Shown here: one piece after another, positions 1-64,000 of the stretch
How positions within the stretch are numbered: the first letter of the stretch is position 1
How the letters are laid out: every line of letters begins with the position of its first letter
From: Opitutaceae bacterium
Lineage (GTDB): Bacteria > Verrucomicrobiota > Verrucomicrobiia > Opitutales > Opitutaceae
Assembly: GCA_030693515.1 (NCBI GenBank)
Contig: JAUYAK010000063.1
Location: 1 to 64,000 of the forward strand
Direction: 5' to 3'
DNA: 64,000 nucleotides
Notes under the pieces: generated by a model
Databases searched by the model: none
What the model saw: the letters and a program-made list of their open reading frames with translations, nothing else
Told to the model about the DNA's origin: nothing
Position numbers and translations under genes: made by a program

Positions 1-2
1 TC

Positions 3-110
3 GATTACATCGAGACGTTCTACAACCCGACGAGGCGCCACAGCTCGCTCGGTTATGTTTCCCCTGTGGTCTTCGAAAAACAACAAACACTAAACATCAA
101 AGCCGCCTGA
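3..110 (+). pseudogene. IS3-family transposase (OrfB), C-terminal end only
   Basis: The window opens inside this reading frame, so only 35 residues plus the stop are visible. They read DYIETFYNPTRRHSSLGYVSP and on, which is the C-terminal signature of the DDE integrase (OrfB) of IS3-family elements. Whether the upstream part is intact lies outside the window. The stop is followed at once by what looks like the IS end (111-121). The next gene has no normal start, which suggests that the element inserted at or near its 5' end. Confidence 0.85.
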
Positions 111-121
111 ATTAGTGTCCA
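111..121. mobile_element. Probable right end of the IS3-type element
   Basis: The bases attagtgtcca directly follow the transposase stop and end in CA, as IS3-family terminal repeats do. The true end could lie some bases further on, because the left end is outside the window and no inverted repeat can be compared. Confidence 0.45.
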
Positions 122-175
122 TTTTTTCGAGGCAAGCCCAAGGAGGAATGGCTGAAGGACGAGGGTTACGCTCTG

Positions 176-514
176 ATGGGCGCAGCATTTGAGGTCTATA
201 ATCATCTCGGCCCCGGATTTCTTGAGGAGGTTTATCAGGAGGCACTGGAACTCGAATTGGCGGCGCGCCAGATTCCATTTGTTTCAAAGCCTCGCCTCCA
301 AGTCGTCTTCAAGGAACAGGTCCTCAAAAAGCACTATGAGGCCGACCTGCTCGTCCATTCCGAGATCGTCGTTGAGCTGAAAGCCGTCCGCGCCATCGCT
401 CCCGAGCACGAGGCCCAGCTCCTCAACGAACTCAAAGCCACCCGCAAACGCGTCGGCTACCTCATCAACTTCGGCGCCGCCCCGCGCCTCCAGTGGTCGC
501 GCCGCGTCCTCTGA
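176..514 (+). CDS. GxxExxY protein, 5' end probably lost
   Basis: This is a small single-domain protein of the GxxExxY family (PDDEXK-like fold). The name motif is visible as G-F-L-E-E-V-Y near residue 14, and a later E-A-D-L...E-L-K segment fits the acidic/lysine core of that nuclease-like fold. The cellular role of the family is not established. ATG 176 is the first in-frame ATG, but the frame stays open upstream to a stop at 113, and the residues WLKDEGYAL just before it also look like family sequence. No start codon exists there, and the IS3 end lies just upstream. I infer that the insertion removed the native start. The protein may be made short from 176 or not at all. Confidence 0.75.
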   Translation: MGAAFEVYNHLGPGFLEEVYQEALELELAARQIPFVSKPRLQVVFKEQVLKKHYEADLLVHSEIVVELKAVRAIAPEHEAQLLNELKATRKRVGYLINFGAAPRLQWSRRVL

Positions 515-533
515 ATTCCCTCCATTCCTTTTT

Positions 534-558
534 ATTAGTGTGCATTAGTGGTTAAACA
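534..558. repeat. Degenerate 'GTGTnCATnnGTGGTnAA' repeat unit
   Basis: The gap before hemL contains gtgtgcattagtggttaa. It matches one arm of the inverted repeat at 18354-18440 (GTGTCTATCGGTGCGATCCGTGGTCAA) with gaps. It lies directly upstream of the hemL ATG. Only one arm is seen here. Confidence 0.4.
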
Positions 559-561
559 AAA

Positions 562-1851
562 ATGTCCGCCAACCCATCGACCTCCGACTCCCTCTTCGCC
601 CGCGCCAAGCAGCTCATTCCGGGCGGCGTGAACTCCCCTGTGCGCGCCTTCCGCTCCGTCGGCGGGGCGCCGTTTTTCGTCAAGGCCGCGCGCGGCGCGA
701 TGCTCACCACCGCCGATGACCGCGAGCTAATCGATTTCGTCTGCACCTGGGGGCCGGCGATTCACGGGCACAATCATCCCGTGATCCGCGACGCCATCGC
801 GGCGGCGCTCGACCGCGGCACGTCGTTCGGCACGCCCAACCCCCTGGAGGTCGAGATGGCCGAGCTGATCGTGCGCTTCGTGCCCTCGATCCAAAAGGTC
901 CGCATGTGCAACAGCGGCACCGAGGCCACGATGTCGGCCATCCGGCTCGCGCGCGGGTTTACGCGCCGCGACAAGATCATCAAGTTCGCCGGTTGCTACC
1001 ATGGCCACTCGGACTCGCTGCTGATCAAGGCCGGCTCGGGCGCGCTCACGCACGGCCATCCCGACAGCGCGGGCGTGCCGGCTTCATTTGCCCGCGAGAC
1101 CGTGGTGCTGCCGTTCAATGATCGCACCGCGCTCGACGCCGCGTTCGCCGCCAACCCCGGCCAAATCGCGGGCGTAATCCTCGAGCCGTATTGCGGCAAC
1201 GTCGGCTTCATCATGCCCGATGCCGGCTACCTCGCCCACGTGCGCGAGGCCTGCACGCGCCACGGCGCCGTGCTCATCTTTGACGAAGTGATGACGGGGT
1301 TCCGTCTCGCCCGAGGCGGCGTGCAGGAACTCGAAAAAATCACGCCTGATCTCACGTGCCTCGGCAAAATCATCGGCGGCGGCCTGCCCGTCGGGGCGTT
1401 TGGCGGCCGGGCCGACATCATGGATCAGCTCGCGCCGCTCGGGCCGGTTTACCAGGCCGGCACCCTCAGCGGCAACCCGCTCGCGATGGCCGCCGGCATC
1501 GCCGCGCTGCGCCTGCTCGAGTCGGAAAATCCCTACGCCCGCCTCGACGCGCTCGGCCGCCAGCTGCGCGACGCCGTGCTCGCCGCGTGCCAGGCCAAGG
1601 GCCTCGCCGCGCAGGTGCCGCAATGCGGCTCGATGTTCAGCATTTTCTTCACGGCCACGCCGGTGCGCGACTACACGACCGCGCTGACGGGCGACGCCCC
1701 GCTCTTCGCGCGGTTCTTCCACGCCTGCCTGGAACGCGGCGTTTACCTCGCCCCCAGCGCGTATGAAGCGGGATTTATCAGCACAGCCCATGACGGAGTT
1801 GCCATCGGGCGCGCATGTGACATCCTGACTGACGCCATCGCCCGGCTCTAA
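562..1851 (+). CDS. hemL: Glutamate-1-semialdehyde 2,1-aminomutase
   Basis: HemL converts glutamate-1-semialdehyde to 5-aminolevulinate, the second step of the C5 route to haem and other tetrapyrroles, in the cytoplasm. The 429-residue length is normal. The N-terminus has the family signature [13 protein letters not shown], the PLP-phosphate region reads CNSGTEATM, and the PLP lysine is K269 in L-G-K-I-I-G-G-G. The motif [10 protein letters not shown] is also present. ATG 562 is chosen because the alignment to the family begins there; no strong Shine-Dalgarno sequence is visible. It stands alone, with unrelated neighbours on both sides. Confidence 0.97.
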
Positions 1852-1892
1852 TTTTCCCAAGGCGAGCCGATGGAGGATGGCGGAGCCCAACC

Positions 1893-3659
1893 ATGAATTT
1901 TTCCCGACCCGCCCTCCTCGTTCTAGCGCTCTTCGTCCTCATCCGCGGCGCCTTTGCGGCGCAGCCGATCGATGCCCCGATGATCTCGATCGACGAGCTG
2001 AAGCCCGGCCAGCGCGGCGAGGTCTGGACGGTGTTTCGCGGCACCGAGCCGGAGGCATTCTCGGTCGAGGTCACCGGTGTGCTGCGCAACGCCCTCGGCC
2101 CCGGCAAATCCCTGATCGTCTGCGAACTCATCGACGAACGCGTGCAGAAGATGGGCGCCGTCGCCGGCATGAGCGGCAGCCCGCTCTACGTCGAGGGCAG
2201 GTTCGCCGGCGCCCTTAGCTATCAGATCCAGCGTTTCGAAACCGTGCGCCACGCCGGCTTCACCCCCGCCGCCGATCTCGACGAGGTGCGGGATCGCGCG
2301 GCCCTGCCGCCGGGTCTCGGCAAGGTGCCCTCGCCGATCACCGCCGCGCCCGACTCGCTCTACCGCTCGATGCAGCCGGTGTTCACCCTCGGCGGCCTGA
2401 GCCCCGGCGTCGCTGATCTTTTCGCCCCGCAATTCGCCGCCCTCGGGCTCAACGCCACGGCGCTCGGCGGCAGTTCGCAGTCCGCGGCCTCCACCGTCGG
2501 CTCGCAGTCGTCGGCGGCCAGCGCCCCGCCGCTGCGCGCCGGCTCGGCCGTCTCGGTCGCCCTCGCCACCGGAGACATCACGCTCGCCGGCACCGGCACG
2601 GTCTCGCGCATCGACGGCGACCGCGTCACCGCGTTTGGCCATCCGATGCTGACCCTCGGCGAGGTCGAGCTCCCGATGTGCGCCGCCGACATCCTCACCA
2701 TTTTGCCCTCGCAGATGCAGTCGGTGAAGCTCGCCAATACCGGCGCCGTCATCGGCACCATCACCCAGGATCGGCTCTCGGCCATCTCAGGCACGCTCGG
2801 CCCCGGACCGGCGATGACGAGCGTTGAGGTCATCGTCCGGCCCGCCCACCGCGAGCCGCGCACGCTGCGCTTCTCCGTCGTGCGCCACCAGCAGCTCACG
2901 CCGATGATCGTCGCGAGCGGCGTCACGCAGGCGATCTTGGGCACCAACGACGCCGGCCTCGCCAAGGGCTTCCGCCTCACCAGCCACATCCGTTTCGCGC
3001 CCGCCTCCGAGCTGGAGTTCCAATCACTCTACGCCGGGCCGCAGGGTTTCGCGCAGGGCCTGAGTGAATTCGTGCAGGGCCTCGCCGCCAACCTCCAGAA
3101 TCCCTACGCGAAAACCTTTCCCGAGCACGTGACCTTCACCGTGCAGCCGCTTGAGACCAACCCGTCCGTCACCCTCGATCAGTTCCAGCTCTCGCGCACC
3201 ACGGCGTCCGCCGGCCAGGTCGTGCAGGCCACGATCGCGTGGCGCGACTGGCAGGGCGCGGCGCATCGCGAAGTCATCGACCTCGCCATCGACCCGGCCT
3301 GGACCGGCAAGCAGCTCGAGGTGATCCTCGCGCCCGGCCGCGCGCTCGATCAACTCACCGGGCGGCCGCGAGTGATTGCGGCGTCCGAGCTGCGGAGCTT
3401 CGAAGCCTATCTCGCCGCCATGCGCGACGATCGCCCCGGCGACGGCGTGCATCTCGCCGTCGTCGAGCGCGCGACGCTGTTCAGCGATCAGACCGTCGCC
3501 ACGCCCGATACTCCCGGCTCCATCGAGCGCATCGCGCGCGGCGCCGACGAGACCCGTTTCCGCCGCCGCGAGGCCGTGCTGCCGCTCTGGGAGAAACATC
3601 TCCAGCCCGGAAAGATTTTCACGACCATCGTGCGCCGTCCGCTCGTGGTCGTCGAGTAG
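1893..3659 (+). CDS. Secreted SpoIVB/S55-peptidase-like protein
   Basis: This 588-residue protein has a Sec signal peptide of about 22 residues ending A-F-A-A. It contains G-M-S-G-S-P-L-Y at residues 92-99, the nucleophile-serine motif of the SpoIVB (S55) peptidase family, and D-R-V-T-A-F-G-H-P-M near residue 250, which could give the histidine. In SpoIVB itself the histidine comes before the GMSGSP serine, so the order here is reversed and activity cannot be assumed. No PDZ domain was recognised. The C-terminal third is of beta-rich character and unassigned. The ATG follows hemL by 41 bases. Its substrate is unknown. Confidence 0.7.
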   Translation: MNFSRPALLVLALFVLIRGAFAAQPIDAPMISIDELKPGQRGEVWTVFRGTEPEAFSVEVTGVLRNALGPGKSLIVCELIDERVQKMGAVAGMSGSPLYVEGRFAGALSYQIQRFETVRHAGFTPAADLDEVRDRAALPPGLGKVPSPITAAPDSLYRSMQPVFTLGGLSPGVADLFAPQFAALGLNATALGGSSQSAASTVGSQSSAASAPPLRAGSAVSVALATGDITLAGTGTVSRIDGDRVTAFGHPMLTLGEVELPMCAADILTILPSQMQSVKLANTGAVIGTITQDRLSAISGTLGPGPAMTSVEVIVRPAHREPRTLRFSVVRHQQLTPMIVASGVTQAILGTNDAGLAKGFRLTSHIRFAPASELEFQSLYAGPQGFAQGLSEFVQGLAANLQNPYAKTFPEHVTFTVQPLETNPSVTLDQFQLSRTTASAGQVVQATIAWRDWQGAAHREVIDLAIDPAWTGKQLEVILAPGRALDQLTGRPRVIAASELRSFEAYLAAMRDDRPGDGVHLAVVERATLFSDQTVATPDTPGSIERIARGADETRFRRREAVLPLWEKHLQPGKIFTTIVRRPLVVVE

Positions 3660-3665
3660 GCGCGG

Positions 3666-3679
3666 GCGCGCCGGCGCGC
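3666..3679. terminator. GC palindrome after the S55-like gene
   Basis: A 14-base perfect self-complementary run, gcgcgccggcgcgc, lies 7 bases after the stop codon. It has no U-tract, so a terminator role is only possible. Confidence 0.3.
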
Positions 3680-3767
3680 ACGCGCACGGATAAGACGCAT
3701 TCCACGGATCAAAACCGTTGCGGCGATCCGCACGGTGCCTTGGGCTGCGCGGCGACCCTCGCCGCCT

Positions 3768-6743
3768 ATGAAAACCTCGTTTCATTTTATCGCGACCATC
3801 GCGCTCGCTCTCCTCACCCTCGCCCGCCCGGCCTTCGCCGCCGAGGCCACCGGCACGATTCAAGGCCGGGTCTTCAACCCCGCCACGCAGGAATACGTCC
3901 GCAATGCCGAGCTCGCCGTCACCGGCACCAGCCTCGTCGCCTACTCCGCCGACGACGGCTCATATGCGCTCACCGGTGTCCCCGCGGGCGAGGTCATGCT
4001 CACCTTGCGCTACACAGGCTACGCGCCGGGCTCCGCGACGCTGCGCGTCGGCGGCGGGACGATCGCCACACGCGACTTCGAGCTGCAGCCCGCCGGGGCC
4101 GCGCCCGCCGCCCGCAGTCGCGCCGATTCCGTCGTGAAGCTCGACCAGTTCGTCGTCTCCACCGAGCGCGAAGGCAACGCCAAGGCCATCATGGAACAGC
4201 GCGCCTCGATCAACGTGAAGAGCGTCGTCTCGGCCGACAATTTCGGCGACCTTACCGGCGGCACCGTCGGCGAGTTCATCAAGTATCTGCCCGGTGTCGT
4301 CATGGACTACGTCGATTCCGACGCCCGCACCGCGCGCATCGGCGGCCTCGATCCGCGCTACGCCTCGGTGAGCGTGGACGGCATGACGATGGCGAGCGCG
4401 CCCTCCGCGTCGTTCGGCGCGGACTCGCGGCAATTCGAGTTCGAGCAGGCCAGCATCGTCGGCACCGATGCCATCGAGATCAACAAGACCACCACCGCGA
4501 GCATGGACGCCGATTCGCCCGCCGGCCGCATCAACATGCGCAGCCGCTCCGCCTTTGACCGCAAGCGCCGCGAGATCACCGCCACGCTCAGCCTCACCGG
4601 CAACGAATACTCCTGGGACTACCGGCGCACGCCCGGCCCCTACGACCGCAACGACTTCAAGGTCCGGCCGTCGTTTGTCTTCACCTACGCCGAGGCCTTC
4701 AAGCAGCGCCTCGGCATCGCCCTCTCGCTCGGCGCCAACACCGTCGCCACCGAGCAGGCCGGCGTCACGCACACCTTCAGCTACGCCGACGCCGCGCGCG
4801 GCCCCGTGATCAACCAGATCGCGTTTCGCGACGCACCCAAGCTCACCACCCGCGGCTCGATGACGCTCACCACCGATTACAAGTTCTCCCCTTATCTCTC
4901 CGTCTCGCTGCGCACCGCCGGCTCGCATTTCAACGACGGCACCAACCTCCGCCAGATCGCATTCTTCGTGAATCCCGCGCAGGTCACCGCCGCCTCCACG
5001 GTCACGGACCTCACGGCGCTCGCCACCACCAACGCCAACACCCGGGTGCAATACACCACGTCGCGCCGCAACAAGCTCAACTCCACGCTGACCTTCACGC
5101 CGCGAATCGATTTCAAGCGCGGCGATCTCACGCTCACGCTCGGCGGCGGCTACTCGCGCAGCCGCACCGCCTACGAGCAGATCACCGAAGGCTACTTCCA
5201 GGCGGTCACGCACCGTCTCTCGCGCATCAGCTTCCGCGGCACGCGGTCGAGCGCGACCGACGGCGATTGGAAACTCGCGCAGCTCGGCGGCCTCCCGTGG
5301 GACAACGCCGCCAACTACAATCGCACCGACGCGTTTACCAACAACGTCTCCGCCACCCCGCAGGCCGCCCGTAACCAGCTCTGGATCGGCTACCTCGACG
5401 CCAAGAAGACCATCACCCTCGGCGGTCTGCCCATCCAGCTCGGTGCCGGCGGCAAATCCAAGCTCGCCGTCTATGACTTGGAGAAGAACGGCGCGCTCCA
5501 ATGGACCTACGTCGGCGCCGCCGGCTCGATGGTCGCGCCCTCCACGATTCTCCCCACCATCAATAGCCACCCCTACGACGCCCGCGTCGGCGGCAACATC
5601 GGCACCCTCGGCATCCCGCTCACCGACCCCTACGCCACGCGCGATCTGCTTATCTCCAATCCTTCCTATTTCACGCCCAACCTCACCGCCAACCGCATCA
5701 ACGAGCTCTACTCCGCCCGCGCATTGAAGGAGCAAATCGACTCCTTCTACACCGAGGCCAACACCCGCTGGCGCACCGTGCGCCTGAATCTCGGCGTGCG
5801 CCACGAGCGCACGCGCACCATCGGCCGCACGCAGGATGTCCTGCCCGCGGCCGTCGTCACGCGCGCCGGCTTCACCCCCGGCACGCTCGCGTTCACCGAC
5901 TACCAATACCGCTACGGCCAGCGCGAGAGCACCTACGGCGGCTACCGCAACACCTTCCTCAGCGGCGGCGCCAAGTGGTCCCTCACCGAGAACCTCGTGG
6001 TTCAGCTCGCCGGCAGCCAGTCGATCGCCCGCCCCGGCTACAACAACCTCACCGGCATCATCACCATCGACGAGGCCGCCCAGACCGTGCGCGTGCCCAA
6101 CCCCGATCTGAAGCCCGAGACCTCCGACAAATATTACGCGAGCGTGCAGTATTACCTCGAGCCCGCCGGCACGATCAGCATCTCCGGCTTCCGGCTGAAC
6201 ATCGAGAACATGGGCAGTGCCGTGCGCACCATCACCGCCGCCGAGGCCGGTTATGCCGACGATCCCGAGTTCACGGGCTATCGCTTCCTGCGGCCGGAGA
6301 ACGCCGTCGGCACGCGCCGCATCGACGGCGTCGAAGTCGAATACAGCCAGCAGCTCGTGTTTCTACCGCGCGCGCTCAGCGGCTTCAGCGTCTTTGGCTC
6401 GGTCACGCGCACGGCGGCCGATAGTCGCATCGCCAACCACGTCCCCAAGTCCGCCAACGGCGGCCTGCGCTACGGCAACAACAAGCTCAACGCCCAGCTG
6501 CGCGCGACGTGGTCCTCGCCGCGTTTCAACTCCGCCAGCGCGACCGAGGAACTCTGGCAATACGAGCGCCTGATGTTTGACTTCAGCGGTGGCTGGCGCC
6601 TCAGCCCGCGCTACGAGGTCACCGTCTCGGGCCGCAACATCTTCAACGAGCCGATCCGCACCTACAGCAACGGCCCCGGCCTCCTCCGCGCCATCAACCA
6701 CTACGGCGCCTCGTGGACCATCGGCGTGCGCGGGCGGTTCTGA
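3768..6743 (+). CDS. TonB-dependent receptor
   Basis: This is an outer-membrane active-transport receptor of 991 residues. It has a signal peptide (MKTSFHFIATIALALL to about A-F-A), then a carboxypeptidase-regulatory-like beta domain (G-T-I-Q-G-R-V through G-Y-A-P-G-S), a plug domain (V-V-S-A-D-N-F-G-D through D-G-M-T-M-A-S) and a 22-strand barrel ending in the aromatic residue F of G-V-R-G-R-F. Start 3768 is chosen because the signal peptide begins there; an in-frame ATG 33 bases upstream would add a non-signal leader. The D-S-P-A-G-R-I-N-M-R-S segment fits the TIGR01782-type receptor group. The ligand is unknown; the next two genes are also exported and may act with it. Confidence 0.92.
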   Translation: MKTSFHFIATIALALLTLARPAFAAEATGTIQGRVFNPATQEYVRNAELAVTGTSLVAYSADDGSYALTGVPAGEVMLTLRYTGYAPGSATLRVGGGTIATRDFELQPAGAAPAARSRADSVVKLDQFVVSTEREGNAKAIMEQRASINVKSVVSADNFGDLTGGTVGEFIKYLPGVVMDYVDSDARTARIGGLDPRYASVSVDGMTMASAPSASFGADSRQFEFEQASIVGTDAIEINKTTTASMDADSPAGRINMRSRSAFDRKRREITATLSLTGNEYSWDYRRTPGPYDRNDFKVRPSFVFTYAEAFKQRLGIALSLGANTVATEQAGVTHTFSYADAARGPVINQIAFRDAPKLTTRGSMTLTTDYKFSPYLSVSLRTAGSHFNDGTNLRQIAFFVNPAQVTAASTVTDLTALATTNANTRVQYTTSRRNKLNSTLTFTPRIDFKRGDLTLTLGGGYSRSRTAYEQITEGYFQAVTHRLSRISFRGTRSSATDGDWKLAQLGGLPWDNAANYNRTDAFTNNVSATPQAARNQLWIGYLDAKKTITLGGLPIQLGAGGKSKLAVYDLEKNGALQWTYVGAAGSMVAPSTILPTINSHPYDARVGGNIGTLGIPLTDPYATRDLLISNPSYFTPNLTANRINELYSARALKEQIDSFYTEANTRWRTVRLNLGVRHERTRTIGRTQDVLPAAVVTRAGFTPGTLAFTDYQYRYGQRESTYGGYRNTFLSGGAKWSLTENLVVQLAGSQSIARPGYNNLTGIITIDEAAQTVRVPNPDLKPETSDKYYASVQYYLEPAGTISISGFRLNIENMGSAVRTITAAEAGYADDPEFTGYRFLRPENAVGTRRIDGVEVEYSQQLVFLPRALSGFSVFGSVTRTAADSRIANHVPKSANGGLRYGNNKLNAQLRATWSSPRFNSASATEELWQYERLMFDFSGGWRLSPRYEVTVSGRNIFNEPIRTYSNGPGLLRAINHYGASWTIGVRGRF

Positions 6744-6758
6744 CGGGCCAACGCCCGT
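6743..6758. terminator. Hairpin at the end of the TonB receptor gene
   Basis: ACGGGC-CAAC-GCCCGT forms a 6-bp stem with a 4-base loop. It overlaps the last base of the stop codon. No U-tract follows, so it is only a possible terminator. Confidence 0.35.
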
Positions 6759-6932
6759 GGCGGCCTCAGTTTGTGAGGTGGGTGCCCAATTTCCGCAGCA
6801 GAAGGAGCAGGCGCGTCGGTCCAAATCCGGCCGCTGGTGTGATTCCGGTTTGCGCCCGTGCGTCGCCGACCGGCTGCAACCGTCTTGCCGGCCATCCGTC
6901 ATCCCGTATTCACCCTTTCCCTCACCCACGGC

Positions 6933-9900
6933 ATGAAATCCTCCCGCCTCGCCCGCTTCGTCCTCCCCCTGCTCATCGCCTCCGCGCACGCCGCCGATTC
7001 GGTTCCGGCCGACCTTGAGCTGAAGCGTTTCTCCGGGCCTGACATCACGCCGTGCGTCGCGTGCCTCTGCGTCTCCGCGCAGGGCGAGGTTTACGCCGGC
7101 GTCGATCTCAACGGCTCCCTCGGCAAGGGCCCGGGCAAAGGCCGCATCGTGAAACTCATCGACGCCGATCGCGACGGCGTCGCCGACTCCCACACCGTCT
7201 TCGCCGAAATCGACAACGCCCGCGGCCTCCTCGCCATCGGCACGCAGGTGTTCGTGCTCCATACCCACTTCGGCCCCGACGGCCTCGCCACCGGCATGAA
7301 CCTCTCCGTGCTCGACGACGCCAATCGCGACGGCGTCGCCGACGGTCCCGCGCGCGTGCTCGTCAGCGGCATCTGCGCCCCCAAGTCCATCAACAGCCGC
7401 GGCACCGATCACTCCACCAACGGCATCCGCATGGGCATCGACGGCTGGATTTACATCGCCGTCGGAGATTTTGGCTTCGTGGACGCCACGGGCACCGACG
7501 GCACGAAGCTCACCCTCCTCGGCGGCGGCGTCGCCCGCGTCCGGGCCGACGGCACCGAGCTCGAACTCTACACCACCGGCACGCGCAACATCTACGATGT
7601 CGCCATCGATCCGTTCCTCAACGGCTTCACCCGCGGCAACACCAACGACGGCGGCGGCTGGAATGTCCGTTTTCTGCACCACATGCAGTCCGCGGAGTTC
7701 GGCTATCCACGCCTCTTCAAAAATTTCGCCACCGAGATCATCCCCGCCCTTGAGGATGTCGGCGGCGGCTCCGGCGTCGGCGCGCTCTTCCTCTCCGAGC
7801 CCACGTGGCCCGCGCGCTACAACAACCAGCCGCTCATGGCCGACTGGGGCCGCAAGGCGATTTTCCTCCACCGCCTCACGCCCGACGGCGCCACCTTCCG
7901 CCAGGAGGTCGAAGAGTTTGCGCAGATTTCCCAGGTCACCGATCTCGACGTCGATCCCTCCGGCCAGATGTTCGTCGGCGCGTGGGACGGCGCCGGCTTC
8001 AAGGGCGATCCCGGCAAAGGCTACGTTGCCCGCATCGTGCCCAAAGGCTGGACCCCGCGCGCGCTCCCCGATTTCGCCACCCTCAAGACTGCCGATCTCC
8101 TCGCACAACTTGCCTCCGCCAGCGCCACGGCGCGCTTCTATGCGCAACGCGAGCTGCTCGCCCGTCCCGCCGAGGCCGCCGCGCTCAAGCCCGCGCTGAC
8201 CGCGCTCGTGCGCGACGCCGCGCTCTCGCTCGCGGCCCGCGTTGCCGCCCTCTTCACCCTCGCGCAGCTCGACCCCGATCCGCGCACGGTGCTCGCCTTC
8301 TCAAGCGACGGCGCGCTGCGCGAGTTCGCCCTCCGCGCCGCGGCCGATCGTCTGCCGCGCCTCAAGTCCACTACGCTCCCGCTCGCGCCCTTCGTGCAGG
8401 CGCTGCAAACCGGCACGCCGCGCGAACAGGCCGCCGCCGCCGTCGCGCTCGGTCGCCTGGGCCGGCCCGAGGCGGCGACCGCGCTGCTCGGCGTGGCCTT
8501 CACCAAGCCCGCGACCGATGACGACAGTAATTTCACCCAGAAGGACACGTTGAAGGGCACGCGTTCCAGCACACTCACGCTTGATGTGCGCCCCGGTGAC
8601 GAGCTGCGCTTTCATTTCACTCCGACCGATGCCGCGGACACCGATCCCGCGCAGCTCGCGCTCACCGATGCAGCTTTCACCCTTGCGGACGGCAAGCGCA
8701 TCAGCCTCTCCGTCCTCGCGCCCAAAACCGGCCGCGCCGCGGTAGCCACTCCGGCACCCGCCGCAGACGCTGCCTCCGCGCCCACGCCCGCGAAGTCCGG
8801 AAAGAAGGGCAAGCAAGGCTCGTCCGGTCCCGCGCTCGTGCTGCAAGGCGCTCCGGTTGTGACCTACACCGTGCCGGTCGGCGCCGTGTCATTCAACGCC
8901 CGCGCCGCGCGCACGGGCCCGGGCGGGCCGGAAGCCTCCATCGAGTTTTTCGCCTCCACCGGACGGGCCGGCGAGAGCCGGCCCCACTCCTTCACGCCGC
9001 GCCACGCCACGCCCAACTCGGCCATCGTCATCCCGCATGTGGCCGCCCACGCCCTCGTGCGACTCCGCGCCGTCGCGCCCGCGCTCGCCGCCCTCGGCAC
9101 GCCCGCCGATGATCTTGCGCTCTGGGCGCTCTCGCAGCTGCACGAGGAGTCGGCCGTCGACGGCCTGCTCGCCAGGCTCACCGTCACCGCTGCACCCGCG
9201 CAGCGCAGCAAATTGCTCACCACACTCGCCCGGCTCTACCAGCAGGAGGCGCCCTACGACGGTTCGTGGTGGTGGGGCACGCGGCCCGACACGCGCGGGC
9301 CCTACTACAAGCCCGTGACCTGGTCCGCCTCGCCCCGCATCGCCGCTGCGCTCGAAGCCGAGGCCGCCCGCGCGACCGCGCCCGAGCAGCGCGACTGGTT
9401 TGCCCGCCTCAACGATTCGCACCGCCTCGGCCTCAAGGCCCTCGGCACCCGCGAAGTCGCTCCCGCCGCAGAGAAGGCACCCACCGTCGATCTCGCGGCC
9501 ATCGCGGCCAAGAGCGGTGCGGTCGGCACGACGCCCCTTGAGGACATCCTCGTGGCCATCGACAAACTGAAACCCAACCACGCCCGCGGCGAAGCCCTCT
9601 ACACGCAGCAGGGCTGCATCGCCTGCCACGCCTTGCAACCGGGCGGCGCCGCGCTCGGCCCCTTCATGGGGCAGATCGGCGCGATCATGAATCCCACGCA
9701 AATCGCCACCGCGATCCTGCGGCCGAGCGACACGATTTCCCAGGGCTTCCAGACCGTGAGCCTCGCGATGAAGGATGGCAGCACGCGCGTCGGTTTCGCC
9801 ACCGAGACGACTTCCGACAAGATCGTCCTCCGCGACATGGCCGGCGCCGTGAGCACCGTCGCCACCGCCGACGTGAAGGAAGAGAAACACCTCCCCATGT

Positions 9901-9983
9901 CGATGATGCCCGAGGGCCTCGCCAACGCGCTCTCGCTCGAAGAATTCGCCGCGCTCGTCCACTTCCTCGCCGACAAAAAATAA
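6933..9983 (+). CDS. PVC-type haem-binding CxxCH protein (membrane-bound dehydrogenase type)
   Basis: This secreted protein of 1016 residues begins with a signal peptide (MKSSRLARFVLPLLIASAHA). Residues of roughly 25-375 form a sorbosone-dehydrogenase/PQQ-like beta-propeller (for example D-A-D-R-D-G-V-A-D and the G-W-I-Y-I-A-V-G-D-F-G blades). A HEAT-repeat-like helical stretch and a beta insert follow. The C-terminus is a c-type cytochrome, Q-G-C-I-A-C-H with distal M-S-M-M as possible axial ligands, of the TIGR02603 putative haem-binding type. Such proteins are abundant in Planctomycetes and Verrucomicrobia; an oxidative role on carbohydrates in the periplasm is inferred, not shown. ATG 6933 is chosen for the signal peptide. 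An A/P/K-rich linker (TPAKSGKKGKQG) sits mid-protein. Confidence 0.85.
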   Translation: MKSSRLARFVLPLLIASAHAADSVPADLELKRFSGPDITPCVACLCVSAQGEVYAGVDLNGSLGKGPGKGRIVKLIDADRDGVADSHTVFAEIDNARGLLAIGTQVFVLHTHFGPDGLATGMNLSVLDDANRDGVADGPARVLVSGICAPKSINSRGTDHSTNGIRMGIDGWIYIAVGDFGFVDATGTDGTKLTLLGGGVARVRADGTELELYTTGTRNIYDVAIDPFLNGFTRGNTNDGGGWNVRFLHHMQSAEFGYPRLFKNFATEIIPALEDVGGGSGVGALFLSEPTWPARYNNQPLMADWGRKAIFLHRLTPDGATFRQEVEEFAQISQVTDLDVDPSGQMFVGAWDGAGFKGDPGKGYVARIVPKGWTPRALPDFATLKTADLLAQLASASATARFYAQRELLARPAEAAALKPALTALVRDAALSLAARVAALFTLAQLDPDPRTVLAFSSDGALREFALRAAADRLPRLKSTTLPLAPFVQALQTGTPREQAAAAVALGRLGRPEAATALLGVAFTKPATDDDSNFTQKDTLKGTRSSTLTLDVRPGDELRFHFTPTDAADTDPAQLALTDAAFTLADGKRISLSVLAPKTGRAAVATPAPAADAASAPTPAKSGKKGKQGSSGPALVLQGAPVVTYTVPVGAVSFNARAARTGPGGPEASIEFFASTGRAGESRPHSFTPRHATPNSAIVIPHVAAHALVRLRAVAPALAALGTPADDLALWALSQLHEESAVDGLLARLTVTAAPAQRSKLLTTLARLYQQEAPYDGSWWWGTRPDTRGPYYKPVTWSASPRIAAALEAEAARATAPEQRDWFARLNDSHRLGLKALGTREVAPAAEKAPTVDLAAIAAKSGAVGTTPLEDILVAIDKLKPNHARGEALYTQQGCIACHALQPGGAALGPFMGQIGAIMNPTQIATAILRPSDTISQGFQTVSLAMKDGSTRVGFATETTSDKIVLRDMAGAVSTVATADVKEEKHLPMSMMPEGLANALSLEEFAALVHFLADKK

Positions 9984-10073
9984 ACGCCGCGGACGCGATC
10001 CGGCGCAGCTGGGCGTGGAGCGCGCCCGCGGAGCCGCCTTGCGTTTCGCCCGCAATCGCATCGGTGTAAGCGC

Positions 10074-12323
10074 GTGCCGCGCCTTCATTTTCCCTCCGCC
10101 GTTTTCCTCTGCGTAGCCTCGTTTGCGGGCCTCACCTCCCTCCACGGTGAACCCCTTTCTCGCAAAACGGACATCGACTTCTACCGCGATGTCCCGAGCC
10201 GCAACCTCAAGGGCCTCGCCACGCGCTCGGACGGTCGCCTCGTCGCCGGCCCCGTCCTCCGCGATCTGGCCGCGCCGCCGCCGGCCGATATCCTCTGGTG
10301 CCTCGAGCCCGCCGGCGATCCGGCGAAATTTCTCGTCGGCACCGGGCCCGACGGCCGCATCCTCGAACTCACGCTCGACGCGACGCTCGCCGCCTTCACC
10401 GCGCGCGAAATCGTCAAGCTCGACGACCCGCAGGTCTTCGCCGTCCGCCGCCTGCCCGACGGCGCGATCCTCGCCGGCACCTCCCCCAAGGGAGCGCTCC
10501 ACTTGATCCGCGAGGGCGCATCCGTGGCGCGCGTCGCACTCCCCGTCGATTCCATCTTCGATCTGCTCCTGCTCGACGACGGCACCGCCCTCGCCGCCAC
10601 CGGCAACCCCGGCCGCATCTACCGCCTCGACCTCGCCAAATTCGCCGCGGCGGGAGTCAACCCCGAGAAGACCACTGATAACGCCGCGCTCGCCGAACGC
10701 GGCATCACGCTCTTCGGCGAAATTCGTGATCGCAACGTCCGCCGCCTCGTCGCGCTCGCCGATGGCCGGATCGCCGCCGGCTCCTCGCCCAAGGGCAACC
10801 TCTACACGTTCGCGGCCGCCGGCGGCGCGCCGGTGATCCTGCATGAGCACCGCGACGCCGAGGTCACCGATCTGCTCCCGCAGCCCAACGGCGATCTTTT
10901 CGCGACGTTTGTGTTCACGACGACGAGCAACGAGGCGCGCCTCACCCCGTCCACGCCCGCCGGCACCGGCACGCCCACCGCGCCGCGCGACCCCACGCCG
11001 CCGCCCGCGACGATCGAGCGCTTCGCCGGCCGCAGCACCGTGATGCTTTTCCCGGCCAAGGGATTTCCCGAGACGATCACGACCCGCGCCAACACCGCCT
11101 TCTACCGCCTCGCGCGCCACGCCGACACGCTGCTGTTCGCCGGCGGCGAGCAGGGCGAGATCGCCGGCTACGATCTGAAGGCGCGTCTGCCGCTCACGTA
11201 TGCGGGCAGCGCCTCCGCGCAGCTCAACGGCCTCGTGCCGCTGGGCGACGGCAAGTTCCTGCTCCTGCGCAACAACGTCCCGGGCCTCGCCGTGCTCGAT
11301 TTTGCGGCCTCCGGTCCGCGCGAGATGGAGACGCGTCGCATCGATCTCGGCGTGCCGTCCCAACTTGGCGCGCTGCGCTTCGACCGCATCCGTAATCTCG
11401 CGGCCTCCGCGCTCTCGGCCGAGATTCGCGTGAGCAACGGCACGGATGACGTGGAAGGCTGGACCCCTTGGACCCCGCTCGCCGCCGACGCCGACGGCGG
11501 CTGGCGCGCCGCCGATCTCCGCGGCCGCCATGCGAAGCTGCGGCTCACCTTCTCCGGCCCCGCCAATCTCGAAATCGATCGCGCCGCGCTGCACACGCTC
11601 CCACAGAACCGCCGGCCTGTGCTGCAGGATTTTCGCATCGTCGCCCCCGGCTACAGCATGATTCCTGCGCGCGAGGCACTGCCCTCGCCCGCCACGTCGC
11701 TCAGCCAGCTCATTTCCCCGGCCAAGGACGAAGAACGCCGCCGCTCCCTGCTCTCGAGCCAGGTCGTGATGACGCCCGGCTCGCAGATCGTCGTCTGGAC
11801 CCTCGCCGATCCGGATGGCGACACTCTGCTCAGCACCTTTTCGATCCGCCGCGAGGGCGAGACGGCTTGGACAGATCTCGTCAACGCCTCGAAGGACAAC
11901 CACGCGCAGTTCGACACGAGGAACCTGCCCGACGGCACCTATTTCACCCGGCTCATCATCGAAGAAACCGCCCCGCGCCCCGTCGCGGAGCGCCTGCGGC
12001 ACACCGTCGAGACCGACAGCCTGGTGGTCGACAACACCCCGCCCGAGATCCTCGCCGCCACGGCGCGCCGCGAGGGCGACATCCTGATCGTGAGCGTCCG
12101 CGGCCGCGACGCGCTCTCGCTGCTCGAAGGCCTCGAGGTCGTTTTCAACAGCGGCCTGCGCGAGGAAATCACCCAGCCCGCCGACGGCGTGCGCGACGGT
12201 CGTGAGGAGACGTTCACCCTGGAGGTCCCGATCGCCCGCATCTCCAACGCCACCTCGGTCGAAGTCACGCTCTACGATGCCGCCGGCAACGGCACGGCGC
12301 GGCGGTTGCAGCTAGGGCTATAG
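10074..12323 (+). CDS. Secreted beta-propeller protein of unknown function
   Basis: The 749-residue product starts at a GTG and has a signal peptide (to about S-L-H-G). Residues up to about 400 look like repeated propeller blades, with recurring units such as D-G-R-L-V-A-G, D-G-A-I-L-A-G-T-S-P-K-G and D-G-R-I-A-A-G-S-S-P-K-G. The C-terminal half is beta-sandwich-like, with a W-T-L-A-D-P-D-G-D segment recalling cadherin/Ig-type domains. There are no catalytic motifs that I recognise. It follows the haem protein by 90 bases and may be co-transcribed with it. I would call it a WD40/NHL-like exported protein and no more. Confidence 0.75.
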   Translation: MPRLHFPSAVFLCVASFAGLTSLHGEPLSRKTDIDFYRDVPSRNLKGLATRSDGRLVAGPVLRDLAAPPPADILWCLEPAGDPAKFLVGTGPDGRILELTLDATLAAFTAREIVKLDDPQVFAVRRLPDGAILAGTSPKGALHLIREGASVARVALPVDSIFDLLLLDDGTALAATGNPGRIYRLDLAKFAAAGVNPEKTTDNAALAERGITLFGEIRDRNVRRLVALADGRIAAGSSPKGNLYTFAAAGGAPVILHEHRDAEVTDLLPQPNGDLFATFVFTTTSNEARLTPSTPAGTGTPTAPRDPTPPPATIERFAGRSTVMLFPAKGFPETITTRANTAFYRLARHADTLLFAGGEQGEIAGYDLKARLPLTYAGSASAQLNGLVPLGDGKFLLLRNNVPGLAVLDFAASGPREMETRRIDLGVPSQLGALRFDRIRNLAASALSAEIRVSNGTDDVEGWTPWTPLAADADGGWRAADLRGRHAKLRLTFSGPANLEIDRAALHTLPQNRRPVLQDFRIVAPGYSMIPAREALPSPATSLSQLISPAKDEERRRSLLSSQVVMTPGSQIVVWTLADPDGDTLLSTFSIRREGETAWTDLVNASKDNHAQFDTRNLPDGTYFTRLIIEETAPRPVAERLRHTVETDSLVVDNTPPEILAATARREGDILIVSVRGRDALSLLEGLEVVFNSGLREEITQPADGVRDGREETFTLEVPIARISNATSVEVTLYDAAGNGTARRLQLGL

Positions 12324-12329
12324 ACTGGT

Positions 12330-12394
12330 GTAGGGCCTCAGCTTGCTGAGGCTTTCCGTATCTTCCAAGCGGCCTGAGCAAGCTCAGGCCCTGC
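12330..12394. repeat. REP-like inverted pair (BIME) between convergent genes
   Basis: Unit 1 (12330-12352) is GTAGG plus the hairpin GCCTCAGC-TT-GCTGAGGC. Unit 2 (12371-12394) is the inverted counterpart, hairpin GGCCTGAGC-AA-GCTCAGGCC with foot GCAG on the minus strand. The two stems differ by a compensating C-G/G-C swap. The pair lies between the ends of the convergent propeller gene and xerC, where it could act as a two-way terminator. Confidence 0.75.
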
Positions 12395-12402
12395 GGTCAT
12401 TT

Positions 12403-13386
12403 TCACCCCCGCGGGTGCGCCTTGGCGTGGATTTCCTGCAGGCGCGCCATGCTCACGTGCGTGTAGAGCTGCGTGGTCGCGAGCTGCGAATGGCCGAGCA
12501 GTTCCTGCACGACCCGCAAGTCCGCGCCCGCGTTGAGCAGGTGCGTGGCAAACGAATGGCGCAGCTTGTGTGGCGTGAGGTCCATCGGCAGGCCGGCGAG
12601 CGCGAGGTAGCGCTTCAGCATCAGCTGCACGTCGCGCACGGTGGTGCGCCGGCCATCGGCGTTGATGAGCACCGGGCTGGCCGGGGTGATGTCGCGCGGC
12701 GATTCGGCACGGGCCTGCTGGACGAGCGCCAGCGCCACGCGCCCGATCGGGCAGAGGCGTTCCTTGCCGCCTTTGCCCAGCACCCGCGCCACACCCGCCC
12801 CCGGCTCGATGGCTCCGTAGTTGAGCGCAACCAGTTCGCTCACGCGCAGGCCGCCGCCATAGAGCAGCTCCATCGCGAGCCGGTCCCGCATCGCGGTCAC
12901 CGGATCGATCTTGCCCGCCGCGCGCAGCTGCGCCGGCCCGGCCAGGAGCCGGCCCGCCTGCTCTTCGGTGAGAAACTTCGGCAGGCGTTTTTCCAATTTC
13001 GGCAGCGGGATGTTGAGCAGCGGGTTTCGTTTCAGGCGGCCCCGCGCGAGCCAGAACTTGAAAAACGTGCGCAGCCCGGACGCGTGGTTGTGCAGCGTGC
13101 GGCGGTCAAACCTCCGCTGCGCCTCGATCACGAAGTCCCGCATCTCGCGCGTCGAGAGCGCATCGAAGCCGCGCGCCCACAGGTCCTGCGCCGCGAGCCA
13201 GCGGTAAAAATCCTCGAAGGCCTGCCGGTAGTTGCGGACGGTGTAGCGCGAGAGACGGCGCTCCTTCGCCAGGTAGTCCTCAAACGGCGCCCACCACTCG
13301 GCGAGCACCGCCGGCGGCAGTTCCAGTAGGGCGGGTCTGTGACCCGCCTTTTCCGCGGCTTGGGCGTTGTCACCGCGCTGCGTCAT
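12403..13386 (-). CDS. xerC: Tyrosine recombinase XerC/XerD-type
   Basis: This is a site-specific recombinase for resolving chromosome dimers at dif, acting with FtsK in the terminus region. The 327-residue product has an N-terminal SAM-like core-binding domain ([12 protein letters not shown]) and a catalytic domain with R in L-R-V-S-E-L, K in G-K-G-G-K-E-R, H-x-x-R in H-K-L-R-H-S, H in L-L-G-H-S and the nucleophile Y in Q-L-Y-T-H-V. ATG 13386 is chosen because the residues upstream are not family-like. The N-terminal stretch [10 protein letters not shown] is encoded by a palindromic repeat (13325-13350), so part of this tail is repeat-derived. It lies 16 bases downstream of mazG and is probably co-transcribed. 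Confidence 0.93.
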
Positions 13387-13420
13387 CGCCGGCGAAGGCG
13401 GGTCACAGACCCGCCCTACT
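13325..13420. repeat. 26-bp perfect inverted repeat pair inside xerC and mazG ends
   Basis: Copies at 13325-13350 and 13395-13420 are exact reverse complements of 26 bases, with 44 bases between them. Each carries a GTAG foot and the hairpin GCGGGTC-TGT-GACCCGC. The first copy is coding (XerC residues near 12-21). The second supplies the last codons and stop of mazG. A near copy with one stem mismatch is at 24199-24223. Confidence 0.9.
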
Positions 13421-14089
13421 TTCGGCCGGAGCGGCGGCTTGCTCGACCTCGCGCATGACCTTCGTCGCGTGCAGCCGCAGCGCACCCTCGGGATCGAGGC
13501 CCTTCGCGCGCGCGGCGGCGGTCAGTTCAAAGAGCATCCGGCCGAGCATCGCTTCGTCGAGCTGCGCGCCGAGGGCCCGCACCTGCGCGACATCCACGGC
13601 GGCGGCGGTCGGCAGCTGCTTCTTCTCGATCTGCTTCCAGACGGCCTCGGCGAACATCAGCGCCGGCAGGCGCGGCGGCAGTTCCTTGAAGACGGCCGCG
13701 GCGTGGGCGGCCGGGCCGTGCTTTTTCTCCGTCGCCTTGATCCGCTCCCACTCGGTGATCACCTGCGCGGAGGTTTCCAGTTTCCCGGTGCCGAAGACGT
13801 GCGGATGGCGGCGGATGAGCTTGTCGTTGATGTCGCGCGCCACGTCGTCGAAGTCGAACTCCCCGCGCTCGCGCGCGATCTGCGCGTGGAAGACGACCTG
13901 GATCAGCACGTCGCCCAGCTCCTCGCGCATGTGCGGGTAGTCGCTGCGATCGATGGTGTCGATGAGCTCGCTCACCTCGTCGATCAGGCAGCGCACGAGC
14001 GTGGCATGCGTCTGCTCCTGGTCCCACGGGCAGCCGTCGGGCGCCCGGAGCCGGGCCATCGTCTTTTTCAAATCCTCGATCGCGCTCAT
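13403..14089 (-). CDS. mazG: Nucleoside triphosphate pyrophosphohydrolase MazG
   Basis: MazG hydrolyses (d)NTPs to NMP and pyrophosphate and is thought to clean the nucleotide pool. The 228-residue protein has two MazG domains. The N-terminal one is intact, with [11 protein letters not shown] and the metal-binding E-E-x-x-E/E-x-x-D pattern in D-E-V-S-E-L-I and R-E-E-L-G-D-V-L. A second, weaker domain covers about 120-215. The last six residues (ESRAGL) and the stop are written by a palindromic repeat that has replaced the native end. It is the first gene of a minus-strand pair with xerC and diverges from trpC. Confidence 0.93.
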
Positions 14090-14111
14090 GCGCGGAAATT
14101 GCCCGCGGAAT

Positions 14112-14170
14112 CCGGGGAATACACGGAAAAACTTCGGCTTTGAACTCCCTGGGTTCCGTGTGTTCCGTGG
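14112..14170. repeat. Degenerate inverted repeat between mazG and trpC
   Basis: Left arm 14112-14128 (ccggggaatacacggaa) and right arm 14154-14170 (ttccgtgtgttccgtgg) are imperfect inverted copies. They resemble the better-preserved pair at 18354-18440. They occupy the divergent mazG/trpC promoter region. Confidence 0.5.
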
Positions 14171-14176
14171 ACCCTC

Positions 14177-14977
14177 ATGGCCGACAAGCTCACCGAAATC
14201 ATGGCGTGGAAGCGAAGCGAGATCGCGCCGCTGCTGCGCGCGGTGCCGGAGTCTGAACTCGCGCGCCTCGACGCCTCCCGACCGCGCCCGCCCTCCTTCG
14301 CCACGGCCCTCCGCCGGGCCGATGGCAGGCTTGCCGTGATCTCCGAGATCAAGCGCCGCTCGCCCTCGGCCGGTGACATCAAGGCCGGCGCGTCGTCACT
14401 CGATCAGGCCAAACGCTACCAAGCCGCGGGCGCGGACGCCCTGTCGATTCTCACCGATGAGAAATTTTTCGGCGGCACGCTGAGCGACCTGCAGGGCGTG
14501 ACGGCGCACTTTGCCGCGCGCCCGCCCGCCCGCGCCTGTCTGCGGAAGGATTTCTTCGTCCACCCGATCCAGGTGCTACAAGCCCGCGAGGCGGGCGCCA
14601 GCGCCATATTGATCATCGTGCGCGCGCTGACGGACGACGAAATCAAGATGCTCGCCGCCGCCGCGGCCGCCGCCGGTCTCGACGCGCTCTACGAAATTCA
14701 CACCGAGCCGGAAATCGCCCGTGCGGTCGCGCACGGCGCGAAGATCATCGGCGTCAACAACCGCGACCTCGCCATCTTCAAGACCGACCTCGGTCTGAGC
14801 GAGCGGCTCATCCCGCAATTCCCGCGCGACGTGATCGCGGTGAGCGAGAGCGGCATCTTCACCGGCGCGGACGCGGCCCGCGTGCGGGCGGCCGGAGCGC
14901 ACGCCGTGCTCGTGGGCGAGGCGCTCATGCGCGCGGATGATCCCGGAGCACTGATCGCGCAGTTTCGCGCCGCCTGA
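14177..14977 (+). CDS. trpC: Indole-3-glycerol-phosphate synthase
   Basis: TrpC closes the indole ring in tryptophan synthesis, converting CdRP to indole-3-glycerol phosphate in the cytoplasm. At 266 residues it is a stand-alone TIM barrel, not fused to TrpF. The catalytic signature V-I-S-E-I-K-R-R-S-P-S-A-G is at about residues 54-66, followed by L-R-K-D-F-F, G-V-N-N-R-D-L and S-E-S-G-I at the later strands. No other trp gene is nearby. It begins a likely operon with the DUF5069 gene (8-base gap) and rsmA. Confidence 0.96.
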   Translation: MADKLTEIMAWKRSEIAPLLRAVPESELARLDASRPRPPSFATALRRADGRLAVISEIKRRSPSAGDIKAGASSLDQAKRYQAAGADALSILTDEKFFGGTLSDLQGVTAHFAARPPARACLRKDFFVHPIQVLQAREAGASAILIIVRALTDDEIKMLAAAAAAAGLDALYEIHTEPEIARAVAHGAKIIGVNNRDLAIFKTDLGLSERLIPQFPRDVIAVSESGIFTGADAARVRAAGAHAVLVGEALMRADDPGALIAQFRAA

Positions 14978-14985
14978 TTTTTCCC

Positions 14986-15411
14986 ATGAAAAAACGCCCG
15001 ATCACCGCCTTCGCCCAGCTCGGCGGCCTGCTCTATCTCCCGCGCTGCCTCGACAAGATCCGCACGCACGCGCGCGGCGAGCTGCATGAGGAGCACCACG
15101 AGTTTATCGGCAAGGGCTTCGACGGGCGGCTCTGCCATTTTCTCGGCGTGGCCTACGAGGCGCTGAAGACCCGCACCCTCGCCGGCGGCACCGACGAGGA
15201 AATCCTCGCCTGGATCGAGCAGCAGCGGGGCCGTCCGCTCATCGCGGTCGATGCCCTGATCTGGAACGGCTTTGCGGCCAAGCGCGGCTGGCGCGACGAC
15301 GCGACGCCGACGCTCGAAAAGCAAAAGGCCGAGAGCGGTCTCGCCCACCGCACCGACCTGCTCACGTTCTTCGACTACTACGAAGTGGACGAGGGCCGCG
15401 CCCCGCGCTGA
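14986..15411 (+). CDS. DUF5069-like small protein
   Basis: This 141-residue soluble protein has no signal peptide. Features such as L-P-R-C-L-D-K-I-R, L-H-E-E-H-H-E-F and F-L-G-V-A-Y-E-A-L fit the DUF5069 family, whose function is unknown. It sits 8 bases after trpC and 6 bases before rsmA, so it is very likely translated from their mRNA. The family assignment is from memory of its sequence pattern. Confidence 0.7.
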   Translation: MKKRPITAFAQLGGLLYLPRCLDKIRTHARGELHEEHHEFIGKGFDGRLCHFLGVAYEALKTRTLAGGTDEEILAWIEQQRGRPLIAVDALIWNGFAAKRGWRDDATPTLEKQKAESGLAHRTDLLTFFDYYEVDEGRAPR

Positions 15412-15417
15412 GCCGCC

Positions 15418-16254
15418 ATGCCGCTCTCCCCCACCGCCACGCGCGATCTGCTCGCTGCCCTCGGCCATACGCCGAAGCATTTCCTCGGGCAGAATTTCCT
15501 CGTCGATGGCAACATCGTCCACAAGTCCCTCGAACTCGCCGAAGTCCGTCCCGGCGACACGGTGGTCGAAATCGGCCCCGGGCTCGGGACGCTGACGACC
15601 GCGCTCCTCGAAGCCGGGGCCGACGTGTGGGCCATCGAAATGGACCGCACGCTGCACGCGCACGTCGAGGCGACGCTCGCGCCGCGGTTTCCGCAGACGT
15701 TTCACCTGCTTGAGGGCGATGCGGTCGAGCGGCCCCTGGCCGGGCTCGCGCCCACGGGGGATTTCAAGGTCGTCGCCAACCTGCCCTACTCCATCGCCAC
15801 CCCGTGGCTCGACGCCGTGCTCTCGGGCCCGCTGCCCGCCCGCATGGTGCTGATGCTGCAGCTCGAGGCCGCCCAGCGCTACGCCGCCAAGCCCGGCACC
15901 AAGGCCTTCGGCGCCATTTCGGTCTTTTTGCAGGCCGCCTATGAGGTTGCGCCCGGCCACAAGGTCGCGGCGGCGTGCTTCTTTCCCCGGCCCGACATCG
16001 AGTCCCATCTCCTGCATCTGGTGCGGCGGGCGGAGCCCTTTGTCTTCCCCGCCCCGGCGCGCCGGCTCATCCGCGCCTGCTTCCAGCAACGCCGGAAGCA
16101 GATGGGCGCCTTGCTGCGCAACCACCTGCCCGCGGGCGCCCCCGCCTGTCTCGGCGTGCTCGCGGCGCACGGCCTCTCCGGGCAGACCCGGCCGGAAGCT
16201 GTCCCGGTGGCCGCCTGGCGGGAACTTTGCACGCATCTGCCAGCCTTGGCTTGA
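15418..16254 (+). CDS. rsmA: 16S rRNA (A1518/A1519) dimethyltransferase
   Basis: RsmA (KsgA) dimethylates two adjacent adenines in helix 45 of 16S rRNA during 30S maturation. The 278-residue length is normal. It shows the substrate-entry motif H-F-L-G-Q-N-F-L, the SAM motif V-V-E-I-G-P-G-L-G-T-L-T, and the catalytic N-L-P-Y-S-I-A-T-P-W in place of the usual NLPYxI. The C-terminal helical domain is present (Q-Q-R-R-K-Q-M). It follows the DUF5069 gene by 6 bases. Confidence 0.96.
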   Translation: MPLSPTATRDLLAALGHTPKHFLGQNFLVDGNIVHKSLELAEVRPGDTVVEIGPGLGTLTTALLEAGADVWAIEMDRTLHAHVEATLAPRFPQTFHLLEGDAVERPLAGLAPTGDFKVVANLPYSIATPWLDAVLSGPLPARMVLMLQLEAAQRYAAKPGTKAFGAISVFLQAAYEVAPGHKVAAACFFPRPDIESHLLHLVRRAEPFVFPAPARRLIRACFQQRRKQMGALLRNHLPAGAPACLGVLAAHGLSGQTRPEAVPVAAWRELCTHLPALA

Positions 16255-16291
16255 AAGTGTCCCCGACCCGGCTAGTCCTACGCTCTTACCC

Positions 16292-16957
16292 ATGTTTCGC
16301 CCAATCCTCGCTGCCCTCGCCCTCACTTCCAGTGCCATCGCGGCTGACGCGCCATCCCTGCACGGTAAAATCGAAGGCAAGACCTATCACGCGCCTTACG
16401 GCCTCTTCAAAGTCGCCGTCCCGGTGCTGCCCGAATTGGGCGGCGAGGTGACGGACACGCCCAACGTCGTGACCTTCCAGGACGACTTCAACACGCACGT
16501 GAGCATCGCCGCGTTTCCGCAGGACGCCACGCAACGCTGGGAGCTCTCGACGCGCGGCCTGAAGGACTACCTGATCTATTTTTTCAGCAATTTTGTGCTG
16601 TCGGACTTCAAGCAAAACTTTGAGGGCGTGCAGATCGAGAGCGCCAAGTTTCTGCCCAGCGCGCAGGAGGGCTCGCTGCTCACCTACCTGCTCGTGCCCG
16701 GCGGCTCGATGTTCGGCGACCGCATCCCCCGCATCTTCCTCGAGCGCGAGCCGGTCGCCAAACGCGGCAATCTCCTCTTCGTGCGCAACGGCCACATCTT
16801 CGTCATCAGCACCGAGCTGGCCGAGCGCGCCATTGAGGGCAAAAGCTACGACAAGAAGACCGAAGAGGAGGACGAGCTGCTCCGCAACCGCCTGCTCGAC
16901 ATCTTGAGCAAGATGACGTTCGCCAAGGCGCCTGCCGCGGACGCCGCCAAGAAATGA
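16292..16957 (+). CDS. Exported protein of unknown function
   Basis: This 221-residue protein has a short signal peptide (MFRPILAALALTSSAIAADA). The mature part has alternating beta-type sequence with K-V-A-V-P-V-L-P-E-L-G and a G-G-S-M-F-G-D-R-I-P-R segment. The C-terminus is a charged K-K-T-E-E-E-D-E-L helix. No family was recognised. It overlaps the next gene by ATGA, so the two are translationally coupled and probably act together at the cell envelope. Confidence 0.75.
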   Translation: MFRPILAALALTSSAIAADAPSLHGKIEGKTYHAPYGLFKVAVPVLPELGGEVTDTPNVVTFQDDFNTHVSIAAFPQDATQRWELSTRGLKDYLIYFFSNFVLSDFKQNFEGVQIESAKFLPSAQEGSLLTYLLVPGGSMFGDRIPRIFLEREPVAKRGNLLFVRNGHIFVISTELAERAIEGKSYDKKTEEEDELLRNRLLDILSKMTFAKAPAADAAKK

Positions 16958-17691
16958 CCGGCGCGCGTCGCCCTCTGGTGCGACGCGCCCTCGCGTGCGG
17001 CCTCGCCGCCGCGGCCCTGCTCCTCGGCGGCTGCGTCTATCTGCGGCTGCTCGAGCTCAAGCTGCAGCTCGATCGGTTCGACCGGCATTTCACGGTGCAG
17101 ACGGACGAGGGACTGACCTTGGTCTGCCTCTCGCCCCTGCTCCGCACCGACGATGTGCGCTGGATCGGGCTGCGCCCCGAGGTCATCCGCGCCGCCGGCC
17201 GCGACGAGCACTGGCACGTCCGCTGGGTGAAGGAACTGCCGCCCGCCGTCACCGAACCCGAGGCCCATGACCTCGCGCTCGACTTGGCTTTCGCCGACGG
17301 ACGGCTGACGCGCATCGCGGTCCCGGAAAAATATTTCGCGCTGATGCCGAAGGAATTTGTCACAGGCCTCATCCGCAGCCTGGGCCGCGGCCGCATCGAT
17401 CAGGCCGGGCGCAACCTTGCGACCACGGTCGCCGAATCCGACCTCCCCACCGCCCGCCCCCGCCTGCCCGCGATTGACCGGCTGCTCGGCGTGGCGAGCG
17501 AGCGCCGGACCACGGCCACGGAGACTACGACCCGCTACCGCTACCGGCCCGCGACGACCGAGCCGGGGGCCAAGGTCTTCGAAATGGTGCTGCATTTCGA
17601 CCCCGCCAGCGGCGAACTTCTCCGCTGGCACGCCCGCACGCCAGTGGGCAACCTCTCGTTTGATTTCACGCGCCGCCGCGAAACGAAATGA
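16954..17691 (+). CDS. Putative lipoprotein of unknown function
   Basis: The 245-residue product has a signal peptide with a lipobox, L-L-G-G-C, giving lipidation at about residue 27. The mature part has no motif I recognise. It starts inside the stop codon of the preceding exported protein. Coupling to that gene suggests a shared envelope function, which is inference. A REP-like pair follows within 40 bases of the stop. Confidence 0.75.
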   Translation: MTGARRPLVRRALACGLAAAALLLGGCVYLRLLELKLQLDRFDRHFTVQTDEGLTLVCLSPLLRTDDVRWIGLRPEVIRAAGRDEHWHVRWVKELPPAVTEPEAHDLALDLAFADGRLTRIAVPEKYFALMPKEFVTGLIRSLGRGRIDQAGRNLATTVAESDLPTARPRLPAIDRLLGVASERRTTATETTTRYRYRPATTEPGAKVFEMVLHFDPASGELLRWHARTPVGNLSFDFTRRRETK

Positions 17692-17726
17692 ACGCCCCGC
17701 TTCAACTCCTCGTCATTACCCGTCCT

Positions 17727-17783
17727 GTGGGAGCGAGCTTGCTCGCGACCGCGCGCCGGAGTCGCGAGCAAGCTCGCTCCCAC
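17727..17783. repeat. REP-like perfect inverted pair of Pseudomonas-like sequence
   Basis: Two 23-base units (17727-17749 and 17761-17783) are exact reverse complements separated by 11 bases. Each starts with GTGGGAG, then the hairpin CGAGC-TT-GCTCG, then CGAC. The unit closely recalls REP sequences described in Pseudomonas. The pair lies between the lipoprotein gene and the GNAT gene. Confidence 0.9.
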
Positions 17784-17812
17784 CTCCAAGCCGGCCCCAC
17801 GGCCCACGACTT

Positions 17813-18316
17813 GTGAACGCCCCCCACCTCCGCCTCGCCACCCCGGCCGATCTTCCGGCCATCGTCGCCATCTACAACGCCACGATCCCGGGCCGCCTGG
17901 TGACGGCCGACCTCGAGCCGGTGAGCGTGGCGTCGCGGCAGCCCTGGTTCGACGCCCACCAGAGCCCCACGCGGCCGCTCTACGTCCTCGATGAGGCGGG
18001 CACCGTGTGCGCCTGGCTGAGCTTCGACACCTTCTACGCCCGCGCCGCCTACGACGGCACCGCGATGATCGCGATCTATGTGGCGGAGTCGCACCGGCGC
18101 CGCGGTCTCGGCCGCCGCCTGCTCGACGAGGCCATCGCGCGCGCGCCCGAGCTCGGGCTGCACACGCTCCTCGGCTACATCTTCGGCCACAACGCGCCGA
18201 GCCTGCGGCTCTTCGAGTCGCACGGCTTCGTCCGCTGGGCCCATCTCCCGCGCGTCGCGGTGCTCGACGGCGTGGAGCGAGATCTGATCATTGTGGGACG
18301 GAGACTGGTTCCCTAG
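17813..18316 (+). CDS. GNAT-family N-acetyltransferase
   Basis: This 167-residue protein transfers an acetyl group from acetyl-CoA to an amine. The acetyl-CoA loop R-R-R-G-L-G-R-R-L-L is at about residues 94-103, and the N-terminal I-V-A-I-Y-N-A-T-I pattern resembles phosphinothricin-type acetyltransferases. The substrate cannot be told. A GTG start at 17813 is chosen because the family alignment begins with it; the open frame further upstream runs through the repeat pair and is not protein-like. Confidence 0.85.
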   Translation: MNAPHLRLATPADLPAIVAIYNATIPGRLVTADLEPVSVASRQPWFDAHQSPTRPLYVLDEAGTVCAWLSFDTFYARAAYDGTAMIAIYVAESHRRRGLGRRLLDEAIARAPELGLHTLLGYIFGHNAPSLRLFESHGFVRWAHLPRVAVLDGVERDLIIVGRRLVP

Positions 18317-18353
18317 CTCGGTGCACTAGGTCGCGCAGCGATGCGGCAGACCG

Positions 18354-18440
18354 TTTGACCACGGATGGCACGAATGCACACGGATGGAGCTTCGTCACCG
18401 TAGATTTTATCCGTGTCTATCGGTGCGATCCGTGGTCAAA
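18354..18440. repeat. 32-bp imperfect inverted repeat (CCACGGAT type)
   Basis: Left arm 18354-18385 begins tttgaccacggat and right arm 18409-18440 ends atccgtggtcaaa. The outer 13 bases are perfect inverted copies and the inner parts are similar. The right arm ends 13 bases before the TTG start of the next gene. Related degenerate copies lie at 534-558 and 14112-14170. Confidence 0.75.
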
Positions 18441-18453
18441 AATTGCCTTCACT

Positions 18454-19458
18454 TTGAAAACCATCCTCTCGCTTTTTCTCGTCTTGGCCCTCGCCGCCTC
18501 GGCCGCGGAAAAACCCTTCGGCCTCGTCCTCCACGGCGGCGCAGGCGTCATCGAGCGCAGTTCCCTGAGCGCCGAGCGCGAGGCCGAGTATCGCGCCAAA
18601 CTCACCGAGGCCCGCGACGCCGGCTACGCCATCCTCGAGCGCGGCGGCGCCGCCCTCGATGCCGTGATCGCCGTCGTCACGATCTTGGAGGACTCGCCGC
18701 TCTTCAACGCCGGCAAGGGCGCGGTGTTCACCGCCGACGGCACCTGCGAGCTCGACGCCTCGGTGATGGACGGCCGCACGCAGGCCGCGGGCGCGGTCGC
18801 CGGCGTGAAGCACATCAAGAACCCGATCACGCTCGCGCGCTCCGTGATGGAAAAATCCGGCCACGTGATGCTCATCGGCGACGGCGCGGAGCGCTTCGCC
18901 CAGCAGGAGGGCTTCACGCTCGTGCCCAACGAGTATTTCCAGACCGAGCATCGCCGCCAGCAACTGGAGCGCGCGAAGAAGAATGCCGCGGCCAAGAAGA
19001 CCGCGGTGCTCGACCGCGAGGACCACGCCACGCGCATCGCCCGTTACGGGACCGTGGGCTGCGTCGCGCTCGACCGCCAGGGCAACCTCGCCGCCGGCAC
19101 CTCGACCGGCGGCATGAGCAACAAGCGCTTCGGCCGCGTGGGCGACGCCCCCATCATCGGCGCCGGCACCTATGCGCACAACGCCACCTGCGCCGTCAGC
19201 GCCACGGGCTGGGGCGAGTTTTTCATCCGCGTGGGCGTCGCCCGCGACATCGCCGCGCAGCTCGAATATCGCGGCACCCCGCTCAAGACCGCCGCGGCCA
19301 CGACCATCGCGAAAGTCGGCGCGCTCGGCGGCGACGGCGGCGTCATCTGCATCGACAAGGACGGCAACATCGCCCTGCCCTTCAACACCGCCGGCATGTA
19401 TCGCGGCTACCGCGTCTCGACCGGCGCGGTGGGCGTGGAGATTTTCGGCGATAAATAG
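18454..19458 (+). CDS. Isoaspartyl peptidase/L-asparaginase (Ntn hydrolase)
   Basis: This exported 334-residue enzyme of the plant-type asparaginase family hydrolyses isoaspartyl dipeptides and L-asparagine. It matures by self-cleavage before a threonine, here T in R-Y-G-T-V-G-C-V, close to residue 192. Other family marks are L-H-G-G-A-G near the N-terminus, N-A-G-K-G-A-V-F, and S-T-G-G-M-S-N-K. No ATG precedes LHGGAG, so the start is taken as the TTG at 18454, which gives a signal peptide LKTILSLFLVLALAASA. A palindromic repeat occupies its upstream region. Confidence 0.9.
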   Translation: MKTILSLFLVLALAASAAEKPFGLVLHGGAGVIERSSLSAEREAEYRAKLTEARDAGYAILERGGAALDAVIAVVTILEDSPLFNAGKGAVFTADGTCELDASVMDGRTQAAGAVAGVKHIKNPITLARSVMEKSGHVMLIGDGAERFAQQEGFTLVPNEYFQTEHRRQQLERAKKNAAAKKTAVLDREDHATRIARYGTVGCVALDRQGNLAAGTSTGGMSNKRFGRVGDAPIIGAGTYAHNATCAVSATGWGEFFIRVGVARDIAAQLEYRGTPLKTAAATTIAKVGALGGDGGVICIDKDGNIALPFNTAGMYRGYRVSTGAVGVEIFGDK

Positions 19459-19657
19459 CGTGCGCCCGCTCCTGGCTTGATTTCTCCCCTCACTGCGCTG
19501 CGCTAGCCGCAGTCGCTTCGCCCGCCACACCCGTCGGGCCTCCGCAATATTCATCCCGGAAAATCAGCAAGCCCATGCACCACCCTTCTCTGCGCCGGAT
19601 CGCAATAAATCGCGGTGCAGCTGAATAACACTGTTCGGCAAAAAGGAACTGTCCGCA

Positions 19658-20065
19658 ATGATGCGCTTCATCACAATAGCCTTGGTTGTGTGCTTTGTTT
19701 CCGGCTGCGCGTCGACGTGGGATAGAGCGGACAAATACCGCGAATACGTCGGAAAAGAGTTTGTCGCTCGGTATGACTTCGAGGTGTGGAAAATGAACTC
19801 GAATGAGTCCCACTTGGTATCACATGCGTTTAAGCCAGTCGGAACAAAGGCGCCCTCGATCGGAAGTAAGGTCGCACTCATTCCCGCAGGCACGCCGGTG
19901 AAGGTTATCGCGGCTAAGCTCCGGTATTCGGGTGGCGACTGGGATTTCTTGCTTTGCGAAGTAAAGATACCCGGAACCACCAAGAGCGTGATTTTCGAGA
20001 ATATGATTGGTTTTTCATCGGTCGATCCGAGGGAAGTGGCAAAGTGGCTCGCCCCTGCGAGATAG
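19658..20065 (+). CDS. Low-GC putative lipoprotein
   Basis: The 135-residue product has a signal peptide with lipobox V-S-G-C at about residues 14-17. The mature protein, with W-D-R-A-D-K-Y-R-E-Y-V, has no family I recognise. Base composition is clearly lower in GC than its neighbours, and the gene sits in a debris zone with a transposase remnant and repeats, so recent acquisition is likely. Confidence 0.7.
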   Translation: MMRFITIALVVCFVSGCASTWDRADKYREYVGKEFVARYDFEVWKMNSNESHLVSHAFKPVGTKAPSIGSKVALIPAGTPVKVIAAKLRYSGGDWDFLLCEVKIPGTTKSVIFENMIGFSSVDPREVAKWLAPAR

Positions 20066-20074
20066 GCCAAGCCG

Positions 20075-20293
20075 AACACGTCAGGTCTTGAGGGCCTGTT
20101 GCCCAAATCGCCCGGGAAAAATTGAACAATCCGGGGTGGCGGCGATCTCACGTCACCATATGATGGGCACGCACACGCCGCAGAAGGAGCTGTTCAGCTA
20201 TGGGGTCGATCTCGACCGCCGCGTCCACGCCGACCACCCGCTGTGCACACAGCCGAGCCTAACACGAGCCGAGCCTAACACGTCAGGTCTTGA
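20075..20293. repeat. 17-bp direct repeat aacacgtcaggtcttga
   Basis: The repeat occurs at 20075-20091 and 20277-20293. The second copy is preceded by a short tandem of gagcctaacac and followed by ctcttgacag. From memory, GTCAGGTCTTGA resembles motifs found around RAYT or IS200-type transposase genes, but none is present here. Confidence 0.7.
20160..20243 (+). pseudogene. Transposase N-terminal remnant
   Basis: Starting at two in-frame ATGs, the frame reads MMGTHTPQKELFSYGVDLDR and continues to about D-H-P-L. This is the start of IS5/IS1182-type DDE transposases, which typically go on with a catalytic domain. Here the similarity stops after about 28 residues, where a short repeat (gagcctaacac) begins. 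It is a dead fragment. Confidence 0.7.
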
Positions 20294-20420
20294 CTCTTGA
20301 CAGTTAGCCCACGGCGGCGCTCCCGTCCCGGGCACACCGCGACCGTTGCGCATCGAGTTTTCCGGGGCCTGCTGCCAGGCGAGCCGAGCGGGGTCGGCAT
20401 GTGTCGGGAATAATTTTGCG

Positions 20421-20483
20421 AGCCGGGAGGCATGAGGGTGCACACGACGAGGCGTGTGGCGGACGCACCCGAAGGCCGGGAGG
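20421..20483. repeat. Hairpin flanked by 9-bp direct repeats
   Basis: gccgggagg occurs at 20421-20429 and 20475-20483. Between them is a two-part hairpin: GGGTGC (20435-20440) with GCACCC (20465-20470), and ACACG with CGTGT inside. The form suggests a small mobile element with target-site duplication. Confidence 0.45.
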
Positions 20484-20493
20484 TGAATCGCAC

Positions 20494-20526
20494 TCAACCC
20501 AGGCCGGCTCGGAGAGCCGGCCCCAC
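20494..20526. repeat. REP-like unit, GTGGGG-foot family
   Basis: On the minus strand it reads GTGGGGCCGGCT-ctccg-AGCCGGCCTGGGTT. It belongs with the two units at 30494-30579, which share the flanks and loop but have other stem bases. Confidence 0.75.
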
Positions 20527-20559
20527 CTCAGCTGCGGGTAATGGTATAGCTTGAATTTC

Positions 20560-20623
20560 GTAGGCAGCCCGCTTGCGGGCGCTCAGGGTTGAATGGACGA
20601 GCGCGAGCAAGCTCGCTGCCTAC
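20560..20623. repeat. REP-like inverted pair with compensated stems
   Basis: Unit 1 (20560-20580) is GTAGGCAG + CCCGC-TT-GCGGG. Unit 2 (20603-20623, minus strand) is GTAGGCAG + CGAGC-TT-GCTCG. The foot and loop are identical, and two stem positions have changed on both sides so that pairing is kept. Confidence 0.85.
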
Positions 20624-20676
20624 CCGGGGGGCGTTCGTTTCCAAACCATACCACTACCGACTTTTTCGACGCCCGC

Positions 20677-23600
20677 TCAGAGATCGAACGTCATCGTCAG
20701 GATGAACTGGCGCGGGTCGATGATGCGGAAGTTGTAGGGCTGGCCGTTGGGGTTGACGCCGATGGCCTGGAGCCGGCCGCCCTCGAGGACGTTGCGCACG
20801 TTGAGCTGCACGGTCGCGCGATACTTGTTCTGGTTGAAGCGCAGCTGGTGCGCGACGAAGAGATCGAAATAGGAGCGCGACTGGTCGAAGACGGGCTTGG
20901 ACTTGTCGAGCGAGCGGATGACGCCGTCGGCATCGGGCGCGGCGCCGAGGAAGCCGATCGCAGCCTTGTCCTCCCAGCGCATCGAGCCGCCGACGCGCGT
21001 GGTGCGCAGGTGGCGATGGTCCGGGAAAAGCCCGGCGAGGCTGTAACTCGTGGTCGCGTTGAAGCGCCACTCGCGGACCTGGGAGCGCGGTTTGCCCTGG
21101 TTGGCGACGGCGAGCTTGTAGGGCGCGAGCACGAGGCCCTCGTAGAATCCGCGCGGCGTGCCGGCGCTGCCGTAGCTCGTGCTCCACCAAGGATTGCCGG
21201 CGCCAGCGAGCTGCGAGCCGTCGGGCAGGCGATCGGTGGGGATGCGGACGGCCTGCCACACGGGCAGGCGCTCGTCGAAGTAGCGCTGGATGTTGGGCGA
21301 CATGTTGGTGTCGATCGTCTGCTGGCGCGCGATGTTGGCGCGCAGCGTCCAGTGGCTGGTGGGGTTGTAGTTGAGCTCGATCTCGTAGCCCTTGGAGGCG
21401 ACGTCCTGCGTCTCGGCGATGCTGCGCGTGCTGACTTCCTCGATGAAGCCGCCCGGCAGCTGCATGATCTTGTAAACCTCCGCGCGCTGCTGGGCGGCGC
21501 TCCAGTCGGGGTGAATCTGCGCCATCCAGACTGTCGCGACGTCCTCGAGGTTGAACGCGTCGTTGCCGAAATCGATGCGGTTGGCGCGCGTGGCCACGAT
21601 GCCGGCGTCGCCGCCGCGGGAGAACTGCTGCTTGTTGTCGTATTTGTTGATCTTGGCGACGAACTTGCCCTTCAGGAGGCTGAAGCTGACGCCGTAGTCC
21701 TTGCCCTTGCCCTGCGGGTCGGGGAGCAGGTCGCCGAAGAGGTTGTATTGCGCGGCGGCGGGCTGGAAGGTGTCGGCGGAGTTGTAGTGGGCGTTGAGCG
21801 AGCGGACGAAGTCGGCGAAGTGGCCGGCGAGGCCGCCGCCCTCGGCGCGGCGATCGATCGCGGCCCAGCCGCGGAACGGGCGCACGACGACGCCGCGGGT
21901 CTTGGTCGAACCCTGGCGCTCGGTGAAGAGGGCCCAGGTCTCAAGCGGCGCGTAGTTGAGAAACCCGTTCGTGGGGTCAATCGAGGCGGCGCCGGAATTG
22001 CGGCTGCGGTTCTTGTCGGTGCGCCAGCCGAAGGTCGTGACGATGCGATCCTGGGCGAGGAAGCTCTGGAGGGTGAGGCCCTGGCTGCGAATCTCGCGGC
22101 GGATGCGATTGCTGGGCTGCACGCCGGTCTCGCCGAAGACGACCGGCTCGTTGATCCACTGCTGGGTGGCGCCGTTGAACCAGTAGAAGTTGTAGTTGCC
22201 GCCGAGGCCGTAGAGCTCGGGCGGGGCGCGGTCGATGTTTCCACCGGTGGCGTCGCCGAGGTAGTATTTGAAATAGCCGCGCGCCTGGACGTTGGCCTGG
22301 CGGTTGGTGTTGGAGAGCCAGGTGTGGTCGTCGATGATCTGCTCGCGGTAGCGATAGACGCCCGTGGTGATGAGGCGGGTCTCGTCGTAGCCCGCGGCGC
22401 GGTGCTTGCCGAACCAGCGGAGGATATGGCCGAAGCGGCCCGACTCGCGTGTGAGGTCGAGCTGGTAAGCCAGCTCGGCGCGGAAGTTGTCGTTGCGATC
22501 CGGGCGGTTGAAGATCGTAGGCTCGGAGGCGCCGAGGTAGGGGCGGAGGAAGAACGGATTGGGCCGGCCGTCGAGGAGGCGTTCGTTGACGTCGATGAAG
22601 AGGATGGAGGAATTTCCACCGATGAAGTTGCGGCTGTAGTTGTCCACATCCTCGAGATACCAGCCGATGCGCGCGGCGAGGATCTGGCGCTGGGTGTTCA
22701 GGAAGAACTGCTCGGCGGTGATGCTGTAGATGTCGGCCTTGTCCTTGTTGTAATTGGGCGCGACGTAGTTGATCGAGGTCCAGTCGTAGAGCGCGCGGTT
22801 GGAGATGCCGGGCGTGGTGAAAAGCGGGAGCGTGGAGCCGCGGAGGCGGAGGATGTCCGTGGCGCTCTCGAGGTAGCGCACGTTGGTGTTGGCGCCGCTG
22901 GGGCTGTTGGTCGTGCTGGTGCGGTTGACGGTGTAGAGCTGCGGGCCGTTGTGATCGATAAAGAAGCCGGGGCGGTTGTAGAACCCGGTGCCCTGCGAGA
23001 TGAGGCCGGCCGGGAGATTGCCGTCCTGCGACTGCGGATAGACCGTCGGCTGGAGCACGCCGTTGATCGTGACGCGCTGCGTGACAGGGTCCCACGTCGG
23101 GCGGCCGGCGGCGGTCCAGAACGTGGTCGTGTCGCGCGGGGTGAGGGCGTTGGGGCGGCGGGCGAAGTTGTGATAGGTCTCGTAGCTGCCGCGGATGGTG
23201 GTGTTGCGGAACGGCCGCCAGGTGAACATGGCCTGCGCGCGACGCGTGATCTCCTCGGAAGGCTTCCGCTCGAAGCCCTTGGATTCGTATAGAGCGTTGA
23301 GCCGGACCGCGAGTTTGCCGCCGAAGAGGGGCCGGTTCACGTCGAGGCTGGAGCGGTAGCCGCCGTAGCTGTCGGCGCGGAGGGTGGCCTGCGTGGTCGG
23401 GCGCGTGAGGTTGGCCTGGCTGCGCACGAGGTTGACGGTGCCGGAGGAGGCGCCGAGGCCGAAGATGTTGGAGTTGGGCCCGCGGCTGATCTCGACGGCG
23501 TCGACGTTGTAGGTGTCGATCGGGATGCGGCTGTTGCCGGCGAAGCCGTCGCGCGCTATGTTGGCGGAGTCGAGGCCGCGGACGCGATTGGCGTTCATCG

Positions 23601-24105
23601 GGTCGCTCTGGACGGAGTCGTTGACGTCGCCGTTGCGGCCGACGCTGAAGGCGGTGAAGTTGCCCGTGCCCTCGGTGTTGGCCTCGTAGAGGAAGATGTC
23701 GTTGATATCGAGGGCGGCCGTGTCGAGGAGCTGCTGCTTCGTGACGACCGAGATCGAGGAGGCGAGGTCCTCGAGCTTGGAGTTAAGGCGCGTGCCGGAG
23801 AGCGAACTGGAGGCGTAGTAGCCGCGGTCGCTGCCGGCGCTGACCTCGAAGGGTGAAAGCTCCACCACGCCGCTCGGGGACGCCGTCGAGGCGGGCACCG
23901 CGGACTTCACCGCGGCGGCGGTCTTGGCCTCGTCGGCGCGGAGGGCGGCAAGTTCGTCGGCTTCGAGGCGGCCGTTCTTATTCTTGTCGTAGCGCGCGAG
24001 CGTGGCGGCGTCGGGCGCACTGGCGGGAGCGGTCTGAGGAAACGCGCAGGGCGCGGTGAGGGTGAGGGCCAGAATCAGTCGGGCGGGGATACGGGTGGGG
24101 TTCAT
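20677..24105 (-). CDS. TonB-dependent receptor with N-terminal EF-hand
   Basis: This outer-membrane receptor of 1142 residues has a signal peptide (MNPTRIPARLILALTLTA), then a canonical EF-hand loop at residues 40-51 (D-K-N-K-N-G-R-L-E-A-D-E), which should bind calcium through D40, N42, N44, E48 and E51. A linker and a plug domain follow (V-V-E-L-S-P-F-E-V, S-I-S-V-V-T-K-Q, G-P-N-S-N-I-F-G). The barrel fills the rest and ends T-M-T-F-D-L. ATG 24105 is preferred over an in-frame ATG at 24129 because the signal peptide starts there. It lies 148 bases downstream of a PL26-like lyase on the same strand, which suggests uptake of pectin fragments. Confidence 0.9.
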   Translation of the reverse strand: MNPTRIPARLILALTLTAPCAFPQTAPASAPDAATLARYDKNKNGRLEADELAALRADEAKTAAAVKSAVPASTASPSGVVELSPFEVSAGSDRGYYASSSLSGTRLNSKLEDLASSISVVTKQQLLDTAALDINDIFLYEANTEGTGNFTAFSVGRNGDVNDSVQSDPMNANRVRGLDSANIARDGFAGNSRIPIDTYNVDAVEISRGPNSNIFGLGASSGTVNLVRSQANLTRPTTQATLRADSYGGYRSSLDVNRPLFGGKLAVRLNALYESKGFERKPSEEITRRAQAMFTWRPFRNTTIRGSYETYHNFARRPNALTPRDTTTFWTAAGRPTWDPVTQRVTINGVLQPTVYPQSQDGNLPAGLISQGTGFYNRPGFFIDHNGPQLYTVNRTSTTNSPSGANTNVRYLESATDILRLRGSTLPLFTTPGISNRALYDWTSINYVAPNYNKDKADIYSITAEQFFLNTQRQILAARIGWYLEDVDNYSRNFIGGNSSILFIDVNERLLDGRPNPFFLRPYLGASEPTIFNRPDRNDNFRAELAYQLDLTRESGRFGHILRWFGKHRAAGYDETRLITTGVYRYREQIIDDHTWLSNTNRQANVQARGYFKYYLGDATGGNIDRAPPELYGLGGNYNFYWFNGATQQWINEPVVFGETGVQPSNRIRREIRSQGLTLQSFLAQDRIVTTFGWRTDKNRSRNSGAASIDPTNGFLNYAPLETWALFTERQGSTKTRGVVVRPFRGWAAIDRRAEGGGLAGHFADFVRSLNAHYNSADTFQPAAAQYNLFGDLLPDPQGKGKDYGVSFSLLKGKFVAKINKYDNKQQFSRGGDAGIVATRANRIDFGNDAFNLEDVATVWMAQIHPDWSAAQQRAEVYKIMQLPGGFIEEVSTRSIAETQDVASKGYEIELNYNPTSHWTLRANIARQQTIDTNMSPNIQRYFDERLPVWQAVRIPTDRLPDGSQLAGAGNPWWSTSYGSAGTPRGFYEGLVLAPYKLAVANQGKPRSQVREWRFNATTSYSLAGLFPDHRHLRTTRVGGSMRWEDKAAIGFLGAAPDADGVIRSLDKSKPVFDQSRSYFDLFVAHQLRFNQNKYRATVQLNVRNVLEGGRLQAIGVNPNGQPYNFRIIDPRQFILTMTFDL

Positions 24106-24198
24106 GATGCTTGATGAATAACGTTTCATGCGGCGCAACACGAGACTCGGCGCACGCGGACAGTTCGGCAGTGAGGGCCGCTCGTGCAGTGACGGGCA

Positions 24199-24223
24199 GC
24201 AGGGCGGGGCTGTGACCCGCCTT
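24199..24223. repeat. REP-like unit between the lyase and TonB receptor genes
   Basis: A single unit with GCAG foot and hairpin GCGGGGC-TGT-GACCCGC. It matches the 13325-13420 pair except for one stem position that no longer pairs. It lies upstream of the TonB receptor. Confidence 0.65.
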
Positions 24224-24253
24224 CGGTGCGAATACTCAACGCGCCCCACTCCC

Positions 24254-27079
24254 TCAGCGCGGCGGCTCGGGCGGCGGCGCCATCCGGCTGTTGCGCACGT
24301 CGAGCGTCGCGGAGGACGGCGGCGCGGCCTGCGGGCCGCGCCCACCCCGGCCGCCACGGCCGAAAGGATTCGCCTCGGGCGGCGGCACCTCGGTCGGGAG
24401 CTGGTCTTGGCAGAGTTCGAGGATCTCGATGGCGCTGAGGCCGGACTGCGCGGCGCCGTTGGTGCTGATGCGCGGCGATTCGTCCACGGGATTGAGCACG
24501 AGGTGGCCGTCGATGCGCGTCGTCGCAATCGGCCCGCCGCCGAAGCGCAGCAGCGAGGCGACGGCGGGCTGGGCGAAGGCGGCGTTCTTCGTCTTCCAAT
24601 ACGCGTAGGCGGCGAGGCGCGGCGTGCCCTGGGAATTGGCGCCTTGCTCGCCGAGGTAGCGGGCGTCGGCGCCTTCCTGGCCGGTCTCCTTGTCGCGCAG
24701 GAGGACTTCGGCGGGGGCATTGCCGAGGCGGCAATACTGGAGCCACATCTTTTCCCAGCCGGGATGATCGAGGAATTCGTTCAGCTCGAAGATTACCTGC
24801 GCGCCGCCCTGGATCGTGCTGAGGTTGTAGTTCCCGACCACATCGGAGACCTGGAAGAGTTTTCCCGTCTTCGGGTCGTAGCCATAGACGAGATTGCGGC
24901 CGGACTTGAGCCAGTAGGGCATCGCGAGGAAGGACTCGACGCCCGCGATGATCTTGTCGCGCCACTTCGTGTCGCCGGTGCGTTCCCACTCGGTCGCCCA
25001 GTTGCCGGCGAAGGCGAACCAGTCCGGGCCGGCGCGCAGGCGCGCGGGATACTTTTTCTCCGCCGCCGTGGCCGGCTGCGCGAGGCGCATCGGGTCAAAA
25101 TCAATCGTCGTCAGGTCGGCGTTGGCGACTTCACGCATGAGATCGCCGGTGCGCTCATCGGTGCTGAGGTAGTAATAGTAGCGCTTGAGGTGCGCCATGC
25201 TGATGCGCGCTTCCTTGGCGCCGCAGCCCCAGTGGCGGACGTTGTGCCGCGAGCCGAGGCCCGCGAGCGCGCCGAGGTGGTAGCAATCGACCTCGCTGGT
25301 GTGCCGCGTCATCGCCTCGGCCATGCGGAAGATGTCGGCGCGGCCCGTGCGCAGAAAACTCATCCAGAGCCACATGTCGGTGCCGAGTTCGGTGTTGTCC
25401 CAAGCCATGCCGCCGAGGTCGTAGTTCCACACGTGGCGCTCGCGATCGTAGCTGTGCATCACGTCGCCAAAGTCCCAGAAGCCATACCAGCGCTGCTGCT
25501 CGATGTGCTTTTGATAAAACGCGAGGGTGCTCTCGAGCTGCTCCTCGACCGCGCGTTTGAACGGCGTCGATTTGTCCGGCAGGCTCCACAGGCCCAGCGC
25601 GCGCACGGAGTGCAGATAGCGCGGCGTCGCCACCAAGAGCGGCAACGCCGCCCCGAGTTGGGCCTGCGCCACCGTCTGCTCCCGCGTCGGCACCGCCCCG
25701 CTGGGAAACAGCGTCAGCTCGCTCGTGCGCGCCACGCCCATCGGCGTGCTCAGGCCGGGCTGCACATCCTCATAGACGGCGATGAGGCCGTGCGCGCGCG
25801 TGTCGTAGTGCCGCATGTCCATCGCCTCGGCCTCGGGCGACCAGAGCCACACGCGCAGCGTCGCCTCCCCGCTCGCGGCGCCGACGACCTCGAGCGAGGC
25901 CGGATGCGACTGCCAGAAATTCTTCACGCTCACCCCGAGCCCGCCGCTCACATCGCCGACAAACACCAGCCCCGAGGCGCGCCGGCCCGCGCCGCAGGGA
26001 ATCCATGCGCTCTGCGGATTGGTGCGCTTCACGATCGAGAAGCCGTCGGCATTGGGCTGCGTGAGCTTGAATCCATCCCAGATCGCCCAGTCCGCGAGCC
26101 AGCCCTGGCTGCGCTCGCTGAGCTCGGCTTTGTTCGGGATGCGTTTTCCCTGGAGCTGGTCGGGGTAAACGTTGCCGCCGCCCTGCGCAGGATAATTCAC
26201 GATCGCGTTGCCGCGGCCCACGGCGGGCTGGATCGGCTCGGACCAGAGGCCGCCGTCCTCGCCAGAGAAGCGCACGTGGCGGTTGTGGATCTCCTCGCGC
26301 AGCGGCACGCCAAACTCGAGGCCGAGCCCGCGGATGAAATCCTGCTGTTCGTCGCCGTCGTAGATGATCGTGTGGACGAGGCGCACGCTTTCCTGCCCCG
26401 CTGAAAAATACAGGCGCACGATAAAGGGCAGCCACTCGCGCGAACCGGTCGTGGCCTTGTGCAGGCCCTCGACCTTCACCACCGCGCGCACGGGGCCCGA
26501 CTGCTCGACGATGACGTGGTTGATCTTGCCGGAGAATTTCTCGCGGCGCGGCGTCTCCTCGGCGGCGCCGCTCGGGCCGTTTTGCAGGATGCACACGAGC
26601 CGGCCGTGGCGCGCCACCTCGCGGCCATCGACGACGAGCGAGTCGATCAGGTTGGAACCCCACGACGTGAGGCGGGCGCGGAGCTTGCCGGTGTCCACCT
26701 CGATGCCGGTGTCGCTGCGGCGCACGCGCACGGTTGCGCCCACCGGCGCGGCGGCGGAATCGACGGCACTGAGCTGGAGCGAACCCGGGACCGTGGGTCC
26801 GGCGACGGTCGCAAACCCGCTCCACTTCAGCGAGCCATCCGGCCAGTAGGCGAGCGGCCACGTCTGAAGCGGCAGCGCCGTGCCGTCGGCCGTGGTGAGC
26901 GCAAACGCCTGCGTCTTCGGCACGACCCCGCGCGGCCACGGCACGCCCCAGCTCACGCCCGTCGGCGCAGGCGCCGGTGCGCCGCCGAGCCAGTTGAGTT
27001 CCACCGGCGCAGGCGCCGCGCGCAGCGGGACACCGGCGAGACCAAGGGTGAGGGCGGCAAACAGGAGACGGGAATTCAT
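24254..27079 (-). CDS. PL26-like exo-rhamnogalacturonan lyase
   Basis: The exported 941-residue protein has a signal peptide (MNSRLLFAALTLGLAGVPLRA). The N-terminal region reads E-L-N-W-L-G-G-A-P, then G-V-S-W-G-V-P-W-P-R-G and P-D-G-S-L-K-W-S, which is the pattern of the exo-rhamnogalacturonan lyase (PcRGLX, PL26) N-terminal RIFT-barrel domain. A beta-sandwich middle part and an alpha-helical C-terminal toroid (W-Y-G-F-W-D-F-G-D, W-D-N-T-E) follow. The reaction would be beta-elimination from the end of the rhamnogalacturonan I backbone. The C-terminal tail is G/R/P-rich (F-G-R-G-G-R-G-G-R-G-P). TonB receptor genes flank it on both sides. Family recognition is by memory of sequence pattern. 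Confidence 0.8.
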   Translation of the reverse strand: MNSRLLFAALTLGLAGVPLRAAPAPVELNWLGGAPAPAPTGVSWGVPWPRGVVPKTQAFALTTADGTALPLQTWPLAYWPDGSLKWSGFATVAGPTVPGSLQLSAVDSAAAPVGATVRVRRSDTGIEVDTGKLRARLTSWGSNLIDSLVVDGREVARHGRLVCILQNGPSGAAEETPRREKFSGKINHVIVEQSGPVRAVVKVEGLHKATTGSREWLPFIVRLYFSAGQESVRLVHTIIYDGDEQQDFIRGLGLEFGVPLREEIHNRHVRFSGEDGGLWSEPIQPAVGRGNAIVNYPAQGGGNVYPDQLQGKRIPNKAELSERSQGWLADWAIWDGFKLTQPNADGFSIVKRTNPQSAWIPCGAGRRASGLVFVGDVSGGLGVSVKNFWQSHPASLEVVGAASGEATLRVWLWSPEAEAMDMRHYDTRAHGLIAVYEDVQPGLSTPMGVARTSELTLFPSGAVPTREQTVAQAQLGAALPLLVATPRYLHSVRALGLWSLPDKSTPFKRAVEEQLESTLAFYQKHIEQQRWYGFWDFGDVMHSYDRERHVWNYDLGGMAWDNTELGTDMWLWMSFLRTGRADIFRMAEAMTRHTSEVDCYHLGALAGLGSRHNVRHWGCGAKEARISMAHLKRYYYYLSTDERTGDLMREVANADLTTIDFDPMRLAQPATAAEKKYPARLRAGPDWFAFAGNWATEWERTGDTKWRDKIIAGVESFLAMPYWLKSGRNLVYGYDPKTGKLFQVSDVVGNYNLSTIQGGAQVIFELNEFLDHPGWEKMWLQYCRLGNAPAEVLLRDKETGQEGADARYLGEQGANSQGTPRLAAYAYWKTKNAAFAQPAVASLLRFGGGPIATTRIDGHLVLNPVDESPRISTNGAAQSGLSAIEILELCQDQLPTEVPPPEANPFGRGGRGGRGPQAAPPSSATLDVRNSRMAPPPEPPR

Positions 27080-27225
27080 AGCGCAGCTGGGGTTACGAAA
27101 GCTCTGACGAAGCGTGAAGGGAATCGTTTTGCGCCCCGCTCCGGTGGCGCGTGCTGGACTGTCCGGCCACCATTCCCGACCGGCGTGCGTAACATGCAGC
27201 CCACCCCGTGCGACCTTGTAGCCGT

Positions 27226-30200
27226 ATGCACCCTATGACCCCGCGCCGTTTCCTTGTTTGGCTCGCCTCCGCCCTGCTCACGCTCACCGCGCCGGCGGTG
27301 TTCGCCGCCTCGACCGGCACCATCACCGGCACCGTGGCCAACGCCAGCACGCGCCAATTCCTGACCTCGGCCGAGGTGCGCATCGCGGGCACCGCCCAGT
27401 CGGTCCTCACGGATCGCGACGGCACGTTCGCCCTGCGCGATCTCGCGCCGGGCACGGTCTCGCTTGAGGTCAGCTACACGGGCCTCGACCCCGAGACGCG
27501 CAGCGTCAGCGTCGCCGCCGGCCAGACGGCGCGCGCCGATTTCAACCTCACCTCCGGCATCTACAAACTGGCGGCCTTCACCGTCGCCGCTGAAGTCGAG
27601 GGCAACGCCGCCGCCGTCAATCAGCAGAGAAAATCCGATTTCTTCGTGCAGGCCATCTCCGCCGACACGCTCGGCAACGTCGCCGAGGGCAACATCGGCG
27701 AATTCCTCCGCTACGTGCCCGGCATCCAGGTCAATTTCTCCAACGCCGACGCCTCGAGCGTTTCCATGCGCGGCCAGGAACCCGAGGCCACGCTGTTCAC
27801 TTTCGACGGCCAGATCCCCGCCGCCGCCGGCACGCCGCCGCGCTCCAGCACCGGCAGCTCCGACGCCTCCTCACGCGCGTTTGAGTTCTCGCAGGCCACC
27901 ATCGCCAACATCGAGACCATCGAGGTCTTCAAGGCCCCGCCGCCGTGGATGCCGCCCTCCACGGGTGGCGTCGTGAATGCCGTCACCAAAAATGCCTTCG
28001 CCCAGAAAGGCCGGCGCTTCTCCACCTCGCTCAGCCTCTCCGCCAACAGCGAGATGCTGCGCTGGAAAATCGACGGCCCCGGCTCCCGCGCCACGCACCG
28101 CATCAAGCCCGGCGGCAGCCTCAACTACTCCGAGGCCTTCCTCAACAACACCCTCGGCCTCACGCTCTCCTACTTCGAGAGCAACGTGATCAACCCCTCG
28201 CACAACTACGCGATGGGCTACTCGCCCTTCACCGCCGGCACCGCCGCCAATCCGCTCACCGAAAACTCCCGCTTCAACGTCAACACCTTCACCCTCGTGG
28301 ACGGTCCTCAGGTGAAGAACCGCCGCTCCCTCAGCCTCGGCGGCGACTACAAGCTCGGCACCCACACCGTCCTCAAGCTCAAGACCACGGCGAACAACTA
28401 CCTCAGCCAGAACCGCAGCCACACCTTCCGCGTCCGCCCCGGCATCGTCGATGCCGCCTCTACGACGACCGACTCCACGGTGCGCAACGCCCTCGTCGAT
28501 GTCTTCAACGACTACTCCGACTCCGTCTCCGCCAACTACGGTTACGTCGGCGCCGTCGAGCACCGCTTCGGCCCCTGGCGCATCGACTACTCCGCCAATT
28601 ACGGCAAGTCAGACTCCAAGGTCACCGACCTGCCCTCGATGATCCAGTCGATGCAGTTCAACCTCATCGCCGCCGACGCCGTGGTCGTCCGGATGACCGC
28701 TGATCCCAGCACGCCCGCGCCCCTCTCCCTCGTCCAGCTCTCCGGCCCGGACCTCTACGATCTCAACAGCTACAACTCGCGGAAGAGTTTCTCCCTCCAG
28801 ACCTCGCCTCGTTTCCAGAACGACCGCACGTGGAATCTGAAGCTCGATGTGCGCCGCAACTTCGCCGAATTCCGCTTCCCGTTCGAGCTGCGCGCGGGCG
28901 CCAGCCTCTACCAGCTCCACCGCCGCAAGCAGGCCGGCCAGATCGTGCTCCAATACGTCGGCCCCGACGGCATCGGCGGCAACGCCGACGACCCGCTCCT
29001 CCTCGCCTCGCAGTTCGCCAAGACCACCTACGGCGACAAATTCCTCTACGGCATCCGCACCCCGCCGCTCGTCGATCCCTACAAGTTCGCGGAGTTCATG
29101 CGCGCCAACCCCGCCGCCGTGCACAACATCCAGCCGCAAAACATCCAGCGCCAGCGCGTCAACACCCAGCAGATGGCGCAGAACGTCACCGCCGCCTACT
29201 TCGCCGGCACGGTGAAGCTCACGCCCAGGCTCACCTTCCTCGGCGGCCTGCGCGCTGAGCAGACAGAAAATTTCGTCCGCGGCGCCATCCGCGTGAATTC
29301 CCTCGGCGTCGGCCTCCCCGCCAACTCGCTCGCGTTCTTCGACGCCGTCTATTCGCGCACCCAGCGCGCCACGAGCGACTACACGGACTATTTCCCCAAC
29401 GGCCAGCTCACCTACCGCTTCACGCCCAACCTGCTCCTCCGCGGCGCCCTCACGCGCTCCATGTCGCGCCCCGGCGTGCAGACCATCTTGCCCAACACCA
29501 CGGTCAACGACACCGCGCTCATTCCGAACGTCACCGTCAACAACACCGGCCTCCTCCCCACCTACGCCCGCAACCTCGATCTCCAGCTCGAGTATTACAC
29601 CAAGGCCGCCGGCAAGTTCGAGTTCGGCTGGTTCCGGAAAACCGTCACCAACTACATCATCACCTCCCAGGAGGAAATTGCGCCCGGCAACGACAATGGC
29701 TTCGAAGGCCAGTATGCCGGCTATGTGCTCAACACGCAGGACAACGGCGGCAAGGGCCAGTTCGAGGGCTTCGAGGCCTCCGTGCGCCAGAGCCTCCAGC
29801 CCTACCTCAAGTTTCTCCCCGAACTCGCCCGCGGCTGGGAAGTCTTCGGCGGCTACAACAAGAACACCAAGGGCGAGGCCCCCAACCGCGCCGGCGTGAT
29901 CACCAAGCCCCTTGCGCCGAATTTCTACGACTGGAACGCCAACTGGGGCATCAGCTACCTCACCCCGCGCCGCACGCTCTACTTCAACGTGCGCACCACG
30001 ATCTTCCCGCGCGCGATTACGACGGCCCCCTCGGCCACCGACACCCGTCCGGTTTACGAGTCGAGCCACCAGCGCTGGGACGCCACCGCGCGCTGGACCA
30101 TCAGCCGCGCCTACTCGCTCGAGTTGAACGGCGCCAACCTGACGAACGACTCGTGGCGCAACTTCTACCAAGGCGGCCGCAACACCTCGCGCCGCACCTT

Positions 30201-30270
30201 CGGCACCAACTACTCCCTGGCCTTCCGCGCCAACCTCGACCAGCTCAAGCTGCCCTTCCTCGATCGGTGA
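27226..30270 (+). CDS. TonB-dependent receptor, divergent from the lyase gene
   Basis: This outer-membrane receptor of about 1014 residues has a signal peptide, a carboxypeptidase-regulatory-like beta domain (G-T-I-T-G-T-V-A-N through Y-T-G-L-D-P), a plug (A-I-S-A-D-T-L-G-N through F-D-G-Q-I-P) and the barrel. It is of the TIGR01782 type. ATG 27226 is used; ATG 27235 is equally possible. Two oddities: the segment after the plug reads K-A-P-P-P-W-M-P-P-S-T-G-G where relatives usually have a T-P-D-M pattern, and the barrel ends P-F-L-D-R, without the usual terminal aromatic residue. It diverges from the PL26-like lyase, with 146 bases between. Confidence 0.9.
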   Translation: MHPMTPRRFLVWLASALLTLTAPAVFAASTGTITGTVANASTRQFLTSAEVRIAGTAQSVLTDRDGTFALRDLAPGTVSLEVSYTGLDPETRSVSVAAGQTARADFNLTSGIYKLAAFTVAAEVEGNAAAVNQQRKSDFFVQAISADTLGNVAEGNIGEFLRYVPGIQVNFSNADASSVSMRGQEPEATLFTFDGQIPAAAGTPPRSSTGSSDASSRAFEFSQATIANIETIEVFKAPPPWMPPSTGGVVNAVTKNAFAQKGRRFSTSLSLSANSEMLRWKIDGPGSRATHRIKPGGSLNYSEAFLNNTLGLTLSYFESNVINPSHNYAMGYSPFTAGTAANPLTENSRFNVNTFTLVDGPQVKNRRSLSLGGDYKLGTHTVLKLKTTANNYLSQNRSHTFRVRPGIVDAASTTTDSTVRNALVDVFNDYSDSVSANYGYVGAVEHRFGPWRIDYSANYGKSDSKVTDLPSMIQSMQFNLIAADAVVVRMTADPSTPAPLSLVQLSGPDLYDLNSYNSRKSFSLQTSPRFQNDRTWNLKLDVRRNFAEFRFPFELRAGASLYQLHRRKQAGQIVLQYVGPDGIGGNADDPLLLASQFAKTTYGDKFLYGIRTPPLVDPYKFAEFMRANPAAVHNIQPQNIQRQRVNTQQMAQNVTAAYFAGTVKLTPRLTFLGGLRAEQTENFVRGAIRVNSLGVGLPANSLAFFDAVYSRTQRATSDYTDYFPNGQLTYRFTPNLLLRGALTRSMSRPGVQTILPNTTVNDTALIPNVTVNNTGLLPTYARNLDLQLEYYTKAAGKFEFGWFRKTVTNYIITSQEEIAPGNDNGFEGQYAGYVLNTQDNGGKGQFEGFEASVRQSLQPYLKFLPELARGWEVFGGYNKNTKGEAPNRAGVITKPLAPNFYDWNANWGISYLTPRRTLYFNVRTTIFPRAITTAPSATDTRPVYESSHQRWDATARWTISRAYSLELNGANLTNDSWRNFYQGGRNTSRRTFGTNYSLAFRANLDQLKLPFLDR

Positions 30271-30741
30271 GGACTCGGCGCCGCGCGGATCACGCAGCGC
30301 GAGCTTGCCCGGTCGCCGCGGTTTTTTCGCTGTCATCGCGCGAGCCCGCGACGAAGCCAGCCAGCTGGAATCCCAGCCGGATGGCCCGCCCACGGTTTCC
30401 GATTCTGGTAGCCGCGAGCGTGCCAACTAGCTGCCACCCTCGGGCCAGATAATACCCACGTCCCTTGAAGTTTGGCCTTCCGAATGATTGGCGGTGGGGC
30501 CGCTTCTCCGCAAGCGGCCTGGGTTCCAGCCGGCGCATCGCCCTACAACCCAGGCCGGTTCGGAGAACCGGCCCCACCTCGGAATAGTCTGCTTGTCACG
30601 GGACGTCGGTATAGAGGCGTGTTTTCCTCCCAAGGAAACACTGCCGGCCTCTGGTTGATGGAGAAACGATCGCACAACCCACGCCCAGCCTCCGCCAAAA
30701 AAGGGCGAGCCGAGTCGGCCTGCCTTCGCTACCCTGCGCCC
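30271..30741. other. Gene-free stretch with a REP-like pair and a hairpin
   Basis: No convincing gene was found in 471 bases. The stretch holds an inverted REP-like pair (30494-30579) and a near-perfect hairpin at 30618-30642 (gtgttttcct ... aaggaaacac). The remainder shows nothing I recognise. Confidence 0.75.
30494..30579. repeat. REP-like inverted pair, GTGGGG-foot family
   Basis: Unit 1 (30494-30524) is GTGGGGCCGCTT-ctccgc-AAGCGGCCTGGGTT. Unit 2 (30546-30579), on the minus strand, has the same flanks with the stem CCGGTT/AACCGG. With the unit at 20494-20526 (CCGGCT/AGCCGG), three copies show compensated stem changes and constant flanks. Confidence 0.85.
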
Positions 30742-31566
30742 ATGTTTTCGGCTGCCTCTTTCGTGGTCCCGCTTCGTCGCGGCGCCTTGTCGTGCCTGCT
30801 TTTCGCCGCCGTCTGCGCGCCGGCCCACGCCCAGGCCGAGCCGCCCGCGACGCGCGTCATCGCCGATCTGAAACTCGAACTGATCCGCGTCGCGCCCGGC
30901 ACCTTCACGATGGGCAGCCCGGCCGACGAACCGGAGCGCCACCAAGCCGAGGGCCCGCGCATGCAGGTCACGATCAGCCGCGCCTTTTGGCTCGGGAAGA
31001 CCGAGGTCACGCAAGCCCAATACGAAACGATCATGGGCGTGAACCCGAGCACCTTGAAAAGCGGCGGCCCGGACCTCCCCGTCGAAAACGCCTCCTGGAT
31101 CGATGCGATGGCCTTTTGCCGGAAGCTGACCGAACGCGAGCACGCCGCCGGCCGCCTCGTCGCCGGCGAGGCCTACACGCTGCCGACCGAGGCCGAGTGG
31201 GAATATGCCTGCCGTGCCGGCACGACGGGCGCCTACGCGGGCGATCCGGCGGCGATGGCCTGGCACAGCGCGAACAGCGACGGCACCACCCATCCCGTCG
31301 GCCAGAAACGCCCCAATGCCTGGGGCTTTCACGACATGGCCGGCAACGTCCTCGAATGGTGCCTCGACTGGTATGGGCCCTACCTTGGCGGCGCGGTGAC
31401 CGATCCGGTCGGCCCCGAGCGCGGCCACTACCGCATGGCACGCGGCGGCAGTTGGCGGACGGATGCGCGCACGGGCCGATCAGCCGCACGCTCCGGCGGC
31501 TCTTCCGCGCGCCTCGATTACACCATCGGCTTTCGCGTGGCGCTCATCACCCGGCCGCGGCCATAA
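30742..31566 (+). CDS. Formylglycine-generating-enzyme-like (SUMF1) exported protein
   Basis: This 274-residue protein has a signal peptide (to about A-H-A-Q-A-E) and one SUMF1/FGE-sulfatase fold domain. Typical signatures are F-T-M-G-S-P-A-D-E near its start, K-T-E-V-T-Q-A-Q-Y, L-P-T-E-A-E-W-E-Y-A-C-R-A-G, and D-M-A-G-N-V-L-E-W-C with R-G-G-S-W near the end. True FGE needs two active-site cysteines near the C-terminus; a clear pair is not seen, so this may be a paralogue not acting on sulfatases. ATG 30742 is chosen for the signal peptide. A sulfatase lies in the window but is 28 kb away. Confidence 0.85.
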   Translation: MFSAASFVVPLRRGALSCLLFAAVCAPAHAQAEPPATRVIADLKLELIRVAPGTFTMGSPADEPERHQAEGPRMQVTISRAFWLGKTEVTQAQYETIMGVNPSTLKSGGPDLPVENASWIDAMAFCRKLTEREHAAGRLVAGEAYTLPTEAEWEYACRAGTTGAYAGDPAAMAWHSANSDGTTHPVGQKRPNAWGFHDMAGNVLEWCLDWYGPYLGGAVTDPVGPERGHYRMARGGSWRTDARTGRSAARSGGSSARLDYTIGFRVALITRPRP

Positions 31567-31594
31567 CCCGGTGCGGCCTGCTTGCCGCCCGGTG

Positions 31595-31610
31595 GCCGAA
31601 GCGTTTCGGC
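31595..31610. terminator. Hairpin between the SUMF1-like gene and pyc
   Basis: GCCGAA-GCGT-TTCGGC forms a 6-bp stem. It lies 29 bases after the upstream stop. No clear U-tract follows. Confidence 0.3.
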
Positions 31611-31662
31611 TTCGCGCTTGCTCACCCCCGGCTTCTCGCCAATTCACGGAAGCGTTTTTCCC

Positions 31663-34600
31663 ATGCCCACCGCCAAGCCTTTTCCCTCTCCCGCCTCACC
31701 CAACGTGCGCCCCATCAAGAAACTGATGGCCGCCAACCGCAGTGAGATCGCCGTGCGCATCTTTCGCGCCGGCACCGAGCTGAATTTGCGCACCGTCGCC
31801 GTCTTCGCCCACGAGGACCGCCTTTGCATCCATCGCTACAAGGCCGACGAGGCCTACCAAGTCGGTGCCGGCAAGGGCCCCGTCGCCGCCTACCTCGACA
31901 TCGACAGCATCGTCGCCGTCGCGAAGGAAAAGGGCGTCGATGCCATCCACCCGGGCTACGGTTTCCTCTCGGAAAACGCCCATTTCGCCCGCGCCTGCGC
32001 CAAGGCCGGCGTCATCTTCGTCGGCCCGCGCCCCGAGCTGCTCGACATGATGGGCGACAAGACCGCCGCCCGCGCCCTCGCGCAGAAGATCAACGTCCCC
32101 ACCCTCCCCGGCACCGAGAATCCCATCACCGATCGCGACGAGGCGTTGAAGACCGCCAAGTCGATCGGGTTTCCGCTCATCATCAAGGCCGCCTTCGGTG
32201 GCGGCGGCCGCGGCATGCGCGTCGTCCACAAGCCCGGCGATCTCGCGAACCTGCTCGACGAGGCGCAGGGCGAGGCGGAGCGGGCGTTTGGCAATCCCGC
32301 CGTCTTCCTCGAGAAATACATTCCGCGCGCGAAGCACATCGAGGTGCAGATCCTCGGCGACCAGCACGGCAACGTCATCCATCTCCACGAGCGCGACTGC
32401 TCCGTGCAGCGCCGCCACCAAAAGGTGATCGAGGTCGCGCCGAGTTTCGGCCTGCCCGAGAAAATCGTGAACGAACTCTGCGACGCCGCCGCCCGCATGG
32501 CCCGCGAGATCCGCTACGACAACGCCGGCACCGTGGAATTCCTCTACGATCTCGACCGGCACGAGTGGTTCTTCATCGAGATGAACCCCCGCATCCAGGT
32601 CGAGCACACCGTGACCGAGGTCATCACCGGCCTCGATCTCGTGCGCGCGCAGATTCTCATCGCGCAGGGCCACTCGCTGCACTCCGAGGAAGTCGGCATG
32701 CCGCGCCAGGGCGACGTCCCGCGCAACGGCTACGCCATCCAATGCCGCATCACCACGGAGGATCCGGAGAACAAGTTCATGCCCGACTACGGGCGCATCA
32801 TCGCCTACCGCTCGCCCGGCGGCTTCGGCGTGCGGCTCGACGGCGGCATGGGCTACTCCGGCGCCGTCATCACGCCGTTCTACGACTCGATGCTCGTGAA
32901 GAGCATCACCAGCGGGCAGACCTACGACATGGCGATGCGCCGCGCGCACCGCACGCTGAGCGAGTTTCGCATCCGCGGGGTGAAGACCAACATCCCCTTC
33001 CTCGAAAACGTCATCGCCCACCCGCAGTTCCGCGCCGGCCAGGCGACGACCACGCTGATCGACACCACGCCCGAGCTGTTCACCTTCAAGCCCCGCCGCG
33101 ATCGCGCGACCAAGCTGCTCACCTTCCTCGGCAACGTCATCGTCAACGGCAACCCGCACGCCAAGGGCTACCGGCCCGACAAGCCGTTCCCGCCGGCACC
33201 AGTGCCGTCGTCGGTCATCGGTCATGGGTCAAAGGTCATGGGTAAAAACCCATCACCCATCACCCAAGACCTATCACCCGGCGCGATTCCGCCCGGGACC
33301 CGCGATCTCCTCCTGAAACTCGGGGCCAAGAAATTCGCTGATTGGACGCTCAAGCAAAAGCGCCTGCTCATCACGGACACCACGTGGCGCGACGCCCACC
33401 AGTCGCTCATGGCCACGCGCGTGCGCAGCTACGACATGCTCGCGACCGCCGACGCCGTCGCGCGCCGCACGCCCAACCTCTTCTCGCTCGAGATGTGGGG
33501 CGGTGCGACCTTCGACACCGCGATGCGTTTCCTCAGCGAGGATCCGTGGGAGCGCCTGCGCCAGCTCCGTGCCCGCGTGCCGAACATCTGTTTCCAGATG
33601 CTGTTTCGCGGCGCCAACGCCGTCGGCTACACCAACTATCCCGACAACGTCGTCGCCGGTTTCGTGAAGCACGCCGCCGCGAGCGGCATGGATATTTTCC
33701 GCGTCTTCGACTCGCTCAACTACCTGCCCAACCTACGCGTCGCGATGGAGGCCGTCAACGAGACGCACGGCGTCTGCGAGGCCGCGCTCTGCTACACCGG
33801 CGACATCCTCGACGAGCGCCGCGACAAGTTCTCCCTCCAATACTACGTGAAGATGGCGAAGGAACTGGAGCGCATGGGCGCGCACTTCCTCGCGATCAAG
33901 GACATGGCCGGCCTCTGCCGCCCCTACGCGGCCGCGAAGCTCGTGAAGACGCTGAAGGAAGAGGTCGGCCTCCCGATCCATTTTCACACGCACGACACGA
34001 GCGGCATCGCCGCCGCCAGCGTGCTCCGCGCCGCCGATGCCGGCGTGGACATCGTGGACCTCGCCCTCGCCTCGATGAGCGGCAGCACCTCGCAGCCCAA
34101 CCTCAACTCCGTCGTCGCCGCGCTGCAAAACACCCCGCGCGATCCGCAGCTCGATGTCGGCACGCTCAACGAGTTCTCCGACTACTGGGAGACCGTGCGC
34201 GAGTATTACCGGCCGTTCGACACCGCGCCCAAGAGCGGCTCCGCCGAGGTCTATCTCCACGAGATGCCCGGCGGGCAATACACCAACCTCAAGGAGCAGG
34301 CCGCCGCGATGGGCGTCGCCCAGCGCTGGCCCGAGATCGCGCGCACCTACGCCGAGGTGAACCAGCTCTTCGGCGACATCGTGAAAGTCACGCCGTCGTC
34401 GAAAGTCGTCGGCGACATGGCGCTCTTCCTCTTCACCAAGGGCATCAAGCCCGCCGATGTCGTGAACCTCGAGCCCGGCTCCACCGCCTTCCCCGAGAGC
34501 GTGATCGACATGATGAGCGGCGGCCTCGGCTGGCCCGAAGGCGGTTGGCCGGAGAAGGTGTCGCTCGTCGTCCTCGGCGAAAAACGCCACAAGGAAGCGC

Positions 34601-35307
34601 GGGCGAAATATGCGGCGGCGATGGCCGCCGCCAAGGTCATGGGTCATCGGTCAAAGGTCATGGGCAAAAGGAACCCATCACCCCTCACCCCTAACCCATC
34701 ACCCAGTGCGAGTCTCGATTTGGAAAAAGTCCGCACGGAGTTATCGGACAAGCTCAAGCGCCCCGCCACGGACGACGACGTTTACTCGCACCTCATGTAT
34801 CCCCAGGTCTTCGCCGACTACGCGAAGCACGCCGCGGCCTACAGCGACGTGAGCGTGCTGCCCACGACGGCGTTCTTCTACGGCCTCAAGCCCGGCGAGG
34901 AAATCTCCGTCAACATCGAGGAGGGCAAGGTCCTCATCATCCGCCTCATCTCCGTCGGCGCGCCCGACAAGGAAGCCCGCCGCGCGATCAGCTACGAGCT
35001 CAACGGCATCGGCCGCGAGACCTCCATCCTCGACAAGAGCATCTCGCCGAAAACGAAGGCCCGCCCGAAGGCCGACCTCGCCGATCCCACGCAAGTCGCC
35101 GCCCCCATCCCCGGCCTCATCGCCACGCTCCAAGTCAGCGTCGGCACCAAGGTCAAGAAGGGCGACAAGCTCCTCATGATGGAAGCGATGAAGATGCAGA
35201 ACACCGTTTACGCTCCCTGCGACGGCGTCGTGGCAGAACTTCACGTCGCGCTTGCCGACACGGTCGAGGCGAAGGATCTGCTGATCAAGATACGGGCGGC
35301 CGGATAA
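31663..35307 (+). CDS. pyc: Pyruvate carboxylase
   Basis: Pyc adds bicarbonate-derived CO2 to pyruvate to give oxaloacetate, using ATP and biotin. The 1214-residue protein has the biotin carboxylase domain (about residues 20-475; G-G-G-G-R-G-M and E-K-Y-I-P-R-A-K-H), the carboxyltransferase TIM barrel (T-D-T-T-W-R-D-A-H-Q-S near 575, H-F-H-T-H-D-T-S-G later), the tetramerisation domain and the biotin domain with M-E-A-M-K-M at the end. ATG 31663 is chosen because upstream residues are not family-like. Two linkers hold in-frame repeat-encoded peptides at residues about 514-543 and 990-1016, both reading S-K-V-M-G-K ... N-P-S-P. The frame stays open, so the enzyme is probably active. Confidence 0.95.
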   Translation: MPTAKPFPSPASPNVRPIKKLMAANRSEIAVRIFRAGTELNLRTVAVFAHEDRLCIHRYKADEAYQVGAGKGPVAAYLDIDSIVAVAKEKGVDAIHPGYGFLSENAHFARACAKAGVIFVGPRPELLDMMGDKTAARALAQKINVPTLPGTENPITDRDEALKTAKSIGFPLIIKAAFGGGGRGMRVVHKPGDLANLLDEAQGEAERAFGNPAVFLEKYIPRAKHIEVQILGDQHGNVIHLHERDCSVQRRHQKVIEVAPSFGLPEKIVNELCDAAARMAREIRYDNAGTVEFLYDLDRHEWFFIEMNPRIQVEHTVTEVITGLDLVRAQILIAQGHSLHSEEVGMPRQGDVPRNGYAIQCRITTEDPENKFMPDYGRIIAYRSPGGFGVRLDGGMGYSGAVITPFYDSMLVKSITSGQTYDMAMRRAHRTLSEFRIRGVKTNIPFLENVIAHPQFRAGQATTTLIDTTPELFTFKPRRDRATKLLTFLGNVIVNGNPHAKGYRPDKPFPPAPVPSSVIGHGSKVMGKNPSPITQDLSPGAIPPGTRDLLLKLGAKKFADWTLKQKRLLITDTTWRDAHQSLMATRVRSYDMLATADAVARRTPNLFSLEMWGGATFDTAMRFLSEDPWERLRQLRARVPNICFQMLFRGANAVGYTNYPDNVVAGFVKHAAASGMDIFRVFDSLNYLPNLRVAMEAVNETHGVCEAALCYTGDILDERRDKFSLQYYVKMAKELERMGAHFLAIKDMAGLCRPYAAAKLVKTLKEEVGLPIHFHTHDTSGIAAASVLRAADAGVDIVDLALASMSGSTSQPNLNSVVAALQNTPRDPQLDVGTLNEFSDYWETVREYYRPFDTAPKSGSAEVYLHEMPGGQYTNLKEQAAAMGVAQRWPEIARTYAEVNQLFGDIVKVTPSSKVVGDMALFLFTKGIKPADVVNLEPGSTAFPESVIDMMSGGLGWPEGGWPEKVSLVVLGEKRHKEARAKYAAAMAAAKVMGHRSKVMGKRNPSPLTPNPSPSASLDLEKVRTELSDKLKRPATDDDVYSHLMYPQVFADYAKHAAAYSDVSVLPTTAFFYGLKPGEEISVNIEEGKVLIIRLISVGAPDKEARRAISYELNGIGRETSILDKSISPKTKARPKADLADPTQVAAPIPGLIATLQVSVGTKVKKGDKLLMMEAMKMQNTVYAPCDGVVAELHVALADTVEAKDLLIKIRAAG
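33212..33280. repeat. In-frame repeat inside pyc, copy 1
   Basis: The sequence has GGTCATGGGT-type repeats followed by ACCCATCACCC repeats, with the hairpin ATGGGT-AAAA-ACCCAT at 33238-33253. It lies in the linker between the biotin carboxylase and carboxyltransferase domains. It encodes G-H-G-S-K-V-M-G-K-N-P-S-P-I-T. Confidence 0.85.
34635..34705. repeat. In-frame repeat inside pyc, copy 2
   Basis: This is the same type of repeat as copy 1, with GGTCAAAGGTCATGGG followed by ACCCATCACCC. It lies between the carboxyltransferase and C-terminal domains. It is read in the same frame as copy 1, giving G-H-R-S-K-V-M-G-K-R-N-P-S-P-L-T. Confidence 0.85.
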
Positions 35308-35362
35308 TCCGGGTCTTGATTAGGCGGCGGCCCAAGGTAACGTCTCTTCAGGAATCCACCCG

Positions 35363-35551
35363 ATGAGCGCCTCCGAAATTCTCGCCGAACTGCCAAAGCT
35401 CGATCACGCGCAACGCCGCGAGATTGCGCGGCGGTTGTTTGAATTGGAGGGCGAAGCGCAGGTGCTGGCCGATGCCGACCGGCGCGCCAACGAGAATTTC
35501 CTCCTCCTCGACGCCCTCGAGACCGAAGATGCCCGCGACCAATCCGGGTGA
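35363..35551 (+). CDS. Putative antitoxin of a MazF/PemK-type module
   Basis: This 62-residue charged helical protein (MSASEILAELPKLDHAQRRE) has the form of a small addiction-module antitoxin. Its 3' end overlaps the toxin start by 23 bases, so the two are translationally coupled. Its role would be to bind and silence the toxin and repress the operon. No DNA-binding motif is certain, so the assignment rests on position and size. Confidence 0.65.
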   Translation: MSASEILAELPKLDHAQRREIARRLFELEGEAQVLADADRRANENFLLLDALETEDARDQSG

Positions 35552-35858
35552 AGTTTGGATGGTTGATCTCGGCCTCGCCGCCAAGGTGCGGCCTTGCCTG
35601 ATTCTCAGCGCCTATCCGACCGACGACGAGTTGGCGCTCATTGTCGTCGTTCCCCACACGACCTCCCTCCGCGGCAATCGCTGGGAGTTTTCTCCATCGG
35701 TCCCGTTCCTGAAGCCGGGTGCCTTCCATATTCAGCAGATCCAACCCGTGTCGCTCGTCCGGTTGGAGAGAAAACTCGGCACGTTGTCCGCGCGGACGTT
35801 TGCCGAACTACGCCAAGCGATTGTCCGGCAGCTCGCGCTCGATGAATACACGCCATAG
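35529..35858 (+). CDS. MazF/PemK-type endoribonuclease toxin
   Basis: This 109-residue protein fits the PemK/MazF toxin family, sequence-specific mRNA interferases. Evidence is the N-terminal G-E-V-W-M-V-D-L-G, then K-V-R-P-C-L-I-L-S, V-V-V-P-H-T-T-S-L-R and the C-terminal L-S-A-R-T-F-A-E-L. It overlaps the preceding antitoxin-like ORF by 23 bases. The pair lies immediately downstream of pyc and is bracketed by two copies of the pyc 3' end. Confidence 0.85.
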   Translation: MPATNPGEVWMVDLGLAAKVRPCLILSAYPTDDELALIVVVPHTTSLRGNRWEFSPSVPFLKPGAFHIQQIQPVSLVRLERKLGTLSARTFAELRQAIVRQLALDEYTP

Positions 35859-35868
35859 GCGTAACACC

Positions 35869-36030
35869 ATGAATGACACCATCGTCGAAGAAGTGCGCCT
35901 CGCTCGTGAAAAACACGCGGCGAAATTCAAGTTCGATCTGAAGGCCATCGTCGCGGAAGCGAAGCGCCGCCAATGGCGGTCAGGGCACAAGGTCGTATCG
36001 TTTGCCAAGGCGAGGCCCGCCACGAAATGA
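35869..36030 (+). CDS. Small conserved-looking protein after the toxin gene
   Basis: This 53-residue protein reads MNDTIVEEVRLAREKHAAKF then a K-V-V-S-F end. The E-E-V-R-x-A-R-E-x-H-A-A-x-F pattern recalls small proteins often found singly or beside toxin-antitoxin genes. Its role is unknown. It starts 10 bases after the toxin stop, and its stop overlaps the start of the broken biotin-domain copy (ATGA). Confidence 0.6.
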   Translation: MNDTIVEEVRLAREKHAAKFKFDLKAIVAEAKRRQWRSGHKVVSFAKARPATK

Positions 36031-36105
36031 ATCGCACCGTTCTCATCGCGCCGCTCCACGTGAGTGTCGGCACCAAAGTCGCGAAGGGCGACAAGCTCCT
36101 CATGA

Positions 36106-36136
36106 CCGTGTCCTGCGTAGCCTCAGCGAAGCAGGA
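36106..36136. repeat. Small hairpin insertion 1 in the biotin-domain copy
   Basis: A 31-base insert, ccgtg followed by the hairpin TCCTGC ... GCAGGA (36111-36136), lies directly after ATGA. The intact pyc gene shows the empty site, where ATGA runs straight on into tggaagc. Confidence 0.8.
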
Positions 36137-36148
36137 TGGAAGCGATGA

Positions 36149-36180
36149 CCGCGCCCTGCGAAGCCTTGGGCGAAGCAGGG
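36149..36180. repeat. Small hairpin insertion 2 in the biotin-domain copy
   Basis: A 32-base insert, ccgcg followed by the hairpin CCCTGC ... GCAGGG (36154-36180), also lies directly after ATGA. The stem differs from insertion 1 by one compensated pair. The pyc copy has the empty site. Confidence 0.8.
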
Positions 36181-36316
36181 AGATGCAGAACACCGTCTAC
36201 GCCCCCCCTGCGACGGCGTCGTCGCCGAACTGCACGTCGCCCTCGCCGACACGGTCGAGGCGAAGGATCTGCTGATTAAGATTCGAACCACCGCGTGAGA
36301 TCCTTCGCACCTCCGG

Positions 36317-37234
36317 CTATTTTGCGGCCTCCACAAGCAGAACTACATTTGCGGCCGTAAGGTGCAGAGCGTAGGCGGCCAAATGACGCGGGACGACACG
36401 AATGTCTCCCCCTTGACCATGACCGCCCAACTTATTTCTAACTGTTGGGACACCATTCTCCAAAGTGGAGCGAAGTGCAGCAAAATGACTCTCTGAAAAC
36501 GCAGGAATAAGGCCGTTCGCAAAGACAATCTCCAAGAGACGCTTTGCAGGCGCATTCGCATCAAAAGCCCAATTTTTTTCGCTGCAGATCACCTTGAGCG
36601 TGCTCTCAAGAGTCTTACCGCAATCGACGAGACACTCGTCAAAACTTCCGTCTCGATAGTGCGCAAATGCCGAGCGGAACTCTTCATTCGGGCCTTCATA
36701 TTGCTTCGAGGCCAACAACCCTAATGCGGGTTTCACGACTTCGGCATGCACAAGCTGCGAATCAACTCGTATTATTTGGCCACCCTCGAACTGATAGCCG
36801 CAACCATGTTCGCGGAAACGCGCGTTCAGCTCATCAATCGCGTCAGCCGCATCAAATGCTCCACCGTGGTAAAGCTCTCCACGGTTATCAACTAGCGGTC
36901 CGGCAACAAAACGAAAGGTCAACTCAACTACATCCAAGACTTGATCCGTAGAAGTCGTCGTCAGAAAGAAATTGACCACTTCCAAGTAAGCGGAGCGCTC
37001 ACGCTCAATCAGGTGGAATTTGCCGTATTCTCGACAGAGCGCCTTTCTGAGGATCTCGAAACAATGTTGGGTAAACGGAAAATCTCTTCCGTGCGCGTCG
37101 ATTGAAAACGCATCGTCGATTATGTGCGTAATCTGAACCCGAAGCGGCTGAGGTATCACGTCGTATTGAAATACGTCCGGAGCCTCTCCTTTTTCTCTCT
37201 GCCTCCGCTTTGAAAATAAATCGTAGATAGCCAT
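36317..37234 (-). CDS. AbiJ-like (STM4504/CBY_0614-type) putative abortive-infection protein
   Basis: This 305-residue protein starts M-A-I-Y-D-L-F-S-K-R, followed by P-D-V-F-Q-Y-D-V-I-P-Q-P-L-R-V-Q-I, the start pattern of the STM4504/CBY_0614 family with an AbiJ-type N-terminal domain. The C-terminal half resembles Abi_C/HEPN domains and has R266-N-K-L-G-G-H272, an R-x5-H ribonuclease-type motif. A phage-defence role through RNA cleavage is therefore inferred. ATG 37234 fits the family start; an upstream ATG would add 12 unlike residues. Base composition is visibly lower in GC than its neighbours, which suggests transfer. It ends facing the broken biotin-domain copy. Confidence 0.75.
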   Translation of the reverse strand: MAIYDLFSKRRQREKGEAPDVFQYDVIPQPLRVQITHIIDDAFSIDAHGRDFPFTQHCFEILRKALCREYGKFHLIERERSAYLEVVNFFLTTTSTDQVLDVVELTFRFVAGPLVDNRGELYHGGAFDAADAIDELNARFREHGCGYQFEGGQIIRVDSQLVHAEVVKPALGLLASKQYEGPNEEFRSAFAHYRDGSFDECLVDCGKTLESTLKVICSEKNWAFDANAPAKRLLEIVFANGLIPAFSESHFAALRSTLENGVPTVRNKLGGHGQGGDIRVVPRHLAAYALHLTAANVVLLVEAAK

Positions 37235-37394
37235 CAATCGGAAATGACGCCTCTCCCATCCCGAGGCCACTTCTTAAAGCACGAACGCAGTCCGGAAACG
37301 ACACCGCGCTTCGAATCGGTCGTCCGATCGCCGTAAGTCGGACTTGGAACAGCCTTCCACTCCGCCGGTCGCACCCCAGCCTCTCCACCTCCTC

Positions 37395-38150
37395 ATGATG
37401 AAAACACCCCGCCTCCTCATTCTCGCCGCACTGGCGCTCGCCGTCGCGTGCCCCGCCCTGCTCTCCGCCGCTGACGCGGCCAAAACAATTGCCGGCTATT
37501 GGGCGGGCACGCTCTCCACCCCGCGCGGTGACCTCGCGATGAGCGTCGAGTGGGTCGCGGCCGGCGAGGGCAAGTGGAAGGGCACGGTCGATTGCCCGAA
37601 GCAGGGCGTGCGCGGCTTCGCGTTCGAGACGACCAAGCTTTCCGGCGTCGCCGTCGATTTTGTGCTGAGCGGCCTCCCCGGCGACCCCGCCTTCAACGGC
37701 CAGCTCTCCGCCGACGGCAAGTCGATTGCCGGTGAAGCCGTCGCGAACGGCGGCGGCACGCCGTTTCGCCTTGAGCGCACCGACAAACCCGCCCCACAGA
37801 TCGATCCGCATGCGGTGCCGGCGAAGGGCGAACCGGGCAAGGGTGTCGCGGGCAAATGGCGCGGCGGCATCAAGCCCGTGCCCGGCATCGAACTCCGCCT
37901 CGACCTCGAGGCCACGGCCCATGCCGACGGCAAGCTCAGCGGCGACGTGATCAGCGTCGACCAAGGCTCACCGCGCATCGCGGTCGAGAGCCTCACCGAG
38001 AAAGACGGCGCAGTGCAGTTCGAAGTGCCGCAGGTCCGAGGCGGCTTCACCGGCCAGCTCAACGCCGACGGCTCCGAACTCGCCGGCGAATGGACCCAAG
38101 GCGGCCGCACCACCCCGCTCACCTTCAAGCGCCTCGCGGTGAAGGGCTGA
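37395..38150 (+). CDS. Exported protein with two similar beta domains
   Basis: This protein of about 251 residues has a signal peptide (MMKTPRLLILAALALAVACPALLSAA). The mature part holds two similar units, one starting I-A-G-Y-W-A-G-T-L and one starting V-A-G-K-W-R-G-G-I, each ending in a G-x-x-x-x-x-G-G-x-T-P-x-x-x-x-R/K pattern. These look like paired lipocalin-like or beta-barrel repeats. No function is known. ATG 37395 and 37398 are both possible starts. Confidence 0.75.
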   Translation: MMKTPRLLILAALALAVACPALLSAADAAKTIAGYWAGTLSTPRGDLAMSVEWVAAGEGKWKGTVDCPKQGVRGFAFETTKLSGVAVDFVLSGLPGDPAFNGQLSADGKSIAGEAVANGGGTPFRLERTDKPAPQIDPHAVPAKGEPGKGVAGKWRGGIKPVPGIELRLDLEATAHADGKLSGDVISVDQGSPRIAVESLTEKDGAVQFEVPQVRGGFTGQLNADGSELAGEWTQGGRTTPLTFKRLAVKG

Positions 38151-38220
38151 ACGCGGCCGGAGTGGCGCGCGCCCGAACCGCGGCTTGCACTCCCACCGCT
38201 TGCGACCGGATGGTAGGCGC

Positions 38221-38751
38221 GTGACATCCGGTGAAAAACTCTGCCTCGCCTGCGGGCTGTGCTGCGACGGCACGCTGTTCGACAACGTCCGGCTCGGACC
38301 GGGCGACGATGCGCAGCACCTCAAGGCCCTCGGTCTGCCAGTCGCCGTCACGCGCACGGCGACGCCGGTCGTCCACTTTCGCCAGCCCTGCGCGGCCCTG
38401 TGCGAGGATCGCACGTGCCGGCTCTACACGGAGCGGCCGGCGCAATGCCGCAGCTTCGAGTGCGGGGTCTTCAAAGCCACCCAAGCCGGCCGGATCGCGT
38501 TCGCCGCCGCGCTGCGCTTGGTCAAGCAGGCCCGGCGGCGGGCGGACAAAGTGCGCCGGCTCCTGCGCGCGCTGGGCGAGACCGACGAACACCGACCGCT
38601 GGGCGAGCGCTTCCGCCGCACCCAGCGCCGCCTCGAATCAGGCGCCGCCGATGCCGCAGCCGGCGAAACATTCGCGGATTTGACCCAGGCGGTGCACCAC
38701 CTCAATCACCTGGCCCACGAAAAATTCTACACCAAGGCCGACGCACCCTGA
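38221..38751 (+). CDS. YkgJ-family cysteine-cluster protein
   Basis: This 176-residue protein has the cysteine pattern C-L-A-C-G-L-C-C at residues 8-15 followed by C-A-A-L-C, C-R-L-Y, Q-C-R-S-F-E-C. This is the YkgJ-type metal- or Fe-S-binding cluster family (former UPF0153), function unresolved. The GTG at 38221 is taken as start because it sits just before the first cysteines; a TTG at 38185 is an alternative. A helical C-terminal tail follows. Confidence 0.85.
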   Translation: MTSGEKLCLACGLCCDGTLFDNVRLGPGDDAQHLKALGLPVAVTRTATPVVHFRQPCAALCEDRTCRLYTERPAQCRSFECGVFKATQAGRIAFAAALRLVKQARRRADKVRRLLRALGETDEHRPLGERFRRTQRRLESGAADAAAGETFADLTQAVHHLNHLAHEKFYTKADAP

Positions 38752-38786
38752 GAACGGGTGCGCCACGCTAGTGCGAACAGGTCTTC

Positions 38787-39824
38787 CTACCGCACTTCCT
38801 TCATCTTCACCTCGCGCCCCAGCTCCACCGACATGTCGGCGGCGATCACGGCGCGGTGGGATTTCATGCTCTCGGTGAGGTTGGTGAGCGGCATGTCCTC
38901 GCCGCGCTCAAGCGCCGCGAAGAAGGCCTCGAACTGGCTCTGATACGGGTGGTCCGACACGTCGCCGGAATCGAGCATCTTCATCGAGAGGCTGCTCCAC
39001 GCGTGCTTGTTGAGGCCGTTGAGGCGGGCGGAGTGGAACTTGTTGTCGAGGAGCGAGCCTTCGCTGCCGACGAGGTGCGTGTGGAAATAGTAGGGCTGCA
39101 GGCAGTCGATGACCGAGGCGACCTTGCCGATGCGGCCGCCCGAGAATTTCAAAATCGTGACGGTCGTCGTCGCATACTCGTATTGCGCGAAGGTCTTGTT
39201 CTCGGAGCGCGTGGCGTAGCTCGTGACGGCCTCGACCTCGCCGCCCATGCAGAGGAGCAGCGCGTCCATCGCGTGGCAGCCAGCGGAGAGGAGGGAGCTG
39301 CCGCCGTTGGCCTTGCCGGTGTTCCAGCGGAACTGGCCATACCACGGGCCGATGCCGTGGTAGTAGTCCACCTCGCCGTAGTGGATCGCGCCGAGGAGGC
39401 CGGCGTCGATGACGGACTTGGTCGCTTGAAACTGGCTGGAGAAGCGGCACTCGAAGCACACGCAGGTCTTCACGCCGGCCTTCTTCACCGCGGCGGCGGC
39501 GGCCTTGGCGTCGGCCAGCGAGAGCGTGATGGGTTTTTCGAGGATGATGTGCTTGCCCGCCTTGGCCGCGGCGATGATGTGCGCGGCGTGCTGGCTCGGG
39601 TAGCTGCACACGGAGACGGCGTGGATGTCCTTCCGCTTCAGCATCGCCGCGAGATCGGTGTAGGCCTCGATCGTGCCGCCGTGGCGCGCGCTCAGCGCGG
39701 CGTTGTCCTGCGGACGCGAGGAATAGACGGCGACGACCTGCGCGTGCGGCGTGGCGTTGATGGCCTGGATGTGGGCGGTGGCGACCCAACCATAACCGAT
39801 GATAGCGACGTTGTATTTCTTCAT
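38787..39824 (-). CDS. Gfo/Idh/MocA-family oxidoreductase
   Basis: This 345-residue protein has an N-terminal Rossmann NAD(P) domain with I-G-Y-G-W-V-A-T-A-H and the family motif E-K-P-I-T-L (K is the conserved catalytic lysine). A C-terminal alpha/beta substrate domain follows (A-G-C-H-A-M-D). No signal peptide is seen, so it should be cytoplasmic. Such enzymes act on sugars or cyclitols; the substrate is not evident. ATG 39824 is chosen for the alignment to the family. It diverges from the PSD1 gene. Confidence 0.9.
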   Translation of the reverse strand: MKKYNVAIIGYGWVATAHIQAINATPHAQVVAVYSSRPQDNAALSARHGGTIEAYTDLAAMLKRKDIHAVSVCSYPSQHAAHIIAAAKAGKHIILEKPITLSLADAKAAAAAVKKAGVKTCVCFECRFSSQFQATKSVIDAGLLGAIHYGEVDYYHGIGPWYGQFRWNTGKANGGSSLLSAGCHAMDALLLCMGGEVEAVTSYATRSENKTFAQYEYATTTVTILKFSGGRIGKVASVIDCLQPYYFHTHLVGSEGSLLDNKFHSARLNGLNKHAWSSLSMKMLDSGDVSDHPYQSQFEAFFAALERGEDMPLTNLTESMKSHRAVIAADMSVELGREVKMKEVR

Positions 39825-39969
39825 AAGGGGGAAAAGCGTGGGGTGAGGCGTCACGTTCGCCGCAAACCGCGCGTCAGGTCGAGCCATGAATGCGCCTCCC
39901 TCAAACGAGCGAGCCCGGATCGTGAAAAAAGCCTTTTGCTACCCGGGCCGAAGCGATTTCCTATTCGTG

Positions 39970-42408
39970 ATGCTTTCGCGGACGCTCCCCGTCTTTCTCG
40001 CCCTTGCCAGCGCGCTGCCCGCCGCCTCCGCGGCGGTGGACTACCTGCGCGACGTGAAGCCCCTGCTCGCGCAGCACTGCTACCGCTGCCACGGGGCCTC
40101 GCAGCAAAAGGGCGGCCTGCGCGCCGACACGGTGGCCTTCCTCCGCGAAGGCGGCGATGCCGGCACCTCCTTCAAGGCCGGCGATTCCGCCGCTAGCGTC
40201 ATGGTGCAGGCCATCCTCGGCACGCACGACGACATCTCGCGGATGCCCTACAAAAAGCCGCCGCTCGCCGACGCCGACATCGCGAAAATCCGCACCTGGA
40301 TTGACGCCGGCGCGCCCGCGCCTGACCACGAGGAGCCGGACAAGGAAACGCACTGGGCGTTTGTCGCCCCGGAGCGCCCCACTCCGCCGACCCTCGCTGG
40401 CGCCCGAGCGAAAGTCGAAAACCCGATCGACGCCTTCATCCTCGCCCGCCTCGAAAAAGAAAAAATCACGCCCGCACCCGAAGCCGACCGCGTCACGCTC
40501 CTCCGCCGCGTGAGCCTTGATCTCACCGGGCTGCCGCCCACGCCCGCGGAGGTCGCCGCCTTCACCGCCGATCGTTCGCCCGAGGCCTACGCCCGCGTCG
40601 TCGATCGCCTGCTCGCCTCGCCGCACTATGGCGAACGCTGGGCACGCCCGTGGCTCGATGTCGCGCGCTACGCCGACTCCAACGGCTACTCCATCGATGC
40701 GCCCCGCCAGATCTGGAAATACCGCGATTGGGTCGTCGCCGCGCTTAACCGCGACCAACCCTACGACCAGTTCGTCATCGATCAGCTCGCCGGCGACCTG
40801 CTGCCCGGCGCGACCGTCGAGCAAAAAGTCGCCACCGGCTTCAACCGCAACACCCAGATCAACCAGGAGGGCGGCATCGATCCCGAGCAGTTCCGCATCG
40901 AGTCCGTGCTCGATCGCGTGGGCACGTTTGGCACCGCCTTCCTCGGCCTCACCGTCGCGTGCGCGCAGTGCCACGACCACAAGTTTGACCCGATCAAACA
41001 GCGCGAATTCTACCAGCTCTACGCCTTCTTCAACAACACGGTCGAGGACGGCCACGGCAAGACCACGCCCGGCGGCACGCTGGCGTTTCCAAATGAGGTC
41101 GAGTCCCCCGAGGGCCTCCAGCGCGAGCTCGACGAGGCGCGCGCCGATCTCGAGCGCTACCTCAACACCCACGGCGCCGCCGCCCTCGCCTGGGCCGCGA
41201 CGCTCGACACGCCCGCGCGGGTGAAGCTCGGCGCCACCGCACGCGAGGCGCTGGGCATGACGTGGGAGCAGATGACGCTCACGCACAAGCGCGCGCTCTT
41301 CACCGCGTTCCCTGGCGCCGGCGCGGAGTTTCGCACCGCCAATCTCAAGGTCACCCGCCTCGAGCGCCGCGAGCCCAAGCCGATCACCACGCTCGTGATG
41401 TCCGAACTGCCCGCGCCGCGGGAGAGCTTCCTCTTCATCAAGGGCGACTTCACGCGCCGGGGCGAAACCGTCACGCCCGGCACGCCCGCGATCCTGCCGC
41501 CGCTGCCCGCCGTGGAAAAACCCACGCGTCTCGACCTCGCGCGCTGGCTCTTCGCCCCCGGCCACCCGCTCACCGCGCGCGTGATGGTGAACCGCGTGTG
41601 GCAGCAATATTTTGGCCGCGGGCTCGTGGAGACGGAAAACGACTTTGGCACGCAGGGCCTCGCGCCCAGTCACCCCGAGTTGCTCGACTGGCTCGCGACG
41701 GAATTCGTCGCGCAGCAGTGGAGCATGAAGGCGCTCCACCGCCTCATCGTCACCTCCGCCACCTATCGCCAGTCGTCCACCGCCCGCGCCGATCTCGAGG
41801 TCGTCGATCCCGTCAACTACCTCCTCGCCCGCCAGTCGCGCCTGCGGCTCGACGCCGAGATCGTGCGCGATGTCGCCCTCACCGCCAGCGGCCTGCTCGT
41901 GCCCAAGCTCGGCGGCCCGCCGGTCTTCCCCCCGCAGCCCGAGGGCGTGATGAACCTCGGCCAGGTGAAGCGCGACTGGACCGCGAGCACCGGCGAAAGC
42001 CGCCACCGCCGCGGGCTCTACACGCATTTCTGGCGCGCGACGCCGCACCCCGCGCTCGCGGTCTTCGACGCCGCCGACGGCTTCAGCGCCTGCACCCGCC
42101 GCCTCCGCTCCAACACCCCGCTCCAAGCCCTCACGCTCCTCAACGACAAACAGTTCTTCGAATTCGCCGGCGCCCTCGCCGCCCGCATCGAGCGCGAAGG
42201 CGGCGCCGACGATGCCAGCCGGATCAATTTCGCGTTCCGCCTCTGCGTGTCGCGCCCACCCACGACCGACGAAGCGCAGCGCCTCACCGCCCTGCTCCGC
42301 CAGATGCGGACGCCCGCCGGCAGCGAGTCCGCCGCCACGCCGCGCGAAGCGTGGACGACCGTCGCCCGCGTGCTGCTCAACCTCGACGAAACTATCACCC
42401 GCGAATGA
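39970..42408 (+). CDS. PSD1 protein (DUF1549/DUF1553) with N-terminal cytochrome domain
   Basis: This exported 812-residue protein has a signal peptide, a planctomycete-type cytochrome c domain with C-Y-R-C-H near residue 36, then a DUF1549 domain (S-L-D-L-T-G-L-P-P-T, W-A-R-P-W-L-D-V-A-R-Y-A-D-S-N) and a DUF1553 domain (L-T-A-R-V-M-V-N-R-V-W, D-W-L-A-T-E-F). The family is always paired with a DUF1501 protein, as here. A periplasmic oxidative role is assumed in the literature but not settled. ATG 39970 is chosen; a GTG lies 3 bases upstream in the same frame. Confidence 0.93.
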   Translation: MLSRTLPVFLALASALPAASAAVDYLRDVKPLLAQHCYRCHGASQQKGGLRADTVAFLREGGDAGTSFKAGDSAASVMVQAILGTHDDISRMPYKKPPLADADIAKIRTWIDAGAPAPDHEEPDKETHWAFVAPERPTPPTLAGARAKVENPIDAFILARLEKEKITPAPEADRVTLLRRVSLDLTGLPPTPAEVAAFTADRSPEAYARVVDRLLASPHYGERWARPWLDVARYADSNGYSIDAPRQIWKYRDWVVAALNRDQPYDQFVIDQLAGDLLPGATVEQKVATGFNRNTQINQEGGIDPEQFRIESVLDRVGTFGTAFLGLTVACAQCHDHKFDPIKQREFYQLYAFFNNTVEDGHGKTTPGGTLAFPNEVESPEGLQRELDEARADLERYLNTHGAAALAWAATLDTPARVKLGATAREALGMTWEQMTLTHKRALFTAFPGAGAEFRTANLKVTRLERREPKPITTLVMSELPAPRESFLFIKGDFTRRGETVTPGTPAILPPLPAVEKPTRLDLARWLFAPGHPLTARVMVNRVWQQYFGRGLVETENDFGTQGLAPSHPELLDWLATEFVAQQWSMKALHRLIVTSATYRQSSTARADLEVVDPVNYLLARQSRLRLDAEIVRDVALTASGLLVPKLGGPPVFPPQPEGVMNLGQVKRDWTASTGESRHRRGLYTHFWRATPHPALAVFDAADGFSACTRRLRSNTPLQALTLLNDKQFFEFAGALAARIEREGGADDASRINFAFRLCVSRPPTTDEAQRLTALLRQMRTPAGSESAATPREAWTTVARVLLNLDETITRE

Positions 42409-42419
42409 ACCCGCTATTT

Positions 42420-42550
42420 GCAGGAGCCTGCTGGCAGGCGATGGACTTCGGTAGCGGCGGGCGTGCCTGCCCGCCGGTTCAGGGTTTTCGTCACACCTCG
42501 GCAGGCAGAGACGCCCGCCGCTACGAAATCGCCTGCCCGCAGGCTCCCAC
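42420..42550. repeat. Nested pair of inverted REP-like repeats
   Basis: The outer pair is 42420-42442 (GCAG foot, hairpin GCCTGC-TG-GCAGGC) and 42528-42550 (minus strand, GTGGGAG foot, hairpin GCCTGC-GG-GCAGGC). The inner pair is 42451-42476 (GTAG foot, hairpin CGGCGGGC-GTGCCT-GCCCGCCG) and 42501-42524 (minus strand, GTAGCGGCGGGCGTC start). One inverted pair sits inside the other. It fills the gap between the PSD1 and DUF1501 genes. Confidence 0.85.
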
Positions 42551-42568
42551 CTCAAACTCTTTCGACGC

Positions 42569-44035
<1,467 letters not shown>

Positions 44036-44136
44036 TTCCCGCGCGCAATTCGCGTCATCCTTCGAGGGGCTTCTGAAATTTCACAGTCGGTAGCGTTGAC
44101 ACGCACACCGCCCGTCGGGCACTGCTGCATCTTCCC

Positions 44137-45165
44137 ATGCCGAATCCCAAACTCCCGAAATCTCCCCGTATTCTCACCACCACGGTCGGCTCGTATCCCG
44201 TGCCGGACTGGCTCGCGGCGCTGCCGAGCGAGCAGGCCGTGATCGATGCGACGCGCGTCGTATTCGATATCCAACGTCAGGCCGGGATCGATTTGCCGAC
44301 GGACGGCGAGCTCTACCGCTTCGACGTCAATCACCCGGACACCAACGGCATGATCGAATACTTCATCCGCCCGATGGCCGGCATCTCGTCGGTCGTGGGC
44401 CGCTCGATCACGGATGAGTTTTCGCGGCACCATCCGATGGGTTTCCGGCGCAAGCCGGCAGGCGTCGTCACCGGCGCGCTCGGCGAAGGCTCGCTCAACC
44501 TCCTCGCCGACTGCCAGCGCGCGGCGTCCGTCTCGGGCGGAGCCTTCAAGTTCACCGTCACGAGCCCCTACATGCTCGCGCGCACGCTGCTCGATCACCA
44601 CTACCGCGATTTCGACGCGCTCACGATGGCGCTCGGCGAGATGCTCGCCGCGCAGATGCCCGGCCTGCCGACGCAGTGCGTGCAAGTGGACGAGGCCAAC
44701 ATCCCCGGCAATCCCGCCGACGGCCCCCTCGCCGCCGCCTCGATGAACCTCGTGCTCGACGCCATCGACAAGGGCACGGAGCGCGCCGTGCATTTCTGCT
44801 TCGGCAACTACGGCGGCCAGACCATCCAAAAGGGCAACTGGGCGAAGCTCCTCTCGTTCCTCAACGCGCTGCACACCGATCACCTCGTGCTCGAACTCGC
44901 GCACCGCCCCAAGGCCGACCTCGATGCGCTGAAGCACATCGACAAGAAAATCACCCTCGGCGTCGGCGTAATCGACATCAAGGTGAACCACATCGAGACC
45001 GCCGACGAAGTCGCCGCACGCATCGAAGCCGTGGAAAAGAAGGTCGGCGCCGGTCGCGTGCGCTGGGTCCACCCCGATTGCGGTTTCTGGATGCTCAAGC
45101 GCTCGATCGCCGACCGTAAGATGGAGGCGCTCGTCCGCGGCCGGGACAAATACCTCGGCCGGTAA
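44137..45165 (+). CDS. MetE C-terminal-domain-like (cobalamin-independent methionine synthase family) protein
   Basis: This 342-residue protein corresponds to the catalytic C-terminal half of MetE, which is about 750 residues long. It keeps zinc-ligand motifs H-F-C-F-G-N-Y and H-P-D-C-G-F-W, so it may be a methyltransferase working on a cobalamin-independent thiol substrate. The actual methyl donor and acceptor cannot be told. It starts at ATG 44137 and is followed by a GTAG-foot terminator-like hairpin. The next genes look catabolic, and whether it belongs with them is open. Confidence 0.85.
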   Translation: MPNPKLPKSPRILTTTVGSYPVPDWLAALPSEQAVIDATRVVFDIQRQAGIDLPTDGELYRFDVNHPDTNGMIEYFIRPMAGISSVVGRSITDEFSRHHPMGFRRKPAGVVTGALGEGSLNLLADCQRAASVSGGAFKFTVTSPYMLARTLLDHHYRDFDALTMALGEMLAAQMPGLPTQCVQVDEANIPGNPADGPLAAASMNLVLDAIDKGTERAVHFCFGNYGGQTIQKGNWAKLLSFLNALHTDHLVLELAHRPKADLDALKHIDKKITLGVGVIDIKVNHIETADEVAARIEAVEKKVGAGRVRWVHPDCGFWMLKRSIADRKMEALVRGRDKYLGR

Positions 45166-45175
45166 TCTGCCGCAG

Positions 45176-45207
45176 GTAGGGCGCGGACTCCGTTCCGCGC
45201 CTTTTTC
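45176..45207. terminator. REP-like unit doubling as a terminator
   Basis: GTAGG followed by the hairpin GCGCGGA-CTCCGT-TCCGCGC (45181-45200) and ctttttc. The stem plus T-run makes a good Rho-independent terminator, ten bases after the MetE-like gene. The foot matches the other repeats in the window. Confidence 0.7.
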
Positions 45208-45307
45208 GTATCCGACCTGGCCGAGAACAGAGTCGCCGCCGAGCCCCCTGATTTTTTCAGAAACGTTCACTTTGACTCCGTCGTGAAGCTGCGGAGCGTC
45301 GGGACCA

Positions 45308-47623
45308 ATGCCCGCCCCCGCTGCCACTCCGCTCGCCCATCTCGGCATTCGCACGGTCGCCCATGCGGCGTCCGCCACGCCCGGCGAGGTCACTGCGGCC
45401 CGGGAATTGGCCCGCCTGGCCGGGGCGACTCTGGTCGTTGATCCAAGAGAAGGCGCCGCCATGTCCGTGCGCATCGATCGCAACGGCTCCGCGGCTGGCA
45501 TCACGCTGCGCGTCGGCGCGGATGGCAGCGGCGAGATCAGCGCGACGCACGGCGCGTTTCTCTTTTCCGCCGTGCGCCTGCTCGCCAACGGCGTCTCCGA
45601 TCTCACGCGCGAAAAACTCGCGGCCGGCGTGCGGCTGCCCGCGTCGTTCAGCTGGCACCGCCCGCACTGGGATGCGTGCTACGCGCAATACTGGCGCAGC
45701 GCGCGCGGCTTCGAGCCCGAGCGCTACGTGGCCGCGCTCGCCGAGGCGGGTTTCACGCACTGCGAGGTCAACGCCCTCGCTGGCGACATGCCGCACGAGG
45801 ATCTCGTCGCGCACGAATACTACTCGCAGTTCTATACCTACTGCCCCGGCTTCAACCATTTCGTCGCGACCGCGCTCACGCAGGGCCTCTGGCCCGCACT
45901 CTACCTCGACGACAACCTCAACCACCTGCGCAAACTCGCCGAGATCGGCCGCCGCTACGGGCTGAAGCCCGGCGTGTGCATGTTTGAGCCGCGCACGATG
46001 CCGGAGCGGTTTTTCCAGAAATTCCCCACGCTGCGCGGCGCCCGCGTCGATCATCCGTTCCGCTCGCGCCTGCCGCGCTACACCATGGCGCAGGATCACC
46101 CGATCGCGCAGCGGCACTATCGCGAGGCGCTCCAGGCGCTCCAGCGCGCGGTGCCCGATCTGGACTACATGTCGCTCTGGACGAACGACAGCGGCGCGGG
46201 TTTCGAGCACACGGCTTCGCTCTACGTCGGCCGCAACGGCGGGCCCTACCTCATCCGCGAGTGGCGCAACCACGACAAGGTCGCCGAGGCCGCCGGCGGC
46301 AGCATCGTGCGTTTCCTGCAAAACCTCCGCGCCGCCGCGGCCGTGGTGAATCCCGACTTCCTCGTCAGCCTCCGCATCGAGCCGTTCAAGGTGGAGCACG
46401 ACCACATCAAGGCCGGCCTGGGCGGCCAGGTGACCTACGAGGCGCCGTCGCTGCTCGTGCGCGGCTACTCGCTGCCTTACGCGCACCCGAAGTATCCGGA
46501 AAACATGGGCGCGGCCGGCAGCATCTTCCACACGACGATGGACCCCGCCGAGAAAACCGCGCTGGCCGAGTCGCGCGCCCACGGCATCGAGCCCGTGCTG
46601 CACTACTCCGTCTCGGGCGTGATGAACCACGAGCCGCTGCTCGGCCTGCCCTTCCCCCGCCTGCTGCACGCCAAGCTCCTCGCCATGCGGGAGACGGGCC
46701 TGAACCGCATCAGCGCGCTCGGCGGCCTCGCGCATCCGGCCAAGTCGCCCTACTGGCCCAACCTCCCCGCGCTCCAGGCCGCGCAGTTTTTCCCCGCCCG
46801 CCCGATCGACGAGGTGCTCCGCGACTACGCCTCCACCCTCGTCGGCGCGGCGCACGCGTCGACGCTAGCGGATGCGTGGGGCGAGTTTGAGGACGCGCTG
46901 GTGTGGCAGCCGCTCGTGCCGCTGTTCTGCGTATTCGGCTTCTGCTGGCAGCGCACCTGGGACCGCCCGTTCGTGCCCGACCTCGAGGCCGTGCCCGCCG
47001 CGGACCGCGACTACTACGAGCGGCACGGCTGCTTCCAGTTCAACAACCCCGGCCTGAACGATCTCGGCAAAGACGTGCTCTTCGATCTCATCACGCGCGA
47101 ATCCGGCGCGAAGATGGCCGCCGACATGGACCGCGAGCTCCTGCCGCGCCTGCGCGCGCTCATCGACCGGCTCGCCGCCATCATCGCCGCGGCTCCGGCC
47201 GGAAGCGAAGCCCGCGCCGTCTTTTCCGATCTCCGCGACCGCACGCGCGCCTACCTCCACTGGGTCACGACACTCCGCAATGTCTGCGCGTGGTGCGAGT
47301 GCGTCCACGGCTACCTCGATCCGAAGGCGGATGCGGCCACGAAAGACGCCTGCGAAAAGAAACTACAGGCCACCATCGACCTTGAGCTGGCCAACACCCG
47401 CGGCCTGATCGACCTGCTCACGACCACGCCGAGCGAGGTCCTCGTCGTCTCCGGCACGAGCGAGACGACCTTTTTCTACGGCGAGAACCTGGTCGATCAC
47501 CTGCGCACCAAGCTCCGCCTCACCGCGCGCCACCGCCACCACCCGCCGCGCATCGACCGCGACATCTACTGGCGCCCCGCCCCGGGCACCGTCTGGCCCG
47601 AGGGCTGGTCAGCCACGGGTTGA
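45308..47623 (+). CDS. Large cytoplasmic protein with TIM-barrel-like core, unrecognised
   Basis: The 771-residue product has no signal peptide. After an N-terminal alpha/beta domain (A-R-E-L-A-R-L-A-G-A-T-L, as in the small domain that precedes many glycoside hydrolase barrels), a long stretch reads like a TIM barrel: S-W-H-R-P-H-W-D, N-A-L-A-G-D-M-P-H-E-D, L-Y-L-D-D-N-L-N-H, and W-T-N-D-S-G-A-G-F-E-H. A helical C-terminus follows. It may be a glycoside hydrolase of a GH67/GH84-like type, but no catalytic pair can be named. The next genes are a dioxygenase, symporter and oxidoreductase, which suggest a sugar pathway. Confidence 0.65.
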   Translation: MPAPAATPLAHLGIRTVAHAASATPGEVTAARELARLAGATLVVDPREGAAMSVRIDRNGSAAGITLRVGADGSGEISATHGAFLFSAVRLLANGVSDLTREKLAAGVRLPASFSWHRPHWDACYAQYWRSARGFEPERYVAALAEAGFTHCEVNALAGDMPHEDLVAHEYYSQFYTYCPGFNHFVATALTQGLWPALYLDDNLNHLRKLAEIGRRYGLKPGVCMFEPRTMPERFFQKFPTLRGARVDHPFRSRLPRYTMAQDHPIAQRHYREALQALQRAVPDLDYMSLWTNDSGAGFEHTASLYVGRNGGPYLIREWRNHDKVAEAAGGSIVRFLQNLRAAAAVVNPDFLVSLRIEPFKVEHDHIKAGLGGQVTYEAPSLLVRGYSLPYAHPKYPENMGAAGSIFHTTMDPAEKTALAESRAHGIEPVLHYSVSGVMNHEPLLGLPFPRLLHAKLLAMRETGLNRISALGGLAHPAKSPYWPNLPALQAAQFFPARPIDEVLRDYASTLVGAAHASTLADAWGEFEDALVWQPLVPLFCVFGFCWQRTWDRPFVPDLEAVPAADRDYYERHGCFQFNNPGLNDLGKDVLFDLITRESGAKMAADMDRELLPRLRALIDRLAAIIAAAPAGSEARAVFSDLRDRTRAYLHWVTTLRNVCAWCECVHGYLDPKADAATKDACEKKLQATIDLELANTRGLIDLLTTTPSEVLVVSGTSETTFFYGENLVDHLRTKLRLTARHRHHPPRIDRDIYWRPAPGTVWPEGWSATG

Positions 47624-47673
47624 TCCCCCCCCCTCTGTTCGCTTTTTCACGTTTCCGATTATCGTTTTTCACC

Positions 47674-48609
47674 ATGAGCACTCTCACCGCCCTCCCTCAA
47701 TTCTACTCCTACGGCCACGCGCTCGACATGGCGGACGACAAGGCCGGCCTCCTGCGCGATTCCTCCGATGCCGCCGAAGACTTCGCCGAACTCCGCCGCC
47801 GCTTCGACACGGACGGCTACCTCTACATGCGCGGCTACCTCGATCGCGACGAGGTGCTGCGCGCCAGGGCGACGATCACCGAGCGCCTCGCCGCCGAGGG
47901 CGTCACTGATCAGAGCCGCCCGCACATCGAGGGCTACGCCGCGCCCGGCGGCGGCTACGCGTTCAAGCCCGAGGTCACGAACAACAACACCGCCGTCCAA
48001 AACCTCCTCTACACCGGCCGGCTCGTGGATTTCTACACGCGCTTCTTCGACGAGCCCATCCGCCACTACGATTTCACCTGGCTGCGCGCCATCGGCCCCG
48101 GCAAGGGCACCAACCCCCACTGCGATCTCCCCTACATGGGCCGCGGCACCCACCGCCACATGACCTGCTGGCTGCCCTACGGTGACATCTCGTTCGACCT
48201 CGGCGGCCTCGTCGTCCTAGAAGGTTCGCACCACCGCATGGATCTGCTGAAAAACTACGTCTATCGCGACGTGGATGCCTTCTGCGAAAACAAGCCCGAG
48301 CAAGTCGCCAACGCGCACAACGGCAAACAAGGCTTCGGCTGGACCTTCAGCGGCACGCTCTCCCACAACCCGCCGATCCTCCGCAACAAGTTCGGCGGCC
48401 GCTGGCTCACGACCGAGTATCGCGCCGGGGATTTCATCACCTTCGGCATGTTCACGGTGCATGCCTCCCTCGACAACCGCACGGCCGACCGCCTCCGCAT
48501 CTCAAGCGACAGCCGCTACCAGCGTGCCAGCGATCCGATCGACGAGCGCTGGATCGGCGTCAATCCCCCCGGCCATTCCACCGCCGGCAAGCGCGGGCGG
48601 ATTTGCTGA
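47674..48609 (+). CDS. PhyH-family 2-oxoglutarate/Fe(II) dioxygenase
   Basis: This 311-residue cytoplasmic protein belongs to the phytanoyl-CoA dioxygenase superfamily. The iron-binding facial triad is visible as H-x-D in N-P-H-C-D-L-P-Y, near residue 150, and a distal histidine in F-T-V-H-A-S-L-D-N. It should hydroxylate a small substrate, using 2-oxoglutarate and O2. ATG 47674 is the likely start. It lies between the TIM-barrel-like gene and the symporter gene. Confidence 0.85.
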   Translation: MSTLTALPQFYSYGHALDMADDKAGLLRDSSDAAEDFAELRRRFDTDGYLYMRGYLDRDEVLRARATITERLAAEGVTDQSRPHIEGYAAPGGGYAFKPEVTNNNTAVQNLLYTGRLVDFYTRFFDEPIRHYDFTWLRAIGPGKGTNPHCDLPYMGRGTHRHMTCWLPYGDISFDLGGLVVLEGSHHRMDLLKNYVYRDVDAFCENKPEQVANAHNGKQGFGWTFSGTLSHNPPILRNKFGGRWLTTEYRAGDFITFGMFTVHASLDNRTADRLRISSDSRYQRASDPIDERWIGVNPPGHSTAGKRGRIC

Positions 48610-48669
48610 ACGTTGGGTTGAAGCCGGGCCGCAAGCCCGCCCCAATCCACTCCGCCACCCCACCCCTGC

Positions 48670-50583
48670 ATGTTGCCCCGCCTGCCGCTCCTCGCCGCGC
48701 TCTTCATTCTGCTCCTGCTGCCACTGCGGCTCACCGCCGCCGTGGATAATGTTATCCTCCGATCGAGCACGCTCTCGGCAGAGCAAGCCGCAAAGCTCAC
48801 GCCCCTCGCGGTGATCGCCGACCAGGATCGCCCTGCCCTCGCGCCGCCCGCGCCGCTGTTTGGCAACGTGCTGGTGCGCGGCGGGCAGGCCCACGTCCTC
48901 GCTGCGGCCCTCACCGGGCCGCGCGAACTGACCGTCTTTGCCCACCACGCCATCACCAACACCTGGGCCAACCACGGCCGTGTGGCGCTGCCTGCCGAGC
49001 CGACCGCGCTGCGCCCCGCGCCGGGCGGCTTCCTGGTCGAACTGCAAGGCTCTCCTGAGTTCGTGCACCTCGAGCTCGTCGGCTCGAAGCGCCTGCTCGC
49101 GCCGATCGACTGGGTGATCATCGTGGCCTACCTCGGCTTTTCGGCGGGCATCGGACTCTGGATCTACCTGCGCGAGAAAAAGACCAGCAACGACGACTTC
49201 TTCCTCGGCGGGCGCAACATCCCGTGGTGGGCCGCGGGCCTGAGCCTCTACGCCACCGGCACAAGCGCGATTTCGTTCATCGCCATCCCGGCGAAGTCCT
49301 TCGCGACGAACTGGCAAATCCTCTCGCGCGAGACGATCACGCTCTTCAGCACCGCGCTCGTGGCGATCTACATCGTGCCGCTCATCCGGCGCCTGAACGT
49401 CACCTCCGTTTACCACTACCTTGAGATGCGGTTCCACCCCTCGATTCGGGTGCTCGCTAGCGCGCTCAACATCCTGATCCAGCTCGGCGGACGCATGAGC
49501 ACCGTGCTCTACCTGCCGGCGCTTGCGCTCTCGGCCGTGACCGGCGTGGGCGTGATGTCGAGCATCATGGTGATGGGCATCGTCACCATCATCTACACGC
49601 TCCTCGGCGGGATGAAGGCCGTCATCTGGACCGATGTGCTGCAGGTCTTCGTGATGCTCGGCGGCGCCCTCTTTGCCATCGGCTATGTGATTTTCAGCAT
49701 CGATGGCGGCTTCGGCGAGTTCGTGCGAGTCGCGGCGGCGGACGGCAAGCTCCACACCTTCGACTGGTCCTTCGATCTGCTGCAGCCGACGATGTGGGCC
49801 TTCATGATGTTCGCCATCCTCGATCTCATCACCTACCCGAAGGATCAGGTCATGATGCAGCGCGCGCTCTCCACCCGCTCGGCCAAGGAGGCCGGCTGGT
49901 CGATGTGGACGCTCGCCGCGATCGTCGTGCCGGGGAGCTTCACCTTCTTCGCCATCGGCACCGCGCTCTACGTCTTCTACAAGCAGCACCCGGAGAAACT
50001 GAATCCCCTGCTGAGCACCGACTCGACCTTCCCCCAGTTCATCGCCGCCGAGCTCCCGGTCGGCGTGACGGGCCTGATCATCGCGGGCATCTTCGCCGCC
50101 TCGATGTCCACGCTCTCCAGCTGCATGAACAGCGTCGCGACCCTCGTCTCCGTCGATTTCTACGAGCGCTTCAACAAAAAGGCCACGCCTGCCAAAAGTG
50201 TGCGCCTCGCCGAGTGGATAACCGTGATTGCCGGCCTGATCGGCGTGGGCACGGCGGTGCTGCTCGCGCTCTTCGACATCAAGTCCGCCTTCGACGCGTG
50301 GTTCGCTTTGCAGGCCGTGCTCGGCGGCGGCTTCGCCGGCTGCTACGGGCTCGGGATGTTCACCAAGCGCGCCAACTGGCAGGGCACCATCATCGGCGTC
50401 GCCGCGAGCCTCATCATCACGCTGCTGATCTGGCAGAGCGGCCGGGTCGCGCCCATCCTCTACCCCACCTTCGCCATCGCGGGCTGCCTCGTGTTCGGCT
50501 ATGTGGGCAGTCTGTTCTTCCCCGCCCCGTCAGGGTCCCTCGCCGGCCTCACGGTTTACACTCGGAAAAAGAATCCCGCATGA
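48670..50583 (+). CDS. Sodium:solute symporter with extra N-terminal exported domain
   Basis: This 637-residue SSS-family transporter has about 13 membrane segments from W-V-I-I-V-A-Y-L-G-F (near residue 140) to the end, and the family core A-T-G-T-S-A-I-S-F-I and G-G-M-K-A-V-I-W-T-D. It should import a sugar or related solute with sodium. Before the membrane part lies a signal peptide and about 110 residues of beta-type sequence (V-L-V-R-G-G-Q-A-H-V-L), which normal SSS proteins lack. It could be the remnant of a kelch-type mutarotase domain, known to be fused to SSS transporters in this phylum. The downstream gene starts in its stop region. Confidence 0.88.
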   Translation: MLPRLPLLAALFILLLLPLRLTAAVDNVILRSSTLSAEQAAKLTPLAVIADQDRPALAPPAPLFGNVLVRGGQAHVLAAALTGPRELTVFAHHAITNTWANHGRVALPAEPTALRPAPGGFLVELQGSPEFVHLELVGSKRLLAPIDWVIIVAYLGFSAGIGLWIYLREKKTSNDDFFLGGRNIPWWAAGLSLYATGTSAISFIAIPAKSFATNWQILSRETITLFSTALVAIYIVPLIRRLNVTSVYHYLEMRFHPSIRVLASALNILIQLGGRMSTVLYLPALALSAVTGVGVMSSIMVMGIVTIIYTLLGGMKAVIWTDVLQVFVMLGGALFAIGYVIFSIDGGFGEFVRVAAADGKLHTFDWSFDLLQPTMWAFMMFAILDLITYPKDQVMMQRALSTRSAKEAGWSMWTLAAIVVPGSFTFFAIGTALYVFYKQHPEKLNPLLSTDSTFPQFIAAELPVGVTGLIIAGIFAASMSTLSSCMNSVATLVSVDFYERFNKKATPAKSVRLAEWITVIAGLIGVGTAVLLALFDIKSAFDAWFALQAVLGGGFAGCYGLGMFTKRANWQGTIIGVAASLIITLLIWQSGRVAPILYPTFAIAGCLVFGYVGSLFFPAPSGSLAGLTVYTRKKNPA

Positions 50584-51683
50584 GCGCGACCGGGAAAACC
50601 TATCGCGCGCTCCTCGTCGGCACGGGCGGCATCGGCGACGCGCATGTGCGCGCCGTCGAGGCCACCCACGGGCGGGTCCAGCTCGTCGCCGCCGTTGATG
50701 TCGATGCCACGCGCGCCACGGCGTTCTGCCAGCGCCACCGCGTGCCCGCCGCGCATACCGACTACGCGACCGCGCTTCGCGAGGTGCGCCCGGATCTCGT
50801 GCTCATCGCCACGCCGCCTGACCTGCACGGCGCCATGTGCATCGCCGCGATGGAGGCCGGCGCCTGGGTGCTCTGCGAGAAACCCCTCTGCGGTTCGCTG
50901 GCGGAGTTTGACGCGATCGAGGCCGCGGAGCGCCGCACCGGCCGGCGCACGGCGTGCATTTTTCAGATGCGCTTCGCCTCCTCGACCGCGCACCTGCGCG
51001 ATCTGGCGGACCGGGGCCAGCTCGGCCGGCCGCTCGTGGCGGTCTGCCACACGCTGTGGTATCGCGACGCCGCCTACTACGCCCCGCCGTGGCGGAGCAC
51101 GTGGGCCGGGCTCGGCGGGCCCACGCTCGGCCTGGGCATCCACGCCATGGACCACCTGCTCCACCTGCTCGGCGAGTGGACGGAAGTCCGCGCCCAGGCC
51201 GCCACGCTCGACCGCGCGATCGAGGTCGAGGATGTGTCGCTCGCGATGGTCACCTTCGCCAACCGCGCCGTCGCCTCGATCGTCAACAGCGCGCTCAGCC
51301 CGCGGCAGGAAACCTACCTGCGCCTCGACTACCAGAAGGCCACCGTCGAACTCACGCACCTCTACAGCTACGCGCGCGAGAACTGGCGGCTCACGCTCGC
51401 CCCCGCGGCGCAGGACGATGGATTGCTGGCTTCGTGGCAGAGCTTTCCGCCCGACGTGGGTTCGACGCACGCCGCGCAGCTCGCCGCGTTTGTCGCCGAC
51501 ATGGACGCCAACACGCCGCCCCTGACCTCCGGCGCCGAGGCTCGCCGCACCCTCGATCTCCTCACCGCGATCTACAAGTCCGCCTTCACCGGCCTGCCCG
51601 TCACGGCCGGTTCGATCAGGCCCGGCGATCCGTTTTACACGGCGGTGCACGGGGGCGGACGCAGGCTGGCGCCCGGCCCGTGA
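50580..51683 (+). CDS. Gfo/Idh/MocA-family oxidoreductase
   Basis: This 367-residue cytoplasmic NAD(P) oxidoreductase has V-G-T-G-G-I-G-D-A-H at the N-terminus and the family motif C-E-K-P-L-C near residue 100. The second domain begins L-G-L-G-I-H-A-M-D-H-L-L. It is coupled to the symporter through an ATGA overlap and is likely to work on the imported solute. Confidence 0.92.
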   Translation: MSATGKTYRALLVGTGGIGDAHVRAVEATHGRVQLVAAVDVDATRATAFCQRHRVPAAHTDYATALREVRPDLVLIATPPDLHGAMCIAAMEAGAWVLCEKPLCGSLAEFDAIEAAERRTGRRTACIFQMRFASSTAHLRDLADRGQLGRPLVAVCHTLWYRDAAYYAPPWRSTWAGLGGPTLGLGIHAMDHLLHLLGEWTEVRAQAATLDRAIEVEDVSLAMVTFANRAVASIVNSALSPRQETYLRLDYQKATVELTHLYSYARENWRLTLAPAAQDDGLLASWQSFPPDVGSTHAAQLAAFVADMDANTPPLTSGAEARRTLDLLTAIYKSAFTGLPVTAGSIRPGDPFYTAVHGGGRRLAPGP

Positions 51684-51702
51684 ACGCGGTTTTATTTTTG
51701 CC

Positions 51703-52227
51703 ATGAAGCTGCTCTCCATCGCCCCGCTCCTCGCTGCCTGCGCCCTCGCGGGCTTCGCCGCCGAGCCGACCTTTCCCGGCCTCGACAAAGTCCTCACCCC
51801 GGCCGAGTGGAAACGCGCCGGCCTTGACCGCCTCACGCCCGATGAACTCGGCGTGATCGATGCCGCGCTCATCCGCCACGTCGCGCAGGTGATCGTGAAA
51901 ATTACCACGCCTCCGCCCGTCACGCCCGAGCCCGGCACCACCGCGCAGGAGAACGCCGTCGCGCGCTCGCGCTTCTGGGACCGTTTCGGTTTCGGCAAGG
52001 CCGAAGGCACCGGCTGGCGCGACCTGCCGCCGATGAAGGCCAAGGTCACCGGCTGGCAGGGTGCCAATCGCTTCTCCCTCGACACCGGCCAGGTCTGGGA
52101 AGGCGTCGAGCCCATCCCCTACGAAATCCTCGGCGCCACGGTGACCATCGAGGCGCGCCCGCTCGGTGCCTTCGCGCTCAAGCTCAACGAGGATTCCCTC
52201 GCCGTGCGCGTGCGGCGGGTAAAGTAA
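51703..52227 (+). CDS. Small exported protein of unknown function
   Basis: This 174-residue protein has a signal peptide (MKLLSIAPLLAACALAGFAA). The mature part has W-K-R-A-G-L-D-R-L-T-P-D-E-L and a C-terminal half of beta type (V-T-G-W-Q-G-A-N-R-F). No family was recognised. It lies 19 bases after the oxidoreductase gene and 12 before the mutarotase-like gene, so it is part of that operon. Confidence 0.75.
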   Translation: MKLLSIAPLLAACALAGFAAEPTFPGLDKVLTPAEWKRAGLDRLTPDELGVIDAALIRHVAQVIVKITTPPPVTPEPGTTAQENAVARSRFWDRFGFGKAEGTGWRDLPPMKAKVTGWQGANRFSLDTGQVWEGVEPIPYEILGATVTIEARPLGAFALKLNEDSLAVRVRRVK

Positions 52228-52239
52228 TTTTTCCAGCCC

Positions 52240-53112
52240 ATGCTCCGCCTCACCCAGCGCGAACTCGCCCTCGACCTGCTCGACCCCACCGATCCGGCCG
52301 ACGCCGCGCGCCAGGGCTGGCGCTACTGCTGGGGCGGCTACGTGTGGCAGGTCACCGATGCGAAGCTCGGCCCGCTGCTTTCCGGTCCCGAGTTTCCGAA
52401 GCCCGATCCCACGGCGTTCAACGGCCAGGGCCTGCCCGAATCGTTCCGCCACCGCCGCCGCGCGGATAACACACCCTACACCTGGGCCGGCGACACCGGC
52501 CTCGCCATCGGGGCAGGCACCTTGGCGCCGAATCCGGCCGCTGGCGGCCAGGGCCCCGACTCCACCCGCCTCGTCGAACCCGGCAAGTGGACCGTCATGC
52601 CCGCCGCCGATCACTTCATCTTCCAGACGCGCCAGACCGCCGCGGGCTTCTCCTACGAACTCACGCGCAAGATCGAGCTGCGCGACCGCACCCTCATCTC
52701 TTCCACCCAGCTCACGAACGTCAGCGATACGCCGCTCGCGCTCGAATGGTTTCCACATCCGTTCTGGACGCTCACACAGCATCGCGCCCGGGTGCGCCTG
52801 CCGGCGGGCACCACGGTGGCGGAGAATCCCGGGTTCGCCGTCGCGGCGGACGGCACGCTGACCTTCAAGCGCCCCTTCCTCACACCGACCGACAACCAGT
52901 TCTCCCTGCTCACGCTCCCGCCCGGCCGCCCGCTCGCGCTTGAACTCGATCACCCGCGGCTCGCGCGCGTGACGTTCGAGACAAGCTACATTCCCTCCGA
53001 GTGCCCGGTCTGGGCCAACGCCAACACGATCTCCGTCGAACCCTACCTCGCACTCCGCCTCGCGCCCGGCGAGACGCGCCATTGGCACGTGCAGCACGGT
53101 TTCTGGAGATAG
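52240..53112 (+). CDS. Aldose-1-epimerase-like (galactose mutarotase fold) protein
   Basis: This 290-residue protein has no signal peptide. Its pattern (W-G-G-Y-V-W-Q-V, then F-P-H-P-F-W-T-L, then W-H-V-Q-H-G-F) is like galactose-mutarotase-fold proteins that act on sugar hemiacetals. Catalytic residues cannot be fixed with certainty. It closes the operon that begins with the PhyH and symporter genes. Confidence 0.7.
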   Translation: MLRLTQRELALDLLDPTDPADAARQGWRYCWGGYVWQVTDAKLGPLLSGPEFPKPDPTAFNGQGLPESFRHRRRADNTPYTWAGDTGLAIGAGTLAPNPAAGGQGPDSTRLVEPGKWTVMPAADHFIFQTRQTAAGFSYELTRKIELRDRTLISSTQLTNVSDTPLALEWFPHPFWTLTQHRARVRLPAGTTVAENPGFAVAADGTLTFKRPFLTPTDNQFSLLTLPPGRPLALELDHPRLARVTFETSYIPSECPVWANANTISVEPYLALRLAPGETRHWHVQHGFWR

Positions 53113-53239
53113 CCCCCCCCGCTGACGCACCCGGTCGCTGGCGCCGATGCGCAGCGCCCGCCACGGCCTCAGACGACTTGAGTCGGACAAACCCACCGGC
53201 TTGCGTGGACGCCACCCTCACTTCCCCACCCCACCCGTC

Positions 53240-56200
53240 ATGCCCCCTGCATTTCCCGCCCCCGGTTGGAAGGCGTTTGTCCTTGCGGCGATCCTGCCCG
53301 CCGCACTGCCCGCCGCCACGTTCACCCACAACTTCAACTCGCTCGCCGGGTTCACGCCCAACGGTTCGATCAACACGTCAATTGTTCTCAGCGGTGGCCT
53401 GCTCAATGGTGCAGCGGCCAACGCCACGTTGATTTCCAATCGAAAAGACCTGAACGGAACCGGCGCGACCAACGTGGGCATCGTGATGGCGGGCGTCGGC
53501 TCCACCGGCGCCACCGCCCTGCGCCTCGCCGACAAGGCCACTGGCAGCGCGACCGCGGCACTCGTGCTACCCGTGCTCGATCCCAATGCCACGGTGACCG
53601 AGTTCACCGTCACGCTACGGTTGTTAATGGACCGGACCGCGAATGCCGTCCCGGCGGACGGTTTCAACCTCAGCTTCGGCCCGGCGCTCAGTGGTGTGGG
53701 CGGGGCGGGCGGACACCTGGCCGCCTACGGGTTGGTGGTCAATTTCGACACCTACCAGAACTCCACCGCCGATCCCCGCAGCATCGAGGTCTTGGCCGAT
53801 GCCAACAGCGTGGGCAACTTCCTCGCCGCGAATCTGCCCGGCGGCAATTTCACCTACGATCAGACTTTCCGCACCGTCACGCTGCACTGGGACTCGGTGA
53901 ACGGTCTGGACCTCACCTACGACGGTATCGCGATATTCACCCGGTTGCCGACGCCAGGATTCATCCCGACGGTCGGCTGCAATTTCGCCCTGAACGCCGC
54001 CACCGGCGGTCTGATGCAGGATGTGTTCATCGATGATCTCTCCATCACCACGGTCACGACCCCCGTCGCGCCCGTGGCCACGAATGGCGTCGTGATCGAG
54101 GAGATCATGGCGGACAACGCCTCGGGCCTCGAAGACGAGGATCTCGCTCGGCCGGACTGGATCGACCTCTACAACGGCTCCGCCGCGCCAGTCAGCCTCG
54201 CCGGGTGGTGGCTCGACTACACCGCCGCGGCCGGCACCGCTGCACCGCCGGCCCGCTACACGCTGCCCAACCTGACTATTCCCGCCTTCGGCCATCAAAT
54301 TGTCTTCGCGTCGGGGAAAAATCGCTTCACCAACGTCCGGCCGCACACGAATTTCACTCTGCAAAAGGAGGGTGGCACGCTGACGCTGTCGCGCGCCGAC
54401 GGCACCGCGGTCCACGCGCTCACCTACGGTCCGCAGCAGGAAGACGTTTCCTTCGGCGGCCTGGGCTCCGCGCAAACGGGGGGGTATTTCGAAATCCCAT
54501 CGCCGGGCGCCACCAACACCGGCCGCCAAGCCGCGGGCCGCCGTCTCGCCGCGCCAGTCTTCTTCAAGCCAGGCGTCGTGCCACTCGCCGATCAGCCGAG
54601 CGCGGTGATCACGTCGGCGCTCGCGATGGGAATTCAATTACCCGCGGGCGCCCCGGCGGGCGCGGAAATCCGCTACACCTTGAACACCACCGAGCCGACC
54701 GAGACTTCGACACTCTACAGCGGTCCGCTGGAAATCACCGCCGGCACCAGCGTGAAGGCCCGCGTCTTCGCGCCAGGATTCCTGCCGTCGAAAACCGGCA
54801 ACCGCGCCTTCATCTGGCTCTCCGCCGCCGCCGACACCAACGCCACCACGCTCATCAACGTCGCGAGCAACTACAACGCCTCGGGCCAACCGTTCAGCAG
54901 CAACCTGCCCGTCATCGTGCTCGACAGTTATCTGCGCAACGTGGACGCGCTCACGAATCCCGCTGGACTGCGTCCGTTTCGGTTCACGCAGATCGCGGTC
55001 TATGACGTGAAGCCCGGCACCAACCGCGCCAGCTTCGCGCACGCGCCCGACCAGGTGCTCCGCGGCGGCACGCATGTGCGCGGTGAGAGTTCCTCCGGCC
55101 AGCCCGAGCGGCCGTATGCGCTGGAATTTTGGAAGGAAGACGAGGACGACGATCGCAACGAGCCGCTCCTCGGGATGCCGAGCGACAGCGACTGGGTGCT
55201 GCAAAGCCTGTATTTGGACAAGTCGCTCATGCGAAATTATCTCATGCAGCAGGCCATGCTCGCCGCCAACGGACCCGGCGCGGGCGTGCGCTGCCGCTTC
55301 GTCGAGGTTTTCTTCAACCAAGGCAACACGACGCTCGACTACGCCGACTACCGCGGCGTCTACCTGCTCATGGAAAAGCCCAACCGCGGGCGGGAGCGTG
55401 TCGATATCGCCAAGCTCAACGACAGCATGAGCGACCCCGCCCTGCTCGACGGCGGGTTTATCTTTAAAAACGACAAGCTGCCCTACCACTACCGGATCAA
55501 CGCCGCGTCCAATCCTGCGGTCCCCGGATCGAGCCGCGACTACGACATCGCCGATCCCGAGCCGCCCACCGCCGCGCAGGCCGCCGCGCTCGTGGGCTGG
55601 CTCAACCGCATGACCACCGCGCTCGCCGCGCCTGATTATAACCAGCCCGCGAGCCCCAACTACTACGGCAAATGGATCCACGAGCGCAGCTTCATCGACC
55701 GCACCCTCTGGCTCGAGCTGTGCAAGGAGGTCGATGCCTACACATTCTCCTACTATTTTTCCAAGGACCGCAACGGACCGTTAAAGGCATTCCCGTTCTG
55801 GGACGTCGACCGCAGTCTCGGCAACGCGAACTACGCCAACTCCAACGCGCCCTTCGGCATGAAGTGGTGGAACGTCGGCTCCAACTACACCTATTACTCA
55901 CGGCTCGACGACGACCCTGAGTTCAACGACCGCTACTGGAACCGCTGGACTGCTCTGCGCCGCTCGATCTTCGCGCAGGACACGCTGTTCGATCGCATCG
56001 AGGCGACCTACGCGCTGCTGACCGACGGCAGCCGCGCGGACATCGTCAACACCGCCAACGCCACCACGATGGCCGTGCAGGTGCCCGCCGCCCGCCACTA
56101 CCGCCGCTATCCCATCCTCGGCATCAACTCCAACCCCAGCGGCCAGGCCGGCCAAGTGCACCGCACCACGTGGCGGCAGGAAGTGGAGGCCCTCAAATCG

Positions 56201-58765
56201 TGGCTCGCCCAACGCCTCGAGTGGATGGACGGCGCACCGCAGCAGATCAACCCCACCACAGTCGCCGAACGCCTCAAGCCGACCGAGGTGCTCGACGCCG
56301 TCACAGGCCGGCCGCAATACGGCGGCAACGTCCCCGTCGGTTTCCAATTCCGCCTCCACAACCCCAACCCCGCCGGGGGCACCACCTACTACACGATCGA
56401 CGGCGCCGATCCGCGACAAGTGGGCGGCGCGCTTGATGCATCCGCGCTCCCGGCCACCACCGGCACCGTGGCCGCCTCACCAGTCCTCACCGCCGGGCAA
56501 TCGTGGAAATGGCTGCTGCCCTCCGCCGCACCGGCCAACGACCCCGCCGGGCTCACGTGGACTGCCCCGGCCTATGCCGACAGCTCATGGAGCAGCGGCG
56601 CCGCCCCGCTCGGCTACGGCGAGACCAGCGGCCTCGCGACCAACATCTCGCCGGTCGCACCCAACTACACGGCGTTCGACGCCGAGCCCGGCCCGGCCTA
56701 CTTCCGCACGACCTTCACCGCCACCGGCACCACGGGCCTGACGAGCGTATTTTTCGAGATCATGGCCGACGACGGCGCCGTGGTTTATCTCAATGGCGTC
56801 GAGGCCGCGCGCATCAACTATCCCCTGGCACCGACTCCCGCCACCTACACGCAGGAAGCGCTCGGCCCCATCGATCCCGGCAGCAATTACACGGGCACCG
56901 AGACAATGTTTGTCGCCGTGCCCTTCGATCGCTCGCTGCTCCGCGAGGGCGTCAACACGATCGCCGTCGAGGTCCACCAGGCGATCTACGCCTTCCCGCC
57001 CAATCCAACGAACCCTTATCCGCGCAACGATTTTTCCGACCTGCGCTTCGACTTGCGCATCGGCGGCCACACGGCGTCGGCGCCCGGCACCGTCATCGCG
57101 CTGCCGTCTTCCGGCGTCCATACCGTGCGCACGCGCATCCGCAGCGGCACCACGTGGTCGCCGCTGACCGAGGCGACGTTTGTCCTCGATGCGACGCCCG
57201 CGACGGCGGCCAACCTCGTCGTCAGCGAGCTGCATTATCATCCGACCGACCCCACCCCAGCAGAGCTGGCGGCGGGCTTTAACAGCGGCAACGACTTCGA
57301 GTTTATCGAGCTGATGAACATCTCCCGCACGCAGTCCGTCGATCTTAGCGGCGTGAAACTCGATGATGCGGTCCAGTTCGACTTCGCGACCGTCGCCCCG
57401 GCGCTGCGCATTGTGCCGCCGGGCGGGCGCGTGGTCATCGTGGAGAACACGGCCGCTTTCGCCTCGCGGTTGGAAGCCGGCGCCGCGCCCGTCGTGGTGG
57501 GCGCCTATGTTGGAAATCTCTCCAACAGCAGCGAGCAACTGATCGTCCGCGCCGCGAACGGCGCCCTCATCAAGCAATTTACCTATCGCGATTCCTTCCC
57601 CTGGCCGGAGGAGGCGGACGGCCAGGGCTCAAGCTTGGTGCTGAACAATCCCTACTCAAATCCCGACCACACGCTCGCGAGCAGTTGGCATGCGAGCCCG
57701 CCCGTCGCGCCGGCGAGACCCGCCCCCACGCCGCCAGCGCCGCTCATCGCTACTCAGCCCGCGGCGCAAAGCGTGCTGTTCGGCAGCAGCGCCACCTTCT
57801 CCTCCTCAGCCAGCGAAACGGGATTCGTCTGGTATCAGTGGCTGAAGGATGGCGTGCCGGTCGAGGGAGCCACCAAGACCACCCTGACGCTGAGCGCCCC
57901 GTCGCCCGCCATCGCCGGCGCCTACTCGTTGACGGCCTCGAACGCCGGTGGCTCCGTCATGAGCACCGCGGCCGCCCTGGAAGTCGTCACCGGCAGTGCG
58001 CTGTCCAATCTCTCGGTGCGCACCACGATGGCTGTCGGGCAGACGTTCACGCTCGGGGCCGTCGTGCGCGGCGGCGCCAAGAATATCCTCATCCGGGCCG
58101 CCGGCCCTGCGCTGGCGGCCTTTGGTCTCAACGGCATGGCCGATCCCAAGCTGGAACTCTTCGCCGCCGGCGGCACCACGCCGATCGCGACCAACGACGA
58201 CTGGCCCGGCTCGCTCGCGAGCGTGTTTGCGTCGGTCGGAGCCTTCGGGTTTCCCGTCGGCTCCAGGGATGCCGCCCTGAGCCAAGTCCTGACGGGCGCC
58301 TTTAGTGTGCGCGCCACCGGCACCGGGCCCGGGGTAATTTTGGTCGAAGCCTACGACACCACGGGCGGGACGTCGCCTCGCCTCGTCAACGTCTCGGCGC
58401 GCAATCGCGTGGGCACAGGTGACGATATTCTCATCGCGGGATTCTCGGTCGTCGGCACCGGCAGCAAACAGCTGCTCATCCGCGCCGTCGGCCCGACGCT
58501 CGCGACCTTTGGCGTCCCCGGCCCCCTCGCCGATCCCATCCTCCGCGTCGTCGATGCGCGAGGCACGACCATCGGCGCCAACGACAACTGGACGGCCGCG
58601 CTCTCCTCCGTGTTTGTCCAAGTCGGCGCCTTCCCCTTGGCCGCCGCGAGCCGCGATGCCGCGCTCCTGCTGACGATCCCGGCCAGCGGCACCTACACCA
58701 TCCAAGTCTCCGGCGTGAACAACGGCACCGGCGAAGCGCTGGTCGAAGTCTACGAGGTTTACTGA
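53240..58765 (+). CDS. CotH-kinase and lamin-tail-domain giant exported protein
   Basis: This 1841-residue protein has a signal peptide (MPPAFPAPGWKAFVLAAILP). Domains in order: a beta-sandwich with G-F-N-L-S-F-G-P-A-L, a lamin-tail domain (about residues 290-400, V-V-I-E-E-I-M-A-D-N), a chitobiase-C-like beta domain, a CotH-like kinase domain (G-T-H-V-R-G-E-S-S-S-G, N-Y-L-M-Q-Q and F-W-D-V-D-R-S-L-G-N), further beta domains, a second lamin-tail domain (N-L-V-V-S-E-L-H-Y-H-P), an Ig-like domain (Y-Q-W-L-K-D-G-V-P) and two similar C-terminal repeats (I-L-I-R-A-A-G-P and L-L-I-R-A-V-G-P). CotH kinases phosphorylate spore or envelope proteins in other organisms; a surface role here is inferred. 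ATG 53240 is chosen for the signal peptide. Confidence 0.88.
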   Translation: MPPAFPAPGWKAFVLAAILPAALPAATFTHNFNSLAGFTPNGSINTSIVLSGGLLNGAAANATLISNRKDLNGTGATNVGIVMAGVGSTGATALRLADKATGSATAALVLPVLDPNATVTEFTVTLRLLMDRTANAVPADGFNLSFGPALSGVGGAGGHLAAYGLVVNFDTYQNSTADPRSIEVLADANSVGNFLAANLPGGNFTYDQTFRTVTLHWDSVNGLDLTYDGIAIFTRLPTPGFIPTVGCNFALNAATGGLMQDVFIDDLSITTVTTPVAPVATNGVVIEEIMADNASGLEDEDLARPDWIDLYNGSAAPVSLAGWWLDYTAAAGTAAPPARYTLPNLTIPAFGHQIVFASGKNRFTNVRPHTNFTLQKEGGTLTLSRADGTAVHALTYGPQQEDVSFGGLGSAQTGGYFEIPSPGATNTGRQAAGRRLAAPVFFKPGVVPLADQPSAVITSALAMGIQLPAGAPAGAEIRYTLNTTEPTETSTLYSGPLEITAGTSVKARVFAPGFLPSKTGNRAFIWLSAAADTNATTLINVASNYNASGQPFSSNLPVIVLDSYLRNVDALTNPAGLRPFRFTQIAVYDVKPGTNRASFAHAPDQVLRGGTHVRGESSSGQPERPYALEFWKEDEDDDRNEPLLGMPSDSDWVLQSLYLDKSLMRNYLMQQAMLAANGPGAGVRCRFVEVFFNQGNTTLDYADYRGVYLLMEKPNRGRERVDIAKLNDSMSDPALLDGGFIFKNDKLPYHYRINAASNPAVPGSSRDYDIADPEPPTAAQAAALVGWLNRMTTALAAPDYNQPASPNYYGKWIHERSFIDRTLWLELCKEVDAYTFSYYFSKDRNGPLKAFPFWDVDRSLGNANYANSNAPFGMKWWNVGSNYTYYSRLDDDPEFNDRYWNRWTALRRSIFAQDTLFDRIEATYALLTDGSRADIVNTANATTMAVQVPAARHYRRYPILGINSNPSGQAGQVHRTTWRQEVEALKSWLAQRLEWMDGAPQQINPTTVAERLKPTEVLDAVTGRPQYGGNVPVGFQFRLHNPNPAGGTTYYTIDGADPRQVGGALDASALPATTGTVAASPVLTAGQSWKWLLPSAAPANDPAGLTWTAPAYADSSWSSGAAPLGYGETSGLATNISPVAPNYTAFDAEPGPAYFRTTFTATGTTGLTSVFFEIMADDGAVVYLNGVEAARINYPLAPTPATYTQEALGPIDPGSNYTGTETMFVAVPFDRSLLREGVNTIAVEVHQAIYAFPPNPTNPYPRNDFSDLRFDLRIGGHTASAPGTVIALPSSGVHTVRTRIRSGTTWSPLTEATFVLDATPATAANLVVSELHYHPTDPTPAELAAGFNSGNDFEFIELMNISRTQSVDLSGVKLDDAVQFDFATVAPALRIVPPGGRVVIVENTAAFASRLEAGAAPVVVGAYVGNLSNSSEQLIVRAANGALIKQFTYRDSFPWPEEADGQGSSLVLNNPYSNPDHTLASSWHASPPVAPARPAPTPPAPLIATQPAAQSVLFGSSATFSSSASETGFVWYQWLKDGVPVEGATKTTLTLSAPSPAIAGAYSLTASNAGGSVMSTAAALEVVTGSALSNLSVRTTMAVGQTFTLGAVVRGGAKNILIRAAGPALAAFGLNGMADPKLELFAAGGTTPIATNDDWPGSLASVFASVGAFGFPVGSRDAALSQVLTGAFSVRATGTGPGVILVEAYDTTGGTSPRLVNVSARNRVGTGDDILIAGFSVVGTGSKQLLIRAVGPTLATFGVPGPLADPILRVVDARGTTIGANDNWTAALSSVFVQVGAFPLAAASRDAALLLTIPASGTYTIQVSGVNNGTGEALVEVYEVY

Positions 58766-58786
58766 GCGCCCGCGCCGAAGCGCAGG

Positions 58787-60223
58787 CTACTGCTTCTCGG
58801 CGCGCTTCTTCTTCCCACCCTTTTTCTTCGCTTCCGACTTGGCCGCGTCATTCTTCGTCGGCATCGGCGCGTTGATGCCGCTGCGCCAGGCGACGAGCTG
58901 CGCGTGCAGTTCCTTCGCCTTCGCTGCATTCGTCGTCGCGAGATTATTCTTTTCCCCGATGTCTTCGCGGAGGTTGTAGAGTTCGAGCCGGCCGTCCTCA
59001 AGGAACTCCATCAGCTTCCAATCTCCCGCCATGATCGTCGTCACCGGCGTTGTGCGCCACTGATCGGTGCCGGCGCCGAGGTAGCCGGGAAAATGCTGGT
59101 AGATCGCCGGGCGCGCGAGCTTCGCCGCGCTGCCGAGCATCAGGGGCGCGAGGTTCTCGCCGTCGAAAACCTGCTGGGCCGGCAGCTTGGCGCCTGCGAG
59201 TGCCGCGCATGTGGGATAGACATCGACGTGGATCGTCGGCGTGTCGTTGGTGCTGCCGGGGGCGATGCGGCCGGGCCAGCGCACAATCAACGGCACGCGC
59301 GTGCCGCCTTCGTAGAGGCTGCCCTTGCCGGAGCGCAGCGGGGCGTTGTCGGTGACGTCGCTGCCGTCCTTTTTTACCCCCTCGCGCACGTAGCCGCCCA
59401 CGCCGCCGTTGTCGCTGGAGAAGATGAGCACGGTGTTGTCCGCGAGCTTCAGCTCGTCGAGCAGCGCCATGATCCGGCCCACGCTCTCATCGACGCTCGC
59501 GATCATCGCGGCGTAAACGGGGTTGCTATGGCCGCCGACCCCGGGCTTGGCCTTGAACTTCGCGATCAAATCCGCCTTGGCCTGATAGGGCGAGTGGACG
59601 CCAAAATGCGGCAGGTAGAGGAAGAACGGGCCGTCCTGCTTGCGCTTGATGAAATCGACCGCGCGGTCGGTGAGAAAATCGGCGAGATATTGGCCCTGAG
59701 GGTAGGCGGTTTTAGGCGCGGTCTCGAAATCAAAATGCCGCCCGTTGCTGACGATCGCTTCGTCGAAGCCCCGGCGACCGGGCATGTAGTCGCCTTGCTG
59801 CCCGATGTGCCATTTGCCAAACATCGCGGTCGCGTAGCCCGCCGCCTTGATCGTCTGCGGGAGAATCACGCGGTCCAAGGGGAGCTGAGTGACATTGTCC
59901 ACCGGACGCAGCGGCCGCGTGCTCCAGTCGAAGCGATCGATGCCGCCGACGGTGTAGGTGCCGGTGCGCGCGCCATACTGGCCGCTCATCAGGGCGGCGC
60001 GCGTCGGCGCGCAGTTCTGGCAGTTGTGGTAGTTGGTGAAACGCATCCCTTGCGCGGCGAGCCGGTCGATGTTCGGTGTCTCGTAGTATTTGGACCCGTT
60101 GACCGCGATGTCCGTGTAGCCGAGGTCGTCGGCGAGGATGTAGACGATGTTGGGCCGGGTCGCGGGCGCGGCGGTGGCGGCGCCGAAGGTAAGCACGGGG
60201 AAAAGACAGCGAATGAGTTTCAT
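58787..60223 (-). CDS. Type I sulfatase
   Basis: This 478-residue exported enzyme hydrolyses sulfate esters. It has a signal peptide (MKLIRCLFPVLTFGAATAAP), the metal-binding start N-I-V-Y-I-L-A-D-D-L-G, and the nucleophile motif C71-A-P-T-R, where C71 must be converted to formylglycine. G-K-W-H-I-G and S-S-D-N-G-G are further sites. The C-terminal tail is lysine-rich (A-K-K-K-G-G-K-K-K-R). ATG 60223 is chosen; upstream residues are not signal-like. It diverges from the PSD1 gene. Confidence 0.93.
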   Translation of the reverse strand: MKLIRCLFPVLTFGAATAAPATRPNIVYILADDLGYTDIAVNGSKYYETPNIDRLAAQGMRFTNYHNCQNCAPTRAALMSGQYGARTGTYTVGGIDRFDWSTRPLRPVDNVTQLPLDRVILPQTIKAAGYATAMFGKWHIGQQGDYMPGRRGFDEAIVSNGRHFDFETAPKTAYPQGQYLADFLTDRAVDFIKRKQDGPFFLYLPHFGVHSPYQAKADLIAKFKAKPGVGGHSNPVYAAMIASVDESVGRIMALLDELKLADNTVLIFSSDNGGVGGYVREGVKKDGSDVTDNAPLRSGKGSLYEGGTRVPLIVRWPGRIAPGSTNDTPTIHVDVYPTCAALAGAKLPAQQVFDGENLAPLMLGSAAKLARPAIYQHFPGYLGAGTDQWRTTPVTTIMAGDWKLMEFLEDGRLELYNLREDIGEKNNLATTNAAKAKELHAQLVAWRSGINAPMPTKNDAAKSEAKKKGGKKKRAEKQ

Positions 60224-60324
60224 GGCGGGGATTCTCGCCGCGACGCTCGCGCGCACCGCCGCCTCCAGCAAGGGCAATTCCCCGCCAGCCCGGGCGCTTG
60301 AAAGTTCTCGGTTCGGCGCCAATC

Positions 60325-63300
60325 GTGCGGGCCACTTTCCTCCGCGTGCCTCCCCGTGTCGCCATCCTCCTCGCCGCCTGTGCGCTCGTCACGCCCGGCT
60401 TGGCTGCGCCCGCGGCCCTCGCCCCAGCCGACGCGGAGTTTTTCGAAAGCCGCATCCGTCCCGTGCTGGCGCAGGATTGCTACGAGTGCCACCGCACCGG
60501 CGGAAAGATGAAAGCCGGCCTCGCCCTCGATCATCGCGCCGCGCTGCTCAAGGGCGGCGACACCGGCCCGGCCATCATTCCCGGCGACCCGAAGCAGAGT
60601 CTGCTCCTCCAAGCCATCCGCCACGAGCACGACGACCTCGCGATGCCCAAGGCCGGCGCGAAGCTCGACGCTGCGGTCATCGCCGACTTCGAACGCTGGG
60701 TCGCCCGCGGCGCGCCGGACCCGCGCGACGCACCGCCGACCGAGGCGCAGGTCGCCGCCGACACCGACTGGCCGGCCGTCATGGCGCGCCGCAAGGCTTG
60801 GTGGAGTTTTCAACCCATCCGCCAAGTCGCCCCGCCCCCTGGCCCGGCCACCCATCCGGTGGATCGATTCCTCGACGCGAAGATCACCACTGCAGGCCTC
60901 GCGGCCGCGCCGCGCGCCGATGCGGCGGCCCTGCACCGCCGGCTCAGTTTCGCCCTCACCGGGCTCCCGCCCGACGTCGCCGATCTTACCACCGAACTGT
61001 CTCCGGCCCCATTCACCGCGCGCGTGGATGCCCTGCTCGCCTCGCCCCGCTTCGGCGAACGCTGGGCCCGCCACTGGATGGATTGGGTCCGCTACGCCGA
61101 CTCCCACGGCAGCGAGGGCGATCCTCTGATTCCCAACGCCTGGCGCTACCGCGACTATCTCATCCGCGCCCTCAACGCCGATGTGCCTTACGACCAGCTC
61201 ATCCTTGAGCACCTCGCCGGCGATCGCCTCCCGCAGCCGCGCCTCAATGCCGCGCTCGGTCTCAACGAATCCGCTCTCGGTGTCGCGCAGCTGCGCATGG
61301 TGCTGCACGGCTTCGCGCCCACGGATGCCCTTGAGGAACTCGTCCGCTTCACCGACGATCAGATCAACACGGTCTCGAAGGCTTTCCTCGCCCTCACGCT
61401 CTCGTGCGCGCGCTGTCACGATCACAAGTTCGACCCGCTCAGCCAGCGCGACTTCACGGCGTGGCACGGCATCTTCAGCTCGACCGCGCCCGCCCAGCTC
61501 GCCGTCGATGCCCCCGATCCCGCCGAGCCCGCGCTGCGCGCCAGCCTCCGCCAAACGAAATCCCAGCTCCGCGCCGCGCTCGCCGAGGCGTGGCTGGCCG
61601 ACGCCGATGCCCTCCCCGCCCGCCTCACCACCCCCGATGCCGCGCTGAACAAGTCCATCGCCGCCGCGAAATCAGCCGAGTCCGCGCTCCATCCCTTTTA
61701 TCTCCTCGCACAAGGCGCCACCCCGGCCGCGGCGCTCGAACCCTGGCGCAATCAGCTCGACGGCATTGCGCGCCACCACGGGCGCACGTTTCCCTACCGC
61801 TGGGATCTCTCGCGCGTCGACGATACTTCATCCTGGCGGCGCGATGGCCCGCGCATGGGCACCGCGAGTGCGGCGGGCGATTTCGCGGTCGCCGCGGAGG
61901 GTGATCGCGTGGTCGTCGGCGTCTACCCGGCCGGCCTCTACTCGCACCTCGACTCGACCAAGGACCGCGGCCTCCTGCTTTCGCCGCGCGTGCATCTCGC
62001 CGAGAAATACGATCTTTGGCTGCGGCTCGCCGGCGAGGGCGGGGCGTTCGCCCGCTACGTGGTCCAGAACTATCCGCGCGACGGCACGGTCTATCCCGTG
62101 CAGAAAATCGCCGGCATCGGCCCGCGCTGGATCAAGCAGCCGCTCGGCTATTGGCAGGGCGATCAGATCCACATCGAGTTCTCCACCGCCTCCGATCAAC
62201 CCGTGCTGGCGAATCCCGCGGCCACGCGCTCGTGGATTGGCGTTTCCGAGGTGCTCCTCGTGCGCGCGGGCGAACTCGGGCCGTTCGAAGCGTGGCCGTT
62301 TGCCGCGCCGCTGCTCGCCGCGTGTGGTGAACCCACGACGACCGATGATCTCGCCGCGGGCTTTGCCGCCGCGCTGCGACTCAGCGTGCGCGTTTGGCGC
62401 GAGGAGCGCGCCACCGATGGCGACGCCGAGCTGCTCGACCAGTTCCTCCGCGCCGGCCTCCTCCGCAACCAACCGGCGCAACTGCCCGCCGTCGCGCCCG
62501 TGCTCGCCGCCTGGCGGGCCCAAGAGACCGCACTCCGCATCCCCACCCGCGCCCCGGGCGTGATCGAAACGTTCGCCGCCGACGCCCCGCTCTTCGCGCG
62601 CGGCGACCATCGGCAGCCTGGCGAACTCGTCCCGCGCCGTTTTCTCGAGGCGATTGATGCGACGCCTTATCAGGTCACCGACAGCGGCCGTCTCGCCCTC
62701 GCCCGCGATCTGGTGCGGCCCGACAATCCGCTCACCGCGCGCGTCATCGTCAATCGCGTGTGGCACCACCTCTTCGGCCGCGGGCTCGTGGCGACGCCCG
62801 ATAACTTTGGCCGCATGGGGGAGACACCATCGCACCCCGAACTGCTCGACTGGCTCGCCACGTGGTTCGTCGAGCACCGCTGGTCCATCAAGGCGCTCGT
62901 GCGCCTGCTTGTGACGAGCGACGCGTGGCAGCACGCCAGTTCGCCCCCGCCCGGCGCCCTCGAACGCGATCCGGACAACCGGCTTCTCTCGCACGCCTCC
63001 GTGCGACGGCTCGAGGCCGAGGCCATCCGCGACGCGCTGCTCGCCGTGTCGGGCGCCCTGCAAATCAACGAGATGTTCGGCCCACCTGTGCTCGGCGCCA
63101 CCCCGCGCCGCAGCGTCTATCTGCGCGTGAAACGCAACGACCTCGACCCGTTCCTCACGGCCTTCGATGCGCCCGTGCCCGCCGCACCCACCGGCCGGCG
63201 CGATGTGACCAACGTCCCCGCGCAGTCGCTCGCGCTCCTGAACGATCCGTTTGTGCGCCAGCTCGCCGAACAATGGGCCGCGCGGCTCGCGGCCGATCCC

Positions 63301-63492
63301 ACCCTCGCCGCTCCGACCGATCGCATTCGCGTCCTCTATACCGGAGCCTTCGCGCGCCCGCCCACGGCGGAAGAACTCGCGCGGGCGCTCGCGTTCCTCC
63401 GTGACGCGGAGCACAGCCGCGCATCGGCCGCGCCGTGGGCCGATCTCGCGCACGCGCTTTTCAACGCGAAGGAGTTTATTTTTCTCCCATGA
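60325..63492 (+). CDS. PSD1 protein (DUF1549/DUF1553), second copy
   Basis: This exported protein of about 1055 residues has a signal peptide (ending A-L-V-T-P-G-L-A-A), a cytochrome c type domain with C-Y-E-C-H near residue 55, a DUF1549 domain ([24 protein letters not shown]) and a DUF1553 domain ([13 protein letters not shown]). About 250 extra residues between the two domains form a beta-rich insert not present in the 39970 copy. Start codon is uncertain: GTG 60325 is used, TTG 60298 and GTG 60343 are alternatives. It overlaps the following DUF1501 gene by ATGA. Confidence 0.9.
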
Positions 63493-64000
63493 ATCCGTGG
63501 ATCACCCGCCGCGAGATGCTCCGCCGCTGTTCGACCGGCTTCGGTTATCTGGCGTTGTCCGGCCTGCTCGCGACTCCCGGCCGCAGCGCCGGGCGGCCGT
63601 CCGCGCCGCACTTCCGGCCCCGCGCGAAGAACGTGATCTTCCTCTACATGTCGGGCGGTGTCTCGCATCTCGACTCCTTCGATCCCAAGCCGCTCCTCGC
63701 CCGGCTCGCCGGCCAGCCCATGCCCGCGAAGCTGGAGCGCACGCAGTTCAACAAGAACGGCACCGTCTTCCCCAGCCCCTTTGAGTTCGCCCGCCACGGC
63801 GGGAGCGGACTCGAGATCAGCTCCATGTTCCCGCAGATCGCCCGCCATTGCGCCGACGACCTCTGTGTTGTCCGATCGATGACGTCCAAGGTCAGCGAGC
63901 ACGCGCAGGGGAATTATTTTTTCCACACGGGCTTCCCGACGATGGGCTTCCCCAGCGCCGGCGCCTGGATCAACTACGGGCTCGGCACCGCCAACCGCGA
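63489..64000 (+). CDS. DUF1501 exported protein, cut by the window end
   Basis: The first 170 residues are visible. They start with a twin-arginine-type signal, [14 protein letters not shown], followed by [17 protein letters not shown], the start of the DUF1501 domain. It begins inside the stop codon of the PSD1 gene and is the second such pair in the window. Confidence 0.9.

What the first reader, a model, noticed from the sequence alone, without database searches (positions are those of the whole stretch)
33206..34710. Two in-frame palindromic repeats inside pyruvate carboxylase linkers
Repeats at 33212-33280 and 34635-34705 share GGTCAAAGGTCATGGG and ACCCATCACCC segments. Both lie between catalytic domains and both are read in the same frame, giving S-K-V-M-G-K and N-P-S-P peptides. 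This recalls Rickettsia palindromic elements that insert in-frame into genes. Interdomain placement implies tolerance by the enzyme.
Basis: partly seen in the sequence, partly recalled or inferred. Interest (0 to 1): 0.82.

Follow-up and report, generated by a model that had tools for sequence, protein, structure and literature searches.

The report
Seven-base-repeat hairpins inside an enzyme gene
Two short DNA hairpins built of seven-base repeats sit in a bacterial enzyme gene without breaking it; they belong to a scattered family that seems linked to small genes best known as passengers of ribosomal RNA genes, which may point to an unrecognised kind of mobile DNA.

Summary
Window 33213-33279 and 34635-34705 are hairpins of degenerate heptads, (GGTSATS)n-loop-(inverse)n, read in frame within pyc. 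Neither insert is in the 19 relatives with the stretch aligned, a 95% identical PYC included. The family is dispersed: ten places in this genome, four inside genes (pyc twice, metH, a helicase gene), three of these between Pfam domains. "Same frame" is weak evidence: pure heptad arrays give one cyclic heptapeptide in every frame, and metH is read in another frame. One copy encloses a PF05635 gene (23S rRNA intervening-sequence protein, IVP). Of 117 IVP loci, 76 lie between facing inverted repeats and 71 have a seven-base-periodic flank, usually with another heptad; outer windows give 1 of 117, HTH_3 genes 0 of 24. My reading: the pyc hairpins are gene-less members of an IVP-linked class. That IVP moves or binds them is inferred; against a strict pairing, only 2 of 120 IVP loci have GGTNATN arms, and seven other genomes rich in GGTNATN show none. 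The Rickettsia comparison fits the behaviour, not the family.

The parts
31582..35307 (+). pyruvate carboxylase gene (pyc), one uninterrupted ORF holding both elements
   Evidence: ORF list; Pfam Biotin_carb_N, CPSase_L_D2, Biotin_carb_C, HMGL-like, PYC_OADA, Biotin_lipoyl on 31654-35304
33213..33279 (+). heptad hairpin element 1, in frame, peptide ...VIGHGSKVMGKNPSPITQDLSP...
   Evidence: not in the 19 relatives with this stretch aligned; RNA fold z -7.2
33213..33243 (+). left arm of element 1 (GGTCATC GGTCATG GGTCAAA GGTCATG GGT)
33248..33279 (+). right arm of element 1 (inverse heptads, ACCCATC type)
34635..34705 (+). heptad hairpin element 2, in frame, peptide ...VMGHRSKVMGKRNPSPLTPNPSPS...
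   Evidence: not in the 19 relatives with this stretch aligned; RNA fold z -3.2
34635..34664 (+). left arm of element 2
34673..34705 (+). right arm of element 2

Best explanation
The two elements are gene-less members of a dispersed family of short hairpins made of facing arrays of about 4-5 degenerate heptads (GGTSATS here). The class to which they belong also forms the borders of PF05635 (IVP, four-helix bundle) genes, usually with another heptad at each locus. Copies enter, or replace, sequence at tolerant places: spacers between genes and loose linkers of proteins. Inside genes they survive when the total length keeps the frame and when they lie in the orientation whose heptads carry few stops (GGTCATG / CATCACC on the sense strand); because 7 is not a multiple of 3, a pure array of these is open in all three frames, and the real, imperfect copies are open in one or two. 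Shown: heptad anatomy, dispersal, absence of the pyc inserts in relatives, in-gene copies, and the IVP-heptad association with controls. Inferred: that copies move, that IVP protein recognises heptads and drives their spread or upkeep, and that pyc tolerates the inserts without loss of function.
For: Ten GGTSATS places in the own genome: nine two-armed hairpins and one pair of arms around an IVP gene at C7:15948-16360. The nine hairpins fold with z -2.3 to -7.2. pyc inserts not seen in the 19 relatives aligned at each site. metH insert between B12-binding and Met_synt_B12, in diverged form in G018, not in G013 or G014. Sense strand open in 2, 2, 1 and 2 frames for the four in-gene copies, the other strand in none. 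IVP loci: 76 of 117 with facing inverted repeats (17 of 20 or better) against 1 of 117 in outer windows and 1-3 with flanks of different loci paired; in ten genomes IVP 21 of 29, HTH_3 0 of 24. Lag-7 periodicity in 87 of 196 flank windows against 10 in control, lag 8 in 17 against 1, lag 14 in 41 against 7, other lags 1 or 2. Arms median 4.4 units, 71 of 138 scored arms between 4 and 5. Inward strand with more G than C in 66 of 76, fewer in 6, equal in 4. IVP pairs over 60% identical often share heptads (37% and 47% of pairs, against 1-4% below); Mantel r 0.22, 0 of 2000 permutations as high.
Against: Only 2 of 120 IVP loci (G000, G064) have GGTNATN on both sides; none at the IVPs fetched of G014 (5), G041 (2), G042 (13 of 14), G045 (4), G056 (2), G062 (1) and G063 (1), all with many GGTNATN triplets. 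41 of 117 IVP loci fall below the inverted-repeat threshold, 24 show neither repeat nor periodicity. No target-site duplication or exact empty site could be read. Loops of the gene-less copies show no remnant of the IVP gene by eye. The HTH_3 control is measured from a 55-residue domain, so its flanks lie partly inside genes; widening to 400 bases still gave 0 of 24. The Mantel test does not remove shared ancestry of host genomes, and a few loci are near duplicates.
Confidence: 0.5

Rival explanations
1. Ordinary heptameric simple-sequence repeats. Arrays grow by replication slippage, fold-back template switching makes the inverse arm, and nothing mobile is involved; IVP genes merely land in, or tolerate, such places.
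For: Unit-number differences and heptad drift between relatives at one place (fabV-dtd in G000 and G018, pdhA-pdhB in G000 and G014, metH in G000 and G018). GGTNATN hairpins abound in seven genomes whose fetched IVPs have no such arms. Slippage is the cause cited for heptameric repeats in PMC4692102 (discussion read).
Against: One heptad type is scattered over ten sites of this genome; arms of one IVP locus are of like type; 76 of 117 IVP genes are bordered, HTH_3 genes not. Slippage alone does not give one type at distant sites.
Confidence: 0.3
2. REP-like elements moved by a Y1 (RAYT-type) transposase.
For: Seven PF01797 matches in the own genome, at least three of them with inverted repeats in their flanks; size and intergenic habit resemble REPs.
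Against: None of the seven Y1 loci carries a GGTNATN pair within about 1.5 kb (one locus is cut); the arms are heptad arrays, not one conserved palindrome.
Confidence: 0.06
3. Protein-coding palindromic elements like those of Rickettsia, selected for in-frame insertion.
For: Four of ten copies lie in frame in genes, three of them in the same phase.
Against: Six of ten lie between genes, as judged from the frames; the metH copy uses another phase; frame neutrality follows from the period.
Confidence: 0.05
4. Regulatory hairpins or G-quadruplex motifs kept for control of the neighbouring gene, the copies in genes being accidents.
For: Copies sit at pgk-tpiA, pdhA-pdhB and fabV-dtd junctions; GGG runs at 7-base spacing; G4 formation was reported for related GGGAATC repeats (PMC4692102, abstract and discussion read).
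Against: Heptad position 7 often breaks the G run; at the same junctions relatives have other repeat types or none.
Confidence: 0.07

Closest known systems
Heptameric GGGAATC / GGGGA(C/T)T repeats of Xanthomonas and Nostoc (PMC4692102; abstract, introduction, discussion, section 14 and passages read)
   Same: 7-base units with a preference for four, dispersed, near gene ends, G-rich; 70 and 75 convergent inverted pairs reported in two Xanthomonas genomes
   Different: No link to PF05635 genes in what I read; [quoted passage not shown]
23S rRNA intervening sequences (IVS) with an S23p/IVP ORF (PMC4990558; passages read)
   Same: An IVP gene enclosed by terminal inverted repeats that form a stem; called parasitic or selfish, mobility proposed; takes the place of a hairpin loop
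   Different: No rRNA was found in the 20 IVP loci scanned; the stems here are arrays of heptads, which the passages read do not describe
TAACTGA heptamer repeats of Beggiatoaceae (PMC4679880; abstract, sections 9 and 15 read)
   Same: Heptamers, patchy across distant lineages, some inside ORFs; the effect of heptamers on stops in all three frames was noted there
   Different: Direct repeats (one inverted set reported); the majority just upstream of starts
Nostoc trnL intron P6b heptad stems (PMC4476775; passages read)
   Same: Hairpin whose stem is built of one of two heptad classes, one class replacing the other at the same place
   Different: A single site, inside a group I intron
Rickettsia palindromic elements (recalled; one search listing seen)
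   Same: Short hairpin read in frame within conserved genes
   Different: Heptad-array anatomy, spread over phyla, intergenic majority
Avd protein of diversity-generating retroelements (PMC10053308; passages read)
   Same: Said there to resemble PF05635 proteins in sequence and structure
   Different: No reverse transcriptase was looked for here

Membership tests
Rickettsia palindromic elements | palindromic insert read in frame within genes and absent from relatives | tested here: met
   pyc twice; metH and the helicase gene read in frame: (metH insert shared with G018)
Rickettsia palindromic elements | sequence similarity to a known RPE family | not tested
   no RPE sequence was compared; the anatomy differs from what I recall
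Rickettsia palindromic elements | mainly within protein-coding genes (recalled) | tested here: not met
   4 of 10 places in the own genome
Heptameric inverted repeats (Xanthomonas/Nostoc kind) | tandem 7-base units, about four per array | tested here: met
Heptameric inverted repeats (Xanthomonas/Nostoc kind) | dispersed, with convergent inverted pairs | tested here: met
Heptameric inverted repeats (Xanthomonas/Nostoc kind) | under-representation on the coding strand of ORFs | tested here: inconclusive
   4 of 10 copies are read through, but no statistical expectation was computed
23S rRNA intervening sequence / IVP element | IVP (PF05635) gene enclosed by a stem | tested here: inconclusive
   met by the C7 copy of the family; not met by the two pyc copies, which hold no gene
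23S rRNA intervening sequence / IVP element | located in an rRNA gene | tested here: not met
   the elements lie in pyc; no rRNA in 20 IVP loci scanned
REP elements with RAYT | association with a Y1 transposase gene | tested here: not met
   0 of 7 Y1 loci with GGTNATN heptads
MITE / transposon | target-site duplication and exact empty site | tested here: inconclusive
   linkers too diverged to read edges

The most novel reading that the evidence does not exclude
PF05635 proteins are the trans-acting part of a widespread, unrecognised class of mobile hairpins: each IVP (a pentamer in the solved relative) recognises its own heptad array, about one unit per subunit, the heptad code changes as the protein diverges, and gene-less hairpins such as those in pyc are moved or placed by it, possibly targeting existing hairpins (as IVSs take the place of rRNA tetraloops) and so replacing one heptad type by another at the same site.
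Probability: 0.17. Interest if true: 0.95.

Novelty: new variant of a known kind. Interest (0 to 1): 0.77.

Why it matters
PMC4692102 (discussion) says that a functional role of the dispersed heptameric repeats remains to be elucidated, and PMC4990558 (passage) that function and origin of IVSs remain unclear. A controlled association between the two makes both questions testable: which protein reads the heptads, and what moves them. It also shows simply how a hairpin can be read through in a housekeeping enzyme: seven-base units give the same cyclic peptide in every frame, so orientation and total length are what count.

Tried and rejected
UvrA (C10:13477-13500) looked like a fifth in-gene copy by pattern. 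Rejected: like residues stand without a gap in G018 and G014.

Single GGTCATGGGT hits at C23, C44, C56, C59, C75, C99, C106 and C112 are motifs without an array and were not counted. C33 and C37 hits with 2 mismatches were not read and not counted.

One-to-one pairing of the GGTNATN type with an IVP of that type in each genome: seen in G000 and G064; not seen at the fetched IVPs of G014, G041, G042, G045, G056, G062 and G063.

Y1/RAYT mobilisation: no heptads at the seven Y1 loci. Internal-deletion origin of the gene-less copies from the IVP copy: no shared inner sequence seen by eye. IVP elements nested in frame inside another gene: long upstream frames were read by eye only and judged chance frames of G+C-rich DNA.

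Ktedonobacter and Streptomyces matches of the palindrome pattern had no heptad triplet genome-wide, so some of the 58 pattern hits are chance. In G046 the reversed control (73) exceeds the hits (42), and in G059 (6 against 5), G047 (16 against 8) and G052 (43 against 20) the excess is small.

Literature: ten searches; some searches looked for IVP, S23 or intervening sequences together with repeats, and in their listings I saw no paper that joins PF05635 genes to heptad arrays. Most subscription papers are outside that library, so this is not proof that it is unpublished.
Full report
Observation. Window 33213-33279 and 34635-34705 each hold two facing arrays of degenerate heptads, GGTSATS toward the loop and its inverse after it. 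Both lie in the single pyc ORF 31582-35307. The own genome (6,646,699 bases, 130 contigs) has 23 GGTCATGGGT against 0 for the reversed control and 39 near-matches to a 24-base heptad pattern against 0.

Relatives. I aligned 21 PYC proteins (own, 18 same-genus, 2 same-order), out of 38 genomes that had some match to the query. Element 1's stretch is present in 19 relatives (17 same-genus; G021 is cut there) and element 2's in 19 (17 same-genus; G010 is cut there); no like insert in any, G018 included, which is 95% identical by the search and 92.4% by tblastn over the inserts. Both linkers vary in length in the genus; G004 and G002 have other expansions, by eye without heptads. Element 1 follows Biotin_carb_C; element 2 lies inside the PYC_OADA match, 231 residues against about 200 profile positions.

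The family in this genome. Ten places: C7 (two arms around an IVP gene), C52, C58 three times, C67, C91, C94, C101, C108. These come from pattern searches, so more degenerate copies may be missed. Four lie in frame in genes: pyc twice, metH (C67, between B12-binding and Met_synt_B12) and a PD-(D/E)XK / DEAD_2 helicase gene (C52, between those domains). The helicase linker is variable: G018 is shorter there, G013 and G014 have other inserts. The other six lie between genes or at gene ends, among them pgk-tpiA, pdhA-pdhB and fabV-dtd; these names are my reading of translations. The nine hairpins fold as RNA better than shuffles, z -2.3 to -7.2, with 0 to 3 of 200 shuffles as good.

Frame. Pure heptads translate to one cyclic heptapeptide in all three frames; GGTCATG and CATCACC are free of stops, GGTGATG and CATGACC are not. 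The four in-gene copies, being imperfect, have 2, 2, 1 and 2 open frames on the sense strand and none on the other. The pyc and helicase copies are read in one phase, metH in another. The stop logic of heptamers was noted before for TAACTGA repeats (PMC4679880, section 9).

Same places, other repeats. At pgk-tpiA G008 has a hairpin of GAGTAGC-type heptads (18 of 18 paired), G014 an inverted repeat of another type, G018 a weak one, G013 none; at pdhA-pdhB G000 and G014 share the GGTSATS type; at fabV-dtd G000 and G018 do, with drift. metH of G018 has a diverged hairpin at the same place, G013 and G014 none, and G008 a short one-sided pyrimidine array. Change of heptad class at one place is also described for the Nostoc trnL intron (PMC4476775, passages).

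Other phyla. The pattern GGGTSATGGGT-loop-ACCCATSACCC matched 58 stretches in named genome contigs, including Nitrospirae, Chloroflexi, Proteobacteria, Acidobacteria and Cyanobacteria. Of 31 genome handles then counted, 29 hold heptad triplets, up to 1,242 in one (control 60). Most were chosen because they matched, G014 and G048 appear to be one genome, and in G046 the reversed control exceeds the hits, so this is not a prevalence.

IVP genes. The C7 copy encloses a PF05635 gene whose protein matches XCC0516 (PDB 2GSC, E 1.1e-18). PF05635 loci from ten genomes, from the phylum (220 of 288 genomes with a match, 199 over the cut-off) and picked stretches gave 120 loci, 117 complete; two of these (L256, L351) are below the curated cut-off. 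Of 117, 76 have facing inverted repeats of 17 of 20 or better within 260 bases, 71 a lag-7 flank, 11 more a lag-8 flank only, 93 any of these; outer windows give 1 of 117 inverted repeats and mismatched flanks 1 to 3. On the first 98 loci a lag-7 flank is found in 58, against 10 and 3 in two sets of control windows. In the same ten genomes HTH_3 gives 0 of 24 (30 fetched, 6 dropped as cut or short) against IVP 21 of 29; the HTH_3 flanks are measured from a short domain, a flaw that a 400-base window only partly cures. The heptad is alike on both sides of one locus (similarity 5.70, n = 51, against 3.39 between loci) and is often shared by proteins over 60% identical (38 and 19 pairs in the two upper classes), rarely below. 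Host relatedness was not removed from that test. Of the 41 loci below the inverted-repeat threshold I scanned 20 with Rfam: none lies in rRNA.

Result against a simple pairing. Only L244 (G000) and L251 (G064) of 120 IVP loci have GGTNATN on both sides. Seven further genomes with many GGTNATN triplets show no such IVP among those fetched. So either one IVP serves many heptad types, or the helper was lost or not assembled, or IVP is not the agent.

Interpretation. IVSs in rRNA are described as stem-bordered, possibly mobile elements with an S23p ORF (PMC4990558, passages). What I see is that IVP genes at the loci examined are usually bordered by arrays of 7-base, sometimes 8-base, units. The simplest joint reading is one class of structured element, with and without the gene. 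IVP as the agent is a proposal. Avd, said to be homologous (PMC10053308, passage), works with a reverse transcriptase in retrohoming, which makes an RNA-linked role thinkable but untested. Slippage of simple repeats remains the main rival and probably contributes to unit number.

Limits. Most genomes are draft and unnamed. An Opitutaceae origin of the window's genus is inferred from L150, a record titled Opitutaceae bacterium, identical over 1,000 bases to the same-genus G014 at pdhA-pdhB. No edges of insertion could be read.

Noticed in passing
window 36037-36285: A second, degenerate copy of the biotinyl domain of pyc (86-92% identical in pieces) downstream of the gene, with two small REP-like hairpins (each ending GCGAAGCAGG) at 36106-36180 on either side of what looks like a remnant of the biotin-site stretch.
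   Followed up: partly
L247 and L354; L284 and L289; L306 and L308: IVP loci of different genomes share the same or nearly the same heptads on both arms.
   Followed up: partly
L264, L320, L321, L329, L336, L342: A minority of IVP loci appear to have arms of 8-base rather than 7-base units (lag-8 count; unit of the single loci read by eye).
   Followed up: partly
G061:C216:7771-7916 (genome of L140, a Prevotellaceae record): A one-sided array of about 20 GGTRATN heptads without a facing arm of that pattern in the count.
   Followed up: no
L094, L096, L098: Y1 transposase loci of the own genome with inverted repeats (18-20 of 20) between their flanks but no heptad period at the threshold used.
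   Followed up: no
PDB 2GSC (XCC0516) and PMC4692102: The solved IVP structure is from Xanthomonas campestris, the species in which dispersed GGGAATC heptad pairs were described; whether that gene is bordered by them was not tested.
   Followed up: no
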